Of a stretch of 64,000 nt of DNA, positions 1 through 64,000 are shown one piece after another. The notes below the pieces were generated by a model. It did no database searches and was not told where the DNA came from. It worked only from the letters and a program-made list of their open reading frames with translations. Origin of the DNA: Comamonadaceae bacterium (GTDB lineage: Bacteria; Pseudomonadota; Gammaproteobacteria; Burkholderiales; Burkholderiaceae_C); contig CANBUY010000001.1 in assembly GCA_947372745.1 (NCBI GenBank), forward strand, positions 62,001-126,000, read 5' to 3'. The position numbers and the translations under genes are program-made. The first letter of the stretch is position 1; each line of letters opens with the position of its first letter.

Positions 1-478
1 AAGCCATTTCCAACGCCCGTTTGCGCCCCATGGCGCGCGCCACAGCCACCAGCGGGGTGTGGCAAAACAGGCCAGCCTTGCCGCCCGGAATGGCAAATGA
101 CGCGGTATCAGCAGCAATCGCCAGGTCGCAGGTGGCCACCAACTGGCAGCCTGCCGCTGTGGCGAGGGCGTGCACCTTGGCAATCACGGGTTGGGGCATG
201 GCTTGCACGGCGTCCATCATCTCGGTGCAGACCGCAAAGAGTTTTTGAGCCTCTTCCAGACTGGCCCCCGCCATGTCGCCAAAGTTATGCCCGGCGCTAA
301 ACACCGGGCCTTTGGCCGCCAGAATCACGCCGCAGGCCTCGCTTTGGGCCACCGCCCGCAAGGCATGGGTCAACTCCAACATGACCGGCATAGCCAGGGC
401 GTTGCGCTTGGCCGCGTGGTTCAGGGTGATCGTGGTGATGGGGCCGTCAGTGGAGATGAGCAAGTAGAGGTAGTTCAT
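1..478 (-). CDS. Enoyl-CoA hydratase/isomerase family protein (C-terminus beyond window)
   Basis: The reading frame opens at an ATG whose complement lies at 476-478 and stays open to the left window edge, giving 159 codons without a stop. The translation shows the crotonase fold landmarks: an N-terminal beta region with the LNHAAKRNAL block, the oxyanion-hole segment SAGHNFGDM near residues 60-70, and the TAAGCQLVATCDLAIA block near residue 110. The pattern resembles the ECHDC3-like branch, whose substrate is not well fixed. It should act on a CoA thioester in the cytoplasm. The last third is missing, so catalytic acids and trimerisation helix cannot be judged. It lies 34 bp downstream of the phosphatidylserine decarboxylase gene on the same strand. 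Confidence 0.85.
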   Translation of the reverse strand, partial: MNYLYLLISTDGPITTITLNHAAKRNALAMPVMLELTHALRAVAQSEACGVILAAKGPVFSAGHNFGDMAGASLEEAQKLFAVCTEMMDAVQAMPQPVIAKVHALATAAGCQLVATCDLAIAADTASFAIPGGKAGLFCHTPLVAVARAMGRKRALEMA

Positions 479-512
479 CTGCACATTGTGGCAGCCCACG
501 TTTTACTCTGCT

Positions 513-1358
513 TTATTCGGCGTGGTTGGCCATGACCTCGCCCATACGAATCGCGCCGCCGGGTGCCCAGGCGGGATTAAAGGCCAGCGGGCCTTTGGGG
601 AACAGCATGACCACGGTGGAGCCGAGCAAAAAGCGGCCCATTTCCTCGCCCTGCTTCAAGACCAGTTCCAGCTCGAAATTCCAGGTACGGATCTCACCGG
701 CGCGGGGTGGGTTCACCACACCATGCCAGACGGTCGCCATGCTGCCCACGATGGTGGCGCCCACCAGCACCAGCACAAACGGGCCCCTCTCAGACTCAAA
801 CACGCACACCACGCGCTCGTTGCGGGCAAACAAGCCCGGCACACCCCGGGCTGTGGTCGGATTAACCGAAAAAAGCTCGCCGGGCACATAAATCATGCGG
901 CTCAGGCGACCCTCCATCGGCATGTGGATGCGGTGGTAATCCTTGGGGCTCAGGTAAAGCGTGGCAAAACTGCCGCCTTCAAAGCGGGCGGCCAGCGCGG
1001 CATCGCCCCCGACCAGCGCGGTGCTGGAGTAGCTGTGGCCTTTGGCCTGAAAAATCTGATCACCCACCATCGGTCCAAACTGGCTGATGGCGCCATCCAC
1101 CGGGCACACCAGATCAGCCGGCGCCAGGGGGCGGGCATTGCCTCGGAGCGAGCGGGTGAAAAAGTCGTTGAAGGTGGCGTAACTTGCAATATCCGGGTTG
1201 GCGGCCTCCGCCATGTTGACGCCGTAGCGACCTACAAACCACTTGATGAGGCGCGTGGTCAAACGCCCACCACGGGCCGAGGCGATACGCCCGGCCAAAG
1301 CGGTAAGGGCTTGCTTGGGAATGAAATACTGCGGCAGCACGGAGAGGCGGTCTGACAT
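513..1358 (-). CDS. psd: Phosphatidylserine decarboxylase
   Basis: Converts phosphatidylserine to phosphatidylethanolamine at the inner membrane. The 281-residue protein has the family hallmarks: the self-cleavage motif LGST at residues 245-248 (Ser247 becomes the pyruvoyl group), the PVDG segment with Asp88, and SPKDYHRIHMP with His142. The open frame runs further upstream to 1424, but that extension is unlike the family; MSDRLSVLPQ at 1358 gives normal length. It is divergent from the LysR gene, and the 72 bp between them must hold both promoters. Confidence 0.95.
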   Translation of the reverse strand: MSDRLSVLPQYFIPKQALTALAGRIASARGGRLTTRLIKWFVGRYGVNMAEAANPDIASYATFNDFFTRSLRGNARPLAPADLVCPVDGAISQFGPMVGDQIFQAKGHSYSSTALVGGDAALAARFEGGSFATLYLSPKDYHRIHMPMEGRLSRMIYVPGELFSVNPTTARGVPGLFARNERVVCVFESERGPFVLVLVGATIVGSMATVWHGVVNPPRAGEIRTWNFELELVLKQGEEMGRFLLGSTVVMLFPKGPLAFNPAWAPGGAIRMGEVMANHAE

Positions 1359-1430
1359 GGGGGCTACCTTTGTTGGGATGGGCGGGATTGTACTAAGCAT
1401 CCCACTGCACCATGAGTGTGACAATAGCCC

Positions 1431-2306
1431 ATGTCTATTACCCGAATTCCTCCCATTCAGTGTTTATTGACTTTTGAGACGCTAGCCCGCTTGCGAAGCG
1501 TGACTCAAACGGCGGAAGAACTCTGCGTGACGCCGAGTGCGGTGAGCCACCGGGTCAAGCAGCTGGAGCAAATCATCGGTACCAAGCTGTTTGGCCGGGC
1601 CGATTTTTCACTCACCACCGAGGGCAGCGAGTATTTGGCCCATGTGCGTGAAGGGCTGACCACGCTGCAAAAGTTTCCCACCCTGTCCACCACGACCACC
1701 AGCAAGCGCAAGCTGCGCCTGGCGGTGACGCCCACTTTTTCGCGCTCCATCCTGATGCCGCGCCTGCGCCAGTTTATTGAGGCTTACCCCGAGATTGACC
1801 TGACGCTACAGGTTTCCATCCCCTTGCTGGACGTGGTGGCCGAAGACGCCGACTTGCTGATCCGGTTTGGCACCGGCCGCTACGCGGACCTGGAGCATGT
1901 GTGCCTGATGAAAGACGAAGTGACCCCCATGGCTTCACCGGCCTATATTCGCGAACACGGGCCTTTCACCTCTCCTGAAGACCTGGAAGGTGAAAACCTC
2001 TTGCGCAGCCCGCTGGAGCCTTGGCGCACCTGGTTTGCGGGCAACAACCAGGATTGGCCAGAGCCTGTGGACGGCTCCCAATTCAACGATATTGGTCTCT
2101 TGTGTGACGGTGCTGCTGCAGGCCTGGGCGTGGGCCTGATCCGCCTGAAACTGGGCGCGCCCTGGCTGGAAAACGGCACGCTGGTGCGGCTCTATGACCG
2201 CAACGTGCCCAGCCCCCATGCGCACTACCTGTGCTGGCGCACCGGCATGATGGACCGCTGGGAGTGCGCGGCCTTTGCCGATTGGCTGAAAAAGAGCGTG
2301 GTCTAG
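1431..2306 (+). CDS. LysR-family transcriptional regulator
   Basis: A 291-residue LysR-type regulator. Residues about 5-65 form the winged helix-turn-helix (TAEELCVTPSAVSHRVKQLE is the recognition region), followed by a periplasmic-binding-like effector domain from about residue 90. The recognition sequence and spacing resemble the GcvA branch. The next gene, an ornithine-cyclodeaminase family reductase, starts only 6 bp after the stop, so the two are probably cotranscribed and the regulator may respond to that enzyme's substrate. This link is inferred from position alone. Confidence 0.9.
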   Translation: MSITRIPPIQCLLTFETLARLRSVTQTAEELCVTPSAVSHRVKQLEQIIGTKLFGRADFSLTTEGSEYLAHVREGLTTLQKFPTLSTTTTSKRKLRLAVTPTFSRSILMPRLRQFIEAYPEIDLTLQVSIPLLDVVAEDADLLIRFGTGRYADLEHVCLMKDEVTPMASPAYIREHGPFTSPEDLEGENLLRSPLEPWRTWFAGNNQDWPEPVDGSQFNDIGLLCDGAAAGLGVGLIRLKLGAPWLENGTLVRLYDRNVPSPHAHYLCWRTGMMDRWECAAFADWLKKSVV

Positions 2307-2312
2307 ATTGTT

Positions 2313-3227
2313 ATGATTTTGTCTGCCGGTGACACCGCCCGCGCCTTGCCTTACTCCGCCTTGGTGGCGCAGATTGAAGCCTTGTTGCGTGACCCTTCGG
2401 TGGTGGTGCCAGCGAGGACTGTTCAGGCACTTTCAGGCGGCGGTAGCCTCTTTGTGATGCCGGCGGCTGACGCCAGCATTGCCATCACCAAGCTAATTAC
2501 CTTCATTCCCGACAACGCCAGCCGGGGTTTGGCCAGCATTCAGGGCGACATTGTGGTGTTTGACGTGCGCACCGGCCGACGTATCGCCCTGCTGGACGGC
2601 CCCACCGTGACCGCGCGCCGCACCGCCTGCGTGTCTCTATTGGCCGCCCAAAAGCTGGCTTCACGCACCGACGGCCCCTTGCTGGTGGTGGGCGCAGGCG
2701 TTCAGGGCCGTGCCCATGTTGAGGCGTTTCATGCGGGTCTGGGCGTGCAAGAAGTGTGGGTGGCTTCCGCCAGTACCGCCAGCGCGCAAGCCCTGGTCGA
2801 GCATGCCAAATGTCTCGGGATGCGTGCACGCCACATCACCGATGCGAACGCCGCTTTGGCAGACTGCCCTTTGGTGGTCACCACCACACCGGCTCAAGCC
2901 GTTGTCATGCACGCCATGCCCCGGGCTGACGCTTTTGTGGCAGCCGTGGGCGCGTTCACTCCCCGCATGGTCGAGTGGGACGCGTCTATTTGCCGCCAAC
3001 TGGCTGCGCAGGGAATCCTGGTGGTGGACACCCGTGATGCCAACCATGAAGCCGGCGACCTGCTGCAGGCGGGACTGGACGTAGCCGCAGTCCCTACGCT
3101 GGGCGATGTTGTCAACCTAACCGAAGCCTGGCGTCAGCGTCACTGGCAACCAGGATCAGGCCCGGTGTTTTTTAAAAGTTGCGGCTGGGGCGGTTGGGAT
3201 CTGGCAGCCGCCCGCTGTGTTACCTAG
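2313..3227 (+). CDS. Ornithine cyclodeaminase / mu-crystallin family protein, possibly a pyrroline-2-carboxylate reductase
   Basis: A 304-residue member of the OCD/mu-crystallin family. It shows the N-terminal substrate part with the conserved TAARTAAVS-like block (here VTARRTACVSLLA, about residues 98-110) and the NAD(P)-binding Rossmann motif VVGAGVQGRAHVEAF near residues 125-140. Within the family the sequence looks closer to the delta-1-pyrroline-2-carboxylate/piperideine-2-carboxylate reductases (LhpI type) than to true ornithine cyclodeaminase, which would place it in D-hydroxyproline, D-proline or D-lysine breakdown. That assignment is tentative. It follows the LysR gene by 6 bp. Confidence 0.8.
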   Translation: MILSAGDTARALPYSALVAQIEALLRDPSVVVPARTVQALSGGGSLFVMPAADASIAITKLITFIPDNASRGLASIQGDIVVFDVRTGRRIALLDGPTVTARRTACVSLLAAQKLASRTDGPLLVVGAGVQGRAHVEAFHAGLGVQEVWVASASTASAQALVEHAKCLGMRARHITDANAALADCPLVVTTTPAQAVVMHAMPRADAFVAAVGAFTPRMVEWDASICRQLAAQGILVVDTRDANHEAGDLLQAGLDVAAVPTLGDVVNLTEAWRQRHWQPGSGPVFFKSCGWGGWDLAAARCVT

Positions 3228-3246
3228 GGCATCAGCGGCGCTGGGT

Positions 3247-3921
3247 TTAAGGGGCCAGATCCAACCAAATCTCATTGCGTCGCAAAAACCACGGAGTGAA
3301 CGGTGGGTCGTAGCGGGACAGCACGGGCTCTCCCGTCCAGGCAATGTTGGCGGCGCGCAGGCCCTTTTGTAGTTGGGCCAGGTGCTCGTTGTAATTTGAC
3401 TCTGACCAAAACCCCGAATAACGGATCACTGCCACGCGCTTAGGCAGCACATCGCGCAACATGACGCGCGAGTCAAGGGGCTCAGGGGCGTTGGCCGTGG
3501 TGATGCCTTTGGGCAAAACAAACTGCACCAAATAGCCGCCAGCGGTCGGTGTTTGCGTCACAGGTGCTGTCATTTCAAGCTTCATGGGAACCGCTGCCTG
3601 CGTAACAGGTGCCGTCATGGCCAACTTGCGCTCACCTTTGTTTTTTCCAAAGATGTAGCCAGCCAAAATCGGAAAAGCGCGGTTACCGGCGTCATTGGCA
3701 TCGGCAGCTACCAGCACTTCAGCCACCGTGTAGGGTGCGTATTCACGCAGCTCAATGCCATCCAAGGTGCGCTGGACGGTGAAGGCGGGCTCTTCAGTGG
3801 CGTGGCTGGTTAAAGGCAACATACTCAAACATGATAGGGCTTCAGCAGCGCACGCACGCGCTAGCCAAGTAAAAGCCCCTTCATGCGAGGCTTTGTCCGA
3901 AAAATTCAGTGGAATAGTCAT
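3247..3921 (-). CDS. SOUL-family heme-binding protein
   Basis: A 224-residue SOUL/HEBP protein. After an N-terminal hydrophobic, signal-like stretch (to about residue 42) comes the family start EPAFTVQRTLDGIELREYAPY, here residues about 43-64, followed by two copies of the MTAPVTQ motif and a C-terminal GFWSESNYNEHLAQLQKGL helix. Bacterial SOUL proteins are thought to bind heme or be exported; function is not firmly known. It is convergent with the OCD gene (19 bp apart). Confidence 0.85.
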   Translation of the reverse strand: MTIPLNFSDKASHEGAFTWLARACAAEALSCLSMLPLTSHATEEPAFTVQRTLDGIELREYAPYTVAEVLVAADANDAGNRAFPILAGYIFGKNKGERKLAMTAPVTQAAVPMKLEMTAPVTQTPTAGGYLVQFVLPKGITTANAPEPLDSRVMLRDVLPKRVAVIRYSGFWSESNYNEHLAQLQKGLRAANIAWTGEPVLSRYDPPFTPWFLRRNEIWLDLAP

Positions 3922-3997
3922 AAATAATTGTCAATGATCGGCGCTTGGTCAGCGACATGGTTTTCAGAGCCAGCGCGCCTGCGCAGGGCAACTATTT

Positions 3998-5596
3998 TTA
4001 AATCACCTTAAACCCATGTGTGCCATCGCGCGCCAGCTGGCCGACCAGCCCGAACTCCCAATCCAGATAAGCCTGCATGGCCGAGTGGGGGCTGTCGGTG
4101 CCCTCATAAGGGCGGCGGTAGCGGTCTGTGCGTGGGGATGCCAAGCGTGTTTCTCCCGTCTCTACGGGCAAAGCGGCGTCAAGCCAGGCTTGCGTGCCGC
4201 CTTGCAAAACGAAGACCTCTGCGCCCGTGTGTTGCTTAACTTCAGCGCAGGCGTAGCGGGCCAGTTGGCTGTTGTCGCAGGTGAGCACATAGCGCTTGGC
4301 GGGTGGGATGGTTTTCAGGGCTTGGCTCAACTCGGAGCGCAATGCAAACCAGGCCCCGGGAATGTGGCGCTTCACATAATTAGCGCTGGTGCCTAAGTCC
4401 AGCACGGCGGTATCTTGGGCCGGCTCGGTCTGCAAATAGTGCGACAACTGCGCAGGGCTTAACCAGTTCAGTGGGCCTTGCGGCTCGGGCAATGTTGAGA
4501 CTGTTAGGCCTTTTTGGGTGAAGGCATCGGGCGTAGCGCCGTCCAGCACCCACACGTCCCAACCCATTTGGGCCAGCCACGAGGCGCTCATGTTGGCACG
4601 CACGCCGTCTTGGTCGGCCAGCACCACGCGCGCCCCGCGTACGGGCACCGACACATCGGTTTCCTGCACCAACTGCCCGCCGGGGGCGTTGATGAAACCG
4701 GGCAAGTGAGCGGAAGCAAATTCTTCGGGGGTGCGCACATCCAGTTGATAAGTGGTGCGGCCTACTTCTGCTGAAAACTTCGTCAGATCAGCCATCACGG
4801 CACGCTTCACCCCGGCGCGGTCAGCCACGCTTCGGGCTTGCCGGGCCGCCTCTAGGCGCTGTGCCTCGGTGATCTCGATCGCGCGGCGATTGGCGCCTGT
4901 GTCCAGCACTTGCCCGGCCAGCTTCCAGCCAATGGTTCCATTGCGCAGGGCCGACACCGGGTTGGGAATACCGGCATTCACCAGCGACTGGGTGCCGATG
5001 ATGCTGCGGGTGCGCCCCGCACAGTTGACGATGATGCGCGTGGCCGGATTAGGCGCCTGGGCGCGGGCGCGCAGCACCAACTCAGCCCCTGGCACGCTCA
5101 CACCACTTGGAATACTCATGGTTTGGTACTCGTCAAAGCGCCGGGCATCCAGCACCACCACATCGGCCTGGCTGTCCAACAGCACCTTGACCTCTTGCGC
5201 CGACAAGCTGGGCGTGTGGCGCTGCGACTCCACCAACTCACCAAACGATTTGCTGGGCACATTGACGTCAATAAACAGTTCCCCACCCGCTTCTCGCCAG
5301 CCGTCCAGCCCGCCCGCCAAAAGCGAGACATCGCTGTAGCCCAAGGCTTGCAATTGTTGACAAGCACGCGCCGCCAGACCTTCGCCCGCGTCATAAACCA
5401 CCACTGCGGTGTTCAAGCGCGGGATACGACGCCAGGCATCCAGCTCAATGCGCCCAAAAGGCAGGTTGGCGGCAAACAGCGGATGCGCCTGGGCAAAGGG
5501 GTCTTCTTCGCGGACATCGATTAGGGCTATTTCTTGCTGCGCCAGCAAGGCTTGGCGCACCTCTTCAAAGGTTTTAAAAGGCAGGGAGGCGGTCAT
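3998..5596 (-). CDS. Multidomain rhodanese protein (four rhodanese domains)
   Basis: A 532-residue protein built of four rhodanese modules, about residues 8-112, 130-235, 265-365 and 375-475. Only two keep a cysteine in the active-site loop: Cys192 (NCAGRTRS) in module 2 and Cys440 (TCDNSQLARYA) in module 4; modules 1 and 3 have Asp there (VYDAGEG and LADQDG). The protein should move sulfane sulfur or bind it. The start codon overlaps the stop of the cysteine dioxygenase gene by 4 bp, so the pair is translationally coupled and probably works in cysteine sulfur oxidation. Confidence 0.85.
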   Translation of the reverse strand: MTASLPFKTFEEVRQALLAQQEIALIDVREEDPFAQAHPLFAANLPFGRIELDAWRRIPRLNTAVVVYDAGEGLAARACQQLQALGYSDVSLLAGGLDGWREAGGELFIDVNVPSKSFGELVESQRHTPSLSAQEVKVLLDSQADVVVLDARRFDEYQTMSIPSGVSVPGAELVLRARAQAPNPATRIIVNCAGRTRSIIGTQSLVNAGIPNPVSALRNGTIGWKLAGQVLDTGANRRAIEITEAQRLEAARQARSVADRAGVKRAVMADLTKFSAEVGRTTYQLDVRTPEEFASAHLPGFINAPGGQLVQETDVSVPVRGARVVLADQDGVRANMSASWLAQMGWDVWVLDGATPDAFTQKGLTVSTLPEPQGPLNWLSPAQLSHYLQTEPAQDTAVLDLGTSANYVKRHIPGAWFALRSELSQALKTIPPAKRYVLTCDNSQLARYACAEVKQHTGAEVFVLQGGTQAWLDAALPVETGETRLASPRTDRYRRPYEGTDSPHSAMQAYLDWEFGLVGQLARDGTHGFKVI

Positions 5597-6183
5597 GCAA
5601 GGTTCCAGATATTGGGCAAATTGGGGTTGGTGTAACCCGAGACAAAGTTCTTAATGGTGCCGTCTTCAAGGTAAACATGTCGTTGCACGGCTCCGATATT
5701 GGCACCATAGACATGAATGCTGATGGAGGTTTTATCGGCAAAGGCGTTGCTGACGCGGTGGACATCGCCAACGCGGGGCGACACGGCTTCTACTTGGCCG
5801 GGCAGCAAGGTCACGGCATCACCGCTGGGTGCCCAGTGGCCGGCCTCGTTTTTGGCGTAAGGCTGGGCGTGCTCGGCACCCCGCAGCATGCCAATGAGCC
5901 CCCACACCGTGTGGTCATGGATGGGCGTGGTCTGCCCCGGCCCCCACACGAAGCTGACCACCGAGAAACGCGCCAAAGAGTCGGCGTGTAGCAAAAATTG
6001 TTGGTAATACTGGGGGTGGGGCTGGGCGTAATCGTCGGGCAACCAGTCGTCATGCGCCACCAACTCAGCCAGCAGCGCGGCGCCCTGCGCCAGAATCGCG
6101 GGCTCGTCCGGTTGAAGCGCCAGCAAGGCGGCCAATTGCTGCACAAAATGGCGCAGGCGGGAGAGATTGGGGGCAGACGTCAT
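5593..6183 (-). CDS. Cysteine dioxygenase-type cupin
   Basis: A 196-residue type I cysteine dioxygenase family protein that oxidises cysteine (or 3-mercaptopropionate) to the sulfinate with non-heme iron. The three iron ligands are visible: His89 and His91 in TPIHDHTVWG and His142 in VGDVHRVSN. It is first in a two-gene operon with the four-rhodanese protein, overlapping it by 4 bp. Which thiol it prefers cannot be read from the sequence. Confidence 0.88.
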   Translation of the reverse strand: MTSAPNLSRLRHFVQQLAALLALQPDEPAILAQGAALLAELVAHDDWLPDDYAQPHPQYYQQFLLHADSLARFSVVSFVWGPGQTTPIHDHTVWGLIGMLRGAEHAQPYAKNEAGHWAPSGDAVTLLPGQVEAVSPRVGDVHRVSNAFADKTSISIHVYGANIGAVQRHVYLEDGTIKNFVSGYTNPNLPNIWNLA

Positions 6184-6388
6184 GGTGAATGCTCGCTTGA
6201 AGATGGACGAGGCTTAAATGTAGTGGCAATGCTAAAAACAAGGTGTCACCCAACAGCCAGCAGGGTTGAGAGCACGTCCGCAAGACCTGTATTTGCTTGA
6301 ATCTTGCTGCTTTCAACCACCCAAGGCCCCGAGGTTTTACACTCTAGGGTTTTCCAGTAGCTATTTTTGATATTTTGCAAGGCCTTTG

Positions 6389-7165
6389 ATGAGTGCATTT
6401 CTAGAAGAAACCGTTTTGAGCGTCCACCACTGGACAGACCGCCTGTTCAGCTTCACCACCACGCGTGACCCCACTTTGCGCTTCTCAAACGGCCATTTCA
6501 CGATGATCGGCCTGCGCCTGGAGACCGGCAAACCACTGCTGCGTGCCTACAGTATCGTCAGCGCCAACTACGAAGACCATTTGGAGTTTTTGAGCATCAA
6601 GGTGCAAGACGGCCCCCTCACCTCGCGCCTGCAGCACATCAAGGTCGGCGACAAAATCATCGTCGGCCGCAAGCCCACCGGCACGTTGCTGATCAACTAC
6701 CTGCTGCCCTGCAAAAACCTGTACCTGATTGGCACCGGCACCGGCTTGGCGCCGTTTTTGAGCGTGGCGCGCGACCCCGAGACCTATGAGCGTTTCGAGA
6801 AAGTCATTGTGGTGCACGGCGTGCGCGATGTAGCGGAGTTGGCCTACCGCGAGTACCTGACCCATGAACTGCCTGACCATGAGTTTTTGGGCGAGATGGT
6901 GACCAACCAGATGCTGTACTACCCTACCGTGACGCGCGAACCGTTTGTGAACCAGGGCCGTGTGACCACGCTGATCGAGACCGGCAAGATGCAATCCGAT
7001 CTGGGCTTGCCCCCGCTCGACCCCGCCAACGACCGCGTCATGCTCTGCGGCAGCCCCGGCATGTTGCGAGATTTGAAGCACATGCTCGAAAAGCGTGGCT
7101 TCATGGAAGGCAACACCACCAAGCAAGGCGACTTCGTGATTGAGCGAGCGTTCGCGGAGCAGTGA
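6389..7165 (+). CDS. fpr: Ferredoxin-NADP(+) reductase
   Basis: A 258-residue FNR of the bacterial Fpr type, passing electrons between NADP(H) and ferredoxin or flavodoxin. The FAD motif RAYSIVSANY is at about residues 53-62, the NADP-binding GTGTGLAPFLSV at about 118-129 and LCGSPGMLRDLK near 215-226. The C-terminus ends in VIERAFAEQ, as is usual for this class. The ATG at 6389 is chosen over an in-frame TTG one codon upstream. Confidence 0.93.
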   Translation: MSAFLEETVLSVHHWTDRLFSFTTTRDPTLRFSNGHFTMIGLRLETGKPLLRAYSIVSANYEDHLEFLSIKVQDGPLTSRLQHIKVGDKIIVGRKPTGTLLINYLLPCKNLYLIGTGTGLAPFLSVARDPETYERFEKVIVVHGVRDVAELAYREYLTHELPDHEFLGEMVTNQMLYYPTVTREPFVNQGRVTTLIETGKMQSDLGLPPLDPANDRVMLCGSPGMLRDLKHMLEKRGFMEGNTTKQGDFVIERAFAEQ

Positions 7166-7180
7166 TGCCTGCTGCTTGGT

Positions 7181-7228
7181 GCTATGAATTAAATAGCTGC
7201 TTAAGCACGAAAGACGGCCCCTGCAGCC
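7181..7228 (+). repeat. Dispersed intergenic repeat, copy 1
   Basis: Contains AATAGCTGCTTAAGCAC followed by a GGCCCCTGCAGCC block. Similar units are seen at 26262 (inverted), 29281 and 54172. All lie just outside genes. The rest of 7166-7398 holds the promoter region of the next gene and nothing else recognisable. Confidence 0.55.
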
Positions 7229-7398
7229 AGTTACGCTGCAAATATTAGTTTTCCCACTGCGCTGAGAGCTACAAGCGTGGCTGCTCCCTGACCTGACCCA
7301 GCCCATGGGCTAGCGGGTCTGCATTGGTGTTTGTCTCTGGTGCGACTTTCTGTGGCAAGGCTCGCCACTAGACTGTTAATCCCTAAAAGGAGACAAAG

Positions 7399-9027
7399 AT
7401 GAATCGACCGCTCACCGCTGGCCTACTTGCAGTTTCACTGATTCTTGGCGCGTGCAGCGCGCTGCCCCCAACACGACCCACGGCCTGGAGCGCACCTGAA
7501 GTACTGGTCGCACCCTCGTCATTCAATGGTGTTCATGGCTTGGCTGTGGACGCCAAAGGGCGATTGCTGGCCGGCTCTGTGCTGGGTAGTTCATTGTGGG
7601 AAGTGGACCGCAAGACGGGCGCTGCCAAGATCTTGGTGGGAGGCCCCGAAGGCCAGGCAGACGATATTGCGGTGGGCCCGAAAGGTGAGCTGGCCTGGAC
7701 CAATTACCTGATGGGCATGATTCGCTACCGAGAAAGCGATGACGCACCGTTGCGCGTGCTGGCCAAAGACTTGTCCGGCATCAATTCTCTGGACTTTGAC
7801 CGGCGCAACGGCAAGCTCTATGCCTCACAGGTCTTTTTGGGTGACGCCCTGTGGGAAATTGATGTCACTGGCAAAGCGCCACCCCGTCTGATTAAAAAGG
7901 ATCTGGGCGGGCTCAATGGCTTTGAAGTGGGCCCTGACGGCATGATCTATGGGCCGTTGTGGTTCAAGGGCCAGGTGGTCAAGGTCGACCCGGCCAATGG
8001 CGACGCCGTGGTCATCAACAGCGAGTTCCAAGTTCCGGCTGCCGCCAATCTGGATGGCAAAGGCGGACTTTGGGTGGTGGACACCAAGAGCGGGGAACTC
8101 AGCCGTGTTGACCTGGCTTCGGGGCGCAAGACGGTGGTCAAAAAACTGAAGCCTTCTTTGGATAACCTGGCGGTCGCGCCGGATGGTACGGTCTATATTT
8201 CCAATATGGCGGACAACTCGATTGAAGCCTACACCCCATCCAATGGAGAGTTGCGGCTGCTGACCGGTGGCAAGCTGGCGGTACCAGCGGGGCTCAAAAT
8301 CGATGGCAACGACCTGTGGGTGACCGATGTTTTTGGTTTCAGGCGGGTTGATGTCAAGACCGGCAACGTGCAAGATATTTTCCGCATGCAGGCCTCCGAT
8401 CTGGAGTACCCCTTTGCCATTGGCATGTCGGCTAGCCACTTTGCCCTGAGTTCATGGTTCACTGGGACCGTTCAACTGGTGGAGCGCAGTACGCTCAAAA
8501 CCAGCGCAATTCTGCACGGCCTGACCACGCCTTTTGATGCCATCCCGATGGCGGATGGCAGTGTCATTTACGCTGAGATTGCGACGGGCTCCATCAAACG
8601 CGCCAGCGGCGACAAGTTTGCAGACAAGAAAGTTATTGCCCAAGGGCTGGCCGGACCGGTGCAAATGATTCTTGGCAAAGACGGCGCGGTTTATGTGACC
8701 GAGGCTGCAGGCAAGCTGACCCGGGTCAGCTTGAGCGATGGCTCCAAAACCACCGTGGCCGATGGGCTCGCCCTGCCAGAAGGTCTGGCACAAACGCCTT
8801 GGGGAACGTTTATCGTGGCGGAAAGTGCTGCCAAACGGCTGGTTGAAATCAATCCGGTTGATGGCAGCCGGCGCACCGTCGCTGAGCAGTTGCCCATTGG
8901 TTTGGCAGGAGGCCCCGGCATGCCACCGCCCTACGTGGTGACTGGTGTTGCGGTTGGCGAGAATGGGGTCATCTACATGTCGGCTGACCTCAATAACGCC
9001 ATTTACGCGATCAGGCCACAGCGATAA
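7399..9027 (+). CDS. Lipoprotein with SMP-30/NHL-type beta-propeller repeats
   Basis: A 542-residue exported protein. The N-terminus is a signal peptide with the lipobox LGAC at residues 16-19, so Cys19 should be lipidated. The rest is a run of roughly 40-50-residue repeats of the kind V-x-P-A-G-L/V-A-V-x-x-x-G-x-L-W-V-x-D, typical of SMP-30/gluconolactonase, YncE and NHL propellers. There are enough repeats for two propellers. A good ribosome site (AAGGAG) lies 8 bp before the ATG. No catalytic assignment is justified; it could bind a metabolite or be a lactonase. Confidence 0.8.
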   Translation: MNRPLTAGLLAVSLILGACSALPPTRPTAWSAPEVLVAPSSFNGVHGLAVDAKGRLLAGSVLGSSLWEVDRKTGAAKILVGGPEGQADDIAVGPKGELAWTNYLMGMIRYRESDDAPLRVLAKDLSGINSLDFDRRNGKLYASQVFLGDALWEIDVTGKAPPRLIKKDLGGLNGFEVGPDGMIYGPLWFKGQVVKVDPANGDAVVINSEFQVPAAANLDGKGGLWVVDTKSGELSRVDLASGRKTVVKKLKPSLDNLAVAPDGTVYISNMADNSIEAYTPSNGELRLLTGGKLAVPAGLKIDGNDLWVTDVFGFRRVDVKTGNVQDIFRMQASDLEYPFAIGMSASHFALSSWFTGTVQLVERSTLKTSAILHGLTTPFDAIPMADGSVIYAEIATGSIKRASGDKFADKKVIAQGLAGPVQMILGKDGAVYVTEAAGKLTRVSLSDGSKTTVADGLALPEGLAQTPWGTFIVAESAAKRLVEINPVDGSRRTVAEQLPIGLAGGPGMPPPYVVTGVAVGENGVIYMSADLNNAIYAIRPQR

Positions 9028-9082
9028 TTTAAATACGTTTGGGGTGTCACCATAATCCAATCCAAGCGCATGCTGTCAGGCT

Positions 9083-9496
9083 TCACTTGGCAAACAAAGA
9101 CAGCGGGTTCTGGAATGCCTTGAACTCAATGGCGTTGCCAAATGGGTCAAGAAAAAACAGGGTGGCTTGCTCACCAGGTTCGCCTTTAAACCGGATGTAG
9201 GGCTCGATGATGAATTTGGTGCCCAGTGCCTTGAGTTTGGCAGCCATTACCTCCCAATCCGGCATGGTCATGACCAGCCCAAAATGGCGCACAGGCACCC
9301 CATGACCATCGACCTCACTGCGTGAAACCTCCGAATTCATGGTCTGGCACAAGTGGGCGACGATTTGATGCCCGTAAAAATTGAAGTCTATCCATTCGGC
9401 GCTGCTGCGCCCTTCAGGACAGCCCAGAACATCGCCATAAAAGGCGCGGGCTTTTTCAAGGTCAGTGACAGGAAAGGCGAGATGAAAGGGTTGCAT
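9083..9496 (-). CDS. VOC-family (glyoxalase/dioxygenase-like) protein
   Basis: A 137-residue vicinal-oxygen-chelate protein. The family start [20 protein letters not shown] gives the first metal-ligand position (His5), HQIVAHL gives another, and [15 protein letters not shown] near the C-terminus gives the final Glu. The substrate cannot be told from sequence. It stands as a single gene, convergent with the propeller lipoprotein. Confidence 0.85.
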
Positions 9497-9539
9497 GTGA
9501 AATCTCCTAATGAGTCTTCATGCTAACAAAATGAAGGGG

Positions 9540-10448
9540 CTATGCGCGCTTTCTTAAACCCAGCACCATCACAGTGCCCACCACCAACAGCGCACCTGCT
9601 ACCTGCACCGCTGCTATGGACTGCCCAAGGATCAGCCAGGCCAAGACTAGCGCAAAGACTGGCTCGACATTCATGATGGCTGAATTACCCGCCACCCCCA
9701 GCTTGGGCAGCACGGTAAACATCACGGTAAATGCTGTGCCGTAAAGTAGAGTGAGTGCAGCCAGTCCCCACCAGCCTGGCGGGGCTTGGGGTAAGTGAAA
9801 TCCGCCTTGCCCAAGCACGACCGCCAAGGCAATCAGGCCGGTGATCATCAGGGTGCTGGCTGTTCGCAGGCGCCCATCAAGGTCGCCAGCTTCGTGCTGG
9901 GTGAGGATCATGGCCAAGCCGAAGGTGGCGGCTGCAGACAGCGCGAAGGCTACACCCACGCCGATATGTCCCCATTGCCCGGCGGCGCCCAGTCCCGAGG
10001 TCGCACCCAAGACATCCAGTGCCAAAGCCAAGCCGATCAGTATGACGGGCATTGCCCGCAACACGGCCCGCTCGGGGCGACGCTTGTAAAGCAGGCGATC
10101 CCAAAGTGCCGCCCACAACGGATAGGTGTTAAACGCCAGTAACGCCAGGGCCACAGGCAGTCTGGCCACCGAGGAGTAGATGCACAGGCTCTGCACCCCG
10201 ATCAGCAGGCCAATCAAGGGCAAGAAACGCTTGTGCCGACTGCTCAGCGCCAATGGAACCCGGTACACCCACACCAAGGTGCTGACCACCAGCGCCGTGG
10301 CCAAGCTGCGAAATGCCACCGCAGTCGCCACATCCACGCCATGGTTGAAAGCCATGCGCGCTGCGACGTGGTTGGCACCCATCATGAGGGCGATGAGCAG
10401 GAGCATCGCAAATGCAGCGCCGCTAAGGGCGCGTTGGCCGGTACTCAT
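9540..10448 (-). CDS. EamA/DMT-family transporter
   Basis: A 302-residue inner-membrane protein with about ten hydrophobic helices in two five-helix EamA halves; the glycine- and alanine-rich helices and the MMGANHVAARMAF start of the first half are typical of the drug/metabolite transporter superfamily. Such proteins export amino acids, metabolites or drugs; the cargo is unknown. Its start lies 2 bp after the stop of the DUF4197 gene upstream, so both may share a transcript. Confidence 0.88.
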   Translation of the reverse strand: MSTGQRALSGAAFAMLLLIALMMGANHVAARMAFNHGVDVATAVAFRSLATALVVSTLVWVYRVPLALSSRHKRFLPLIGLLIGVQSLCIYSSVARLPVALALLAFNTYPLWAALWDRLLYKRRPERAVLRAMPVILIGLALALDVLGATSGLGAAGQWGHIGVGVAFALSAAATFGLAMILTQHEAGDLDGRLRTASTLMITGLIALAVVLGQGGFHLPQAPPGWWGLAALTLLYGTAFTVMFTVLPKLGVAGNSAIMNVEPVFALVLAWLILGQSIAAVQVAGALLVVGTVMVLGLRKRA

Positions 10449-10450
10449 AC

Positions 10451-11140
10451 TTAACGGGTAGCGCCAAAAACCCGCTTTAAAAGCGCGCTGCCGGTGCCTA
10501 TCGGGTCGGAGCGTATCGTTTTTTCCTGCTCGGCAATCATCATGAACAGTCCATCCATTGCCTTGGTCGTGACATAGCTGTCGAGATCGGCATCTTTTGC
10601 ATCAAGCAGCCCGAACTGCACCGCTTTGCCGGCAAAGGCGTTGTATTTGTCGACCAGTTCAACTTTGGCGGTGGCGTTTTTCACAATCGGGCGAAAACGG
10701 TTGGCCAGTTCATTGGAGGTGGTCCGCTTGAAGTACTGGGTGGCCGCATCTTGTGGGCCAAACAGGATATCTTTGGCATCCTTGAAAGACATATTCTTGA
10801 TGGCGCTGACGAGGACGGGCTTGGCTTGCGCGACGGCCGCCTCAGCGGCGCGGTTCATGGCCTCAACCAGTTCGTCGGTTTGCTTTGAAAATCCGAGCAT
10901 ACGGGCGGCTTTTTCTGCTTTGAGAAATGACTCAGGCAAGCCAATACGCACCTTGGGGTTGCCCATAAACCCGTCTTTTTTGCCCAACTGATCGACCGCA
11001 AACTCGGCGCCTCGGGTGATGGCTGCATTGATGCCGGAGGCTGTTTCCTCAGGGGTTAAGCTGGCCGAGTTGGCCACCTGGAGGTTGCCCAATGCAGCCA
11101 TAAGAGCCACACACAGGGTGATAGACCGTGAAAAAGACAT
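10451..11140 (-). CDS. DUF4197 family exported protein
   Basis: A 229-residue protein with an N-terminal signal peptide (cleavage probably after NSA near residue 26). The mature part matches the DUF4197 pattern: a helical domain with the conserved run VRIGLPESFLKAEKAARMLG, KDILFGPQDAATQYFKRTT and a C-terminal DGLFMMIAEQEKTIRSDP motif. The family is periplasmic and of unknown function. Confidence 0.88.
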   Translation of the reverse strand: MSFSRSITLCVALMAALGNLQVANSASLTPEETASGINAAITRGAEFAVDQLGKKDGFMGNPKVRIGLPESFLKAEKAARMLGFSKQTDELVEAMNRAAEAAVAQAKPVLVSAIKNMSFKDAKDILFGPQDAATQYFKRTTSNELANRFRPIVKNATAKVELVDKYNAFAGKAVQFGLLDAKDADLDSYVTTKAMDGLFMMIAEQEKTIRSDPIGTGSALLKRVFGATR

Positions 11141-11263
11141 GGTGTTTCCTTGTTAGTCGGGATTTGCCGGAGGCCATGGCGACCGTTCATGAAAAGTCAA
11201 ATTTTGCAACAAAGACCCAGAGCAACCGTTGGCTGCCATGCTGGCTATACCGGCCGTACCAGT

Positions 11264-11833
11264 TCACCGCAACAAGTAAACCGCCGCCGCCAACAGCAAG
11301 CCACCACCCACCCACACCCATACAGGCACTGAGCGGGCACTTGCGGATGTCACCTCGGGCGTGACCAATTCGGTTTTTTCTTCAGGGGCCAGGCTCTCTT
11401 TGAGGACTTGCTCAAAGCGGCTGAAGAAGTCTTCGGTTAAGGACTTGGAAACACCGTCAATCAAGCGCTGGCCCATTTGTGCCAGCTTGCCGCCGATACG
11501 CGAATGCACGGTGTAGTGCAGCTCGCAGCCTTGGTCCAAGGGCTTCAGCTCAACCTTGCAATCGCCTTTGCCAAAACCGGCCACACCGCCTTGGGCATCA
11601 AACTGCAAGGCGTAGCTGCTGGGGGCGACGATGTCCGTGAGTTGCACCGATCCCGAAAACTTGGCCGACACGGGGCCAATTTTGATCGCCACGCCCACGG
11701 TGTAGCGTTGCTCACCCGATAGCTCGAATTTGTCACAGCCGGGGATGCAGCGTTTCAGCACCTCGGGGTTGTTCAGCGCATCCCATGCCACCTGTTGCGT
11801 CACCGGCAATGTGCGGCTTCCTTGCATATCCAT
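11264..11833 (-). CDS. CoxG-like SRPBCC protein of the form II cluster
   Basis: A 189-residue protein with an SRPBCC/START-like domain (residues about 1-145) that begins MDMQGSRTLPVTQQVAWDAL and carries IPGCDKFE, as in CoxG proteins, and a single C-terminal transmembrane helix (VWVWVGGGLLLAAAVYLL). CoxG is thought to recruit CO dehydrogenase-type enzymes to the membrane and link them to quinones. It is the last gene of the minus-strand cluster 17549-11264 and follows the VWA gene by 24 bp. It is a distant paralogue of the protein at 61693. Confidence 0.85.
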   Translation of the reverse strand: MDMQGSRTLPVTQQVAWDALNNPEVLKRCIPGCDKFELSGEQRYTVGVAIKIGPVSAKFSGSVQLTDIVAPSSYALQFDAQGGVAGFGKGDCKVELKPLDQGCELHYTVHSRIGGKLAQMGQRLIDGVSKSLTEDFFSRFEQVLKESLAPEEKTELVTPEVTSASARSVPVWVWVGGGLLLAAAVYLLR

Positions 11834-11857
11834 CTTTTTCTCCGTTCAAAATTCAAT

Positions 11858-13015
11858 TCAGTGTTGCACGACTTGGGCAACCGCGCGCGCCAGGTCTTCC
11901 AGGCTGTTGAGGTTGTGAATGGGCAGCATGCCATCGACACAACGGCTCAGCACCTCAGGACCCCGGGCTGTGGGCGTGTAGCCCTCAAAGCGCAGCAGAG
12001 GATTCAACCACAAGATACGACGCGTACGACGTTTAAGTTTCTGCATCGCGGCTTCCAGCACCTGGGGCTCGCCGGTATCCAAACCATCGCTGATGAGCAG
12101 CACCACGGTGCGGCGACCCACCAACTGGCGTGCGTGCTGCGCCAGCAAGTGGTGCACCGCATCGCCCAAGCGCGTGCCTGAGCCAAAGTCGGTCACCGTG
12201 CGGTTGACGCTGTCCAACATTGCATCGGTGTCGGGCTGGCGAAACGCTGCGTTCAAATCGGTCAGCTGAGTGCCAAAAGAAAATACGGCTCGCGGCACCT
12301 GGCGTGTGGCCTGGTGCAAAAATGCCAGCAACCACCGCGCGTAGACGGCCATGGAGCCGGAGACATCGACCAGGATGAGTAAGGGCAGCGGCTGTTTTCG
12401 GCGTTGCAAATAGGGCAAACGCACCAACTCGCCGTCATGGCAGGCGGCCCATTGCATGGCTTTGGCCCAGTCCAATCGGCTGCCTTGTCCGCTGGCCGCC
12501 AGGCGCCTGCCCCTCACCTGCGGCAGGTCCAGGCGCACCGCGCGCAGCAGTCGCTGCATGCGGCGCACATCATGTCCGGTAAGACTTCTGAAATCGGCCT
12601 GGCGCAAGCGCGAATAAGCACTGGCGCGCAAAGCCAAGGAATCGTCGTCTGCTAGTTCGGCCGTATCAATGGCGGGTTGCGCCAATGCCGGGCTAGCCAA
12701 AACCTCTTGGGCGCGGCGTTGGGCAGCCGTGGGTTCACGCGGATGGGAGTCTGCAGTCGCAGCCTGTGCCATCAATGAAACCGCCGATGCGGCTTGTGGC
12801 GCACGAAAAAAAGCGTCGAACACCGCTTCAAACACCGCGCGGTCCTGCGGGCGCGAGACCAGCACGGCCTCCAATGCAAAGCGCACGTCGTCCTTCTGGA
12901 CAATGCCTACCTGCACCGCAGCTTGGGCGGCCAGAGCCACCCGGGTGCTGTCAATAGGCACCCCCGCGCGCTGCAAAGCCCGGGCAAACGCAGCCAAGTT
13001 GTCGAGGGCCAACAT
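11858..13015 (-). CDS. CoxE-like VWA-domain protein of the form II cluster
   Basis: A 385-residue VWA protein of the CoxE family, which works with a MoxR ATPase in maturing Mo-Cu or Mo hydroxylases. The C-terminal VWA domain has the metal-site motif DVSGS (LILVDVSGSMAVYARWL) and ISDGLDTGEP. The frame is open upstream to 13369, but that part overlaps the MoxR gene and is low-complexity; the ATG at 13015 (MLALDNLAAFARAL) is 23 bp after the MoxR stop and gives the usual family N-terminus. Confidence 0.87.
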   Translation of the reverse strand: MLALDNLAAFARALQRAGVPIDSTRVALAAQAAVQVGIVQKDDVRFALEAVLVSRPQDRAVFEAVFDAFFRAPQAASAVSLMAQAATADSHPREPTAAQRRAQEVLASPALAQPAIDTAELADDDSLALRASAYSRLRQADFRSLTGHDVRRMQRLLRAVRLDLPQVRGRRLAASGQGSRLDWAKAMQWAACHDGELVRLPYLQRRKQPLPLLILVDVSGSMAVYARWLLAFLHQATRQVPRAVFSFGTQLTDLNAAFRQPDTDAMLDSVNRTVTDFGSGTRLGDAVHHLLAQHARQLVGRRTVVLLISDGLDTGEPQVLEAAMQKLKRRTRRILWLNPLLRFEGYTPTARGPEVLSRCVDGMLPIHNLNSLEDLARAVAQVVQH

Positions 13016-13038
13016 CGGGTGTCTTGGGTAAGGCCTGG

Positions 13039-13944
13039 TCAGCCGTGGGCCGTGGGGCTTAGGAGTTGCTGCAGCAGTTCGTTCAAGGCGGCCACGTCTT
13101 CGCGCTGCTTGAACAAAATGCCGGCCGTGTCTTGCACGCGCTCGGCATCCAGATCGGTCGTGTGCAAGGCCACCAAGGCCTTGGCCCATTCCACGCTCTC
13201 GGCAATCCCGGGCACGCGGGCAAAGTGGGCGGCCACGGCCTCGCTGCGCAGCCGGGCCACAAAGTTGCTCACCTGTTGGGCCAGTTGTTGGCTGGCTTGC
13301 GGCACTTGGGCACGCAAAATGGTCAGCTCGCGTTCGCGCTCGGGATAGTCCATCCAGTGGTAGAGGCAACGGCGTTTGACGGCGTCATTGAGGTCGCGCG
13401 TGCGGTTGCTGGTCAGCAGCGTGATGGGCGGCACCTGGGCCTTCACCGTGCCAAGTTCGGGGATGCTGATTTGGTACTCACCCAAATACTCCAGCAAAAA
13501 AGCCTCAAACGGCGCATCGGCGCGGTCCACCTCGTCAATCAACAGCACCGCACCGGGTGCGGGCGTTTGCAGGGATTGCAACAAGGGGCGGCTAATCAAG
13601 TAACGGTCTTGGTAGATCTCGCGCTCCAACTGCTCGGGCGTGGCATGGTCATGCGCGGCGCGCATGTGCAGCAGTTGGGCGGCGTGGTTCCATTCGTACA
13701 GAGTTTCGCGCTGCTCCATGCCGTCGTAGCACTGCAAGCGAATCAGGGGTCGGGCCAAGACCTTGGACAAAGCCTTGGCCAGCTCTGTTTTACCCACACC
13801 CGGCTCGCCTTCGAGCAGCAGCGGGCGCTGCAAGGTCAGCGCCAAATACACCGTGGTGGCCAAACGCCGATCAGCCCAGTAGCCGTGAGCGGCCAGGGCT
13901 TTGGTCAAAGAGTCAATGCTGGCAAGCCCTGCCGCAGGCGTCAT
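13039..13944 (-). CDS. MoxR-family AAA+ ATPase (CoxD-like) of the form II cluster
   Basis: A 301-residue AAA+ ATPase. Walker A is GEPGVGKT at residues 46-53, Walker B is VLLIDEVDRAD, and sensor 1 is LLTSNRTRDL. CoxD proteins act as chaperones that insert or complete the metal and sulfur at the active site of CO dehydrogenase-type enzymes. The start overlaps the stop of the FAD-subunit gene by 4 bp, and the VWA partner follows, the usual MoxR-VWA order. Confidence 0.92.
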   Translation of the reverse strand: MTPAAGLASIDSLTKALAAHGYWADRRLATTVYLALTLQRPLLLEGEPGVGKTELAKALSKVLARPLIRLQCYDGMEQRETLYEWNHAAQLLHMRAAHDHATPEQLEREIYQDRYLISRPLLQSLQTPAPGAVLLIDEVDRADAPFEAFLLEYLGEYQISIPELGTVKAQVPPITLLTSNRTRDLNDAVKRRCLYHWMDYPERERELTILRAQVPQASQQLAQQVSNFVARLRSEAVAAHFARVPGIAESVEWAKALVALHTTDLDAERVQDTAGILFKQREDVAALNELLQQLLSPTAHG

Positions 13945-14732
13945 GCCAAGGCGTGGCGCACAGCCCGCTCGGTTTGCACCGTGATCAGGTGGGCGCGGTA
14001 GTCAGCGCTGGCGTGCAAATCGCCATTGAGTTCCGAGGCGTCAATGACCACAGCGCGCACGGCCTCAGGGGTAAAGCTCTTACTCAAAGCCGCTTCCAGA
14101 CCCGCATGGCGGAACACGCCGTTGGCAGCCCCCGTAACGGCCACGCGCACCCCTGCGTGGGTTTGGGCCACAAACACGCCAACCAAGGCAAAGCGCGAGG
14201 CCGATTGTTTGAACTTGGCATAGGCCGCGCGTTGCGGGATGGGAAAACGGATAGCGGTGATCAACTCACCCGGCTCCAGGGCGGTGCTGTACAGGCCTTG
14301 GAAGAAGTCCTCTGCCGCCAGGCTGCGGCGGTCCGTGACGACGGTGGCGCCCAAGGCCAACACGGCAGCGGGGTAGCAAGCGGCGGGGTCGTTGTTGGCG
14401 ACCGAACCGCCCAAGGTCCCCATGGCCCGGATTTGCTTGTCGCCAATGCCATTGGCCAACTGGGCCAAGCCCGGAATATGCTGAAGCACCAAGGCATGGT
14501 GGGCTACCGTCTGGTGGCTCGTGAAGGCGCTGATGATGAGGTGATCGCCGTCTTTGACAATCCCTTGAAGTTCGGCAATGCCGCCCAGATCGACCAGCAA
14601 CTCAGGCGCCAGCAGACGCTGCTTCATGGAGGCGAGCAGGGTTTGACCGCCAGCCAAGGCCTGGCCGCCGGCCTTGAGTTGCTCAATGGCTTGCGCCAGG
14701 GTGGTGGGGCGTTCGTAATTAAATGCGTACAC
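13941..14732 (-). CDS. FAD-binding medium subunit of form II molybdenum hydroxylase
   Basis: A 263-residue CoxM/CutM-type flavoprotein that passes electrons from the 2Fe-2S subunit to an acceptor. FAD contacts are visible: AGGQTLLASMKQR at about residues 32-44, and the IRAMGTLGGSVANNDPAACYP loop at about residues 105-125. C-terminal domain begins around residue 160. It lies 13 bp downstream of the iron-sulfur subunit and overlaps the MoxR gene by 4 bp. Confidence 0.92.
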   Translation of the reverse strand: MYAFNYERPTTLAQAIEQLKAGGQALAGGQTLLASMKQRLLAPELLVDLGGIAELQGIVKDGDHLIISAFTSHQTVAHHALVLQHIPGLAQLANGIGDKQIRAMGTLGGSVANNDPAACYPAAVLALGATVVTDRRSLAAEDFFQGLYSTALEPGELITAIRFPIPQRAAYAKFKQSASRFALVGVFVAQTHAGVRVAVTGAANGVFRHAGLEAALSKSFTPEAVRAVVIDASELNGDLHASADYRAHLITVQTERAVRHALA

Positions 14733-14745
14733 GTTTTGTTCCCTT

Positions 14746-15213
14746 TCAAGCCTTCATGGCGGCAGCACCTTGCTGCACCGCCAAGACAATATTTTGGTAA
14801 CCCGTGCAGCGGCACAGATTGCCTTCGAGCATGTCGCGGATGTCATGCGCCGAGGCATCGGGCATTTTTTGGCACAGATCGACCGCGCTCATCACCATGC
14901 CGGGGGTGCAAAAGCCGCACTGGAGCCCGTGGCATTCCTTGAAGGCAGCTTGCATGGGGTGCAGCGTTCCATCGGGTTTGGCCAAACCTTCGATGGTGGT
15001 AATACTGGCGCCCTGGGCTTGTGCCAGCAACACATTGCACGACTTGACCGCACTGCCATTCATGATGACGGTGCAGGCGCCGCACTGCGCGGTATCACAA
15101 CCGACGTGGGTGCCGGTGAGTTCCAGGTGTTCACGAATGGCCTGCACCAACAGGGTGTTGGGTGCGGCGTCCAGGGTAACGGCTTGGCCGTTGACGTTAA
15201 GAGAGACTTGCAT
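14746..15213 (-). CDS. 2Fe-2S small subunit of form II molybdenum hydroxylase
   Basis: A 155-residue CoxS-type protein with two [2Fe-2S] clusters. The N-terminal plant-ferredoxin cluster has the ligand run CDTAQCGACTVIMNG plus SCNVLL; the C-terminal helical cluster has CGFCTPGM and [12 protein letters not shown]. It carries electrons from the molybdenum site to FAD. It is 17 bp downstream of the large subunit and 13 bp upstream of the FAD subunit. Confidence 0.95.
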   Translation of the reverse strand: MQVSLNVNGQAVTLDAAPNTLLVQAIREHLELTGTHVGCDTAQCGACTVIMNGSAVKSCNVLLAQAQGASITTIEGLAKPDGTLHPMQAAFKECHGLQCGFCTPGMVMSAVDLCQKMPDASAHDIRDMLEGNLCRCTGYQNIVLAVQQGAAAMKA

Positions 15214-15230
15214 CGATGTGTCCTTTTATT

Positions 15231-17549
15231 TCAAGCCGCGTGCATTAAGCGCCACAGACGATAGGGGGTGAGTGGCATTTGCAGCTGAGGCGTCAGCGCC
15301 CCACGGCCATGGCGTGCCAAGGCATCGGCAACCGCGTTGACCACAGCGGGCGTGGCGCCAATGGTGCCCAACTCGCCCACGCCCTTGACACCCAATACAT
15401 TGTTTTTGCACGGGATACTTTGGTCCATCTCGGTAAGAAACAGGTGGGGCATGATGTCGGCGTGGGGGACGGCGTAGTCCATCAAGCTGCCCGTGAGCAA
15501 CTGACCGGTTTCCTCGTCGTAGGCCACCTGCTCCAGCAGCGCCTGGCCAATGCCTTGCACGGCACCGCCATCGAGTTGACCGCGTACGATCATCGGGTTG
15601 ACGACACGTCCCACGTCATTCACCGAGGCATAGGCGACGACCTGCACTTCGCCGGTTTGCGGGTCGAGTTCAACCTCGCACACATGGCAGCCGTTAGGCC
15701 AGGTCGGTCCTTTGGCGGCCGTGGTGGAGTTGAGTTCAATGCGTTGGTTGGGTTGGCTCGATGCCAACTCGGCCAAGCTAATTTTGAGATCGGTGCCAGC
15801 CACATGGAAACTGCCTTGTTCGTAGCGCAAGTCTTGCGGTGCGGCCTCCAAGGCCTGCGCCGCCAGCTCCTGAGCTTTATCCAGGGCTTGTCGGGCGCCT
15901 ACGCTGACCGCCGATCCCCCCGTGAACAGTGAGCGTGAACCCGCGCTGCCAAATCCGTTGCCGCGGTCGGTGTCACCCATCACCACGCGCACTTGCGACA
16001 GGGGCACACCAAACACATCCACCACCAACTGCGCCAGCGAGGTGGCAATCCCCTGCCCCATGGCGTTGACAGCGGTGAAGACCTCGATCTTGCCATCGGC
16101 CAGCACTTGGACATGAACGTTCTCTTCAAGCGCATTGCCCCCGGTCCACTCCAGGAAAGTGGCGATCCCCAAGCCGCGCCACAACCCCTGCTTTGCCGAC
16201 TCGGCAGCCCGTTGCTCAAAACTGCTCCACTGCGCCAGGGCCAAGCCTTGGTCCATGATGGACTCGAATTGCCCCACGTCATAGGTTTGACCCATGGGGT
16301 TTTTATAGGGCATTTGCTCGGGCTGCACAAAGTTGCGGCGACGCAGCGCGAGGCGGTCCATGCCTGTTTGGCGTGCCGCCTCGTCCATCAAGCGTTCGAT
16401 GTTGTAGATCGCCTCAGGGCGACCTGCGCCACGGTAAGCGCCGGTACTGGCGGTATTGGTCAACACAGCGGTCATGTGGAAATCGATCAGCGGTATGTCA
16501 TACACGCTGGTTTGCACCCAGGGGCCAATCAAGAGCTGAATCGCCACCCCCGTCATCGCGGCATAGGCCCCGACGTTGGCGTTGCTCTCCATACGCAGGG
16601 CTAAAATTTTGCCAGTGGCGTCCAAGGCCAGCGACGCCTTCGACTCGATGTCGCGGCCGTGGGCGCTGCTTAAAAATTCTTCGCTGCGGTCGGCAATCCA
16701 CTTGACTGGTTTTTGCAAGCGGTGTGCGCAATAAGCCACCACCAGGTCCTCAGGGTAGGGGCCGGTTTTCATACCAAAGCCACCGCCCACATCACCCACC
16801 ACGACGCGCACTTGTTCGGGCTTGAGGCCCAACAATTCGGACACAGCACCGCGCACAGCCGAGGGCATTTGTGTGCTCATGCGCACCATCAAGCGATCGT
16901 CTTCAATGCAAGCCAACACACTGCGCGGCTCCAGGGTAACAGCAGCCAAGCGCTGATTGACAATCGCCAACTTAACTACATGGGCTGCGCCCGCAAAGGC
17001 CTGGGCTGTTGCGTCGCGGTCACCATAACGGGTTTCGGCCACGCGGTTGTCCGGGGCATCCGAGATCAAAGGCGCATCGGGCTTCAGCGCATCGGTCAGG
17101 GTGACGATGCAAGGCAACTCTTCAAAGTCGATCTGCACCGCTTCAGCAGCATCACGCGCTTGTTGCTCGGTGTCTGCCACCACCGCCACGATGGGCTCGC
17201 CCACATAACGCACGCGGTTAACCGCCAAAATATGCCGCACGGGCGTGGCCGCCGGCGAGCCATCAGCGCGTGTAAAGTTGGCGACACCTGGCATGGCCGG
17301 GCGACCTTCTTCGACCAATTGCTGACCCGTAATCACCAATTGCACACCCGGCATGGCCTGTGCAGCCGAGGTGTCGATCGACAGAATGCGTGCATGTGGA
17401 TAGGAAGATCGGACAAAATAGAGCCGGGTTTGGCCCGGCAGTTTCATGTCGTCGGTGTAGAGGCCCGCACCTTTGAGCAATTGCTCATCTTCCAGTCGAA
17501 GTACAGCGTTTCCGCTGCCAAATCGTGTCGTTGTTGAGACCAAGTTCAA
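15231..17549 (-). CDS. Molybdopterin large subunit, form II (CoxL-like)
   Basis: A 772-residue xanthine dehydrogenase-family large subunit that binds the molybdenum cofactor. The loop that separates true CO dehydrogenases from relatives reads AYRGAGR at residues 371-377, the form II signature; the Cys of form I is absent. VVGDVGGGFGMKTG and the catalytic Glu in KGVGELGTIGAT are present, so it should be an active Mo hydroxylase. Form II enzymes have uncertain substrates; significant CO oxidation should not be assumed. It heads a minus-strand cluster L-S-M-D-E-G that runs to 11264. Confidence 0.92.
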   Translation of the reverse strand: MNLVSTTTRFGSGNAVLRLEDEQLLKGAGLYTDDMKLPGQTRLYFVRSSYPHARILSIDTSAAQAMPGVQLVITGQQLVEEGRPAMPGVANFTRADGSPAATPVRHILAVNRVRYVGEPIVAVVADTEQQARDAAEAVQIDFEELPCIVTLTDALKPDAPLISDAPDNRVAETRYGDRDATAQAFAGAAHVVKLAIVNQRLAAVTLEPRSVLACIEDDRLMVRMSTQMPSAVRGAVSELLGLKPEQVRVVVGDVGGGFGMKTGPYPEDLVVAYCAHRLQKPVKWIADRSEEFLSSAHGRDIESKASLALDATGKILALRMESNANVGAYAAMTGVAIQLLIGPWVQTSVYDIPLIDFHMTAVLTNTASTGAYRGAGRPEAIYNIERLMDEAARQTGMDRLALRRRNFVQPEQMPYKNPMGQTYDVGQFESIMDQGLALAQWSSFEQRAAESAKQGLWRGLGIATFLEWTGGNALEENVHVQVLADGKIEVFTAVNAMGQGIATSLAQLVVDVFGVPLSQVRVVMGDTDRGNGFGSAGSRSLFTGGSAVSVGARQALDKAQELAAQALEAAPQDLRYEQGSFHVAGTDLKISLAELASSQPNQRIELNSTTAAKGPTWPNGCHVCEVELDPQTGEVQVVAYASVNDVGRVVNPMIVRGQLDGGAVQGIGQALLEQVAYDEETGQLLTGSLMDYAVPHADIMPHLFLTEMDQSIPCKNNVLGVKGVGELGTIGATPAVVNAVADALARHGRGALTPQLQMPLTPYRLWRLMHAA

Positions 17550-17618
17550 GCTCCCGTAGGTTGATTTTTTATCGCCAAATGCTGCCAGCGAACACCCACT
17601 ATACGTAGGAATGCCCCA

Positions 17619-18029
17619 CTAAGCCTTGTCGTCTACCCATTGTTGAGCGTTCTTGACGCGAATTCGACGCACCACAGCGGCCAGTTCAGGGTCAGCCAAG
17701 GCAGAGGCGCCCGGGTTGTCAAGCTGCGACTTGACCAGTCGGTCCAGCATTTCCACCTGCGGCGTGAGCGGGCCAAAAAAGCGGGGCTCAGGGCCGATGG
17801 CCATCAGCAGCGTGGGGAAGTCTTCCACATCCAGCGGGTGCAGCAAGTCGGCCTCATCCTCCACATCGATCCACAAAAATTGTGCTTGCGGGTATTTGGC
17901 CTGCACCTGGGCAAAACGGGGGGCGTAGTCGCGGCACACGCCGCACCACGCCGCGCACAGACACACCACCAGCAAGGCGGCCTGCGATGGAACGGTGTCG
18001 GGATTCTGAGCGGTGATCTCTACATTCAT
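17619..18029 (-). CDS. Thioredoxin-like protein
   Basis: A 136-residue thioredoxin-fold protein with the redox motif WCGVC (residues about 28-32) and the cis-proline region VEDFPTLLM. No signal peptide is seen, so it is likely cytoplasmic. The last 45 residues form a helical tail beyond a standard thioredoxin. It sits between the M20 peptidase gene and the form II large subunit, all on the minus strand, with 69 bp before the latter. Confidence 0.87.
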   Translation of the reverse strand: MNVEITAQNPDTVPSQAALLVVCLCAAWCGVCRDYAPRFAQVQAKYPQAQFLWIDVEDEADLLHPLDVEDFPTLLMAIGPEPRFFGPLTPQVEMLDRLVKSQLDNPGASALADPELAAVVRRIRVKNAQQWVDDKA

Positions 18030-18063
18030 GTTTGTATTTTGCTTTAAAAAGACGCCTGCAAAT

Positions 18064-19554
18064 TCAGGAGGGCGCTTTGGCGCCTTCGGACACCAGGCGG
18101 TGGTAAAACCGAATCAACTCCGCCAAGTTGCTGGCGGCAATTCGCTCGTTGGTGCCATGAAATCGGGGCAAGTCTTCAGGCTTGGCACGCACCGGCGAGA
18201 ACTTGAAAATATGGTCGCTGATCTCGCTAAAACGGATCGAGTCGGTGGCCGCAATCATCAGCCCTGGCGCCACCAGCGTGCCGGGAAATACTTCTCGAAT
18301 CGTGCGGTTGATCAGCGCATAAGGAGCGGAGTCAATGGGGGAAACTTTGGAGGCCTCCACTGCCCCGGGCAAGGCGAATAGCTCGAATTTATCGCTGTGG
18401 GTTGCCTCGGCCACCTGGGTCTTCATGCGCGCCATCACCATCGCCTGGGTGTCGCCCGGCAGCAGGCGAAAGTTGACTGTGGCCTCGACCCGCCCGGGCA
18501 ACACATTTTCTTTGTTGCCCGCATTCACCATGGTCAGCGCGGTGGTGGTGCGCAGCATGGCATTGGTGCTGGCCCCGGCCTCCAGTTGCTTTTGCACGAC
18601 CGGTGCAAACAGCCATAAATTGGACAAGGCCACGCGTGAAAAGCCACTCATTTCAGGGGCAATGGTGGCAAACAGCTCACCGGCGACACCCCGAATGCCC
18701 CCGGGCAACTGGTCATCGTCCACGCGTTTAAGGGCGGCGCTCATCATGGCCACCGCGCTGGTGCCTTTGGGTGGCGGCATGGAAGAGTGCCCGGGCGTGG
18801 CCGACATTTTGAGCACAACAGACAAATAGCCTTTTTCAGCCACGCCAATCAACGCGGCGGCTTGCTTGAGGCCGGGCATGATGCCTTCGGTGATCAGCAG
18901 ACCCTCGTCAATCACAAAGTCCAGCCTGACCTGGCGCTCTTTCAGCAAGGCGGCGATGCGTGCGGCGCCACGGGCGCCTGACACCTCTTCATCGGCACCA
19001 AAGGCCAAATAGACAGTTCGCTCGGGTTGGTAACCGCTGGCCAGCAGGAGTTCCACCGCCTCCAGTTGCGCCATGACATTGCCTTTGTCATCCCAGGCCC
19101 CACGGCCCCAAACAAAGCCGTCTTTAATGGTGCCAGAGAAGGCGTCTTCCACCCAGTCTTTCTCGGTGCCGGGCGCCACCGGCACCACGTCCAGGTGCGC
19201 CATCAGCAAAATAGGCAAGGCCTTGGGCTTGCTGCCCGGCCAGGTGTAAAGCAAGCTCAGGTCGCCCACCACCTCGCGCTTGAGCGCCGCATGGGTTTTG
19301 GGGAAACGCGCCTGCAGCAGTGCATGGAATTTCAAAAACTGATCGGCGTTCAGTGTGGCGTCATCCCGCGACGAGATCGTGCGCAGACGAACCGCCTCAC
19401 CCAAGCGGGCAGCCGCACCGGCCTCGTCCACGGGCAGCACGGCAATGGGCGGCACGTTGAGTTGGCGCGAGCCTTTGCGCAGGGTATTGAAAGCCAATAC
19501 CGCCACCAGCAACAACAAGAGCGCCAGCGCACTGATGCTTAGTTTTTTAAACAT
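18064..19554 (-). CDS. M20-family metallopeptidase (carboxypeptidase S-like)
   Basis: A 496-residue zinc peptidase with an N-terminal membrane anchor or signal (KLSISALALLLLLVAVLAF) and then the M20 catalytic domain: LMAHLDVVPV (zinc His, Asp), GRGAWDDKG (bridging Asp) and AFGADEEVSGARG (catalytic Glu pair), with a dimerisation insert. It should trim C-terminal residues or dipeptides in or near the periplasm. The frame runs upstream to 20106, but that part is antisense to the sulfate-binding gene; MFKKLSIS at 19554 is the sensible start. Confidence 0.9.
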   Translation of the reverse strand: MFKKLSISALALLLLLVAVLAFNTLRKGSRQLNVPPIAVLPVDEAGAAARLGEAVRLRTISSRDDATLNADQFLKFHALLQARFPKTHAALKREVVGDLSLLYTWPGSKPKALPILLMAHLDVVPVAPGTEKDWVEDAFSGTIKDGFVWGRGAWDDKGNVMAQLEAVELLLASGYQPERTVYLAFGADEEVSGARGAARIAALLKERQVRLDFVIDEGLLITEGIMPGLKQAAALIGVAEKGYLSVVLKMSATPGHSSMPPPKGTSAVAMMSAALKRVDDDQLPGGIRGVAGELFATIAPEMSGFSRVALSNLWLFAPVVQKQLEAGASTNAMLRTTTALTMVNAGNKENVLPGRVEATVNFRLLPGDTQAMVMARMKTQVAEATHSDKFELFALPGAVEASKVSPIDSAPYALINRTIREVFPGTLVAPGLMIAATDSIRFSEISDHIFKFSPVRAKPEDLPRFHGTNERIAASNLAELIRFYHRLVSEGAKAPS

Positions 19555-19687
19555 GTTAAGTCCTGAAAAACATAGATTGCAAACTATAGCCCTTGCCAGA
19601 CGCAACCATTTTTCAGGTCGGACTGCGGCACTGAGCCCTGTTAAATAGGGGTTTATAGATGATTTGGTTATTAAGAACTGAAAAATC

Positions 19688-19706
19688 AGTAGTTCCAGTT
19701 TTAAAG
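19688..19706 (+). promoter_or_regulatory. Conserved upstream motif, copy 1 (possible CysB-type site)
   Basis: The 19-mer AGTAGTTCCAGTTTTAAAG lies 55 bp before the first sulfate-binding gene. A 17/19 match lies 46 bp before the second copy, at 20829. Sharing in front of two paralogues suggests a regulator site; CysB or a related LysR activator is the obvious candidate for sulfate uptake genes. Confidence 0.45.
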
Positions 19707-19761
19707 CATTGCTTCCAGAATTCACTCCATCGCAACTTTGTAATGAATTTTGGAGCTCTAC

Positions 19762-20772
19762 ATGATCACCCGCCACCGCCTTTTTAACCTCGCACTGGCT
19801 GCCGCCCTGACGATTACCGCCGTCAGCGTCTTTGCCCAACCCGCTGTCACGCTGCTCAATGTGTCTTACGACCCGACCCGCGAGTTGTATGTCGAATTCA
19901 ACGCAGCCTTCGCCAAACACTACAAAGCCAAAACCGGCCAAGATGTGGCCATTAAGCAATCCCACGGCGGCTCGGGCAAGCAAGCCCGCTCGGTCATTGA
20001 CGGACTCGACGCCGATGTCGTCACGCTGGCCTTGGCCGGTGACATTGATGCCGTTGCCAAAAACGGCCAGTGGCTTCCCGCTGACTGGCAAAAACGCCTG
20101 CCGCACAACTCGGCGCCCTACACCTCCACCATCGTGCTGGTGGTGCGCCAGGGCAACCCCAAGGGCATCAAAGACTGGGACGATCTGATCAAGCCCGGCA
20201 TCAGCGTCATCACCCCCAACCCCAAAACCTCGGGCGGCGCCCGCTGGAACTACCTGGCCGCCTGGGAATTTGCCAAGCGCAAGCTGGGTAGCGAAGCCAA
20301 GGCCAAAGACTTTGTCCAGGCCCTGTACAAAAACGTGCCCGTACTCGACACCGGCGCCCGGGGCTCATCCATCACCTTTGCCCAGCGTAACCAGGGCGAC
20401 GTGTTCATTTCATGGGAAAACGAAGCGCATTTGCTAGAGAAAGAATTTGGCAGCAAGGTGGACATCGTTTACCCATCAATCAGCATTCTGGCGGAACCCC
20501 CCGTGGCCGTGGTTGACAAAAACGTAGACCGCAAAGGCACCCGCGCCGTAGCGCAGGCTTACCTGGAATTCCTCTACACCGATGAAGGCCAGGACATTGC
20601 GGGCAAAAACTTCTACCGCCCGATCTCGGCCAAAGCGCAGGCCAAGTACGTTAAGCAGTTGCCCAAGATAAACCTGTTCACCATTGAGCAAGCCTTTGGC
20701 GGCTGGGCCAAAGCCGACAAAGCCCACTTTGCCGACGGCGCCAGCTTTGATCAGATTTACTTGAAGAAGTAA
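19762..20772 (+). CDS. Sulfate/thiosulfate-binding periplasmic protein, first copy
   Basis: A 336-residue substrate-binding protein for sulfate or thiosulfate ABC import. It has a signal peptide ending near VFAQ (residue about 24), the family start [18 protein letters not shown], the [17 protein letters not shown] anion-binding block and the [15 protein letters not shown] block. ATG 19762 is used; an in-frame TTG at 19750 is less likely. A second, diverged copy follows at 20894, each with its own upstream motif. Confidence 0.93.
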
Positions 20773-20828
20773 AACCAAGCCGACTGACCTGCTGTTATAT
20801 GTTTTTATTAATAAACAAATGGGAAATA

Positions 20829-20847
20829 AGTAGTTTGAGTTTTAAAG
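20829..20847 (+). promoter_or_regulatory. Conserved upstream motif, copy 2 (possible CysB-type site)
   Basis: AGTAGTTTGAGTTTTAAAG differs from the copy at 19688 in two of 19 positions and sits 46 bp before the second sulfate-binding gene. The region between the two binding-protein genes is AT-rich and probably holds a separate promoter. Confidence 0.45.
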
Positions 20848-20893
20848 ACCGCCCTTCACAATCCGCCCACATTTATTCTGCCTTGGACACATT

Positions 20894-21895
20894 ATGAAAT
20901 TTAAACAAAAACTGACTCTGGTACTTGCTGGACTTGCTATAACAGCTACCAATTTAGTAGCGGCACAAACCACGCTTTTAAACGCTTCTTATGACGTCGC
21001 GCGTGAGTTTTACAAGGACTACAACGGCGCCTTCGCGGCCCACTACAAGAAAACTACCGGCAAAGACGTCAAGATTGACCAGGCCCACGGCGGCTCCAGC
21101 GCGCAGGCGCGCGCGGTCAACGACGGCCTGGACGCCGATGTGGTGACGATGAACACCACCACCGACATCGAGTTTCTGGCCAGCACCGGCGTGGTCGCCA
21201 AAGACTGGGCCAAGCGCTTCCCGGGCAACGCCTCACCTACTTCGAGCACCATGCTGTTTCTGGTGCGCAACGGCAACCCGAAAAACATCAAGGACTGGGA
21301 TGATCTGGTCAAACCCGGCATTCAGGTGATTGTGGTCAACCCAAAAACCGGCGGCAATGGCCGCATGGCCTACCTGGCCGCCTGGGGCTACGTGCGCAAA
21401 ACCGGTGGCACCGACGCGCAAGCGGCCGCCTTTGTCGCCAAGCTCTTTAAAAACGTGCCTGTGCTGGCCAAGGGCGGGCGCGATGCGACCACCATCTTTT
21501 TGCAGCGCAATATTGGCGACGTGCTGGTGACGTTTGAGTCAGAAGTGGTGTCAGTGGACCGCGAGTTTGGCGCGGGCAAGGTCGATGCCATTCACCCCTC
21601 GGTCAGCATCGTGGCTGAAAACCCCGTGGCGGTGGTGGAACGCACTGTCGCCAAAAAAGGCACGGGCGAATTGGCCAAAGCCTATCTGGACTACCTGTAC
21701 TCAGATGAGGCGCAAGAGATTGCCGCCAAACACGCATTGCGACCCCGCTCTGCCGCCATCCTCAAAAAATACGCCAGCACGTTCAAACCGATTCAGTTAT
21801 TCACGGTGAACGAGTATTTCGGTTCTTTCGCTGAAGCACAAAAAGTGCACTTCAACGACGGCGGCCAGTTTGACAAGATTTACACCGTTAAATAA
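20894..21895 (+). CDS. Sulfate/thiosulfate-binding periplasmic protein, second copy
   Basis: A 333-residue paralogue of the preceding gene, with signal peptide (cut near VAAQ), TTLLNASYDVAREFYKDYN, QAHGGSSAQARAVNDGL and TGGNGRMAYLAAWGY. Its stop codon is directly followed by the ATG of cysT (no spacer), so this copy belongs firmly to the transporter operon. Two binding proteins for one importer could give different affinity or sulfate/thiosulfate preference. Confidence 0.94.
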   Translation: MKFKQKLTLVLAGLAITATNLVAAQTTLLNASYDVAREFYKDYNGAFAAHYKKTTGKDVKIDQAHGGSSAQARAVNDGLDADVVTMNTTTDIEFLASTGVVAKDWAKRFPGNASPTSSTMLFLVRNGNPKNIKDWDDLVKPGIQVIVVNPKTGGNGRMAYLAAWGYVRKTGGTDAQAAAFVAKLFKNVPVLAKGGRDATTIFLQRNIGDVLVTFESEVVSVDREFGAGKVDAIHPSVSIVAENPVAVVERTVAKKGTGELAKAYLDYLYSDEAQEIAAKHALRPRSAAILKKYASTFKPIQLFTVNEYFGSFAEAQKVHFNDGGQFDKIYTVK

Positions 21896-22777
21896 ATGAC
21901 TGCATCTCTGATTTCTTTGCCGCTGCCAGCGGCGGGTGAGGTGCGCAAGCGTTCGCCCAAGCGGGTGCTTGCGGGCTTTAACCTCACACTCGGTTACACC
22001 CTGATGTACCTGAGTTTGATTGTGCTGATTCCGCTGTCAGCACTGGTGTTCAAAACCTTCACCCTGACTTGGGAACAGTTTTGGGCCGCAGTAGCCAGCC
22101 CGCGCGTGGTGGCCTCGTACCAGCTGACCTTTGGCGCCTCGCTGGTGGCGGCATTGGTCAACGTGGTGTTTGGCCTACTGGTGGCCTGGGTGCTGGTGCG
22201 CTACACATTTCCAGGCAAAAAAATCGTTGACGCGCTGGTGGACTTGCCTTTTGCCCTGCCCACGGCGGTGGCTGGCATTGCGCTGACCGCGCTACTAGCC
22301 GACAACGGCTGGGTCGGGCAAGTGCTGGCGCCTTATGGCATCCAGCTCGCCTTTAACCGCAACGGCATCGTCATTGCGCTGATTTTTATCGGCTTGCCGT
22401 TTGTGGTGCGCACCGTGCAGCCGGTTCTGGAAGACATGGAAAAAGAGTTGGAAGAAGCCGCCACCTGCCTGGGTGCCACGCGCTGGCAGACCTTTCGCTT
22501 TGTGATTTTTCCCACCATTGCCCCGGCTTTGCTGACCGGCTTTGCCATGGCTTTTGCCCGCGCCATTGGTGAATATGGCTCGGTCATTTTTATCGCCGGC
22601 AACATGCCGATGGTGTCAGAGATCACCCCGTTGATCATCATTGGCAAGCTGGAACAGTACGACTACGCCGGTGCCACCGCCGTGGCCGTGGTGATGCTGG
22701 TGTTCTCATTCGTCTTATTGCTGATCATCAACGCGCTGCAAGCCTGGCAGCGCCGCCGCTCGGGAGCCGCCTCATGA
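21896..22777 (+). CDS. cysT: Sulfate ABC transporter permease CysT (CysU)
   Basis: A 293-residue inner-membrane permease with about six helices and the cytoplasmic coupling loop [23 protein letters not shown]. It pairs with CysW to form the sulfate channel. The start immediately follows the binding-protein stop, and the stop overlaps cysW by 4 bp (ATGA), a tight operon. Confidence 0.95.
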
Positions 22778-23655
22778 GTACGCGCAACTTGCGCAACGCC
22801 AGAGCAGGCACCACCGAGCCCACTTGGGTGAAGTGGAGCTTGATTTCCATCGCGCTGGGCTTTATGTTTTTGTTCTTGCTGTTGCCACTGGCTGCGGTGT
22901 TCACCGAGGCCATGCGCAAAGGTTTGGGTGCCTTTCTGGAAGCCCTGAAAGAGCCTGACGCCTGGAGCGCGATCCGCCTCACGCTGATTACGGCCGCCAT
23001 TGCGGTGCCGCTGAACCTGGTGTTTGGCGTGGCTGCGGCCTGGTGCATTGCCAAATACGAGTTTCGGGGCAAGGCTTTCTTAACCACGCTGGTGGACTTG
23101 CCCTTCTCGGTTTCACCCGTGGTGGCTGGCCTGATTTACGTGCTGATGTTTGGCGCGCATGGCTGGTTTGGCCCTTGGCTGCAGGCGCACGACATCAAAA
23201 TTGTGTTTGCCGTGCCGGGCATTGTGCTGGCTACGGTGTTTGTGACGTTTCCGTTCATCGCCCGCGAATTGATTCCGCTGATGCAGGCGCAAGGCACAGA
23301 AGAAGAGCAAGCCGCTATGGTGCTGGGCGCCACGGGTTGGCAAACCTTTTGGCATGTAACGCTGCCCAACATCAAGTGGGGCCTGGTCTATGGCGTGATC
23401 TTGTGCAACGCGCGGGCGATGGGAGAGTTTGGCGCGGTCTCGGTGGTGTCAGGCCACATTCGCGGTCAGACCAACACGCTGCCCCTGCACGTCGAGATTT
23501 TGTACAACGAATACCAGTCCGTCGCCGCCTTTGCCGTGGCCTCGCTGCTGGCCTTGCTGGCCCTGGTCACGCTGCTGATCAAGTCGGTGGTGGAGTGGCA
23601 GTCCGAGCGCGAGCAACAAGCCGCCGCCGAGCTGTCGCCTGAGGCGCCGCGCTAA
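22774..23655 (+). CDS. cysW: Sulfate ABC transporter permease CysW
   Basis: A 293-residue permease with six predicted helices and the coupling loop [22 protein letters not shown]. It is the CysT partner. A charged tail rich in Glu and Ala follows the last helix. A 141 bp gap with a palindromic repeat separates it from cysA. Confidence 0.95.
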
Positions 23656-23698
23656 CGTTTCCCATGAAAAACCACCGCGTCATTGCAAGATTCCCCCT

Positions 23699-23778
23699 CG
23701 TCATTGCGAGCGAAGCGCGGCAATCCATGAGCCCTCGAAACAACAAGATGGATCGCCACGCTACGCTCGCGATGACGG
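23699..23778. repeat. Palindromic REP-like element between cysW and cysA
   Basis: The left arm begins CGTCATTGCGAGCGAAGCG and the right arm, read on the other strand, CGTCATCGCGAGCGTAGCG; over 30 positions I count four mismatches. A partial unit, CGTCATTGCAAG, lies just before at 23678. This matches the widespread proteobacterial repeat with a CGTCATTGCGAGCG core. As RNA it would form a long hairpin inside the operon and could lower or stabilise cysA message. Confidence 0.8.
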
Positions 23779-23796
23779 TCAGTTAGAAAGAAATTT

Positions 23797-24903
23797 ATGA
23801 GTATCGAAATTAGAAACGTCAGCAAAGAGTTCGGCACCTTCCAGGCGCTGCGTGATGTGAGTCTGGACATCAACTCGGGCGAGCTTGTCGCCCTGCTCGG
23901 CCCCTCGGGCTGCGGCAAAACCACACTCCTGCGCATTATTGCGGGACTGGAAACGGCCGATGTGGGCAGTATTTTGTTCAGCGGCGAAGACACCACCGAT
24001 GTGCATGTGCGTGAGCGCAACGTGGGTTTTGTGTTTCAGCATTACGCCTTGTTTCGCCACATGAGCGTGTTTGACAACGTGGCTTTTGGCCTGCGCATGA
24101 AGCCGCGCGCCACGCGCCCCAGCGAGGCGGTCATCAAGCAAAAAGTTCACGAGTTGCTGGGCTTGGTGCAACTGGATTGGCTCTCGGACCGTTACCCGGC
24201 GCAACTCTCGGGCGGCCAACGCCAGCGTATTGCCTTGGCGCGTGCCCTGGCGGTAGAGCCCAAAGTGCTGCTGCTCGACGAGCCGTTTGGCGCGCTGGAC
24301 GCCAAGGTGCGCAAAGAACTGCGCCGCTGGTTGCGCCGCCTGCACGACGACCTGCATGTGACCAGTATTTTTGTCACCCACGACCAGGAAGAAGCCCTGG
24401 AAGTCTCAGACCGCGTGGTGCTGATGAACGCCGGCAAGGTGGAGCAAATTGGCTCGCCGCAAGAGGTGTGGGACCACCCGGCCAGCCCGTTTGTGTACGG
24501 CTTTTTAGGCGATGTGAACCTGTTTCATGGCCGCGCCCATGAAGGCGAGATGCTCATCGGCGAAGACCACCACGGCCTGCGCCTGTCCACCCCCGAGCAC
24601 CACGCTGCACAAGACGCCAAAGCCTTTGCCTACGTGCGGCCCCATGACCTGGAAGTGCGCCGCTACACGCCGGGCGCCAGCGCCACCGAGCGCGCCCTGG
24701 GCATCGTGGCCAAGCTGACCCGTGCCATTGTGGTGGGGCCGATTGCCCGGCTGGAGTTGTTACCCCTGAATGCGACCGCAGCTCATGGTGAAGACATCAT
24801 TGAGGCGCATATTCCCGCCCAGTTGTTTCACGAATTGGGCCTGCAAATCAATGAGACCCTGGTGCTGACGCCGCGCAAGGCGCGGGTATTTGTGGCGACT
24901 TGA
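23797..24903 (+). CDS. cysA: Sulfate ABC transporter ATP-binding protein CysA
   Basis: A 368-residue ATPase that powers sulfate/thiosulfate uptake. Walker A GPSGCGKT at residues 35-42, signature [15 protein letters not shown], Walker [13 protein letters not shown] and switch His in [10 protein letters not shown] are all present; the C-terminal TOBE-like domain begins near residue 240. It closes the transporter operon. Confidence 0.95.
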
Positions 24904-24923
24904 AGTTGGGTGGCCCTAAAGCC

Positions 24924-25043
24924 TAGTGCGCCTGCCAGCGCACCCGGTACACCGCCAAACCCGTCAAAGCGCCATCGCCATTTGTGTTCGCCCGCTTGGG
25001 CTAGCGGGCGGTCAGGCAATAACGTCAAATCACCGGAATTCAT
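24924..25043 (-). pseudogene. Chimeric scar: MATE gene 3' end joined to AlbA/ATPase gene 5' end
   Basis: Read on the minus strand, 25043 downward gives MNSGDLTLLPDRPLAQAGEH, nearly identical to the first codons of the gene starting at 29264. In another frame, 24975-24924 gives GALTGLAVYRVRWQAH then stop, matching the last residues of the MATE protein ending at 34798 (GALTGLAVYLVRWEAH). Flanks on both sides are unrelated to those loci. Both pieces are only 50-60 bp long, so this is a rearrangement scar. The rest of 24904-25140 shows nothing else apart from a possible promoter for the next gene. Confidence 0.75.
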
Positions 25044-25140
25044 GCAATTCAAAACAGTAGTGAGCTATCGGAATGGTCATGCACTGTGTTTGAATACAGC
25101 TAAATTCAAAATATCAACTGCCAGTATTTGAGGAGCTGCC

Positions 25141-26259
25141 ATGAAGAAAACGCCAAACCTTCCCGATACCGACGAGATGGAGTCCGCGCTTTTAGCCAAT
25201 ATTCGCGCGCTGATCGCATCTGCCCGTAATACGGTTGCCCGTGGCGTTGATCTGGTGCAGGTTCACACCAATTTTGAGATTGGTCGTCATATCGTGGAGT
25301 TTGAGCAGCAAGGCGAGGGCCGGGCGGAATACGGCACGCAAATGCTCAAGCGCTTGGCAGAACGCCTGACTGCCGAATTTGGCAGCGGCTTCTCAGCCAC
25401 CAACCTCAAACTCATGCGCCAGTTTTATGCACTCCACGGCCAAAGAATTGGTCAGACAGCGTCTGGCTTATTCCAGACCCAGACACGGCAGCCAATTGGT
25501 CAGACACTGTCTGACTTATTGGTCACCACGAAAAACCGCCCCTTCACCCTCAGCTGGTCCCACTACGTTTTTCTGCTGGGTATCAAAAAGGCGGATGAAC
25601 GCAGCTTTTATGAAATCGAATCCACCCACCAAAACTGGACGCTGCGCGAACTGCGTCGCCAGTTTCAAAGCGGCCTGTACGAGCGCCTGGCCCTGAGTCG
25701 CGACCAGGACGGCATTCGGCAACTGGCCCAACAAGGGCAAATCATCAGCCAGCCAAAGGACCTGCTCAAAGAACCCCTGGTGCTGGAGTTCTTGGGCCTG
25801 TCAGAACAAGCCCGGTTTTCCGAGTCGGACCTGGAAGCGGCCATCATCCACCAGATAGAACACTTTTTGCTGGAGCTGGGCAAGGGCTTTTTGTTTGAGG
25901 CCCGGCAAAAGCGTTTCACCTTTGACGACGACCATTTCTTTGTGGACCTTGTGTTTTACAACCGGCTGCTGCGCTGCTATGTGCTGATCGACCTCAAGAT
26001 CGGCAAGCTCACGCACCAGGATTTGGGTCAGATGCAGATGTACGTTAATTACTTTGACCGCTACGTCAAAACCGATGCCGAAGCGGCGACCGTCGGCATA
26101 GTGCTTTGTAAAAAGAAACACGAGTCGCTGGTGGAAATCACCTTGCCCAAAGACGCGAACATCCACGCCCGGGAATACCTGCTTTATTTGCCGAGCAAAG
26201 AAGAGCTGCAGCGGAAGCTGGCGGAGTGGTCTGAGGTTGGGATAGAAATTGGCCCTTAG
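25141..26259 (+). CDS. DUF1016/YhcG-type PD-(D/E)XK nuclease domain protein, copy A
   Basis: A 372-residue member of the DUF1016 family. The N-terminal helical domain (about residues 10-190) is followed by the C-terminal PD-(D/E)XK nuclease-like domain: LVFYNRLLRCYVLIDLKIGK (residues about 265-285) contains the D-x-K pair. These proteins are often found in restriction-modification and defence loci or as accessory genes; exact role unknown. An internal repeat, IGQTASGLFQTQTRQPIGQTLSDLL (split over residues about 103-125), looks like a local duplication. It is the first gene of the accessory island. Confidence 0.88.
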   Translation: MKKTPNLPDTDEMESALLANIRALIASARNTVARGVDLVQVHTNFEIGRHIVEFEQQGEGRAEYGTQMLKRLAERLTAEFGSGFSATNLKLMRQFYALHGQRIGQTASGLFQTQTRQPIGQTLSDLLVTTKNRPFTLSWSHYVFLLGIKKADERSFYEIESTHQNWTLRELRRQFQSGLYERLALSRDQDGIRQLAQQGQIISQPKDLLKEPLVLEFLGLSEQARFSESDLEAAIIHQIEHFLLELGKGFLFEARQKRFTFDDDHFFVDLVFYNRLLRCYVLIDLKIGKLTHQDLGQMQMYVNYFDRYVKTDAEAATVGIVLCKKKHESLVEITLPKDANIHAREYLLYLPSKEELQRKLAEWSEVGIEIGP

Positions 26260-26261
26260 CC

Positions 26262-26301
26262 CATGTTAAATATGCTTAAGCAGCTATTTAATATGTAGCA
26301 C
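26262..26301 (-). repeat. Dispersed intergenic repeat, copy 2 (inverted)
   Basis: Reads TTAAATAGCTGCTTAAGCAT on the minus strand; sits between two convergent genes directly after the DUF1016 stop codon. Confidence 0.55.
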
Positions 26302-26326
26302 CAAGATCGACCACCAGTGAAATGAC

Positions 26327-27736
26327 TTACTCAGCATCAGAGGGGTCAGCGTTATTAAGCTCCGCAAACTTGGCCGCCATCGTCGGGTTGCCCCGTGTCA
26401 ACTTCTTGATCGTCACGTCTTGCGCCTTGTCGTTTGCAAGACGCAGGTTTCGATCAGTGCCCAGCAGTGCGTCCTTGGTTTTCTGCAGGTGGTCGATGGA
26501 TTTATCGATCTCATCGATGGCCTTTTTAAAGCTATTGGATGCGAGGTCGTAGTTGCGCGCGAAGGCGGTCTTGAAGGTATCGAGGCTGGCCTCAAAGTTC
26601 GTGATGTCGATGTTCTGCGCCCTGACCAGCGCCAGCTCTGATTTGTACTTGAGCGAGTTCATCGCCGCGTTGCGCAGCAGCGTGATGATGGGAATAAAGA
26701 ACTGTGGGCGGATGATGTACATCTTGGGGTAGCGGTGGAACACATCCACGATGCCGGTGTTGTACAGCTCACTGTCGGGCTCCAGCAGGGAGACCAGCAC
26801 GGCATATTCGCACCCCTTTTCAAGGCGATCCTTGTCCAGCTCCTTCAGAAAGTCCTCGTTCTTGTTCTTGGTGCTGGTGCGGTCGTTCTCATTTTTCATC
26901 TCAAACATAACTGACACGATCTCGGTGCCTGGCTCGTCCAGGTCACGAAAAATGTAGTCGCCCTTGCTGCCGGTCCGGGCGTCGTTGTCTTTCTCAAAAT
27001 AAGCGCGTGGAAACGCTGTCGCGCGAATACGGTTGAACTCCGTCTCGCAGTGCTGCTCCAGCGTCTCGCCCACCATCTTGGTGGACAGGCGCGCCTTCAT
27101 GTCGCGCAGGCGCTCTATCGCATCATCGCGGTCTTTGATCTGCGTCTCGTACTTGTCTTTGAGCGACTTTTCTGCGAGTTGTTTTTCAAGTTCAGCCAGC
27201 GCCAGGCCACTCTTCAGCTCGTCGCGTTCCCGCTCGACCCCATTCACAGCCTCGGTGATCGCCAGCTTTTGTATTAGCTCGGCGGCGTCTAGTTTGGCCC
27301 TCAAACCTTGAATCTCCGCGTCCTTGGTCGCGGCGGCACTTTGCAGCCCGTTTGCAAGCTTTGCCTCGGCCAGTTCTGAAGCCGCTAGCTTTTCACGCCT
27401 AGCCTGATCAAGTTCGTTTGCGAGCGCGTCACGTTCTTTTTGCACCAAACTCAGGGCCTCGGTAACGGCCAGCTTGCGCGCTACCTCACCCGCATCAAGC
27501 TTGGCCTTGAGTGCCTGGATTTCTGAATCCTTGGCGACAGCAGTCTTCTGCATGGCGCTGGCAACCTGGGCCTGGGCAAGCTCGACGGCATTGCGCTTGT
27601 CTTGCTCGGCCAATTCAAGGCGCTCATGCAACTGCTGCTCAAACGCGCCGTCGCGCACTTGCTTCAGGATATCTGCGTATCCCGCCTCGTCGATTTTGAA
27701 TGCTTTGCTGCAGTGGGGGCAAATGATTTCATGCAT
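26327..27736 (-). CDS. DUF2130 domain-containing protein
   Basis: A 469-residue protein. It starts with a CxxC motif ([13 protein letters not shown]), then a long charged coiled coil (residues about 30-215), then the DUF2130 domain ([18 protein letters not shown] to about residue 420), which has a restriction-endonuclease-like look: GSKGDYIF and [11 protein letters not shown] supply the D and E-x-K. Function is unknown; the family is common in accessory regions. A second copy of only its first 92 codons lies at 29304. Confidence 0.87.
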
Positions 27737-27918
27737 GTTTGTGCGTCCTGTTTTTGTTAGTTGTTGGTAAATAGAACCTTGCGCAGCCGGGATTGTCCGG
27801 AGCGGCTTGGGCGTTCTATCCTATATAGAACCTATATAAATCAATAGCTTAAACAGGATTAGCCTAGCCTAATAGGATAAAAAGATAGACAGCCAACGGC
27901 CAATTACATCAAGTTATC

Positions 27919-29264
27919 CTATTTTTGTGGCACCAGCCGCCATCGCGCACCTGGCCCCTTGCGCTCTGGTGCAATGAGGTTGCGGCGGCTCAAGTCAGCG
28001 AGCAGGTTTTTGATCCGGTTGCGCTTTTGTGCATCGCTCAATACATCGGGCAATTTGGCCCGCATCACCGCTTCCAGCTCCTCACGTTTGCACGCCGTAA
28101 AGTTGCGCAAGTGCTGCAACACCAGCTCCCGGTAAAAGGCTGAATCCAGCCCCTTGTTCAGGGTGTGCTGGGCTTGCTCACCCATCACCTGTGCGACCTT
28201 GGCCGACACATGGATATTGGGTGTGCGGCCTTCAATCAACTTTCGCGCGCGCAGTGCCCGGGCATCAACTGCACTGATAGGCAGGCGCTTTTGCACCTTG
28301 TCCAGCAAGAACACATCCATTAACGACAAATCCGGCTGCTGTCCTGGTGGGCGATGGCGTTGTGCAAAGCCTCGCGAATCACCCAGGCATCGTATTGCGG
28401 CACCTCGGTAGGAAATAGCGTGCCCGGCGGCAAGTAGCGCACCGTAAGGTTGCGAACCCGTGCAAACAGTGCGTCAGGGGCCAGCAGCAGGGGTAAGCCA
28501 TAGTGCTGGTAATCCAGCACTGTGCCATCGGCATCCTTGAGCACCCACGACACCTGAGGCGGCAGCGGCAGAAACTGCGCCGACTCGTCTTTGCCAAAAA
28601 GCAACAATGCGGCCCGCGTCAATTGCCCGCCCCGGCTGAGCTTGAGCTTGGACAGCAGCGTGGGCACGTCCCAGCCTGCCACCTCACCCGCCAGATGCGG
28701 ATGCTTCTCTGCAAAACGCTGCCGCCCCACGGCCAGTGCGGACGCGTCCAGATCGGCCACAGTGGCGGTGCTCACCAGCTCAGCGGACCAATCGGCCCGC
28801 GTATTCAGCCTTGCCCACAGCCGGGCCTCTTTGTCGGCATGGCTGGCAAGTTTGACCTTGGCGCTGTGGATGCGGATGTACTCGACCTCATGAAAACTCA
28901 CCGGCTGCGCCACAGCTGCAGGTACGCGCAGCACCACCACAGGCTGGTCTTGGTAGTCACACGCATCAAAACGGAAATCCAGCTTGGGCCGCAAGTATTG
29001 GTGCAGCCATAAATCCAGAATTTGTGCCCCCACCTTGGCTGCGCCAGGTGTGAAGCGGGTTCCCACTACCCGGCGGGTGTCGTTTTCAATACCCCAGACC
29101 ATGTAGCCAAAAGGCTCACCGTCCAACGCTGCCGCATTGGCCAGGGCAGAGACGTACTCGCCCATGGTGTGCGGATCGTCGTTGTGCTTGAACTCCAGCC
29201 ACTCGTGTTCACCCGCTTGGGCCAGCAGGCGGTCAAGCAATAAGGTCAGATCACCGGAATTCAT
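27919..29264 (-). pseudogene. AlbA/Schlafen-type ATP-binding DNA-binding protein gene with internal deletion
   Basis: The 5' frame (29264-28320) encodes an AlbA_2 domain (GEHEWLEFKHNDDPHTMGEY) and the start of the HATPase-like region, ending REALHNAIAHQDSSRICR and a stop. The 3' frame (28329-27919) then continues with MDVFLLDKVQKRLPISAVDARALR and a C-terminal winged-helix region. In complete relatives (COG2865 type) about 100 or more residues separate IAHQDY from this part. An internal deletion with frame change has therefore removed the middle, and the two frames overlap by 10 bp. Intergenic 27737-27918 holds AT-rich TATCCTAT-like repeats, including AATAGGATAA at 27871 and its inverse at 27914. 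Confidence 0.8.
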
Positions 29265-29280
29265 GTTTTACGCCGTTCAT

Positions 29281-29325
29281 AAATTAATAGCTGCTCTAGC
29301 ACGTTACATAAGGGCTGCAGGCACT
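29281..29325 (+). repeat. Dispersed intergenic repeat, copy 3
   Basis: Contains AATTAATAGCTGCTCTAGCAC and then GGGCTGCAGGCAC, the same two blocks in the same order as the copy at 7181. It lies between the start of the collapsed AlbA gene and the truncated DUF2130 copy. Confidence 0.5.
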
Positions 29326-29639
29326 TTTTGCTTACTTTTTCCAGTCGCAACGGTGAGGACCGCGGTCACGGCCAGCTTGCGCGCTACCTCACCCGCATCA
29401 AGCTTAGCCTTGAGTGCCTGGATTTCGGAATCCTTCGTTGCTGCAGTTTTCTGCATGGCGCTGGCAACCTGGGCCTGGGCAAGCTCGACGGCATTGCGCT
29501 TGTCTTGCTCGGCCAATTCAAGCCGCTCATGCAACTGCTGCTCGAACGCGCCGTCGCGAACTTGCTTCAAGATATCTGCGTACCCGGCCTCATCGATTTT
29601 GAATGCTTTGTTGCAGTGGGGGCAGATGATTTCGTGCAT
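29304..29639 (-). pseudogene. Truncated second copy of the DUF2130 gene (5' part only)
   Basis: The first 92 or so codons match the gene starting at 27736 almost residue for residue ([19 protein letters not shown], then the coiled-coil start), and the identity continues about 30 bp upstream of the ATG. After [10 protein letters not shown] the frame runs into unrelated sequence (AVLTVATGKSKQ...) and stops. The DUF2130 nuclease-like domain is absent. DNA identity of the repeated 300 bp is roughly 94% by eye. Confidence 0.85.
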
Positions 29640-29945
29640 GTCGGTGCGTCCTGTTTTTGTTAGTAGCGTTCAATCGGTCATCTGCGTTTGGCAAGGCGAA
29701 CGTGCCCCTTTGTTAGCCGGTAAATCGAGCACGGACCATTTACTCCTTTATCGGCCACACAGGCAATCGTCTGGCCCTAGGCATCACGTCACCGGGCGCA
29801 TGTGCGTGGCCCCGGCGCCCACGACGCGCTCCAGCGTGGCGACTGCATCCGGGTGCATAGCGCAATTTAAAAGCAGGGCGCTGCGGGGCTGAAAACGCAA
29901 GCGCCGTGCAGCCCGTTTAGGCGCAGTCTGTCAGATTTTCAAATT
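29640..29945. other. Non-coding stretch upstream of the truncated DUF2130 copy
   Basis: The first 30 bp belong to the duplicated DUF2130 upstream segment. The remainder has no convincing gene. A short minus-strand frame near 29860-29785 (MHPDAVATLERVVGAG...) looks like a gene tail but is too short to name. Confidence 0.4.
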
Positions 29946-32900
29946 TCAGGCGACCTCTCGTGGGGGAATTACAGGATCACCGATCAAATTAGGTATGGTC
30001 TTTTGAATAAGCTTTACACCCGGTTCTTTTGCGCCGGTTACGTGCTTAGTAATCGCCATTCGAATGAGGTGCTCAATTTCCTTTAGAGTTGGATTGGAAG
30101 CATAGCTATAACGATATTGGGTTCGCAAAGCCCGGTAAACATCAAGTAAATAGAAAGAATTCTTTTGTATCGACGAAATGTAATCTCGGATTATCTCGCT
30201 CCAGTTTCTTGGTCTTTGAGAAATAAGCAATAGTGCCAATTCATGTTTTCTCAAGTCGATAGTTTCTTTCAAAAAAACATCAATGAGAAGCGGCCCCATT
30301 TTCTGAGAGTGAAGATCATCTTTCGACCACCTAACAACATTGCTAGGAATTTCAACTAACACCGCAATTAAACGTTCTTTTGCAGTAGCCCCGAAGTTAC
30401 CTTCTAAAACAAACGCAACACCATCAAAAATGGCTTCCCCCCTTTCAGCGAGAACGGGTAAGATAACCAACAAGACCATTGTCAACTGCTCCCAGCACTT
30501 TAGAATTTCTTCCAATAGTGCTCGTTTTGTGGCTGGTGCAACATAATCGCTATTTCTTAATGCCTTTGACGATGCACGCAAAGTCTGCATTAAGCACGTA
30601 ACAGATTGCTCAGCGAAAATGCTGACGCGTTGATCGTAGGGGCGAGATAAGTCGTATCCTTGATCCGCAAAGCGGTCCTTAATCTCCGCTGGTAGATTTG
30701 AGTCTCTTACCCCAACCTCGATCTCAGTTTGCATCTTTTCAAGAGCTGCAGGTGATGGTGTCCACTGTGCCAACCGGTAAGGGTCCAGGTTTTTTGGCAA
30801 ACCACATTTTTCTTCAACTTGTTGCCGCAGGCTTGTAAGATCATTCGTCAATACCCTAAGAGCGTCGTCCCGCTGCCTGTCGATTCCAGTGTAAAACTCA
30901 ATTACCTCGGGCATGCTCGAGTATCTTAAATCAGTAAGAATGAAGTTCGCAAATGCATTGTCGTGATGCATTCTCAGTGCCGCAAAGTAGTAGATCCAAA
31001 AGGAAAATCTAAAAACAAACTCACCATCTCTACATACAAGTATATTATTCATACTTAAGACATCGAATACCACCTGCACTTCCAGATCGATATAGCGCTC
31101 ACGACAACACTGTTGCAACGTCTCAAGAAAGTGTCGACGGGAGAATGTGAATATATTTTTCTTTATGAGAGTTTCGCAAAAATATCCAAGTACAAACTCG
31201 CAATCTTTTAAATCTGGTCGCGCCTTGTAAGTTGGAAGATTATCTACATTAAAAAGCAAAAAAAGTATTCTCTTAATCATCTCTGAACGATTGACGGGGC
31301 TATCCTCGAAATCGTATTCAGATACCTTTAGTAAAGTCAAACAATTGAGTGGCGTTCTGTGGAGATTCAACATCTCAAGATCTGATGTGATTTTTGTAAT
31401 GACAGAGTTCTCATCTCCAACTTGGCGCTGATCGTTATAGTCAGAGACAATTCGTCGGATATGGTTTCTAGACAGCGTCCATAGGTAAAGTGACTGAAAA
31501 TTAACTTCAATGCCATGAGTTGATAATCGCTCGCTACTTATGGATATTGGCTCTAATGTATGCATGCAGACAATTGGAATACCGGGAAAATGCCCAATTA
31601 ACTTTGCAACAATTTTCCAAGCATCCTTTGTTGTGCTGCTTATCGAATCAATGATTACGCATTTGACTTCGCTGTGCGCAAGACCAACCTCGCTTAATTC
31701 CCGCGCTGTGGCATTTTTAATTGTGCTTGGTTTTAGTTCTGTCGCATCGAAATATAGCCAAAGTTGGTTATATTTAGCCCATGCCTCTTTAATTAAGAAG
31801 TGTGCTAAACAGGTAAGTCCAAACTGGGGTGAAGAATGTATTGCCGATGAAGTTGGTGTGCGGATAAACTCATTTAAGTCGATTGTTTCAATGCTGGCTT
31901 CATCGCGCTCAACTTCTGGCTTTGTTTTAACAATCGGGTCTACCCACACTGCTGGCTGCCCGGGAAATGAGACTAGCGCTTCGCGCAAGCGCTTATCGTG
32001 ATACTTAAAAACTAGATCTATGGATTGGATATTGCTTGATTTGTTGCCAGGTGAAGGTGAATCGGTTAAATATACCTTTCCGCTGTCATGATTTGCGAAG
32101 TCGACGCCAGCTACAAATGTTTGATGCTTTGTCCATTGACGATATATTATTTCTGTTGGCCCAGCAGATTCATCTAGTTTAATAATGGCATAGCCTAGTC
32201 GATCTCGCTTACTGCTGTATAGAGCAGGTGCGAAACATTGAATTTGAGACTTTCCAGAATTTATTACATGTAGTTTAGATTGCTCGTGCTCATGACCATG
32301 AAGAGCAACTGCAAATTTAGGTAGTAATGCTTTCAGTTCCTGTTGAGATGACTCGCTAAGCCAATTCAGGGGGTGGTGCATGACCAACAACTTCCATTTG
32401 CTATTTGTCTTTTGCAGCCATTCGTGAATGCTTCGAGTATCGACTTGCAATCGCCCTTTGTCCACAACCGATTTCCCGTCTTTGATCAGGCCGCCACTGC
32501 TGCATAAAGCGGAATTCAGACAATAAATACCTACTTCATTAGTCAAATTCCAACCTGCACCTGTTGATTTTTCAGCGCCTGCGCCGAAGACTGCGAACTG
32601 ACTTTCGAAGGTTCGATAAGTGGCAAATTTTTCTGTTAATACATTTGGTGCTTTTAGGACAAATTCATTAAAAGCAGTTTCATTAAGTTTCTGGGAAACT
32701 ACGCCCTCGTGGAGTATGTATTGGTCATTAACCCATCCTTGGCTGAGGTCGTGATTTCCAGGTACACAAATTCGTTTATCTTTGGTTACGCCTAACGAGT
32801 TAAGTCTTTCGTCAAAAATAGTTAAAAAATCCTTATATTGATTTTCATCATTTCCCCTTTGTGCGATGTCGCCGCTGAATGCAACAAAAACTTCTTTAGA

Positions 32901-33020
32901 CCCAATGCTTTGTAGTTGTATCGTTAGATCTGAGAAAAATGCATCAATGACTGCTCTGTGATTTTCGTAGCATCCGACAATATTATGAAAATCTGATAGG
33001 TGGATGATTGCTATAGTCAA
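29946..33020 (-). CDS. Metallophosphoesterase fused to a degenerate STAND/NACHT-like NTPase body; candidate defence protein
   Basis: A 1024-residue protein. Residues about 4-290 are a calcineurin-like phosphoesterase with every metal motif intact: SDFH (Asp10, His12), FSGDIAQRG (Asp51), PGNHD (Asn89, His90), VMHHP (His215) and HGHEH (His241, His243). From about 375 onward it resembles a STAND-type module: SSPQFGLTCLAHFL (397-409) sits where a P-loop belongs but has Leu for the Lys; VKCVIIDSI (452-460) looks like Walker B; RFSFWIYYFAAL (671-682) resembles the end of a NACHT winged-helix unit. The C-terminal third is helical and unrecognised. The DNA is clearly AT-richer than its flanks, a sign of recent transfer. 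No signal peptide or membrane segment. The architecture, effector plus sensor-like body, suggests phage defence; this is inference. Confidence 0.75.
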   Translation of the reverse strand: MTIAIIHLSDFHNIVGCYENHRAVIDAFFSDLTIQLQSIGSKEVFVAFSGDIAQRGNDENQYKDFLTIFDERLNSLGVTKDKRICVPGNHDLSQGWVNDQYILHEGVVSQKLNETAFNEFVLKAPNVLTEKFATYRTFESQFAVFGAGAEKSTGAGWNLTNEVGIYCLNSALCSSGGLIKDGKSVVDKGRLQVDTRSIHEWLQKTNSKWKLLVMHHPLNWLSESSQQELKALLPKFAVALHGHEHEQSKLHVINSGKSQIQCFAPALYSSKRDRLGYAIIKLDESAGPTEIIYRQWTKHQTFVAGVDFANHDSGKVYLTDSPSPGNKSSNIQSIDLVFKYHDKRLREALVSFPGQPAVWVDPIVKTKPEVERDEASIETIDLNEFIRTPTSSAIHSSPQFGLTCLAHFLIKEAWAKYNQLWLYFDATELKPSTIKNATARELSEVGLAHSEVKCVIIDSISSTTKDAWKIVAKLIGHFPGIPIVCMHTLEPISISSERLSTHGIEVNFQSLYLWTLSRNHIRRIVSDYNDQRQVGDENSVITKITSDLEMLNLHRTPLNCLTLLKVSEYDFEDSPVNRSEMIKRILFLLFNVDNLPTYKARPDLKDCEFVLGYFCETLIKKNIFTFSRRHFLETLQQCCRERYIDLEVQVVFDVLSMNNILVCRDGEFVFRFSFWIYYFAALRMHHDNAFANFILTDLRYSSMPEVIEFYTGIDRQRDDALRVLTNDLTSLRQQVEEKCGLPKNLDPYRLAQWTPSPAALEKMQTEIEVGVRDSNLPAEIKDRFADQGYDLSRPYDQRVSIFAEQSVTCLMQTLRASSKALRNSDYVAPATKRALLEEILKCWEQLTMVLLVILPVLAERGEAIFDGVAFVLEGNFGATAKERLIAVLVEIPSNVVRWSKDDLHSQKMGPLLIDVFLKETIDLRKHELALLLISQRPRNWSEIIRDYISSIQKNSFYLLDVYRALRTQYRYSYASNPTLKEIEHLIRMAITKHVTGAKEPGVKLIQKTIPNLIGDPVIPPREVA

Positions 33021-33179
33021 TTTATATTTCCTTCGTCATTGTTTACTTGCTGCGCACTAACATTAATTTCTCATTGAAACCTGATACAGGCCTTGAGTGT
33101 CTTACATATGAAAAGTTTTCTTGTTTTGAACATTTGTTAGCTACGACTATTTCAATCTGACCCCAAATACTAGCTCTAG

Positions 33180-33338
33180 GGTTGTAGTGATTAACAGCCA
33201 CTGCATAGCCCTTGTCGCCGCCACAGAGAACACCCACGCCGCTTCCTGCTCGTCTTCGCCCTTGGCAGGCATGTGCCCCACACCTGCCAGCGCCACCACG
33301 GGCAACTCCAGGCCTTTGCTGACCTTCATGTCATCACT
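33180..33338 (-). pseudogene. UvrD-type helicase C-terminal remnant
   Basis: The minus-strand frame reads DDMKVSKGLELPVVALAGVG and, after a short acidic stretch, AAWVFSVAATRAMQWLLITT. This is the C-terminal UvrD/Rep helicase pattern (KGLEFPVV and YVAATRA motifs V and VI). Nothing upstream of the KVSKGLE motif remains, because the sequence passes straight into the end of the DUF1016 gene. The 33021-33179 stretch beyond it holds no gene. Confidence 0.75.
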
Positions 33339-34404
33339 CATCATCCAAGTCCCCCAACAACACCCCGCGCCGCGCCAGCCGCTCACGCGCTTCAAGCAAT
33401 GCTGCATGCAGCTTTTGCTCCAGCTCCGCTTTGGGTGGCAGTTCGGTCCAGTACTCGGCCACGGTGATGCCGTCTTTGTGCATTTGCAGCAGCTCCACCT
33501 GTTCGCGGCTGGATTCGGCGCACAGAATGAGGCCGATGGGGGCCTCTTCGCCCGGCTGGCGCTCGTGTTTGTCCAGCCATTTCAGATAGAGCTCCATCTG
33601 ACCCTTGTGCGCGGCTTTGAAGCGGCCCAGCTTGAGTTCGATAGCCACCAGGCGTCGCAGGCGGCGGTGATAGAAAAGCAAGTCCAGATAAAAGTCGTCG
33701 CCGTCAATGACCATGCGCTTTTGGCGCTCTACAAACGCAAAGCCCCGGCCCAGCTCCAGGATGAAGGCTTCCAGCTGGCGCAGGATGGCAGCTTCCAGAT
33801 CGGCTTCGTCATGGCCTTGGCGCAGGCCCAAGAAGTCGAGAAAGTACGGGTCTTTGAAAACTTGTGCGGGGGCTTCGCCTGGGTTAACGACCGGCTCAAT
33901 CTGAGAAGGGGCGGTCGCTTGCCAAGTGGCAAGTTCGGTGCGCTCGAAGGCCTTGCGTTCGATTTGGTGTGCCAGCTCGCGTACGCTCCAGCCGTCTTGT
34001 GCGGTCTGGTTGGCGTAAAACCGGCGGGCTTGCGGGGTTTTCAGCGCCACGATGGCCACCATGTGGCTCCAGCTCAATTTTGCCGACAGTGTCGACACAA
34101 TTGCCGCGTCCGGAAAACCTTCCGCGAACTTCACCATGCGGCGCAGGTTGCGCGACTCAAATCCCCGGCCAAATTCTTGCGTCAGTTGTTGGCCTAGCTG
34201 GTCCAGCAGTTGGGCTCCATAGCTTGCGCGGCCTTCCCCCAGCACCTCGGTGCGCAGCCTATGGCCCACATTCCAATACAGCCGCGTCAGCTCCGCATTC
34301 ACAGCACCGGCCAGCCGCTGGCGGCTGCTGGCAATCAGCGCGCGCAGTTCGTCATGCAGGCTATCGGCAGGCGCAGGCACCAGCTTGTGTGTCGTATCAA
34401 TCAT
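33334..34404 (-). CDS. DUF1016/YhcG-type PD-(D/E)XK nuclease domain protein, copy B
   Basis: A 356-residue DUF1016 protein, only distantly like copy A at 25141. It has the N-terminal helical domain (SLHDELRALIASSRQRLAGA onward) and the nuclease-like LLFYHRRLRRLVAIELKLGRF, with the Glu-x-Lys pair, near residues 260-280. ATG 34404 has an AGGAAAAC ribosome site; the frame upstream to 34464 looks non-coding. Its 3' end overlaps the helicase remnant by a few bases. Confidence 0.88.
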   Translation of the reverse strand: MIDTTHKLVPAPADSLHDELRALIASSRQRLAGAVNAELTRLYWNVGHRLRTEVLGEGRASYGAQLLDQLGQQLTQEFGRGFESRNLRRMVKFAEGFPDAAIVSTLSAKLSWSHMVAIVALKTPQARRFYANQTAQDGWSVRELAHQIERKAFERTELATWQATAPSQIEPVVNPGEAPAQVFKDPYFLDFLGLRQGHDEADLEAAILRQLEAFILELGRGFAFVERQKRMVIDGDDFYLDLLFYHRRLRRLVAIELKLGRFKAAHKGQMELYLKWLDKHERQPGEEAPIGLILCAESSREQVELLQMHKDGITVAEYWTELPPKAELEQKLHAALLEARERLARRGVLLGDLDDE

Positions 34405-34641
34405 GTTGTTTTCCTGGCCATGTCCCCAACTTACTGCCAAACCCCCATCCACCCCAATCACCAACCGCTGGCGGTTGATAGAAGTCGTTGAATCCTAGTG
34501 AATTTTATTATTATCACCTAAGCTGTATCGCCCAACGCAATGCGATATCAGCACGTTTTGTCCGATAGAGCCCGTAGCGGCAGTGCCTGCATTTCAAGGT
34601 GTTTCCGGGGTGCAAGACTGCAAACTCTTGCAGCACCAGTC

Positions 34642-34743
34642 GGTGTCGAGCCGGCTGTAGGTGTTGCCCTCCAGCCAGGAGGAGGCCCAAGACAGGTCAA
34701 TCAGCAAGCGATTCAGAATGTCGCGCGCAAAGGTGTCCGCCGG
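34642..34743 (-). pseudogene. Fic-protein gene fragment 1
   Basis: Thirty-four codons, including RDILNRLLIDLSWASSWLEG followed by NTYSRLDT, match residues about 142-176 of the intact Fic protein at 37448. This is the inhibitory-helix region. Frames on both sides are unrelated. Nothing else is seen in 34405-34797. Confidence 0.75.
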
Positions 34744-34797
34744 TGTTTGCTCAGTGCGCGCGCTGCCCTTGCTTGCCAACGCGCAAGAGCACCTTAC

Positions 34798-36135
34798 TTA
34801 GTGCGCCTCCCAGCGCACCAGATAAACCGCCAAGCCGGTGAGCGCGCCATACACCAGCATGGCCAGGCCAATGAGGGCAAACATGTCGTCAACAGGTGCG
34901 CCCTGGCTCACCAGCGCCAGGCCGCCCAGCGCTACCAAAGCCAGGCGAACTGTGCCCGCCAACACGGGGCCGAGTAGCTTGCCCGCGCCCTGTGAGGCAA
35001 AGTACAGGCACAGGCCAAAGCCAAAAAAGGCGTAGCAGGGGCCTGCCCACAAAAAATAGACGCGTGCATTGGCCAAGACGGCTTGGTTGCTCGTGAACAG
35101 GGTCGACCAGGCATCGGGAAATACCGCCACCCCTGCGCCAATCACGCCCACCAGCACCGCCGACAAGCCCGCGCCCGTCCAGGCCACTTGGCGGGCGCGC
35201 GCTACCTTGCCCGCGCCCAGCGCCATGCCCACCATCGGCACGCAGGCCACGCCGATGGCGAAGGTGATGGGGATCAGCAAAAACTCCAGCCGCGTGCCAA
35301 TGCCGTAGCCGGCCAGCGCCTCGGGGCCAAAGCCCGCCACGATTTTGGTGAGCACCAAAATAGTTAAAACGGTTTGCAAAGATGACAGGCTGGCGACGGC
35401 ACCGACTTTCAAAATATCGTTAAAAAGGCCTCGCTTGAACACCGGGCTAAAGATCAAACGCACCCGGCTTTTGTCTGAGCGCAGATAACTGTAAAGATAG
35501 ACGGCACCAAAGCTGAAGGCCAGCACCTGGCCCGCCGCCACCCCGACCATGCCCAACCGTGGAAAAGGCCCCCAGCCCAGCCCCAGCGCACCCCCCAAAA
35601 GCACCTGCCCCACGGCGACCAAAATCAAGGTCATAGACGGTGTTTTCATATTGCCCGAGCCGCGTATGGCGGAGGCAAACGCGTTGGTGAGCCAAATGCT
35701 GGTGGCGCCCAAAAATGCCATATTGGCATAGGCCATGGCGTGGTCAAGCGCTACCCCACTACCGCCGATCAACTGGAATATTGGGCGCCCCCAGATAAGA
35801 AACAAAGCACTGAACAGCAGGCCCAAAACGAGGGAGATAACCGTGGCGTGCAGCACCAGCGCATTGGCTTTGGCGTGGTCACCAGCACCAATGGCGCGGC
35901 TGATGGCGGCCGAAATACCGCCGCCCATGGATCCGGCCGAGAGCATTTGCTGCAGCATGATCATGGGGAAAACCAGCGCAATGCCCGCTAATTCGAGCGT
36001 GCCCAAGCGGCCAATGTAGGTGGTCTCGGCAATGCTGACCCCGGCGGTGGCCACCATCGCCACCATATTGGGCAAACTCAAACGCCAGATCGTGGGGAGG
36101 ATGGGGTCCGACGTCAGGGCGTTTCGAGTGGTCAT
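34798..36135 (-). CDS. MATE-family efflux transporter
   Basis: A 445-residue multidrug and toxin extrusion protein with about 12 membrane helices in two pseudo-symmetric bundles. The first helix pair (LSLPNMVAMVATAGVSIAET) and SMGGGISAAISRAIGAGD are typical MATE sequence. It exports cationic compounds using sodium or proton gradients. ATG 36135 is preferred to the upstream ATG at 36192. The last 16 codons occur again in the scar at 24924. Confidence 0.9.
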   Translation of the reverse strand: MTTRNALTSDPILPTIWRLSLPNMVAMVATAGVSIAETTYIGRLGTLELAGIALVFPMIMLQQMLSAGSMGGGISAAISRAIGAGDHAKANALVLHATVISLVLGLLFSALFLIWGRPIFQLIGGSGVALDHAMAYANMAFLGATSIWLTNAFASAIRGSGNMKTPSMTLILVAVGQVLLGGALGLGWGPFPRLGMVGVAAGQVLAFSFGAVYLYSYLRSDKSRVRLIFSPVFKRGLFNDILKVGAVASLSSLQTVLTILVLTKIVAGFGPEALAGYGIGTRLEFLLIPITFAIGVACVPMVGMALGAGKVARARQVAWTGAGLSAVLVGVIGAGVAVFPDAWSTLFTSNQAVLANARVYFLWAGPCYAFFGFGLCLYFASQGAGKLLGPVLAGTVRLALVALGGLALVSQGAPVDDMFALIGLAMLVYGALTGLAVYLVRWEAH

Positions 36136-36358
36136 GGTGACTTTTTTGGGTGGTGCTGCTGAATGATGTCGCCGCAAGGCGGGGTGAAACACGAGGATAC
36201 GCCCGAGCGATTTTTTGGCTGTCCCCGGCAGGACTTGGCGCTAATGCTTCCCCGTTGGAGCGGCGCCTCGCCGCGAAGGCCTGTACGAAATCATTAGGCC
36301 AGGACAAAAAGGCGGGTAAGTAAGGTTTCGCATTCAACCTTAACCCAGTTAAAACCGA

Positions 36359-36387
36359 TTGATTATGCATACTTTTGTGCATATACT
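36359..36387 (+). promoter_or_regulatory. brnTA promoter with embedded inverted repeat
   Basis: TTGATT (36359-36364), 17 bp spacer and TATACT (36382-36387) make a good sigma-70 promoter just before the toxin start. An inverted repeat, TATGCA (36364-36369) and TGCATA (36378-36383), fills the spacer and touches both hexamers; it is the expected place for BrnA autorepression. Confidence 0.6.
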
Positions 36388-36393
36388 AAGCGC

Positions 36394-36613
36394 ATGGAAT
36401 TCACCTGCAACCCAACTAAGAACGACACCAACGTGCGCGAGCGAGGTTTGCCCTTGTTGGCAGCGCGGGGCATGTTCAATGCGGCAATGCTGGTTCTTGA
36501 AGATACCCGCACGGCTTATCCCGAGCGGCGCTTCATTGGCTACAACACCATTGAGGGGCTTCAGAAAGGCCAATGACCGTGAAAACAAAAAATTTGAAAC
36601 TCAAAACCTCTGA
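36394..36613 (+). pseudogene. brnT: Broken BrnT toxin gene
   Basis: The first frame gives MEFTCNPTKNDTNVRERG and ends after GYNTIEGLQKGQ; it lacks the last strands of BrnT. The missing C-terminal motif reappears in the +1 frame as FRKANDRENKKFE, ending at 36613. Relatives have about 20 residues between the IEG and RKAN segments, so an internal deletion plus frameshift has destroyed the ribonuclease. Confidence 0.8.
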
Positions 36614-36929
36614 GGCTGCGCCGGTCATCGACTGGGCGGCAGCAGATGCTGCGCTATTGGCTGATACGCCCGATGACGACAGCCCCGAGCTGACAGCAGC
36701 CCAAGCGGCGCAACTTCGTCCGCTGGGTGAAGTCCTGTCAGGGTTTTCTACCGGCAAGACGCGCATCACCATCAACCTAGACGATGCCGTGTTGCAGGCT
36801 TACAAGGCGCGTGCCGGTGGGCGCGGCTACCAGACGCTGATTAATGAGACGCTGCGCCGAGGTTTGGCAGTGGATGCCGTCAAGGAAGCGCTACGCGAGG
36901 TGATTCGCGAGGAACTTCACACCGCCTAA
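36573..36929 (+). CDS. brnA: BrnA-type antitoxin
   Basis: A 118-residue antitoxin. The C-terminal half carries a ribbon-helix-helix DNA-binding domain (RITINLDDAVLQAYKARAGG followed by RGYQTLINETLRRGL). The acidic N-terminal half binds toxin in known BrnTA pairs. The gene is intact though its toxin partner is broken, so it is now an orphan DNA-binding repressor. Its start overlaps the old toxin end by 41 bp. Confidence 0.88.
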   Translation: MTVKTKNLKLKTSEAAPVIDWAAADAALLADTPDDDSPELTAAQAAQLRPLGEVLSGFSTGKTRITINLDDAVLQAYKARAGGRGYQTLINETLRRGLAVDAVKEALREVIREELHTA

Positions 36930-36949
36930 GGGCAGTCAGTCATCGCGCT

Positions 36950-37237
36950 TTACGCTGAGGGCACTCTTTTTAGGCGTAGGGGGTAAATGAATAGCTTTTC
37001 TTTACCAGCCTGCACCTCGCTCAGTACGCCAATGGCGGTCAGCTCTTTCAGGTAGCGCGAGGCCGATTGACGCTGGGCAATGTCTTTTTCGACCAAATTG
37101 CCGATGCGGGTGGTGTCCAGCAGCAGGCGGTAGTAATTAGCCTTGTGCGCAATGATGTGCCGGCTAAGGTAGAGGATGGGCAGTATCAGCAGCTCGGCCT
37201 GGATCAGATACAGGATGTTGAGCACCCGGCCCGTGCG
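36950..37237 (-). pseudogene. Fic-protein gene fragment 2 (C-terminal half)
   Basis: Begins inside the Fic motif at CRTGRVLNILYLIQAELL and continues PILYLSRHIIAHKANYYRLL as in Fic family proteins, then jumps (about 60 residues short of relatives) to a winged-helix tail, SASRYLKELTAIGVLSEV. Everything before GRTGR is missing, with a stop three codons upstream. It is from a different Fic subfamily than the intact gene at 37448. 37238-37447 has no gene. Confidence 0.75.
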
Positions 37238-37447
37238 GCAGACTTAGCAGCGGCACTTGGTTCCAGGGCTCATGAGCGCGCCAAATGGATGCCGGGTCAG
37301 TCATGTCGATGCCATCGACAGGTGTAAATAACGTGTCTAATTTTTCTCATTTCGTCGACATATCAAAGCACGGGCTCGCAAAAAGTGAGCAAGGGCTGGA
37401 GGGAGCCCCCCTGCGCACCCTCTTCATCTTTTTTAAACTCACTTCCA

Positions 37448-38809
37448 TCAATGACCATGCAGAACCTTCCACGCCATGTACTCAGAGGGCCGCAGGCCAT
37501 AGCGCGCCAGGACACCCTCGTGCAGGCGCCGGAGTTCTTCAACGAGCAGTGCCTGCACGTACGGCTGCTCATGCTCAGGAATATGCTCGGCCACAGATCG
37601 CTTAATGCTGGCAAGTGGGTCAAGCGCCGGTTGCGTGATGACCCTGCGGATGGTCTGCTTGATAAAGTCACGCCAAGCCAAACGAAGGGGGTCGGGCTCG
37701 GCTAGGCCTTGCTTGATAGCCTGATATTCCTGCGTCGAGCGCTCGTAGGCCCAAACGTAAAGGTCGCGCAGCAACTCCACACGGGTCATTTCGTACACGC
37801 CAAGGGTGGCGCGGCTGTAGGCCTGCTCCGGGACATCCAGAAAAGTCAGCGGACATAAATTGGCACGAAACAGTGGCAAATTCGCGGCCAATCGCGAGGT
37901 CCGTTTATTAATGTCCGCAAAGGGCTGCAGGTAGGGCAGGTGCACCATCATGAAGAAGGATTGCTCGAACGGGTCACGAATCTGCTGGGCCTTGCCAAGC
38001 AGTGCATCTAACGCGTCTTCAATTTGCTGCGGCGTCGACAGTGGGCGATAGACGCTTTTTCCGATATCGACGGCGTGCTGGCGAATTCGCCCTTCATCGG
38101 CCGGGTTAGGCAGCAAGTTTTCCGCCAGTGCGCTGTGAAGGTTCATCAAGGTGTAACGATTGAACTCGGCACTGTCGATGTTTTCGACCAGCAACTCGAT
38201 CGCCGTCCGGTGGTTAAGAATCATCTGCGTTTCGATAGCGGCCTTGCCACTTGCAACCTTGCCGTGCTCGATGAGCTCACGCGTATCGAGCCGGGAGTAG
38301 GTGTTGCCCTCCAGGTGGCTCGATGCCCATGACAAGTCGATCAGCAAGCGGTTCAAAATGGCGCGACTGTAGGTGCCTGCAGACGCATCAACGTCAGCCG
38401 TTCTACCCATTTTGTGCAATTGACGGCGTAGCGACTCGGACAAATACCAAGTCTCATTAGGGCGGTAGGCTTCCAGAAAATCATGCTGATAGCCCACGGG
38501 CTTGCGCGCTTCTGGCGGCTGGTCAATATAGAGGAGGATGTCCTGGCTGTCAGCAGACAGGGGGATAAAGCTGGGGAAAATATCAGTTTTGGCGGCGAGT
38601 GTGACGGCATCAGACGGGGCGCCAACGTACAAATAACGTCGGGCTCTGCCCTCCCCTCGCGCCTTGACTTGGCCGCTCTCAATCAGCTTCGCTATCAGGC
38701 GCTGCGCCGTTCGTCTGGCTGTGTCAGGGTGCCCGATCAGGAGCTCAGCAAGCGTCAATCCGCGCTGAGATGTTTGAATGCTGTGGAGTAAGTCAGTGGT
38801 GGATGACAT
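37448..38809 (-). CDS. Fic-domain protein with winged-helix N-terminus and altered Fic motif
   Basis: A 453-residue protein. Residues about 1-62 form a winged-helix DNA-binding domain (TLAELLIGHPDTARRTAQRL). An inhibitory motif SSHLEGN is at 163-169 (Ser163, Glu167), the class II Fic arrangement. The Fic motif is QPFADINKRTSR (295-306): the catalytic His is Gln295 and the usual first Gly is Ile300. Fic enzymes normally transfer AMP to proteins; without His this one may be inactive or use different chemistry. I believe this variant recurs in a subfamily. An array of repeats lies directly upstream. Confidence 0.88.
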   Translation of the reverse strand: MSSTTDLLHSIQTSQRGLTLAELLIGHPDTARRTAQRLIAKLIESGQVKARGEGRARRYLYVGAPSDAVTLAAKTDIFPSFIPLSADSQDILLYIDQPPEARKPVGYQHDFLEAYRPNETWYLSESLRRQLHKMGRTADVDASAGTYSRAILNRLLIDLSWASSHLEGNTYSRLDTRELIEHGKVASGKAAIETQMILNHRTAIELLVENIDSAEFNRYTLMNLHSALAENLLPNPADEGRIRQHAVDIGKSVYRPLSTPQQIEDALDALLGKAQQIRDPFEQSFFMMVHLPYLQPFADINKRTSRLAANLPLFRANLCPLTFLDVPEQAYSRATLGVYEMTRVELLRDLYVWAYERSTQEYQAIKQGLAEPDPLRLAWRDFIKQTIRRVITQPALDPLASIKRSVAEHIPEHEQPYVQALLVEELRRLHEGVLARYGLRPSEYMAWKVLHGH

Positions 38810-38817
38810 GGTGGTGT

Positions 38818-38906
38818 TGGCGCAGTTCGAGATTCAAGTGGCGCAATTTTGGCGCAGTTTATCGAACTGCGCCAGTTTTGACCAAGAAAATGGCGCAGTT
38901 CTTGGT
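38818..38906. promoter_or_regulatory. Operator array upstream of the Fic gene
   Basis: TGGCGCAGTT occurs at 38818, 38850 and 38891, TGGCGCAATT at 38839, and the inverse AACTGCGCCA at 38865. The 38850/38865 pair makes a perfect palindrome with a 5 bp centre. The last copy is itself framed by ACCAAGAA and TTCTTGGT. Five half-sites in 90 bp next to the ATG suggest repression by the Fic protein's own winged-helix domain. Confidence 0.6.
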
Positions 38907-38954
38907 GATTCAAGCCGGGATGTAGCGCTCACATAAAAAGGAGGCTGCAGGCGT

Positions 38955-39239
38955 TCACCTGATGCGCGGGTGAAACACCAGCACGCGCTCAACCGTTTTT
39001 TGTGCCGCCCCCGGCAGCGCTGCACGGCTAGGCGACCGGCCACAGCCATCGCAGCCACTGCCGCAGCCACCCTTGGCCTGCGCTATTTTCTCAAGGGCGT
39101 GTTCCAAAAATACCGGTAACGGCAAGCGCAACAAAGTGCGGGCCATCGCCTGACGCACAGCCAGTGGCAACAGCTGGCCTAGGGCATAGACGAAGCAGGC
39201 ACTCACCACACAGCCCACCAACAGGTTTTGAATCCCCAT
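38955..39239 (-). CDS. Small membrane protein with Cys-rich motif, FeoB-associated
   Basis: A 94-residue protein with one N-terminal membrane helix (LLVGCVVSACFVYALGQLLP) and a CGSGCDGCG cluster near residues 59-67. It begins 3 bp after feoB ends, and small Cys-rich membrane proteins are commonly found there, where they are thought to bind iron or act in Feo complex assembly. The role is inferred from context. Confidence 0.7.
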   Translation of the reverse strand: MGIQNLLVGCVVSACFVYALGQLLPLAVRQAMARTLLRLPLPVFLEHALEKIAQAKGGCGSGCDGCGRSPSRAALPGAAQKTVERVLVFHPRIR

Positions 39240-39242
39240 GGT

Positions 39243-41138
39243 TCAAGCCCCGAGCCAGAGCGTGACACGGTAAGTCACGAACGAGGCGGCGTAGGCCAGT
39301 CCAAACAAATAGGACGCCATCAACACCGGGTAACGCCACGAATTGGTCTCGCGCCGTACCACCGCCAGGGTGGACAGGCATTGCGGCGCAAACACAAACC
39401 AGGCCAGCAGCGAATAGGCTGTGGCCAGCGACCAGCCTTGAGCGATGACGGGGGACAGCGCATCGGCCACGCTTTTGTCAGCCGCTGACAGGGAATACAC
39501 CGTGCCCAAGGCGCCCACCGCCACCTCGCGCGCGGCCATGCCGGGCACCAGCGCGATGGAAATTTGCCAGTTAAACCCGATGGGCGCAAAGACCCACTGC
39601 AGCGCGTGGCCCATCATGCCGGCCAGGCTGTATTGGATCGCCGGGCCTTGAGAGGCGTCCCAACCCGCAGGCGGGCCGGGAAAGGTGGACAGGAACCACA
39701 GGATGACCATCAGCGCAAAAATAATGCCGCCCACCCGATTCAAGAAAATGCGGGCGCGCTCCCACAGACCCAGCCCCAGATTGCGCAAACTTGGGACCCG
39801 GTAAGGCGGCAGTTCCAACATCAGGGGCTGGTAGCTGCTTTTCATCCATACCCGCTTGAAGACCCAGGCCACACCCATGGCCGACACCACACCCGCCACG
39901 TACAAACCAAACAAGGTGAGCCCGCGCAGGCTAAACCACCCCACGTCGCGCTCGGGCACAAAGGCGCCAATCAGCAAGGCATAGACCGGCAAGCGCGCCG
40001 AGCAGGTCATGAGCGGGGCGACCATGATGGTGGCGAGCCGATCTTTCCAATTGGCAATGGTGCGCGTGGCCATGATGCCGGGAATGGCACAGGCAAAGCT
40101 TGAGAGCAGCGGAATAAAGGCGCGGCCCGACAGGCCCACCTTGCCCATCAAGTTGTCCAGCAAAAAAGCCGCGCGCGGCAAATAGCCCGAGTCTTCCAGC
40201 AGCAAGATGAAGAAAAACAAAATCAAAATTTGCGGCAAAAACACCAGCACGCCACCCACCCCGGCAATCACGCCATCCACCAGCAGGCTGCGCAGCGGTC
40301 CCTCAGACATGTGGGCCAAGGTCCAGTCGCCCACAGCCGACATGAGGCTTTTTATCGCATCCATCGGGAGGTTGGCCCATGAGAACACGGCCTGAAAAAT
40401 CAAGAACAACACCGCAGCCAAGATCAGCAGGCCCCACACCGGGTGCATCACCAGCGCGTCAAGTCGGTATTGAAAACGGCCTTTGGCCGGGGCAAGTGGC
40501 GCCACCAGCGCCAAAATGCGGCGCACCTCTCGCTGCAAGTCGGCCGGGGTGGCTGCATCCACATGCGGCAGATAAGTGGGTGATTGGCCTTGAAGCGCGA
40601 CCAGCGTGGTCGTCAGTTGCGCCAACAAGGCGGTGTGGCCGTCGTGTTTGATTGCGACCGTTTCTACCACTGGGCACCCCAACTCCACGGCGAGGCGGGG
40701 CAGGTCGAGCTTGAGCCCTTGCTGGCGCGCTGCATCGGCCATGTTGACCGCCACCAGCATGGGTTTGCCCAAGCGTTTGAGCTCCAGCACCAGGCGTAGG
40801 TTCATGCGCAAATTGGTGGCATCCACCACGGCCACCAGCACATCGGGCGCATCTTCCCCAGCGCGCTTGCCTTCAATCACGTCCAGCGTGACCTGCTCAT
40901 CGGGCGTAGCGGGGCTCAGACTGTAGGTGCCGGGCAAGTCCACCACTGAAATGCTTTGGCCGTGGCTCAAATGGGCCGTGCCCACTTTGCGCTCCACCGT
41001 GACCCCGGCGTAGTTGGCCACTTTTTGGCGGGCACCCGTCAGCAGGTTGAAAAGTGCTGTTTTGCCGCAGTTGGGGTTGCCAACAAGCGCTATTTTATTA
41101 ATAGCTGGTATAGCTTGACTGTATTGGGCTGGGGTCAT
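39243..41138 (-). CDS. feoB: Ferrous iron transporter FeoB
   Basis: A 631-residue iron permease with an N-terminal G domain: G1 GNPNCGKT (20-27), G3 DLPGTYSL, G4 NMAD; a helical linker (GDI-like) follows, then a membrane part with two Gate-like halves. It imports Fe(II) through the inner membrane. An open frame continues to 41366 but overlaps feoA; ATG 41138 (MTPAQYSQAIPAINK) is 7 bp after the feoA stop. Confidence 0.95.
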   Translation of the reverse strand: MTPAQYSQAIPAINKIALVGNPNCGKTALFNLLTGARQKVANYAGVTVERKVGTAHLSHGQSISVVDLPGTYSLSPATPDEQVTLDVIEGKRAGEDAPDVLVAVVDATNLRMNLRLVLELKRLGKPMLVAVNMADAARQQGLKLDLPRLAVELGCPVVETVAIKHDGHTALLAQLTTTLVALQGQSPTYLPHVDAATPADLQREVRRILALVAPLAPAKGRFQYRLDALVMHPVWGLLILAAVLFLIFQAVFSWANLPMDAIKSLMSAVGDWTLAHMSEGPLRSLLVDGVIAGVGGVLVFLPQILILFFFILLLEDSGYLPRAAFLLDNLMGKVGLSGRAFIPLLSSFACAIPGIMATRTIANWKDRLATIMVAPLMTCSARLPVYALLIGAFVPERDVGWFSLRGLTLFGLYVAGVVSAMGVAWVFKRVWMKSSYQPLMLELPPYRVPSLRNLGLGLWERARIFLNRVGGIIFALMVILWFLSTFPGPPAGWDASQGPAIQYSLAGMMGHALQWVFAPIGFNWQISIALVPGMAAREVAVGALGTVYSLSAADKSVADALSPVIAQGWSLATAYSLLAWFVFAPQCLSTLAVVRRETNSWRYPVLMASYLFGLAYAASFVTYRVTLWLGA

Positions 41139-41145
41139 ATTTCTC

Positions 41146-41403
41146 TTAAATATCGCAGGTTTCAGCCAGGCGCACCTTAATGCAGTCCGCCTCCAGCAGG
41201 CGCAGGGCAAACAAGGTTTCACCCACCTGAACCGCCAGCGGTTCGCGCCCACCGGGACCGCGCCGTAGCAGTTGCACGGGCTCGCCCTCAATAAACCCCA
41301 ATTCCCCCAAGCGCCGCAAAGTCGCTTCGCCCACGTCGCCGGAGCTCGCGAACACCTCCGACACAAAGGCGCGAGCCCCGTTCGGTAATTGAGAAAGTAG
41401 CAT
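41146..41403 (-). CDS. feoA: FeoA, SH3-like partner of FeoB
   Basis: An 85-residue FeoA protein (MLLSQLPNGARAFVSEV, then RLGELGFIEGEPVQLLRRGP), which binds FeoB and supports iron import. It is the first gene of feoA-feoB-small Cys-rich protein on the minus strand. The start at 41403 is taken from the family N-terminus; the longer frame to 41502 is not coding-like. Confidence 0.92.
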   Translation of the reverse strand: MLLSQLPNGARAFVSEVFASSGDVGEATLRRLGELGFIEGEPVQLLRRGPGGREPLAVQVGETLFALRLLEADCIKVRLAETCDI

Positions 41404-41506
41404 GGGGAAAACCTTTGGAAAAACGATCAGCAAGCGCCAACGTGGCCTGAATGCAAATGAGAGTCTATCGCATTTAGAAAACCAAGGGTGCCGTCGCCTC
41501 ACTGCA

Positions 41507-42511
41507 TCACTTGCCTTTCAAAGCACGCAGCAAGGCTTCACCTGTGTAAGCCGTTTTCTGGCCCGCCTCGGCCTGGCGAATCAAGGCAATGATGCGCTGG
41601 TTAGCCGGCGCGTCCAGCCCCAGCGAATTCGCCAGTTTCACCACGGCGCCATTCAAATAATCGACCTCGGTACGGCGCCCCATTTGCAGGTCGTCCCACA
41701 TGGATGAGCGCGCCTCTTCGTCAATACGCAGCATGGCGGCAGCGACGCGAACAAACAAAAAGTCAGGCAAGCGCAGCAACCAAGGCAACAGTTTGGGCCC
41801 GATGCGGGCCACTTTGGCGGGCGCAATACCGGCGCGCTGCAAAACAGCCAAGGTCTCGGAAATCAGCAGCGCCAGACAACGCCGGTAAGCGCGCTGGGAC
41901 AACTCCGCCTTGAGCGGCAAGCCCGACAAGGCGTTGACCGGGTTGTTCAGATTGAGCAAGAGCTTGCCCCACTGCACTTGTTCAAAATTATCAAATGCTT
42001 GCAAGGGAAGGCCTGCAGCCTTAAAGGCCGCCTGCCAGCGAGTCAAAGCAGGCGATGCCTGCACGCCGATGTCGCCTTCAGTGCCCCGGTGCAAACGCCC
42101 CTCGGGCAGCGCCACCACATTGAACGGCACCATGCCGGCCAGTACGGTGAGGTGCGGTAGTGCCTGTGCCAGCACCTCGGCATTGCCCACGCCGTTTTGC
42201 AAACTAATCACCAGCGCATTGGCCAGGGCGTGCTGGCCAATGGCTTGCGCGGCCTGCGCGGTGTCAGCACTTTTAACCGTGACCAAAATCAGGTGGGCCT
42301 CCTTCAACGCAGCCGGGTCTTCGGTGTAGGAAATTTGCGCGGCCTCCAAGACCCTGCGCGCGCCCAGCAAATCGGTCAAGTTCAGGCCATAACGCTCGAT
42401 TTGCGCCCGCACGCGGGCACGCCCAATCAGCACCACATCAGAGCCACCGGCTATCAAGGAACCGCCCACATAGGCGCCAATAGAGCCCGCGCCAAACACT
42501 GCAATTTTCAT
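41507..42511 (-). CDS. 2-dehydropantoate 2-reductase family protein
   Basis: A 334-residue ketopantoate reductase-family protein, NADPH-dependent, formally step two of pantothenate synthesis. The Rossmann motif GAGSIGAYVGG is at residues 7-17, the substrate block WGKLLLNLNNPVNALSGL at about 186-203, and the C-terminal helical domain has EARSSMWDDLQMGRRTEVDYLNG. The family has several paralogues per genome, so panE itself is not certain. Confidence 0.87.
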   Translation of the reverse strand: MKIAVFGAGSIGAYVGGSLIAGGSDVVLIGRARVRAQIERYGLNLTDLLGARRVLEAAQISYTEDPAALKEAHLILVTVKSADTAQAAQAIGQHALANALVISLQNGVGNAEVLAQALPHLTVLAGMVPFNVVALPEGRLHRGTEGDIGVQASPALTRWQAAFKAAGLPLQAFDNFEQVQWGKLLLNLNNPVNALSGLPLKAELSQRAYRRCLALLISETLAVLQRAGIAPAKVARIGPKLLPWLLRLPDFLFVRVAAAMLRIDEEARSSMWDDLQMGRRTEVDYLNGAVVKLANSLGLDAPANQRIIALIRQAEAGQKTAYTGEALLRALKGK

Positions 42512-42523
42512 AAATGCGAATAC

Positions 42524-42967
42524 TTAGTAGGAAATTTTCAAACGACGGTAGAGGAAGCTGAGGACAAACAAGGGGCCGATCAGGAGGTAACGCACATCGT
42601 CAAAAAACGAAGGTTTTTTTCCCTCGATCTTGTGCCCAATGAACTGCCCGATCCAGGCCACTACAAACACAGCCAGTGAGATCTGCCACACCCAAGCCTG
42701 CGGTAACAGCGCCAAAATACCCAGCATAGCGCCCGACATCAGCAGCATACCCAAAGCAAAGGGCACGGAGAGGGTAAGGTAGTACACAAGTGACAGCATC
42801 ACCAGTCCTAATGCGGCCAGCGGATGTGCGGACCAGAGCAGGCCAAGCAGAGAGAAAGCGATGACCGGAACGCAGACGAAGTGAATAACTTCGTTGGTGG
42901 GATGAAGATGGCTTTCGCCATAGGTGGCCAGCAGGCTCTCTAACGGTCTGGGCTTGATCGGCTCCAT
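42524..42967 (-). CDS. Mpo1/DUF962-family membrane protein
   Basis: A 147-residue protein with four hydrophobic helices and the family's two His motifs, YGESHLHPTNEVIHFVCVP at the start and WIGQFIGHKIEGKKPSFFDD near the end. In yeast, Mpo1 is an iron-dependent dioxygenase of 2-hydroxy fatty acids. The bacterial role is unknown. The start is 12 bp upstream of the reductase gene on the same strand. Confidence 0.85.
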   Translation of the reverse strand: MEPIKPRPLESLLATYGESHLHPTNEVIHFVCVPVIAFSLLGLLWSAHPLAALGLVMLSLVYYLTLSVPFALGMLLMSGAMLGILALLPQAWVWQISLAVFVVAWIGQFIGHKIEGKKPSFFDDVRYLLIGPLFVLSFLYRRLKISY

Positions 42968-43014
42968 TTGCGCCTCCTAATGGTGGTTGTTGGTGAGATT
43001 CCGTTCTGCGTTTT

Positions 43015-43728
43015 TTACTGACTATGTCGCTGCGTGACCTGTCGAGTGCTCACCCCACTATTTTCACCTCCCAACAAACCACAGCCGCGTAACAAGAGCG
43101 ACACCACATGCTCGGTGGCGCGTGCGTGGTCTTGCGCGCCCAGCTCGGCGCGCCCAAGCACCGCACAGACCTGAACATCAAAATCAGCATAGGTTTGGGT
43201 GGAGGCCCAGATCGTGAAGAACAGGTGCACGGCGTCCACCGGCGCCATACGACCGGCGCGAATCCAGCCGTCGATCACGGCCGCTTTGTCCTGCACCATG
43301 TCGCGCAACTCAGTGGCGAGCAAGCCCTTGACGACGGCGGCGCCATGCATCAGTTCGTTGGCAAACACCTTGGAGGCGTGGGGGCGCTGGGCTGACAAGG
43401 CCATTTTGGCGCGGATGTAGCTTTCAATCGCCGCCCTTGGGTCGGCCGTGGGCGTGATGACTTGCGCTGGCACCAGCCAGTCTTTCAGAGTGCGGGCCAG
43501 CACGGTGCGGTACAGCTCTTGTTTGGAGCCAAAGTAATAATGCAAATTAGCCTTGGGCAGGCCCGAAGCCTCGGCAATCGCTGCCATCGTGGCGCCGCCA
43601 AAACCGGCCCCGGCAAAGACCTGCTCGGCCGCGGTCAGGATTAGGGCCTCGTTGGCTTGGCGAATCTGGCCTTTGGTCGCCTCCTCGGCGAGGTCGGCTG
43701 TCGGGGGCGTGGCGTGGGGTTTCATCAT
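43015..43728 (-). CDS. TetR-family regulator, RutR-like
   Basis: A 237-residue TetR repressor. Residues about 23-70 are the helix-turn-helix (FAGAGFGGATMAAIAEASGL then PKANLHYYFGSKQELY); the rest resembles the RutR-type C-terminal domain. RutR proteins sense uracil or thymine. The transporter operon next door has a 14/16 match to the RutR box at its promoter (47548), which supports the name. Alternative start one codon later. Confidence 0.8.
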   Translation of the reverse strand: MMKPHATPPTADLAEEATKGQIRQANEALILTAAEQVFAGAGFGGATMAAIAEASGLPKANLHYYFGSKQELYRTVLARTLKDWLVPAQVITPTADPRAAIESYIRAKMALSAQRPHASKVFANELMHGAAVVKGLLATELRDMVQDKAAVIDGWIRAGRMAPVDAVHLFFTIWASTQTYADFDVQVCAVLGRAELGAQDHARATEHVVSLLLRGCGLLGGENSGVSTRQVTQRHSQ

Positions 43729-43730
43729 TT

Positions 43731-43762
43731 CAAAAATAAAAAGGTGCCCACTGGGCACCTTG
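43731..43762 (-). terminator. Rho-independent terminator after the ABC transporter operon
   Basis: Stem GGTGCCC/GGGCACC (43743-43749 with 43753-43759) extended by AA/TT pairs, followed on the minus strand by a T-rich tail (TTTTTATTTTTG). It sits between the binding-protein stop and the RutR-like start, so the regulator is probably transcribed separately, at least in part. Confidence 0.7.
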
Positions 43763-43792
43763 AGATCGTCTTGGCGGACGCAGTTTATCCGT

Positions 43793-44806
43793 TTATTTTT
43801 GCGCAGCGTCCCACACGGCATGCGAATAAGCGGCTTTGCCCGGGTCTTTTTTGATCACGGGTGAGCTGCCTGCAGCCAGCAAGACTTTGACGGTGCGCTC
43901 ATAGGCGGCGGGTTCCAGGTAGCCCATTTTGGCGGTGCTGGCGGTGGTGATGAGTTTGGCCACGTTTTCCATCTGGCGCTTTTGCACCTTCTCAGTGGCA
44001 CTGCCCGAACTGTCGGCGGCCACCACAATTTTGGCGGCTTCAGCGGGGTTCTTCACCGCGTCATTCCAGCCCTTGAAAGTGGCTTTGAGGAACTTGCCCA
44101 TGCGCGCCACAAAAGCGGGGTCTTTGAGCTTGGCTTCCATCACATACAAGCCGTCTTCGAGCGAGGCCACGCCTTCTTTTTCATAGAAAAAGGTGACCAG
44201 GTCGCTCTCTTTGATACCCGCATCCACCACTTGCCAGTACTCGTTGTAAATCATGGTGGAAATACACGCCGCCTGGTTTTGCAACAGTGGATCTACATTG
44301 AAGCCTTGTTTGAGGATCTTGATGTCGGTGTCTTTGTAGCCCAGCTTGGCCATCCAGTTGAGGAAGGGGTATTCGTTACCACCGTACCAAACGCCCAGGG
44401 TCTTGCCCTTGAGGTCTTTCGGGCTGGTCACCCCGCTGGCTTTTTTGCAGGTCAGCATCAAGCCCGACTGATTGAACACCTGGGCGATATTGACCAGGGG
44501 CACACCGGCTTCGCGGGCGGCCAAAGCATCGGGCATCCAGTTCACCACCACATCCGCGCCATTGCCTGCAATGACTTGCACAGGCGAGATGTCGGGGCCA
44601 CCGGGTTTGATGGTCACGTCCAGCCCCTCGGCCTTGTAGTAGCCCTTGCTTTGGGCCACGTAGTAGCCGGCAAATTGCGCTTGCGGCAGCCACTTGAGTT
44701 GCACCGTCACTTTGTCGGCGGCGCTGGCATTGACGCCCACCGTCACACCGCACACCGCCAACACCGCAGCCAGCAGGCTGTTGGTGAGTTTTGAAGAACG
44801 AATCAT
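43793..44806 (-). CDS. ABC transporter substrate-binding protein, NMT1/THI5-like
   Basis: A 337-residue periplasmic protein with signal peptide (cut near ASAAD, residue 30) and the NMT1/THI5-like start VTVQLKWLPQAQFAGYYVAQ, then KGYYKAEGLDVTIKPGGPD. Relatives bind pyrimidines such as hydroxymethylpyrimidine precursors, or riboflavin. With the RutR-like regulator and operator nearby, a pyrimidine or related compound is the likely cargo. Confidence 0.85.
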   Translation of the reverse strand: MIRSSKLTNSLLAAVLAVCGVTVGVNASAADKVTVQLKWLPQAQFAGYYVAQSKGYYKAEGLDVTIKPGGPDISPVQVIAGNGADVVVNWMPDALAAREAGVPLVNIAQVFNQSGLMLTCKKASGVTSPKDLKGKTLGVWYGGNEYPFLNWMAKLGYKDTDIKILKQGFNVDPLLQNQAACISTMIYNEYWQVVDAGIKESDLVTFFYEKEGVASLEDGLYVMEAKLKDPAFVARMGKFLKATFKGWNDAVKNPAEAAKIVVAADSSGSATEKVQKRQMENVAKLITTASTAKMGYLEPAAYERTVKVLLAAGSSPVIKKDPGKAAYSHAVWDAAQK

Positions 44807-44834
44807 GAGTAGCTCCTAGGGGTTGATGAAAAAA

Positions 44835-45782
44835 CTAACTTTCACGCACTGACGGGTGCCAAAAAGCGGCACGCCGTTCAATCTGAACCAGTACGGCATA
44901 GGCCACGGAGCCCGTGACAGCCGCCACCACAATCGCACCCCACACCAGCGGCATGTTCATGCGCGAGGCCTCGGTGGAAATACGAAAGCCCAGCCCTTGG
45001 GTGGGCGAGCCAAAAAATTCGGCCACGATGGCACCAATCAGCGCCAGCGTGGCGTTGACCTTGAGCGCGCCAAACATGAAGGGCAGCGCAGCAGGCAAGC
45101 GCAGCGCCAGCAAGGTGCGGCTGTAGCTGGCGGCGTAGCTGAACATCAGCTCGCGCTCCAGCTTGCCCGAGGCTTTGAGCCCGGCCAGGGTGGAGACCAG
45201 CATCGGGAAAAAAGTCATCAGCACCACCACGGCCGCTTTGGAAGGCCACTCAAAGCCGAACCACATGACGGCAATCGGGGCCACCGCCACCAGCGGAATC
45301 GTGCTGGTCAGGTTGGCCAGCGGCAAGAGGCCGCGCTGCAGGAAGGGCATTCTGTCAATGGCGACGGCCACCGCAAAACCCAAGCCAGAGCCCAAAGCCC
45401 AACCGATCAAGACCGCCTTGAGCACGGTCTGCACAAAGTCGCCCCACAAGGTGGGCCAGTGGCTGGCAATAGACTGGGCAATTAAAGAAGGCGGGGGCAG
45501 CAAGACTTTGGGTACCTCAAACACCACCACCAATAGCTGCCAAAAGTAAAGTATCCACACACCAAACAAAGCGGCGGTCAGCGAGGCATAAATTCGGGCG
45601 CCGTCCAGCGCGGCCACGCGTCGAATCGACTGCACGGCCAACACCGCCAGCAGAATCGTAGCCAACCAAAACAGCGGGCTGGGTGGCATCTCACTGGTAG
45701 CGCTGGGGTGCAGCATCAACACCAGCCCGCCGATCAGGGCGGCCAAGGCCAATGAAAAAGTCTTAAACGTAGTGCGGTTCAT
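44835..45782 (-). CDS. ABC transporter permease 1 (pyrimidine-type importer)
   Basis: A 315-residue BPD-type permease with two extra N-terminal helices before the usual six. The coupling loop reads EREL MFSYAASYSRTLLALRLP, i.e. the S-Y-A-A-x-x-x-x-x-L-x-x-L-R-L-P pattern of the nitrate/taurine/thiamine-precursor class. It follows the other permease gene with a 4 bp overlap. Confidence 0.88.
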   Translation of the reverse strand: MNRTTFKTFSLALAALIGGLVLMLHPSATSEMPPSPLFWLATILLAVLAVQSIRRVAALDGARIYASLTAALFGVWILYFWQLLVVVFEVPKVLLPPPSLIAQSIASHWPTLWGDFVQTVLKAVLIGWALGSGLGFAVAVAIDRMPFLQRGLLPLANLTSTIPLVAVAPIAVMWFGFEWPSKAAVVVLMTFFPMLVSTLAGLKASGKLERELMFSYAASYSRTLLALRLPAALPFMFGALKVNATLALIGAIVAEFFGSPTQGLGFRISTEASRMNMPLVWGAIVVAAVTGSVAYAVLVQIERRAAFWHPSVRES

Positions 45783-46675
45783 GGCTGGCTCCTGTGGCGC
45801 AGCACCACGCGCTCAATGAGCGCGACCACGCTGGTCAGCGTCAGGCCCAAAAGCGCCGACATGACCAGTGCGGACCAGATTTGAACCGTGTTGCCGTAGT
45901 AAGACCCGGTCAACAAACGCGCGCCCAAACCGGCGACCGCGCCGGTGGGCAACTCGGCCACCATCGCGCCCACCAGACCCGCAGCAATGCCCACGCGCAG
46001 GGCTGGAAACAAAAAGGGCAAAGCCGCAGGCAAACGCAGCAACCACAAGGCCTGCCATTTGGAGGCGGCGTAGGTGTGCATCATCTCGGTCTCAATCACT
46101 TGCGGTGAACGCAGGCCCTGCACCATCGCCACGGTGACGGGGAAAAAACACAAATACATGGCAATGACCGCTTTAGGTGCCACGCCTGAAAACCCCAGGC
46201 TGCCCAATATCACCAGCACGATGGGGGCAATGGCCAGCACCGGCACGGTTTGCGAGGCCACGATCCAGGGCAGCAAAGCCCGGTTCAGGGTGCGCGAATG
46301 CACGATGCACACCGACAAAACCAGCCCCAGCAAGGTGCCCATCACAAAGCCCCACAGCGTGGACTCGGCGGTGACCGCCACATGAAACAACAGGTTGCGC
46401 GGCGAGTCCAGGGGCCAGTCCACCAGACTGGACCAAAAATCAAGCGCCACTTGGTGCGGCGCGGGCAGCACCGGGCGCTGCATGGCCATGGTGGCCTGTA
46501 GTAAATCTTGCCAGGTCCAGGCGCCGTCTTGCGGCAGCACGCGCTCTATGGCGCCCGGCGCATTCAGCGCCCACGCCCCGGCGTACCAAGCCAGCAGCAC
46601 CAAGAGCAGCATGACGGCGACCGGAAAACCAGCCGACAAGCGCGCACGCCAAGATGTCAAGGCACGGTCAGTCAT
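45779..46675 (-). CDS. ABC transporter permease 2 (pyrimidine-type importer)
   Basis: A 298-residue permease of the same class, with the coupling loop EMMHTYAASKWQALWLLRLP. The start at 46675 (MTDRALTSW) overlaps the ATPase stop by 8 bp; MGT at 46684 is possible too. Two different permeases suggest a heterodimeric channel. Confidence 0.88.
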   Translation of the reverse strand: MTDRALTSWRARLSAGFPVAVMLLLVLLAWYAGAWALNAPGAIERVLPQDGAWTWQDLLQATMAMQRPVLPAPHQVALDFWSSLVDWPLDSPRNLLFHVAVTAESTLWGFVMGTLLGLVLSVCIVHSRTLNRALLPWIVASQTVPVLAIAPIVLVILGSLGFSGVAPKAVIAMYLCFFPVTVAMVQGLRSPQVIETEMMHTYAASKWQALWLLRLPAALPFLFPALRVGIAAGLVGAMVAELPTGAVAGLGARLLTGSYYGNTVQIWSALVMSALLGLTLTSVVALIERVVLRHRSQP

Positions 46676-47492
46676 GGTGCCCATCAGCCAAAGCCTCGCG
46701 CACCGCGTGCGCCAGTGCCACAAATTCAGGGGTGTCTCGCAGGCCCAGATGGCGCTCATTGGGCAGGGTGGACTCGATCACTTTGACAATGCGCCCCGGG
46801 CGCGGCGACATCACCACAATGCGCGTGGCCAGATAAACCGCCTCGGCAATCGAGTGCGTGACGAACACCACCGTGCGGCGCTCGCGCGCCCACAGTTGTT
46901 GCAGTTGCTCGTTGAGCCGGTCGCGGGTGATCTCGTCAAGCGCACCAAAGGGCTCGTCCATCATCAAAATACGCGGCTCAAATGACAGGGCGCGCGCAAT
47001 GGAGACCCGCTGCTGCATGCCCCCCGACAACTGCCAGGGGTACTTGCCCTCAAACCCCGTCAGGCCAACGCGGGCGAGTTGCTCCAGCGCGATGGCTTGG
47101 CTCTCGGTTTTGGAACGGCCCTGAATCTTCAAGGGCAAGGTGACATTGGCCAGCACGGTGCGCCACGGAAACAAGGCGGGGGCCTGAAACACATAGCCAT
47201 AAGCGCGCGCCAGCCGGGCCTCGTGTGGGCTCACGCCATTGACGCGCACAGACCCCGCACTGATTTTTTCCAGGTCGGCAATGACCCGCATCAAAGTGGT
47301 TTTGCCGCAGCCCGAGGGGCCGATCAGGGCGACAAATTCGCCCTCTGCAATATCGAGGTCAATATCGGCCAGCGCATGCACTGGTGCGTCTGCGGTTTGG
47401 TAAACCACACTGGCGTTGCGCACCTCAACCGCCCGTTTGGCAGGGGCCAAGCCAGGCACTTCAGGCGGGACCGACGATTCAGAATGGTTCAT
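46668..47492 (-). CDS. ABC transporter ATP-binding protein (pyrimidine-type importer)
   Basis: A 274-residue ATPase with Walker A GPSGCGKT, signature LSGGMQQRVSIARAL, Walker [13 protein letters not shown] and FVTHSIAEA, typical of the SsuB/TauB/ThiZ class. It is the first gene of the four-gene operon (ATPase, two permeases, binding protein). Start 47492 (MNHSESSV) is preferred over 47525. A RutR-like box lies 56 bp upstream. Confidence 0.92.
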   Translation of the reverse strand: MNHSESSVPPEVPGLAPAKRAVEVRNASVVYQTADAPVHALADIDLDIAEGEFVALIGPSGCGKTTLMRVIADLEKISAGSVRVNGVSPHEARLARAYGYVFQAPALFPWRTVLANVTLPLKIQGRSKTESQAIALEQLARVGLTGFEGKYPWQLSGGMQQRVSIARALSFEPRILMMDEPFGALDEITRDRLNEQLQQLWARERRTVVFVTHSIAEAVYLATRIVVMSPRPGRIVKVIESTLPNERHLGLRDTPEFVALAHAVREALADGHHD

Positions 47493-47547
47493 TGACACGG
47501 GGGCAAGTAAGTGAAGCGGCACCACAATGAAGCAGAACCGCTGAAAG

Positions 47548-47563
47548 TTAACCGATTGGTCAA
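47548..47563. promoter_or_regulatory. RutR-type operator
   Basis: TTAACCGATTGGTCAA matches the published RutR box TTGACCAnnTGGTCAA at 12 of 14 fixed positions. It lies in the promoter region of the ABC operon. The RutR-like regulator is encoded 3.8 kb away at the other end of the operon. Confidence 0.65.
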
Positions 47564-47612
47564 CTTATTCTAGCCACACACGCCAGTTTCGTGCCACTTG
47601 GTTTGTCAGGGT

Positions 47613-49700
47613 TTATACGTGGTGCTGCGCCTGCTGACGCCGTGCGGCCAACGCCACGTACCAGTCCAGGCAGCCCGGGTTGGCCATGGCATCGCGGTTG
47701 ACTACTTTTTCTATCGGCTGGCCCAGCAGCAGTTTCTTGATCGGCAACTCCTGCTTTTTGCCCGACAGCGTGCGGGGAATCTCGGCCACTTGAAAAATCT
47801 CGTTGGGCACAAAACGCGGCGAAAGCGCAGTTTTAATGGCATCGACCAGCTTGGCGTGCATGGCGGCATCCAGCGTGCTGCCTTCGCGCAGCACCACGAA
47901 GAGCGGCATATAGCTCTCGCGCCCCAGGTACTCCAGGTCCACCACCATCGAGTCCAACACTTCGGGCAGGGCTTCCACCGCGCTGTACAACTCGCTGGTG
48001 CCCATGCGCAGGCCGTAACGGTTGATGGTGGCGTCGCTACGGCCATAAATAATGCAGCCGCCGTTGGCCCCCACCTTGAGCCAATCGCCATGGCGCCAGA
48101 CGCCGGGGTACATGTCAAAGTAGCTCGACAAGTAGCGCTTTTTGCCCTCATCGCCCCAAAAGTACAGCGGCATACTGGGAATGGCCTGGCTACAAACCAA
48201 CTCGCCTACCTCCTCAGTCACGGGCAGGCCTTGCTCGTTCCAGGCCTCCACGGCGCAACCCAACAGGCGGCATTGCATCTCGCCGGGCACTTGCGGCAAC
48301 TCCCGGTTGCCGCCAATAAAGGCGCCACAAAAGTCGGTGCCGCCTGAAATATTGCACCACCAGATGTCTTGCTGCGCGGTGCTGTGTGTGCGCTGTGCCA
48401 GTTGGGCAAACTGGGCTGTGCCCCAGTTTTGGGCATCTGCACTTAAAGGCGAGCCGGTGGTGCCCAAAGCACGCACATGGGAGAGGTCGCCACAGGTGCC
48501 CAGGTCAATGCCAGCCTTTTGGCAGTTGGCAAAAAAAGCAGCGCCAGCGCCAAAAAAGGTCACGCCCACATCGGCGGCAAAACGCCACAACGTGGTCCAG
48601 TCGGCGCTGAGCTTCTGGCCTGCCGCGTCCACCACGGCGCCTGCCGGATTGCCGTCAAAAATGCAGCAGGTGGCGCCACTCAGGAGACCACTCACCTGCG
48701 CGTTCCACATCACCCAGCCGGTGGAGCTGTACCAAAAATAACGTTCGCCCAAGGAGTTGGCTTCGTAGCTGCAGCCCACATCGTTGTGCAGGCATTTCAG
48801 CGCCATACCCACCAGCACCGTCCCGCCGTGGCCGTGCACGATGGGCTTGGGCAAGCCAGTGGTGCCGCTGGAATAGACAATCCAAAGCGGGTGGTCAAAC
48901 GGCAGCCAGAGGGGCTCGAAGGCGGTCGTTTGAGCATCGTCTCTAGCTACTGAGTCCGCATAGCTTGCTTGACCAGCTATGTTTTCAGTAGCGCTTGTTG
49001 CCAAACCCAGGTTGTCCACCAGCACCAGGTGGCGCACCGAGGGCAGCGCCGCGCATAACTCTGCCACCACCGCAGTACGGTCGATGTCGCGCCCGCCGTA
49101 GGTGACGCCATCGCAGGCGATCAGCACTTTGGGTTCGATTTGCTGGAAGCGGTCGAGCACCGCATGGGTGCCCATGTCGGGGGCGCAAATACTCCACACC
49201 CCGCCGATGCTCACCGTGGCCAAGAACGCCACGATCGTCTCAGGCGTGTTGGGCAAGTAGGCGGCCACGCGGTCGCCGGGCTGCACGCCTTGGGCCTGCA
49301 AGTGCAGCGCCAGCGAGGCCACCTGGCGGCGTAACTCGGGCCAGCTCATGTGGCGGGCGGGCGCCGTGCCCAGGCTTTTTTCGTTGTGGCTGATGATGGC
49401 CGACTGACCGGCAGCGTGCGCGGCATCGACATGGCGGAATACTTGATGGGCGTAGTTGAACTGGGCGCCGGTGAACCACTGGGTGTCGGGCATGGCAGCG
49501 TCGTTGCTCACTTGTGTGTGGGGCGTCGGCGACTGGAGTTCAAAATAATCCCAGATGCTTTGCCAGAACACCTTGAGGTCCCCCGTGGACCAGCGCCACA
49601 GATCGTCATAGGTCTCAAATGACAGGCCACGCTTTTCGCGTAGCCAGTCTTGGTAGAGGGAAATCTGAGGTCTGAAAGGCGCCGGGGTTTGTCGGTTCAT
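47613..49700 (-). CDS. Acetoacetyl-CoA synthetase
   Basis: A 695-residue acyl-CoA synthetase of the acetoacetate-CoA ligase type, which activates acetoacetate with ATP for use in PHB or ketone-body metabolism. The AMP-binding motif YSSGTTGLPKPIVHGHGG is near residue 275, YFWYSSTGWVMWN follows, and YGRSDATINRYGLRMGTSEL plus a late SGKKQELPIKKLL (catalytic Lys) complete the adenylate-forming set. Length fits the family. It is separated from the ABC operon by 120 bp on the same strand. Confidence 0.92.
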   Translation of the reverse strand: MNRQTPAPFRPQISLYQDWLREKRGLSFETYDDLWRWSTGDLKVFWQSIWDYFELQSPTPHTQVSNDAAMPDTQWFTGAQFNYAHQVFRHVDAAHAAGQSAIISHNEKSLGTAPARHMSWPELRRQVASLALHLQAQGVQPGDRVAAYLPNTPETIVAFLATVSIGGVWSICAPDMGTHAVLDRFQQIEPKVLIACDGVTYGGRDIDRTAVVAELCAALPSVRHLVLVDNLGLATSATENIAGQASYADSVARDDAQTTAFEPLWLPFDHPLWIVYSSGTTGLPKPIVHGHGGTVLVGMALKCLHNDVGCSYEANSLGERYFWYSSTGWVMWNAQVSGLLSGATCCIFDGNPAGAVVDAAGQKLSADWTTLWRFAADVGVTFFGAGAAFFANCQKAGIDLGTCGDLSHVRALGTTGSPLSADAQNWGTAQFAQLAQRTHSTAQQDIWWCNISGGTDFCGAFIGGNRELPQVPGEMQCRLLGCAVEAWNEQGLPVTEEVGELVCSQAIPSMPLYFWGDEGKKRYLSSYFDMYPGVWRHGDWLKVGANGGCIIYGRSDATINRYGLRMGTSELYSAVEALPEVLDSMVVDLEYLGRESYMPLFVVLREGSTLDAAMHAKLVDAIKTALSPRFVPNEIFQVAEIPRTLSGKKQELPIKKLLLGQPIEKVVNRDAMANPGCLDWYVALAARRQQAQHHV

Positions 49701-49993
49701 GGCCTGAGGGTAAACCGGATTGAATGCCCCTAAAAGCCTTGGGTGACACGCAGTTGACAGGTGCTGCGCATGCTTGCGCTTTTGCTTATTGGGCTATGCG
49801 AATTTTCGACTAATGAATATCCAATTTCAATGGCCTGTTTGGTGCGCAAGGTGGGGCAACTGATGAGTTGCCAATGACTTTGATGCAGCGTCGAGATGCA
49901 TTAGATTTTGGCCACCAATGACTCTTCCCGGCCAAATGCCGACGGCCAGCAGCGGTCATTGGTGATATGAACGTGGATGACTTTTAAGGCCCA

Positions 49994-50132
49994 AAGCGGA
50001 TCTTCAGCTTTTCAAGCTACTCGCTCAAGACCCCTCATTCGCAACTAAAAATTGACGGCAGCTTTGTTTTGAACAATTCGTTAATGCATGAACCCGCCAT
50101 TGACTTTGTGCTTAAAGTCGTGCCTCCTTGAT
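49994..50132 (+). pseudogene. EAL-domain remnant
   Basis: One frame reads FSSYSLKTPHSQLKIDGSFV followed by LNNSLMHEPAIDFVL and a stop. LKIDGSFV with a preceding FSSxSxLK is the conserved core of EAL (cyclic di-GMP phosphodiesterase) domains. No start or rest of domain is found. The remaining parts of 49701-50377 hold no recognisable gene; the last 60 bp are AT-rich and may carry the promoter of the next gene. Confidence 0.5.
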
Positions 50133-50377
50133 CGAGACAGGGTTACCCTTAACGTCCAAGATATCAATGTCTGACTACGATATGGCCTACGCCTCCTGTT
50201 TCTAGCGAAGGCGGCGAAGTAAACGTAGATTCGAGGGGCCTAAAATCTGACCGTGTAAAGTTGATGCTTGTCAAAGTTGCAACTTAGCATAAGGAAAAAA
50301 TATTTTTTACCATCATCTGGTGTCCTGCAAGAACTGCAATGGATGTTGTTCCAATTTTTGAATTTAGCTTTAATTAA

Positions 50378-51094
50378 ATGTTCTACGTAAAATACACTAT
50401 GCCTTTGATGTTGATTGCTCTGCTAGTTCCACTTGTAACTGCTTTGACGGGTTGCGCTAGTGCACCACCTTTGCCGTTAGAAAAGCAAAAGGAATACGCC
50501 TTACTCCTTCCGCGGGAAAATAATTCGACCATGATTAGTATGATTGATGGGGTTGGTCATGGATCTTTATCAGGCAAAGGCGTAGATGTGCTTCCAGGCG
50601 AGCGCAGTATTGCAATCGCTACCTGTTTTGGCAGTGCAAATAACTGCGCAACACGCTATTACAAGTTCTACGCAGAGGCTGGGCTTGAATACCGCTTTGT
50701 TAGCACAAATAGCATAGACGTGTATAGCCGTTTTGAGCCAACAAACTTAGTGGATAAACTAGTTGCTTACAGGGGAACTTTCAGCTCTTCGACGAAGGTG
50801 CAGCAGGAAGTCGCGAAACGTCAGCAAGCGGAACTCGAAGCGAAGGCTGCAATTGACTTGGCCACAAATGAGCGTAGAAAACGCGATTTGCCGTCGGTTA
50901 GAAAAATTGGTGCGCGGATTTGCCAAGAACGCCAAGGAGTAGACTATATTGGCTTTGTTGAATCTTTGGCTTCAGAAAAAGTGCAAATTAGAATTTCTAA
51001 TGCTTTCTTCAAAAGTAATCCGAATATTATTCCTGGAGGTTTCGTTCCTTCGATTGTCTGGGACTCCCCTTTACATTGGGATTTGTGCGAATAG
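50378..51094 (+). CDS. Hypothetical lipoprotein, low GC
   Basis: A 238-residue protein with a signal peptide and lipobox LTGC (Cys26). The mature part has no recognised domain; a GERSIAIATCFGSANNCATR segment and a charged helical stretch (QQEVAKRQQAELEAKAA) around residues 147-170 are visible. Base composition is AT-richer than that of the neighbouring genes, and it lies in a gene-poor patch, so it may have been acquired. No function can be given. Confidence 0.6.
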   Translation: MFYVKYTMPLMLIALLVPLVTALTGCASAPPLPLEKQKEYALLLPRENNSTMISMIDGVGHGSLSGKGVDVLPGERSIAIATCFGSANNCATRYYKFYAEAGLEYRFVSTNSIDVYSRFEPTNLVDKLVAYRGTFSSSTKVQQEVAKRQQAELEAKAAIDLATNERRKRDLPSVRKIGARICQERQGVDYIGFVESLASEKVQIRISNAFFKSNPNIIPGGFVPSIVWDSPLHWDLCE

Positions 51095-51232
51095 GGTTAC
51101 CTGAACCTTATTCAACACCCCGCGCAAAATCGCGGGCGACCATTGGACTTCCCCGAAGCGGGTATTTACGGGTGGCGGGTTGCGCTGCCTACTTGACTTA
51201 TATAAGTGCCGATTGACCGACCGCTTTGGGCA

Positions 51233-51589
51233 CCTATGCACAGTTTGAAACTATGCACACAATGGCTTAGTTCGGTCGGCAAGGACCGTATTTTCATTGG
51301 CTTGCAGGGGTAGATGTGGAAATCACACCTGTACATAGTTTCTTGACATTTTCGCCCCCGTCAGTGCAGCTACACCGGAGTGTGGTGAACTGGGGGGGAG
51401 CGGCGCTACTGAGCGTGACCAATCGAGGGGCGTGGTATGAACACTTCCACTGTATGGACGCGGTTTTGAAACAGCCTCAAAAAGCCAGAAACTATGAAAA
51501 GGTATTACCCCGGCTTGCCATACCTCTGTAGCTCGTGAATCGAATGTGTTCAGCCTACCAACTGTGCATAGTTTCAAACTGTGCATAGG
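51233..51589. mobile_element. 357 bp element with 27 bp perfect terminal inverted repeats, possibly a MITE
   Basis: Left end 51233-51259 (CCTATGCACAGTTTGAAACT...) and right end 51563-51589 are exact reverse complements. Each end is itself a near-palindrome centred on AGTTTGAAACT. Two internal copies of the 9-mer core occur at 51334 (CATAGTTTC) and 51488 (GAAACTATG), so the four cores alternate in orientation. No transposase gene is inside. Dinucleotide CA borders both ends, a weak hint of a short target duplication. 51095-51232 holds no gene. Confidence 0.55.
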
Positions 51590-51590
51590 C

Positions 51591-51618
51591 AGCGCAATGT
51601 ACAGATGTACATTGCGCT
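51591..51618. repeat. Perfect 12 bp inverted repeat
   Basis: AGCGCAATGTAC (51591-51602), four-base loop AGAT, then GTACATTGCGCT (51607-51618). No T-run follows on either strand, so it is not a plain terminator; it could be an operator or the edge of the adjacent element. Confidence 0.6.
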
Positions 51619-51672
51619 ACAAACCCGACCATCGATACCCGGCTTTTAGCGCAACGATGCCAGCCACACGCT

Positions 51673-51792
51673 AAAATATATGCTATTGCATGTATTTTAG
51701 GTGAACCTGCGTAATTCCAGCTAAATATATTTTTACGCATATTTTTTATTGACAACTAAGGGGGACTTGGTTAGATTGTATGCAAATGCATA
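51673..51792 (+). promoter_or_regulatory. hipBA-type promoter region with two operators
   Basis: First operator: AAAATATATGC/GCATGTATTTT at 51673-51683 and 51688-51698 with 10 of 11 pairs. Second: TATGCA-AA-TGCATA at 51779-51792, 20 bp before the ATG. Shared ATGC/GCAT half-sites flanking the promoter fit autoregulation by the HTH protein. The region is very AT-rich. Confidence 0.55.
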
Positions 51793-51811
51793 TATTAGTA
51801 AAATCTCAACT

Positions 51812-52114
51812 ATGTTAATTCCCGTCGCTACTGTCGCTGATCTTGGACTGCTTCTTCGCGCGACCCGTAAAGCTCAAGGCGTGAGGCTTGATGATTGCGC
51901 TGGCAGCGCTGGCGTGGGGACAGTATTCGCGGGGGAGGTTGAGCGGGGTAAGGACTCCGTGCAACTTGGATTGGTGTTTAAACTTTTAGACGAACTAGGC
52001 TTGGCACTGAAGGTTGATTTTCCTGAAAATGCCCTGCCAATGCTTCGGCAGTTGCAGGAAAAAGGCGTTCGGCCATTGCCGCCCCGTCGTGCCACAAAAG
52101 GAGCGCAAGCGTGA
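51812..52114 (+). CDS. HipB-like XRE-family antitoxin/regulator
   Basis: A 100-residue protein with an XRE helix-turn-helix (LGLLLRATRKAQGVRLDDCA then GVGTVFAGEVERGK, residues about 11-47) and a short tail. It pairs with the HipA-like kinase whose GTG start overlaps its stop by 4 bp. The ATG at 51812 lacks a clear ribosome site; an in-frame TTG at 51767 with AAGGGGG just upstream is an alternative start. Confidence 0.82.
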   Translation: MLIPVATVADLGLLLRATRKAQGVRLDDCAGSAGVGTVFAGEVERGKDSVQLGLVFKLLDELGLALKVDFPENALPMLRQLQEKGVRPLPPRRATKGAQA

Positions 52115-53439
52115 GTTCGGCTCCCCGCATGCTCAATGTTTCGATCAATGAGAACCAGGTTGGACAGTTGCGGGAACTCAACGATATCTGGTCTTTCGAA
52201 TACGACACGAGTTGGCTGCAAAACCCCAATGCATTCAGTCTTTCCCCTGGTTTAGCGATGACAACGCCATTGCATGTGGATGGCTCATCCATTCGGCCAG
52301 TTCAGTGGTATTTCGACAATTTGCTTCCAGAAGAGTTGCTTCGTGAAGTCTTGGCCAAGGAGGCCAAGCTCGCCTTTGCCGATGCGTTTGGGCTACTTGA
52401 ACACTTTGGTTCGGAGTCGGCGGGCTCACTGGTATTGAAGGCGCCTGGCGATGCTGATACGGCACAAGGCTTGAAGTCACTGTCATTGGCCGATCTGCAC
52501 CGGCGTATCAAAAACCTAGCGCACGCCTCGTTGACTCAGGATGCGCCCAAGCGGATGTCGTTAGCAGGCGCCCAGCACAAGATGGTCGTGGTTCTTGAAG
52601 GTCAGGAACTATTCGAGCCATTGCCTGGCACACCATCAACACATATCCTGAAGCCAAATTCGCCGTCGCTTGATTACCCGTCCTCGGTGATTAATGAATT
52701 CTTCACTATGCGCCTAGCCAGCGCAGTCGGGCTTAAGGTTCCTGCGGTTGACCGCTTGTACGCGCCCACACCGGTGTACCTCATCGACCGATTTGACCGA
52801 ACCCGCGCTGCTGACTCTTCGGTTGAGCGAATTCACGTCATTGACACATGCCAGCTACTGAGCAAATCGCGGGCATTCAAGTATCAACAAGCCACGCTGG
52901 AAACCTTGGTTCAGGCCATCAAACAGTGCCGCGCTAAGGCCGCGACGCGGGTTCAGCTTTACCGCTGGCTGTTATTCAATAGTTTGGTTGGCAACGGCGA
53001 CAACCACTTGAAAAACATCTCTTTTCGAGTTGACCACGAAGGCATCAACCTGGCGCCAGCCTACGACCTGTTGTCCACAGCCGTTTACGCCACGCCCGCC
53101 TTGGCTCAACAGATGCCAACCTGGCCCCGAGTTGAGTTGGGCGTCTCGCTTGTGGGCGCCCACTACTTCAGCGAGGTGACCCGTGACAAGTTGATTGAGG
53201 CCGGGACGGTCTTGGGCTTGAAGTCTGACACGGCTCATAGGGAGCTCGCAGCCATGGAAAAAAGGTTGCCGATCGCAGCCGATGCACTTTTAGCAGACAT
53301 CATGGAAAAGTTCGAGGGACTCATCAATGCGAGCCCAGACCCCGACGCAGTGAGAGCTGTTCAAGGCGGCGAGGTGCGGCTGCTTCGAGCCATTCGAAGC
53401 ATAGTTATTAGGGGCATGCTGGATCAGATCCGAGGGTAG
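52111..53439 (+). CDS. HipA-family serine/threonine kinase (toxin-like)
   Basis: A 442-residue HipA-type kinase. Landmarks: N-terminal subdomain to about residue 105, the glycine-rich MSLAGAQHKM at 149-158, ILKP with ATP-binding Lys181, catalytic GNGDNHLKN with Asp297, and AYDLL with metal-binding Asp319. All catalytic residues are present. In known systems HipA phosphorylates glutamyl-tRNA synthetase or related targets and causes dormancy; HipB silences it. The GTG start overlaps the regulator stop and has AAAAGGAG upstream. Confidence 0.88.
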   Translation: MSSAPRMLNVSINENQVGQLRELNDIWSFEYDTSWLQNPNAFSLSPGLAMTTPLHVDGSSIRPVQWYFDNLLPEELLREVLAKEAKLAFADAFGLLEHFGSESAGSLVLKAPGDADTAQGLKSLSLADLHRRIKNLAHASLTQDAPKRMSLAGAQHKMVVVLEGQELFEPLPGTPSTHILKPNSPSLDYPSSVINEFFTMRLASAVGLKVPAVDRLYAPTPVYLIDRFDRTRAADSSVERIHVIDTCQLLSKSRAFKYQQATLETLVQAIKQCRAKAATRVQLYRWLLFNSLVGNGDNHLKNISFRVDHEGINLAPAYDLLSTAVYATPALAQQMPTWPRVELGVSLVGAHYFSEVTRDKLIEAGTVLGLKSDTAHRELAAMEKRLPIAADALLADIMEKFEGLINASPDPDAVRAVQGGEVRLLRAIRSIVIRGMLDQIRG

Positions 53440-53706
53440 AAGTAGGCCGTCAAGGTCTTGCCGAAAATGCCGGTTCGAGCAACGGCGCCAGGTCACGACT
53501 CTATTCGTTTAGGGTTGTAGGATGCTCGCCCGCAGCAACGTGCCAAGACCGTTAAATCACTCGCAAGGGTGGTGTCATACGCCTACAAAACACCGCATCT
53601 CAACCCATGCCACCACTTAGTCTGATCCGCAAATTGCGCCCTAACCAGCCTTCGACTTCAGATTGCCGTTTATAGTGGCCTTTTTACTTAAAACGGACCC
53701 ACTTCC

Positions 53707-54129
53707 ATGCGCATCTGGCAAAAACCCATCTCGGTCGAAGAACTCACCGCCATTCACATCAACACGGCGGTGGCCCGGCTGGGGATTGAATTTTTGGAAG
53801 TGGGCGACGACTTCATTCGGGCACGCGTGCCGGTGGATGAGCGCACTCGCCAGCCTTATGGCTTGTTGCACGGCGGCGTGAGCGTGGTGCTGGCGGAAAC
53901 TTTGGGCTCTTGTGGTGCGGCCTACTCGGCCCCTGAAGGCTACCGGGCCGTGGGCTTGGACATCAACGCCAACCACCTCAAAGGCGCCACCAGTGGCTGG
54001 GTGACCGGCATCACCCGCCCTGTGCACATTGGGCGCACCACTCAGGTCTGGCAAATTGACCTGCACAACGATGCGGGGGAGTTGACCTGTGTTTCACGCA
54101 TCACTATGGCGGTGATGGCGCCACGATAA
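53707..54129 (+). CDS. Hotdog-fold acyl-CoA thioesterase (PaaI/MenI-like)
   Basis: A 140-residue hotdog thioesterase. The hot-dog helix LLHGGVSVVLAETLGSCGA (residues about 58-76) with Glu68 as the likely catalytic acid and GLDINANHLKGATSG are typical of the YdiI/MenI/PaaI group that hydrolyses aromatic or other acyl-CoAs. 53440-53706 has no gene. Confidence 0.87.
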   Translation: MRIWQKPISVEELTAIHINTAVARLGIEFLEVGDDFIRARVPVDERTRQPYGLLHGGVSVVLAETLGSCGAAYSAPEGYRAVGLDINANHLKGATSGWVTGITRPVHIGRTTQVWQIDLHNDAGELTCVSRITMAVMAPR

Positions 54130-54171
54130 TTATTAACTAAATTGGTTACTGAGGCTTATGCAGCGCGCTAA

Positions 54172-54203
54172 AGCAGCTACAAATAAAATAGCTGCTTAAG
54201 CCG
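54172..54203 (+). repeat. Dispersed intergenic repeat, copy 4
   Basis: Contains AAATAGCTGCTTAAGCCGC-like sequence (AAAATAGCTGCTTAAGCCGC) directly after the thioesterase and next to the end of the adenosyltransferase gene. Confidence 0.5.
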
Positions 54204-54204
54204 C

Positions 54205-54783
54205 TTATTCAGCCACTGACTGCGCCAAGCGTTCGCTTTTCCAGTACACGTCATCGCCCACTGAGCCGTTAGGGCTGTAGCGGTTCAGCACGCGGGCCAG
54301 CACAAAGAGCAAGTCGCTGAGGCGGTTGAGGTACTGGCGGGGCGTGTCTTTGAGGGCTTCTTCGTTGCCCAGCGCCACCAGCGCGCGCTCAGCGCGGCGC
54401 GCCACGGTGCGGCAAACGTGGGCCAGAGAGGCGGCCCGGCTGCCTGCGGGCAAGATAAATTCCTGCAACTTGGGCAAGGCGGCGTTGTGCTCGTCCAGCG
54501 CGGCATCCAGAGCCAGCACGGCCTCGGCTTTGAGCAACTCGTAACCTGGAATAGACAACTCGCCGCCCAGATTAAACAGTTCGTGTTGAATGGTCACCAG
54601 GAGCGCGCGCACACCCTCAGGCATGTCTTCGCAGAGCAACACGCCGATGTTGGAATTGAGTTCGTCCACGTCGCCCATGGCGTGCACACGCAGGCTGTTT
54701 TTGGAAACGCGCGTGTTGTCGCCCAATCCTGTGGTGCCGTTGTCGCCGGTGCGGGTGGCGATTTGTGTCAGTCTTTGTCCCAT
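54205..54783 (-). CDS. Cob(I)alamin adenosyltransferase, PduO type
   Basis: A 192-residue adenosyltransferase that makes adenosylcobalamin from cob(I)alamin and ATP. The ATP loop TRTGDNGTTGLGDNTRV lies at residues about 9-25, and CRTVARRAERALVAL and LNRLSDLLFVLARVLN are the helical-bundle signatures with the Arg/Asp-type active residues. ATG 54783 (MGQRLTQIATRTGD) fits the family; the upstream extension to 54840 does not. Confidence 0.92.
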   Translation of the reverse strand: MGQRLTQIATRTGDNGTTGLGDNTRVSKNSLRVHAMGDVDELNSNIGVLLCEDMPEGVRALLVTIQHELFNLGGELSIPGYELLKAEAVLALDAALDEHNAALPKLQEFILPAGSRAASLAHVCRTVARRAERALVALGNEEALKDTPRQYLNRLSDLLFVLARVLNRYSPNGSVGDDVYWKSERLAQSVAE

Positions 54784-54867
54784 GCAGTTGCTCCTTAGTT
54801 GGGGCTTATTGTTGCAGCAAAGCAAAAGCTGCTGCATCAAGGGATGCCTTACAAAAGGAAGGGCAAC

Positions 54868-55896
54868 TCAGTTGAGCGCACACCCCGGTGTGGCGACCGT
54901 GGCGCGTACCGCCAAGACACCGCCCACCACCCCGTTTTTGACCTGCACGATCTCCGCCAAGATAGAGACCGCAATTTCAGCCGGCGTCTTGGCCCCCAAC
55001 GCCAGACCGACCGGGCCATGAAGCCGGGCCAGCTCTTCAGGGCTTAAATCAAAATGCTCAGAGAGGCGCTGCTTGCGGGCTTCCTGGTTTTTCCTTGACC
55101 CCAAGGCGCCGACATAAAAGGCGCTCGACTGCAAGGCCTCAATCAGGGCCATGTCGTCCAATTTGGGATCGTGGGTGAGGGCCACGATAGCGGTGTGTGC
55201 GCCAGGCAGCATCTCACGCACGACGTCGTCGGGCATGCCTTCAAGGCGCTGAATGTTGGGCGCCCCCTGTATAAAGGTCGCGGCATATTCTTCGCGGGGG
55301 TCACAAACCAAGACTTCAAAGTCGAGCATGCCCGCGATTTGGGCCACGGCCTGGGACAGCTGTCCCGCACCAATGAGCAGCAGACGCCATTTGGGGCCAA
55401 AGACCGTTGTCAGCGTGGTGCCGTCAAAAGCAATGCCCTGGCCACGAAGCGCGCTGCTCAGTTGAACCCCGCCGGTCGCCAGCGTCAGGCTGCGTGCAAC
55501 CAATTGGTGGTCAGCCGTGCGCTTGAGTAGCTGGTCAACCCAGGTGCTATCCACCACCGGCTCTTGCACCAACCTCAAGGTGCCGCCACAGGGCAGGCCA
55601 AACCGGGTAACTTCCTCCTTGCTTGCACCATAGACGATCATGCCGGGCTTGGCCAAGGCAGGCGCCCCTGGGACGACTTGCTGGAAACTGGCTCTTGTGC
55701 GGGCAATCAAGTCGTCTTCCACACAACCACCCGATACCGAGCCACTCACCACCCCATCGTCCCGCACCGCCAACAGCGCCCCTGGCGGACGCGGCGCACT
55801 GCCCCAGGTTTCCACCACGGTGACCAGCGTGACCGCATGACCCGCCTTGCGCCATTGCAGGACATCGCCCAGCACTCTTAAATCAAGACTTTCCAT
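54868..55896 (-). CDS. XdhC/CoxI-family molybdenum enzyme maturation protein
   Basis: A 342-residue XdhC/CoxI-family protein. The N-terminal XdhC domain has ETWGSAPRPPGALLAV and the SGGCVEDDL cysteine segment (Cys in SVSGGCVE), and the C-terminal half is a Rossmann-like domain (LLLIGAGQLSQAVAQIAGML; DPREEY). XdhC binds Mo cofactor and helps its sulfuration before insertion. The position, close to the cox genes, points to service for CO dehydrogenase and perhaps the form II enzyme. It starts 9 bp after the membrane protein gene. Confidence 0.9.
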   Translation of the reverse strand: MESLDLRVLGDVLQWRKAGHAVTLVTVVETWGSAPRPPGALLAVRDDGVVSGSVSGGCVEDDLIARTRASFQQVVPGAPALAKPGMIVYGASKEEVTRFGLPCGGTLRLVQEPVVDSTWVDQLLKRTADHQLVARSLTLATGGVQLSSALRGQGIAFDGTTLTTVFGPKWRLLLIGAGQLSQAVAQIAGMLDFEVLVCDPREEYAATFIQGAPNIQRLEGMPDDVVREMLPGAHTAIVALTHDPKLDDMALIEALQSSAFYVGALGSRKNQEARKQRLSEHFDLSPEELARLHGPVGLALGAKTPAEIAVSILAEIVQVKNGVVGGVLAVRATVATPGCALN

Positions 55897-55905
55897 GTGA
55901 CATCC

Positions 55906-56595
55906 TTACTCACTGTCTTGCGTGCGATGGCGCAGCATAAAAAATCCACGGTACAAAGCAACACTCGCGACCATGCCCCAGGTCATCCCCACAAACATGC
56001 CACCGAGCATTCCGGACAATGTGCTGGTACCGCCAACAAGCTGCCAGCGGGAAAGCCATAAAGCGCCCAAGGTCATGCCCACCAGCATCCAGGTCGAGCA
56101 CATCAGGTTTTGGGCAAACAAGGAGCACAGATAACGACCGCAATGGGGCCTCAGTAAGCGCAAGCTGGGAATGGCCAGTAAGCCGCCTGCCAACATGCCA
56201 ACGTGCATACCGGGTAAAAACTCAACGTGCAAAAGCAAGCTATCCCAAAAGCCCAACGCGACCGATTGCGAACACAAACTTTGCAACTGCTGCGGCCCGG
56301 CGTTGAGCACGTCGTATAGCAAGCCCAGAAACATGCCGCCAAAACCCAAAGAGAGCATGACATGCGGTGGCGACAAACCGGCACGCTGCGGTCGAATCCA
56401 GGACAGTGCCAAACATCCCAATGCCACCGCCAACAAGGAGAGGACGGTAGCAGGGTTTTGCTGAGCCACAGATTTGCCGGCAACATCACCTAAAGACCAA
56501 AGGGTAAACCCTAGGAATGAGACCAGCAAGACGGGCGTGAATGCCGCAGATCCTATGCTTTTGGAAAACCAGTGAGGACCAGAAATATTGTTCAT
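55906..56595 (-). CDS. Multi-pass membrane protein of unknown function, linked to cox locus
   Basis: A 229-residue hydrophobic protein with about six or seven helices and several conserved-looking histidines in or near the membrane (PPHVMLSLGFGG, LLLHVEFLPGMHVGML, RPHCGRYL). I do not recognise the family. It is divergent from the RcoM-like regulator and 9 bp upstream of the XdhC gene, so it is probably part of the CO metabolism set. The intergenic region 56596-56873 likely holds promoters for both directions. Confidence 0.65.
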   Translation of the reverse strand: MNNISGPHWFSKSIGSAAFTPVLLVSFLGFTLWSLGDVAGKSVAQQNPATVLSLLAVALGCLALSWIRPQRAGLSPPHVMLSLGFGGMFLGLLYDVLNAGPQQLQSLCSQSVALGFWDSLLLHVEFLPGMHVGMLAGGLLAIPSLRLLRPHCGRYLCSLFAQNLMCSTWMLVGMTLGALWLSRWQLVGGTSTLSGMLGGMFVGMTWGMVASVALYRGFFMLRHRTQDSE

Positions 56596-56873
56596 GCGTT
56601 ATTAATAAGATGCCGTCAAGTAAACCGAAAATACCCGAACAAAAATACGGATCTTTGCTGTTTCGCAGGCACCTCAACGGGACGGCAGGTACATTGCGAA
56701 CCAGGACTTTCCCAAATAAATCGCAATCTATTTGGAATTTATTGTGAACTCTAGCCCTTGTCGCAATACCTTGTCTGGCTTATGAACGAAGCGCATCTGA
56801 GGTGCATGAATGCCCGCCAAGAGGCATGAATTTCCACAGTTGGTTTGTACCCATACCGAGACAAAAACTCAAA

Positions 56874-57671
56874 ATGAAAACCTGCCCTTACCCTTCCTCG
56901 GCTGCGCCAGCCCCTAATTCATGGCTCTATTTACTGGAGCGTTTTGATGTGGGTGTGGTTCATCTGGATCTCGAATTGCGCGTCCTTGGCATGAACGACT
57001 TTGCACGGCGCAGTTTGCCCGTAGAAGAAAAAATGCCCTTCGGAAAAATCGTTACGTCGTTTCATCCCGAGAGCGCAAAGGCCAAGGTTAAATTCCTACT
57101 CGGCCAAGCAGAATGCCCGGTTAACAACGCACCACCGATGGCCATGATGATCAACATTCCTGAACGGGTGTTGTTGATTAAAGTCTCCAAACTTGGTGAT
57201 GCCCTGGGCGCCACCACAGGGTATACCCTAGTCTTTTATGACATCACCGAGGTGGTCAGCAAGGAAGCAGAAGCCGGTGCCCAAAAGGAAACGCTTGAAG
57301 GCAGGGAGAAGCGCCAACTCAGGAAAATTCCTACGATCAAACAAAACCGTGTGCTGCTGGTCGATGTTCCTAGTGTGTCGTTCATTCGCTCCGAAGGGCA
57401 CTACACCTGGGTACATACGGGCCAGGGCAGTCAGTTTTGTAATTTGAATATGGGGGATATAGAAAGCCGCCTGGACCCCCAGTTATTTTTGCGGGTGCAC
57501 CGCAGCTACATCGTCAACTTGTCCCATGTCGATGAAATCATCCGGGACGATGGGCGCATGACGCTGCGCATGATGGGTCCATCGCCCATCGATATTCCTG
57601 TGTCGCGGGGCAGTGCGCCCAAATTATTGGAGCACATGGGACTGGCAGGTGTGGTGTCTGTCAAAAGTTAA
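56874..57671 (+). CDS. RcoM-type CO-sensing regulator (heme PAS + LytTR)
   Basis: A 265-residue regulator. Residues about 15-130 form a PAS domain and 160-262 a LytTR DNA-binding domain (VSFIRSEGHYTWVHTGQGS, LFLRVHRSYIVNLSHVDEI). This layout is that of RcoM, the single-component CO sensor of Burkholderia xenovorans, whose heme is held by His74, Cys94 and Met104. Here His64, Cys81 and Met91 fall in the same order and the Cys-Met spacing is the same. ATG 56874 (MKTCPYP) is chosen; ATG 56802 adds 24 residues. It directly precedes coxM and should switch on the cox operon with CO. Confidence 0.82.
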   Translation: MKTCPYPSSAAPAPNSWLYLLERFDVGVVHLDLELRVLGMNDFARRSLPVEEKMPFGKIVTSFHPESAKAKVKFLLGQAECPVNNAPPMAMMINIPERVLLIKVSKLGDALGATTGYTLVFYDITEVVSKEAEAGAQKETLEGREKRQLRKIPTIKQNRVLLVDVPSVSFIRSEGHYTWVHTGQGSQFCNLNMGDIESRLDPQLFLRVHRSYIVNLSHVDEIIRDDGRMTLRMMGPSPIDIPVSRGSAPKLLEHMGLAGVVSVKS

Positions 57672-57692
57672 AGTCATTCGCTCTAATCTTAT

Positions 57693-57719
57693 TTCGTGCA
57701 AATTTGGTGCCGTTCGTGT
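57693..57719 (+). promoter_or_regulatory. Candidate RcoM-binding direct repeats
   Basis: TTCGTGC (57693), TTGGTGC (57704) and TTCGTGT (57713) repeat roughly once per helical turn in the 144 bp between the regulator and coxM; a further TTCG lies at 57677. LytTR proteins bind such direct repeats. No clear promoter hexamers are assigned. Confidence 0.4.
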
Positions 57720-57815
57720 CCATCCGGGAACCATTGATTGTTTAGCTTACCCGCGCGAATAGGGTGCCGATAGAGTTTGGTTTTCAAGGTCATCAAGACC
57801 CTATTAGGAGACCAC

Positions 57816-58679
57816 GTGATTCCACCCGCATTTGCGTACCACGCACCACGCTCTATTGGCGAGGCCCTCAACCTGCTCACCGAACTGGGTGACGACGCCA
57901 AGTTGCTGGCGGGCGGACATAGTCTGCTCCCCATGATGAAGCTGCGGTTTGCCCAACCAGGCACACTGATTGACATCAACCGAATTCCTGAACTTCGCGG
58001 CATCACCGAAGCGGGGGGCATGATTCGGATTGGCGCCATGACGAGTGAGAACGAGTTGATTGCGTCAAAACTGCTTCACGATCGCTTACCACTTTTGCCA
58101 GAAGCTGCACTTCTCATCGCCGACCCGCAGGTGCGCAACCGGGGCACGATAGGGGGTGATATTGCCCACGGCGACCCGGGCAATGACCACCCTGCGATTG
58201 CCATGGCACTGGATGCTACCTTCGTGCTGCAAGGCCCCAAGGGCGAGCGGCACGTCAAGGCGCTGGATTTCTTCCACGGTACCTACATGACTGCGCTGGC
58301 CGAAAATGAAATATTGACGGCCATTCTGGTCGCCCCATTTCAACACGGCACGGGCTACGCCTACCAAAAACTCAAACGAAAAACTGGCGACTGGGCCACC
58401 GCCGGAGCCGCCGTGGTGATGCGTATGGCTGGTGGTGTGGTCACCCAAATCAGCATTGGCTTGACCAACGTAGCGCCGACCGCACTACGGGCGACAGCCG
58501 CTGAAGCAGCGCTCATGGGCCAGCCTGTCAACGAATCAACACTTGCGCAGGTATCGACCGCAGTGCGCGCCGCATGCGACCCCGCTGAAGACTTGCGTGG
58601 AGATGTGGAATACAAAACCGCCATGGCCGGCGAGATGGTCAAGCGCGCCATCCGCACTGCAGCGTCCCGCTGCAACTGA
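57816..58679 (+). CDS. coxM: Aerobic CO dehydrogenase, FAD-binding medium subunit
   Basis: A 287-residue flavoprotein subunit. FAD contacts: AGGHSLLPMMKLRFA (about residues 32-46) and the loop QVRNRGTIGGDIAHGDPGND (about 103-122). The GTG at 57816 follows a strong TTAGGAGA site; the longer frame to 57777 is less likely. Order M-S-L is the standard cox order; 33 bp to coxS. Confidence 0.94.
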   Translation: MIPPAFAYHAPRSIGEALNLLTELGDDAKLLAGGHSLLPMMKLRFAQPGTLIDINRIPELRGITEAGGMIRIGAMTSENELIASKLLHDRLPLLPEAALLIADPQVRNRGTIGGDIAHGDPGNDHPAIAMALDATFVLQGPKGERHVKALDFFHGTYMTALAENEILTAILVAPFQHGTGYAYQKLKRKTGDWATAGAAVVMRMAGGVVTQISIGLTNVAPTALRATAAEAALMGQPVNESTLAQVSTAVRAACDPAEDLRGDVEYKTAMAGEMVKRAIRTAASRCN

Positions 58680-58712
58680 ACCCCAATAACAAAGATCAGG
58701 AGACTAAAGTCC

Positions 58713-59201
58713 ATGAGCAAAACCCTTGTATCCATGACGCTCAACGGCCGCCAGGTTGAAGAAGCGGTTGAGCCGCGAACCTTGTTGGTCCATTTTCTGC
58801 GCGAAAAGATGAACCTGACTGGCGCCCATATCGGTTGCGAGACCAGCCACTGTGGCACTTGCACAGTGGATGTAGACGGCCAATCGGTCAAGTCCTGCAC
58901 CCACTTGGCTATTCAGTGCGAAGGCAGTGACATCAAAACGGTTGAAGGCCTGGCCAATGCCGGCGTTCTGCATGCGGTGCAGGAGGGCTTTTACAAGGAG
59001 CACGGCTTGCAGTGCGGCTACTGCACCCCCGGCATGCTGATGCGAGCCTACCGGTTTTTGCAAGACAACCCCAACCCTACGGAAGAAGAAGTGCGCATCG
59101 GGATGTCCGGTAATTTGTGCCGTTGCACCGGTTATCAAAACATCGTTAAAGCCGTGCTCCACGCCGCCAACACCTTGCAAAAAACCCCGGTGGCCGCGTA
59201 A
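58713..59201 (+). CDS. coxS: Aerobic CO dehydrogenase, 2Fe-2S small subunit
   Basis: A 162-residue iron-sulfur subunit with [16 protein letters not shown] and SCTHLAI (cluster near the N-terminus) and CGYCTPGM plus [12 protein letters not shown] (second cluster). It links the Mo-Cu site with FAD. It is preceded by AGGAGAC at the right distance and followed by coxL after 22 bp. Confidence 0.95.
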
Positions 59202-59223
59202 GCGCCCCTAAAGAGGAGACACC

Positions 59224-61626
59224 ATGAACGCACCAATGAGTGACCGCGAAAAAGCCTTGATGGGCTTGGGCGAATCCCGCCTGCGCAAGGAAGATGCGCG
59301 CTTTATCCAGGGCAAGGGCAACTATGTCGATGACATCAAGTTGCCCGAGATGCTGCACATGGACATCGTGCGCTCGCCCGTGGCCCATGCGCGCATTTTG
59401 CGCATCAACAAAGAAGAAGCGCTGAAAGTACCGGGCGTCATTGCCGTGCTCACCGCTGAAGACCTCAAACCCCTTAAATTACACTGGATGCCCACACTGG
59501 CCGGTGACGTAGCCGCCGTGCTGGCCGACGGCAAAGTCCATTTCCAGATGCAGGAAGTGGCGGTGGTGATTGCCACCGACCGCTATGCCGCCGCCGATGG
59601 CGTGGAAGCCGTTGAAGTGGAGTACGAAGAGCTCCCGGTGGTGATTGACCCGTTTGAAGCCCTGAAAGAAGGCGCACCCGTCATTCGTGAAGACTTGGTC
59701 GGCAAGACCGAAGGCGCCCACGGCAAGCGCTACCACCACAACCATATCTTTACCTGGGATGCCGGCAACAAAGAAACCACCGACGCCGCCTTTGCAAGCG
59801 CGCCCGTCACCGTCAAACAAGACATGCACTACCCGCGCGTGCACCCTTGCCCCCTGGAGACTTGTGGTTGCGTCGCAGCGTTCGACCCCATCCGCGGTGA
59901 ACTCACCACCTACATCACCAGCCAGGCACCGCATGTGGTGCGCACCGTGGTCTCGATGCTCTCGGGCATTCCAGAATCCAAAGTGCGCATCATCTCGCCC
60001 GATATTGGCGGGGGCTTTGGCAACAAGGTCGGCATTTACCCCGGCTATGTGTGCGCCATCGTGTCGTCCATTGTGTTGGGTAAACCAGTGAAGTGGATTG
60101 AAGACCGCATTGAGAATTTGTCCAGCACCGCCTTTGCCCGTGATTACCACATGACCGGCGAACTGGCGGCCACAGCCGACGGGAAAATACTGGCCCTGCG
60201 CACCAACGTCATAGCCGACCACGGCGCTTTTGACGCCTGTGCCGACCCCACCAAGTTTCCTGCGGGCATGTTCCATATCGTGTCAGGCAGCTACGACATT
60301 CCAACCGCTTACTGCCGGGTTGACGGCGTGTACACCAACAAGGCACCGGGTGGCGTGGCCTACCGCTGCTCTTTCCGCGTCACCGAGGCGGTGTACTTGG
60401 TGGAGCGCATGGTCGATGTGCTGGCGCAAAAACTGGGCATGGACAAGGCCGAGATTCGCGCCAAAAACTTCATCAAACGCGAACAGTTCCCCTACACCTC
60501 AGCCTTTGGTTTTGAGTACGACTCTGGCGACTACCAAACCGCCATGGACAAGGTACTCAACGCGGTCGACTACAAAGGGCTTCGTGCCGAGCAAGCCCTT
60601 AAACGGGCTGATCCGGACTGCCCCACCTTGATGGGCATTGGCTTGGTCACTTTCACCGAAGTCGTCGGTGCCGGCCCCAGCAAAATTTGCGATATTCTGG
60701 GCGTCGGTATGTTCGACTCCTGCGAGATTCGCGTGCACCCAACGGGTAGCGCCATTGCCCGCATGGGCACCATCTCGCAAGGGCAAGGCCACCAGACCAC
60801 CTACGCGCAGATCATTGCCACTGAGCTGGGCATTTCTTCTGAAGTGATTCAAATTGAAGAAGGCGACACGCACACCGCACCGTATGGCCTGGGTACCTAC
60901 GGGTCTCGCTCCACACCGGTGGCTGGAGCGGCCATTGCTATGGCAGCGCGCAAAATTCATGCAAAAGCCAAGAAGATTGCGGCCCACTTGCTTGAAGTGT
61001 CCGAGGCCGATCTTGAATGGGAAATTGACCGCTTCAAACTGCGCGGCAATGACGACAAATTCAAGACCATGAAAGACATCGCCTGGGCTGCCTACAACCA
61101 ACCACCTGAAGGCCTAGAGCCCGGCCTGGAAGCTGTGCATTACTACGACCCACCCAACTTCACCTTTCCGTTTGGTGCCTACCTCTGCGTGGTGGACATT
61201 GACAAGGGAACGGGCGAGACCAAGATTCGCCGCTTCTATGCACTGGACGACTGCGGCACCCGTATCAACCCGATGATCATTGAAGGCCAGATTCATGGTG
61301 GCCTGACTGAGGGTTTTGCGGTGGCTATGGGGCAGTTGTTGTCTTTTGACAAGCAAGGAAATATTCAGGGCAACACGCTGATGGATTATTTCTTGCCCAC
61401 CGCTGTGGAGACGCCAAAGTGGGAAACCGACTTCACCGTGACCCCTTCGCCACACCACCCACTGGGCGCCAAAGGCGTGGCCGAGTCGCCGCACGTAGGC
61501 AGCATTCCTACCTTCACAAGTGCCATGGTGGACGCGTTTGCCCACTTGGGTGTCACGCACTTCAACATGCCCCACACCTCATCCCGCGTGTGGCAGCAGC
61601 TCAAGGCCGTCGGCCTCACCAGCTGA
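59224..61626 (+). CDS. coxL: Aerobic CO dehydrogenase, Mo-Cu large subunit, form I
   Basis: An 800-residue catalytic subunit that oxidises CO with water to CO2. The diagnostic loop AYRCSFR occupies residues 379-385, with Cys382 as the copper-binding Cys (Cys388 in Oligotropha), which marks a genuine form I enzyme. The catalytic Glu is Glu754 in GVAES; PDIGGGFGNKVG and GQGHQTTYAQ bind cofactor. A terminator-like hairpin follows. Confidence 0.96.
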   Translation: MNAPMSDREKALMGLGESRLRKEDARFIQGKGNYVDDIKLPEMLHMDIVRSPVAHARILRINKEEALKVPGVIAVLTAEDLKPLKLHWMPTLAGDVAAVLADGKVHFQMQEVAVVIATDRYAAADGVEAVEVEYEELPVVIDPFEALKEGAPVIREDLVGKTEGAHGKRYHHNHIFTWDAGNKETTDAAFASAPVTVKQDMHYPRVHPCPLETCGCVAAFDPIRGELTTYITSQAPHVVRTVVSMLSGIPESKVRIISPDIGGGFGNKVGIYPGYVCAIVSSIVLGKPVKWIEDRIENLSSTAFARDYHMTGELAATADGKILALRTNVIADHGAFDACADPTKFPAGMFHIVSGSYDIPTAYCRVDGVYTNKAPGGVAYRCSFRVTEAVYLVERMVDVLAQKLGMDKAEIRAKNFIKREQFPYTSAFGFEYDSGDYQTAMDKVLNAVDYKGLRAEQALKRADPDCPTLMGIGLVTFTEVVGAGPSKICDILGVGMFDSCEIRVHPTGSAIARMGTISQGQGHQTTYAQIIATELGISSEVIQIEEGDTHTAPYGLGTYGSRSTPVAGAAIAMAARKIHAKAKKIAAHLLEVSEADLEWEIDRFKLRGNDDKFKTMKDIAWAAYNQPPEGLEPGLEAVHYYDPPNFTFPFGAYLCVVDIDKGTGETKIRRFYALDDCGTRINPMIIEGQIHGGLTEGFAVAMGQLLSFDKQGNIQGNTLMDYFLPTAVETPKWETDFTVTPSPHHPLGAKGVAESPHVGSIPTFTSAMVDAFAHLGVTHFNMPHTSSRVWQQLKAVGLTS

Positions 61627-61640
61627 TTTTTAATGGTTTG

Positions 61641-61681
61641 GGGCGGGCGTGCATCGGCACGACCCGCCCTCTTGTTTTTTT
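61641..61681 (+). terminator. Hairpin with T-tract between coxL and coxG
   Basis: GGGCGGG (61641-61647) pairs with CCCGCCC (61663-61669), with GTGC/GCAC as inner stem, then TCTTG and seven Ts. It fits a rho-independent terminator; the coxG start is only 12 bp on, so it probably lets structural genes outnumber the helper genes. Confidence 0.8.
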
Positions 61682-61692
61682 AGGAATCCATT

Positions 61693-62304
61693 ATGGAAGT
61701 CGTTCTTGATAAGAAGTACCCTGTTAGCGCAGGCTTGGAAGCTAGTTGGGCGATTTTGTCGAATATGAACGAACTCGCCACCTGCATGCCCGGGGCGCAA
61801 ATTACCGAAGAGATTGATGACAAACATTTCAAGGGCAGCGTTCGCGTCAAGGTTGGCCCGGCGGTGGCCGCGTTTGCAGGAACGATTGAGATACTGACGC
61901 TTGACCCAGTCACGCGTACCCTGAAAATGATGGGCAAGGGCGCCGACAAAAGTGGCTCTTCGGCCTCCATGGAATTAACGGCCACGCTGGTGGAGGCCGA
62001 CAACGGCCACAGCACCCTGGAGGGCCACGCCGAGGTGATTGTCAACGGCAAGTTTGCCCAGTTTGGCGGGCGCATGATGACCTCAGTGTCTGACATGATT
62101 TTGTTGCAATTTGCCGATGTGTTTTCACAAAAAGCCCAAGCCTTGCAAGGTGCTGCCGCCCCCGCGGCAGAAGTCGCAGCAGGCGCGCCACCGGCGCCGC
62201 CACCGCCCAGCGCGCCAATTGTGGCCAAGGAATTTAATGCGCTCGGCTTTGCCTGGCTCATGATCAAGAAGTTTTTTGCCGACCTGTTTGGCCGTAAAGC
62301 CTAG
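61693..62304 (+). CDS. coxG: CoxG, SRPBCC-type membrane recruitment protein
   Basis: A 203-residue CoxG. The SRPBCC domain spans residues about 1-145 (ATCMPGAQITEEIDDKHFKG), then an Ala/Pro-rich linker and a C-terminal amphipathic or membrane-associated helix (FAWLMIKKFFADLFGRK). CoxG is needed to bind CO dehydrogenase to the membrane and pass electrons to quinone. It comes directly after the terminator and 11 bp before coxD. Confidence 0.9.
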   Translation: MEVVLDKKYPVSAGLEASWAILSNMNELATCMPGAQITEEIDDKHFKGSVRVKVGPAVAAFAGTIEILTLDPVTRTLKMMGKGADKSGSSASMELTATLVEADNGHSTLEGHAEVIVNGKFAQFGGRMMTSVSDMILLQFADVFSQKAQALQGAAAPAAEVAAGAPPAPPPPSAPIVAKEFNALGFAWLMIKKFFADLFGRKA

Positions 62305-62315
62305 CGCCCCGCCCT

Positions 62316-63248
62316 ATGTCAGCGAGCAATGCACTGGCCTCTCCTGAAGGCTTGCGGGAGCGTCTTTTTCAGTCCGGCTATATTGCCGATGAAGACCTTG
62401 CCAGCCTGGTCTGGATGGGCCTGAAACTAGAGCGCCCGCTCTTGCTGGAAGGCGAAGCCGGTGTGGGCAAAACGGCCGTGGCCAGCGCCTGTGCACGCGC
62501 CCTGGGGCGCCCACTGTTGCGTTTGCAATGCTACGAAGGGCTGGACCTGAGTCAGTCCGTTTATGAATGGAACTACAGCCGCCAGCTCCTTGAGATTCGC
62601 TTGGCCGAAGCGGGTCAGGGCGACCGTGCTGCGCTGCGTGACAACTTGTTTTCTGAAGAGTTTTTGCTACAGCGCCCGCTCTTGCAAGCCATTCGTGCGC
62701 CACAACCCTGCGTGTTGTTAATCGACGAGATTGACCGTGCGGACGAAGCCTTTGAGGCGTTCTTGCTGGAGGTGCTGTCTGAATACCAGGTGAGTATTCC
62801 TGAGATTGGCACCCTCAAAGCAATCACCCGTCCGCTGGTTATTTTGACCAGCAACGGCACCCGCGAACTGTCGGATGCGCTGCGCCGGCGCTGCTTGTTT
62901 CACTATGTCGATTACCCCTCTTTGGCGCGTGAAACGCAGATTGTCAAAACACTGGTGCCCGAGGCCGCAACACGGCTGGTGGAAGAAGCTGTGGCTTTTG
63001 TTCAGCGTTTGCGCAAAGACGACTTGGACAAAGTGCCCGGTGTGGCTGAGACGCTGGACTGGGTTCGCATCTTGTTCCACTTAGGTTTGAAAGAACTGCC
63101 GGTAGACCACCACATGCTGGTGCCCACCCTGGCTGCCTTGCTCAAAACAAAGAACGACCGCTGGCAAGTCACCGCTGAACGTGTTGCCAAGTTGATAGAC
63201 GGCCCCCGCGTTGGGCAAGACGTGGGCGTGGCAGGTGCCATGAAATGA
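62316..63248 (+). CDS. coxD: CoxD, MoxR-family AAA+ ATPase
   Basis: A 310-residue AAA+ ATPase with Walker A GEAGVGKT (46-53), Walker B VLLIDEIDRAD and sensor 1 LTSNGTREL. CoxD is required for building the [CuSMoO2] site. It is a paralogue of the MoxR at 13039 (same family motif positions, different flanks). CoxE follows after 7 bp. Confidence 0.94.
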   Translation: MSASNALASPEGLRERLFQSGYIADEDLASLVWMGLKLERPLLLEGEAGVGKTAVASACARALGRPLLRLQCYEGLDLSQSVYEWNYSRQLLEIRLAEAGQGDRAALRDNLFSEEFLLQRPLLQAIRAPQPCVLLIDEIDRADEAFEAFLLEVLSEYQVSIPEIGTLKAITRPLVILTSNGTRELSDALRRRCLFHYVDYPSLARETQIVKTLVPEAATRLVEEAVAFVQRLRKDDLDKVPGVAETLDWVRILFHLGLKELPVDHHMLVPTLAALLKTKNDRWQVTAERVAKLIDGPRVGQDVGVAGAMK

Positions 63249-63255
63249 GGCTGGC

Positions 63256-64000
63256 GTGAAGCTGGCCACCGACCCCCGCGTGCGATTGGGTGAGTTCGCG
63301 CACTATTTGCGTGAGCATGGTTTTTCCTTGGGTTACGCCGAAATTGAACTGATGGTGCAAGCCGCTGCCGACTTGCCCTTGGCGCAGTGGCCACGCATCG
63401 AGGCGCTGTGGCGGGGCATTGCCGCTGGCAGCCACAAGCAGTGGCTCAAATACCCCGACCTTCACCAAGCGTTCTGGTTTCCCCACAAAGTCAAAGGCTC
63501 CACCCGCAGTTCAGGCCTGACACGCCCCGGACGCACGCTGCCTGAGTTGGTACAACAGATGCACAGCGAGATGGATAATGCTCCCCCTGGCGAGGCACGG
63601 CCCATTGTTGGACTGGCTGACCAGCCTGGCACCGGGGAAGGTGAGAGTGAAGAAAGCACAGATCCCCAACGCGCCCAAGGGGGTGCTAGTCGGACAGCGC
63701 CGCTCGACGAGCGCGACTTTGCCGACTGGATGCCCACCGACATGGACCGCTTCGAGCCTTTGGTGGAAGCCCTGAAACGACGCCTGCGTGCGCAGCTGTT
63801 GCGTCGCCTGCAAAACGACAAAACAAAGGGTGTTATTCACGTCAGAAGGTCTTTGCGGGCGGCTCTGGCGACGGGCGGCGAGTTGGTCAAGCTGCACCAT
63901 GTGCGCCGCCAGCGCCGCCAACCCCGCGTAGTGGTTCTTGTGGACGTCAGCCGCTCCATGGAGGTTCACGCCCAGTTTTTTTTGCGCCTGACCCGTGCCA
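63256..64000 (+). CDS. coxE: CoxE, VWA-domain protein (C-terminus beyond window)
   Basis: The GTG at 63256 opens a frame of 248 codons to the window edge. Its sequence (LGEFAHYLREHGFSLGYAEI, later PRVVVLVDVSRSMEVHAQFF) gives the CoxE N-terminal helical part and the start of the VWA domain with the DVSRS metal site. A low-complexity acidic linker lies near residues 110-150. With CoxD it should insert copper and sulfur into CoxL. CoxF and further genes probably follow outside the window. Confidence 0.88.
   Translation, partial: MKLATDPRVRLGEFAHYLREHGFSLGYAEIELMVQAAADLPLAQWPRIEALWRGIAAGSHKQWLKYPDLHQAFWFPHKVKGSTRSSGLTRPGRTLPELVQQMHSEMDNAPPGEARPIVGLADQPGTGEGESEESTDPQRAQGGASRTAPLDERDFADWMPTDMDRFEPLVEALKRRLRAQLLRRLQNDKTKGVIHVRRSLRAALATGGELVKLHHVRRQRRQPRVVVLVDVSRSMEVHAQFFLRLTRA

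Follow-up and report, generated by a model that had tools for sequence, protein, structure and literature searches.

The window analysed here is a stretch of 64,000 nucleotides, and the feature under study is an element of 357 bases at positions 51233-51589. A repeat search of the window detected two inverted arms of 27 nt (51233-51259 and 51563-51589) that are 100% complementary with 303 nt between them, which bears out the description in an earlier note of perfect 27-bp inverted ends about 300 bp apart. By simple arithmetic, chance alone would give ∼3e-11 perfect inverted pairs of 27 bp within 1 kb. Four internal 9-mers that alternate in orientation, also described in that note, were read in the sequence, with GAAACTATG at 51247-51255 and 51488-51496 and CATAGTTTC at 51334-51342 and 51567-51575. 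The element is neighboured on one side by a 238-aa ORF without a family match and on the other, directly downstream, by a HipB/HipA-type toxin-antitoxin pair (51749-53439). Among the profile matches of this pair, TIGR03070 was below its curated cut-off, and TIGR03071, PF13657, and PF07804 were above theirs. No tRNA genes were found in the window.

The ORF list and Pfam searches of 51233-51589 revealed neither the ritA/ritB/ritC trio of RIT (recombinase-in-trio) elements nor any other recombinase ORF, and the two ORFs of 71 and 87 aa in the element had no Pfam match. The absence of a transposase reported earlier was borne out. The longest stop-free stretches in the window copy are 86 and 88 codons. 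In a copy from another genome (G107), which is 81% identical, they are at most 58 codons on the + strand, and on the − strand they reach 61 codons in the frame that starts alike and 80 in another; the interior ORFs of the window element are not conserved there. A search of positions 50000-53500 for Rfam families gave 0 matches up to E=1.

Every arm contains two cores of the CTGTGCATAG type with a spacing of 17 bp; further in, each side has one more core in inverted orientation. On the left, the outermost core (CTGTGCATAG on the − strand) is at 51234-51243, the second core at 51251-51260 (− strand), and the inner inverted core (CTGTACATAG, + strand) at 51329-51338, the position that it takes in RIT left ends, upstream of ritA. 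On the right, the inner inverted core (CTTTTCATAG on the − strand) is at 51492-51501, a site that usually overlaps the ritC stop codon in RITs, and the second and outermost cores follow on the + strand at 51562-51571 and 51579-51588. The interior (51343-51487) has no detected gene and no convincing ritA or ritC remnant. The terminal inverted repeats of the window element resemble those of RITs, and both ends carry the full core set in RIT spacing with the genes absent.

Another RIT trait, a palindrome adjoining an end, is present in the window as well. Next to the right arm we read a 6-bp spacer between element and palindrome, GCAGCG (51589-51594), a 20-bp palindrome of two abutted cores (CAATGTACAGATGTACATTG, 51595-51614), and a far 6-bp overlap, CGCTAC (51615-51620), which matches the reverse complement of the GCAGCG spacer at 5/6 positions. 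The palindrome is read as inserted, being absent from RIT empty sites (see below). The bounds 51233-51589 are slightly too narrow, and the inserted unit very probably takes in 51589-51620 (6 + 20 + 6 bp). The left 6-bp overlap would be GGGCAC at 51228-51233; this role is assigned by analogy with a RIT empty site, and the match to the far right copy is 3/6.

On the left flank, two dispersed repeats of the genus (51137-51231) abut the element. They read without the element in genomes G083 and G004, and a further match was found in G085. As the upstream TTGCGCTGCCTA mirrors TAGGCAGCGCAA, an insertion of 41 bp into the left end was at one point considered for the bases before 51233. This reading was rejected, since 51180-51231 is a dispersed repeat, of which G083 has an element-free copy (85% over 52 bp).

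The window's own assembly consists of 3.62 Mb in 217 contigs and is 86% complete. Four of its contigs (C1, C23, C92, and C96) begin inside the element: the first bases are those of its right part in two contigs and of its left part in the other two. Each shows 2 differences from the window over 117-141 bp. Contig ends within the element would be expected from the way an assembly treats a multi-copy sequence. These near-identical partial copies are the other copies in the genome that the earlier note had proposed to look for. Their flanks diverge no more than three bases away from the 6-bp spacer. C1 and C23 have GCAGCGTAA in common and then differ; in C92 and C96, the palindrome and CGCTGC are followed by sequence that differs from its second base on.

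Element DNA was detected in 5 of 60 genomes, the window's own included (the match in G013 is to the palindrome only), and other queries gave further matches among the 89-genome set of the genus. Complete gene-less copies were read in the window, in G107 (contig C265), at 1.28 and 1.51 Mb in G010, and in G085 (contig C27). The G107 copy is identical to the window in 294 of 362 columns. G010 is a single-contig genome, and its two copies lie at different places. Identity to the window is 55% for the 1.51-Mb copy of G010 and 54% for the G085 copy, little above chance outside the cores, and the score of the window interior against the 1.51-Mb copy was no better than 18/200 shuffles. The core layout is common to the window and the diverged complete copies. 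The element is accordingly not a single copy kept at the same place in all relatives, and related ends do occur elsewhere. A plasmid search with the whole element gave no match. The genes adjoining one of the G010 copies (L056, 3461-6955) may form a cluster resembling Wadjet (JetABCD), judging by the look of the ORFs.

We examined complete RITs as candidate autonomous partners. A locus in the same genus (L053, G026:C278) has three overlapping ORFs of 425, 338, and 337 aa, each with a Phage_integrase domain. This locus is an intact RIT element, and it is bounded by the repeats of the window element (93% over 40 bp and 89% over 71 bp). The spacing of core starts is similar, 86 and 78 bp in the window vs. 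85 and 74 bp in L053; beyond the cores the end segments of the two are only 65-66% identical. The earlier note had suggested a search for a transposase with matching ends. Enzymes with such ends were indeed found, in relatives, and they are three tyrosine recombinases, not a transposase. RitC relatives at E≤1e-60 are present in 13 of the 89 genomes of the genus. In the window's own 86%-complete assembly no intact RIT was found; this assembly also holds distant recombinases with 25-32% identity and one short 44% match. On another of its contigs (L069, G000:C181, 279-700) we observed the remnant of a different RIT, in which the last 103 aa of ritC precede a right end of the RIT type; this ritC remnant is 68% identical to the L053 RitC over 100 aa. 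A RIT-like locus in G008 (L109, contig C267) has a ritC 98% identical to that of L053. This ritC runs on beyond its usual stop, fused to unrelated DNA, and lacks any right end after it.

Genome G085 contains both an intact RIT (L110, no stop inside any of the three genes) and a gene-less copy. The two have the same AGGCTG spacers and agree in 93/104 columns at the right end and in 82/114 at the left end. The gene-less copy gives a match to the start of ritA by the left inner core (score 60) and a match to the end of ritC before the right inner core (score 47), with 0/500 shuffles as good in each case. Because these scraps of ritA and ritC are retained, the most likely origin of the G085 copy is a RIT that lost its middle by deletion. 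A ritA signal was also present in the 1.28-Mb copy of G010 (0/500 shuffles) and was not found in the 1.51-Mb copy (67/500 shuffles). For the window copy, six comparisons with ritA and ritC gave one result at 2/300 shuffles and the others at 59 to 286, which is not convincing.

The arrangement of cores in the window was compared with that of RIT ends. Van Houdt et al. (2012) describe an inverted repeat of 28-9 bp with a palindrome overlapping it, and no other convincing repeats in the part of their account drawn on here (PMC3414803). In nearly all RIT ends tested, two outer cores ∼17 bp apart are accompanied by an inverted core further in. We collected 27 RIT-like loci. The search for an inverted copy of the second core, in the stretch from the ritC stop to the repeat, covered 21 right ends, among them the remnant L069, a RIT truncated on the left (L137), and a locus matched in ritC only (L117). 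In 19 of these ends the best match begins no more than 0-2 bases away from where the stop codon begins (6 and 10 bases in the others). It beats shuffles at p<0.05 in 17, the remaining four falling short. Five other loci were read singly, and L136 is not in the count. By eye, the inner core is at the stop codon in L127, L132, and L134, and perhaps ∼13 bases after it in L121; the fifth, L109, is the locus without a right end. Fourteen left ends were tested, the rest being without a left repeat found or outside the sample. Here the best match for the inner core is 70-82 bp inside in 13 and 57 bp in the other, and p<0.05 was reached in 9 and missed in five. Since the core strings were picked by eye and some loci are closely related, the p-values serve as guides, and the constant position of the inner core is the stronger evidence.

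Empty sites of RITs provided information on what is inserted. In pSymA of Sinorhizobium meliloti USDA1157, a RIT (L135) is located within an IS66-like element that is RIT-free in strain AK76 and in Rhizobium etli. The empty site (L171) reads ..GGAATTC-TTCCTC-GTCAGGG, with a single TTCCTC, and the filled site reads ..TTCCTC-[20-bp palindrome]-GAGGAA-[RIT]-TTCCTC-GTCAGGG. The palindrome and the reversed 6-mer arrived together with the RIT, and each outer edge bears the 6-mer. A RIT on an Agrobacterium pAt plasmid (L137) agrees at its right junction, where the palindrome and TCGTTG are absent from a RIT-free relative and CAACGA is retained; only this junction is usable, as no left repeat was found. 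Agreement is rough rather than clean for a Mesorhizobium RIT, in which the two 6-mers match at 4/6. The palindrome had been considered a pre-existing target because it was found alone in G013 and G005. For RITs this idea was dropped, as two RIT empty sites lack the palindrome. The lone GCAGCG-palindrome-CGCTGC units without an adjoining RIT end (L168 at G013:C209 and L038 at G005:C168) could be scars, targets, or minimal units.

The far 6-mer was compared with the 6-mer of the opposite end in 14 elements that have a 20-bp palindrome on one side and in which both ends were read. The match was 6/6 in seven elements, 5/6 in two, 4/6 in two, and 3/6 in three (the window, L113, and the 1.28-Mb copy of G010). 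The mismatch between the 6-mers of the window copy could stem from a crossover over unlike 6-mers or from change after insertion. The palindrome (at least 7/10 pairs) is on the right in 4 of the 14, namely the window, L112, L115, and the 1.51-Mb copy of G010, and on the left in ten. In this survey, the right end of L114 was misplaced. L110 and L116 have no palindrome; by eye, L119 has one on the left and L120 at both ends, which at 18 bp are outside the fixed 20-bp frame. From the GCAGCG spacer onward, the DNA to the right of the G107 copy is a dispersed repeat with other occurrences in the genus. The G107 copy sits exactly at the edge of this repeat, which starts with GCAGCGGAAGCCGACCGCCACGAAAGGCAGGTTACGGGAAGTCCA in its G107 form and occurs without RIT ends in several genomes of the genus (L156-L165). 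Ten such repeat loci were read: none is preceded by a RIT end, and GCAGCG is exact in seven, has one difference in one, and more in two.

We conclude, with a probability of roughly 90%, that 51233-51589 represents a non-autonomous (“miniature”) RIT element in which both ends are kept and ritA, ritB, and ritC are absent. The earlier proposal of a non-autonomous mobile element is upheld by the contig-end copies, the diverged copies elsewhere in relatives, and an autonomous element with matching ends. Since the genes have been lost and the ends retained, the miniature probably depends for its movement on recombinases supplied by complete relatives. One alternative is that the copies are decayed RIT remnants that never moved as miniatures: the genes would have been deleted in situ, and further copies would have come solely from homologous recombination or segmental duplication. 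It would account for the lack of an intact RIT in the window's assembly and for the outcome of the search for empty sites: the sites that the earlier note had suggested seeking were seen for RITs, and none that is clean was found for the miniature in the window, G107, or one G010 copy, where the flanks did not align through. We consider it improbable all the same, because near-identical copies in one assembly have flanks that part so close to the spacer, two copies occupy different places in G010, and both ends are retained together with palindrome and spacers, the palindrome on either side. Far less credible is an invertible switch, in which the segment between the repeats would flip by site-specific recombination and control a neighbour such as hipBA; the perfect inverted repeats and the palindrome on the right in the window and on the left in G107 would suit it, but other copies adjoin other sequences, no gene was found in the interior, and RITs are shown to insert as whole units. 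The suggestion in the earlier note of a structured RNA or regulatory DNA locus, here with a host function, fits the conserved internal sites and long perfect arms that would be expected to fold, yet it can practically be set aside given the missing Rfam match, the copies at different places, and the RIT elements bounded by the same sites.

For the miniature RIT reading, the following route may be envisaged. RitA, RitB, and RitC of a complete RIT would bind the cores, and the ends would be joined into a circle via a 6-bp spacer, the 20-bp palindrome, and the reversed 6-bp spacer. The circle would then insert by crossover over 6 bp. As the joint would be symmetric, either spacer could be used for crossover, which may be the reason why the palindrome is left in some copies and right in others. 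The inner cores are probably needed in cis for movement, because they are retained in gene-less elements, and they are probably more than operators of ritA. In its full form this scheme is speculative and rather unlikely: RITs and miniatures would move as circles with a palindromic joint made with the crossover 6-mer and its reverse complement, the joint could come from copying through a hairpin-closed end, and the recombinases would split the work among the outer pair, the inner inverted core, and the palindrome. If true, it would be a tyrosine-recombinase transposition route with gene-less RITs as its parasites. To our knowledge, no such route through a circle and a palindromic joint has been described for tyrosine recombinases.

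RitC relatives are common: at E≤1e-40, one RitC protein matches 522 of 72,556 plasmid records, a count of RitC relatives and not of confirmed RITs. The 2012 paper states, in the part used here, that RIT mobility is still to be demonstrated by experiment (PMC3414803). Natural gene-less versions indicate which DNA is probably sufficient in cis, and the miniatures are a ready donor for testing which recombinase does what. The empty-site comparison leads to an insertion rule by which RITs and their miniatures could be annotated base by base. We found no mention of gene-less RITs in the portion of the open literature covered, a scope outside which the main RIT paper (Ricker et al., 2013) falls, and their novelty is provisional. 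The 34-bp RIT repeats given in a 2023 paper (PMC10214605, as far as its consulted part goes) would fit a core pair plus the 6-bp spacer.

Several known systems are similar to the window element in part. Like integron gene cassettes with attC, which are recombinase-less units moved in trans by a tyrosine recombinase, it lacks a recombinase gene; judged by its anatomy, it differs from them in being two-ended with inverted ends. MITEs derived from DDE insertion sequences are short, gene-less, and present in several copies with two terminal inverted repeats. In contrast to these, the ends of the window element match tyrosine-recombinase RITs, and its parent has three tyrosine recombinases, with a proposed 6-bp crossover and palindromic joint. 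SEs likewise have two or three tyrosine recombinases or related proteins; their inverted ends are imperfect and their footprint measures 6 bp. They are much larger and have their own four-gene module, and the part of the source used here describes no 20-bp palindrome (PMC5385486). Compared with the RIT elements of Van Houdt et al. (2012), the window element is without ritA, ritB, and ritC and measures ∼0.36 kb vs. ∼3.5 kb, and the inverted inner core and the rule of 6-bp and palindrome insertion are not in the consulted part of that account. The two are alike in their terminal repeats (28-9 bp there, 27 bp here) and in the adjoining palindrome (PMC3414803).
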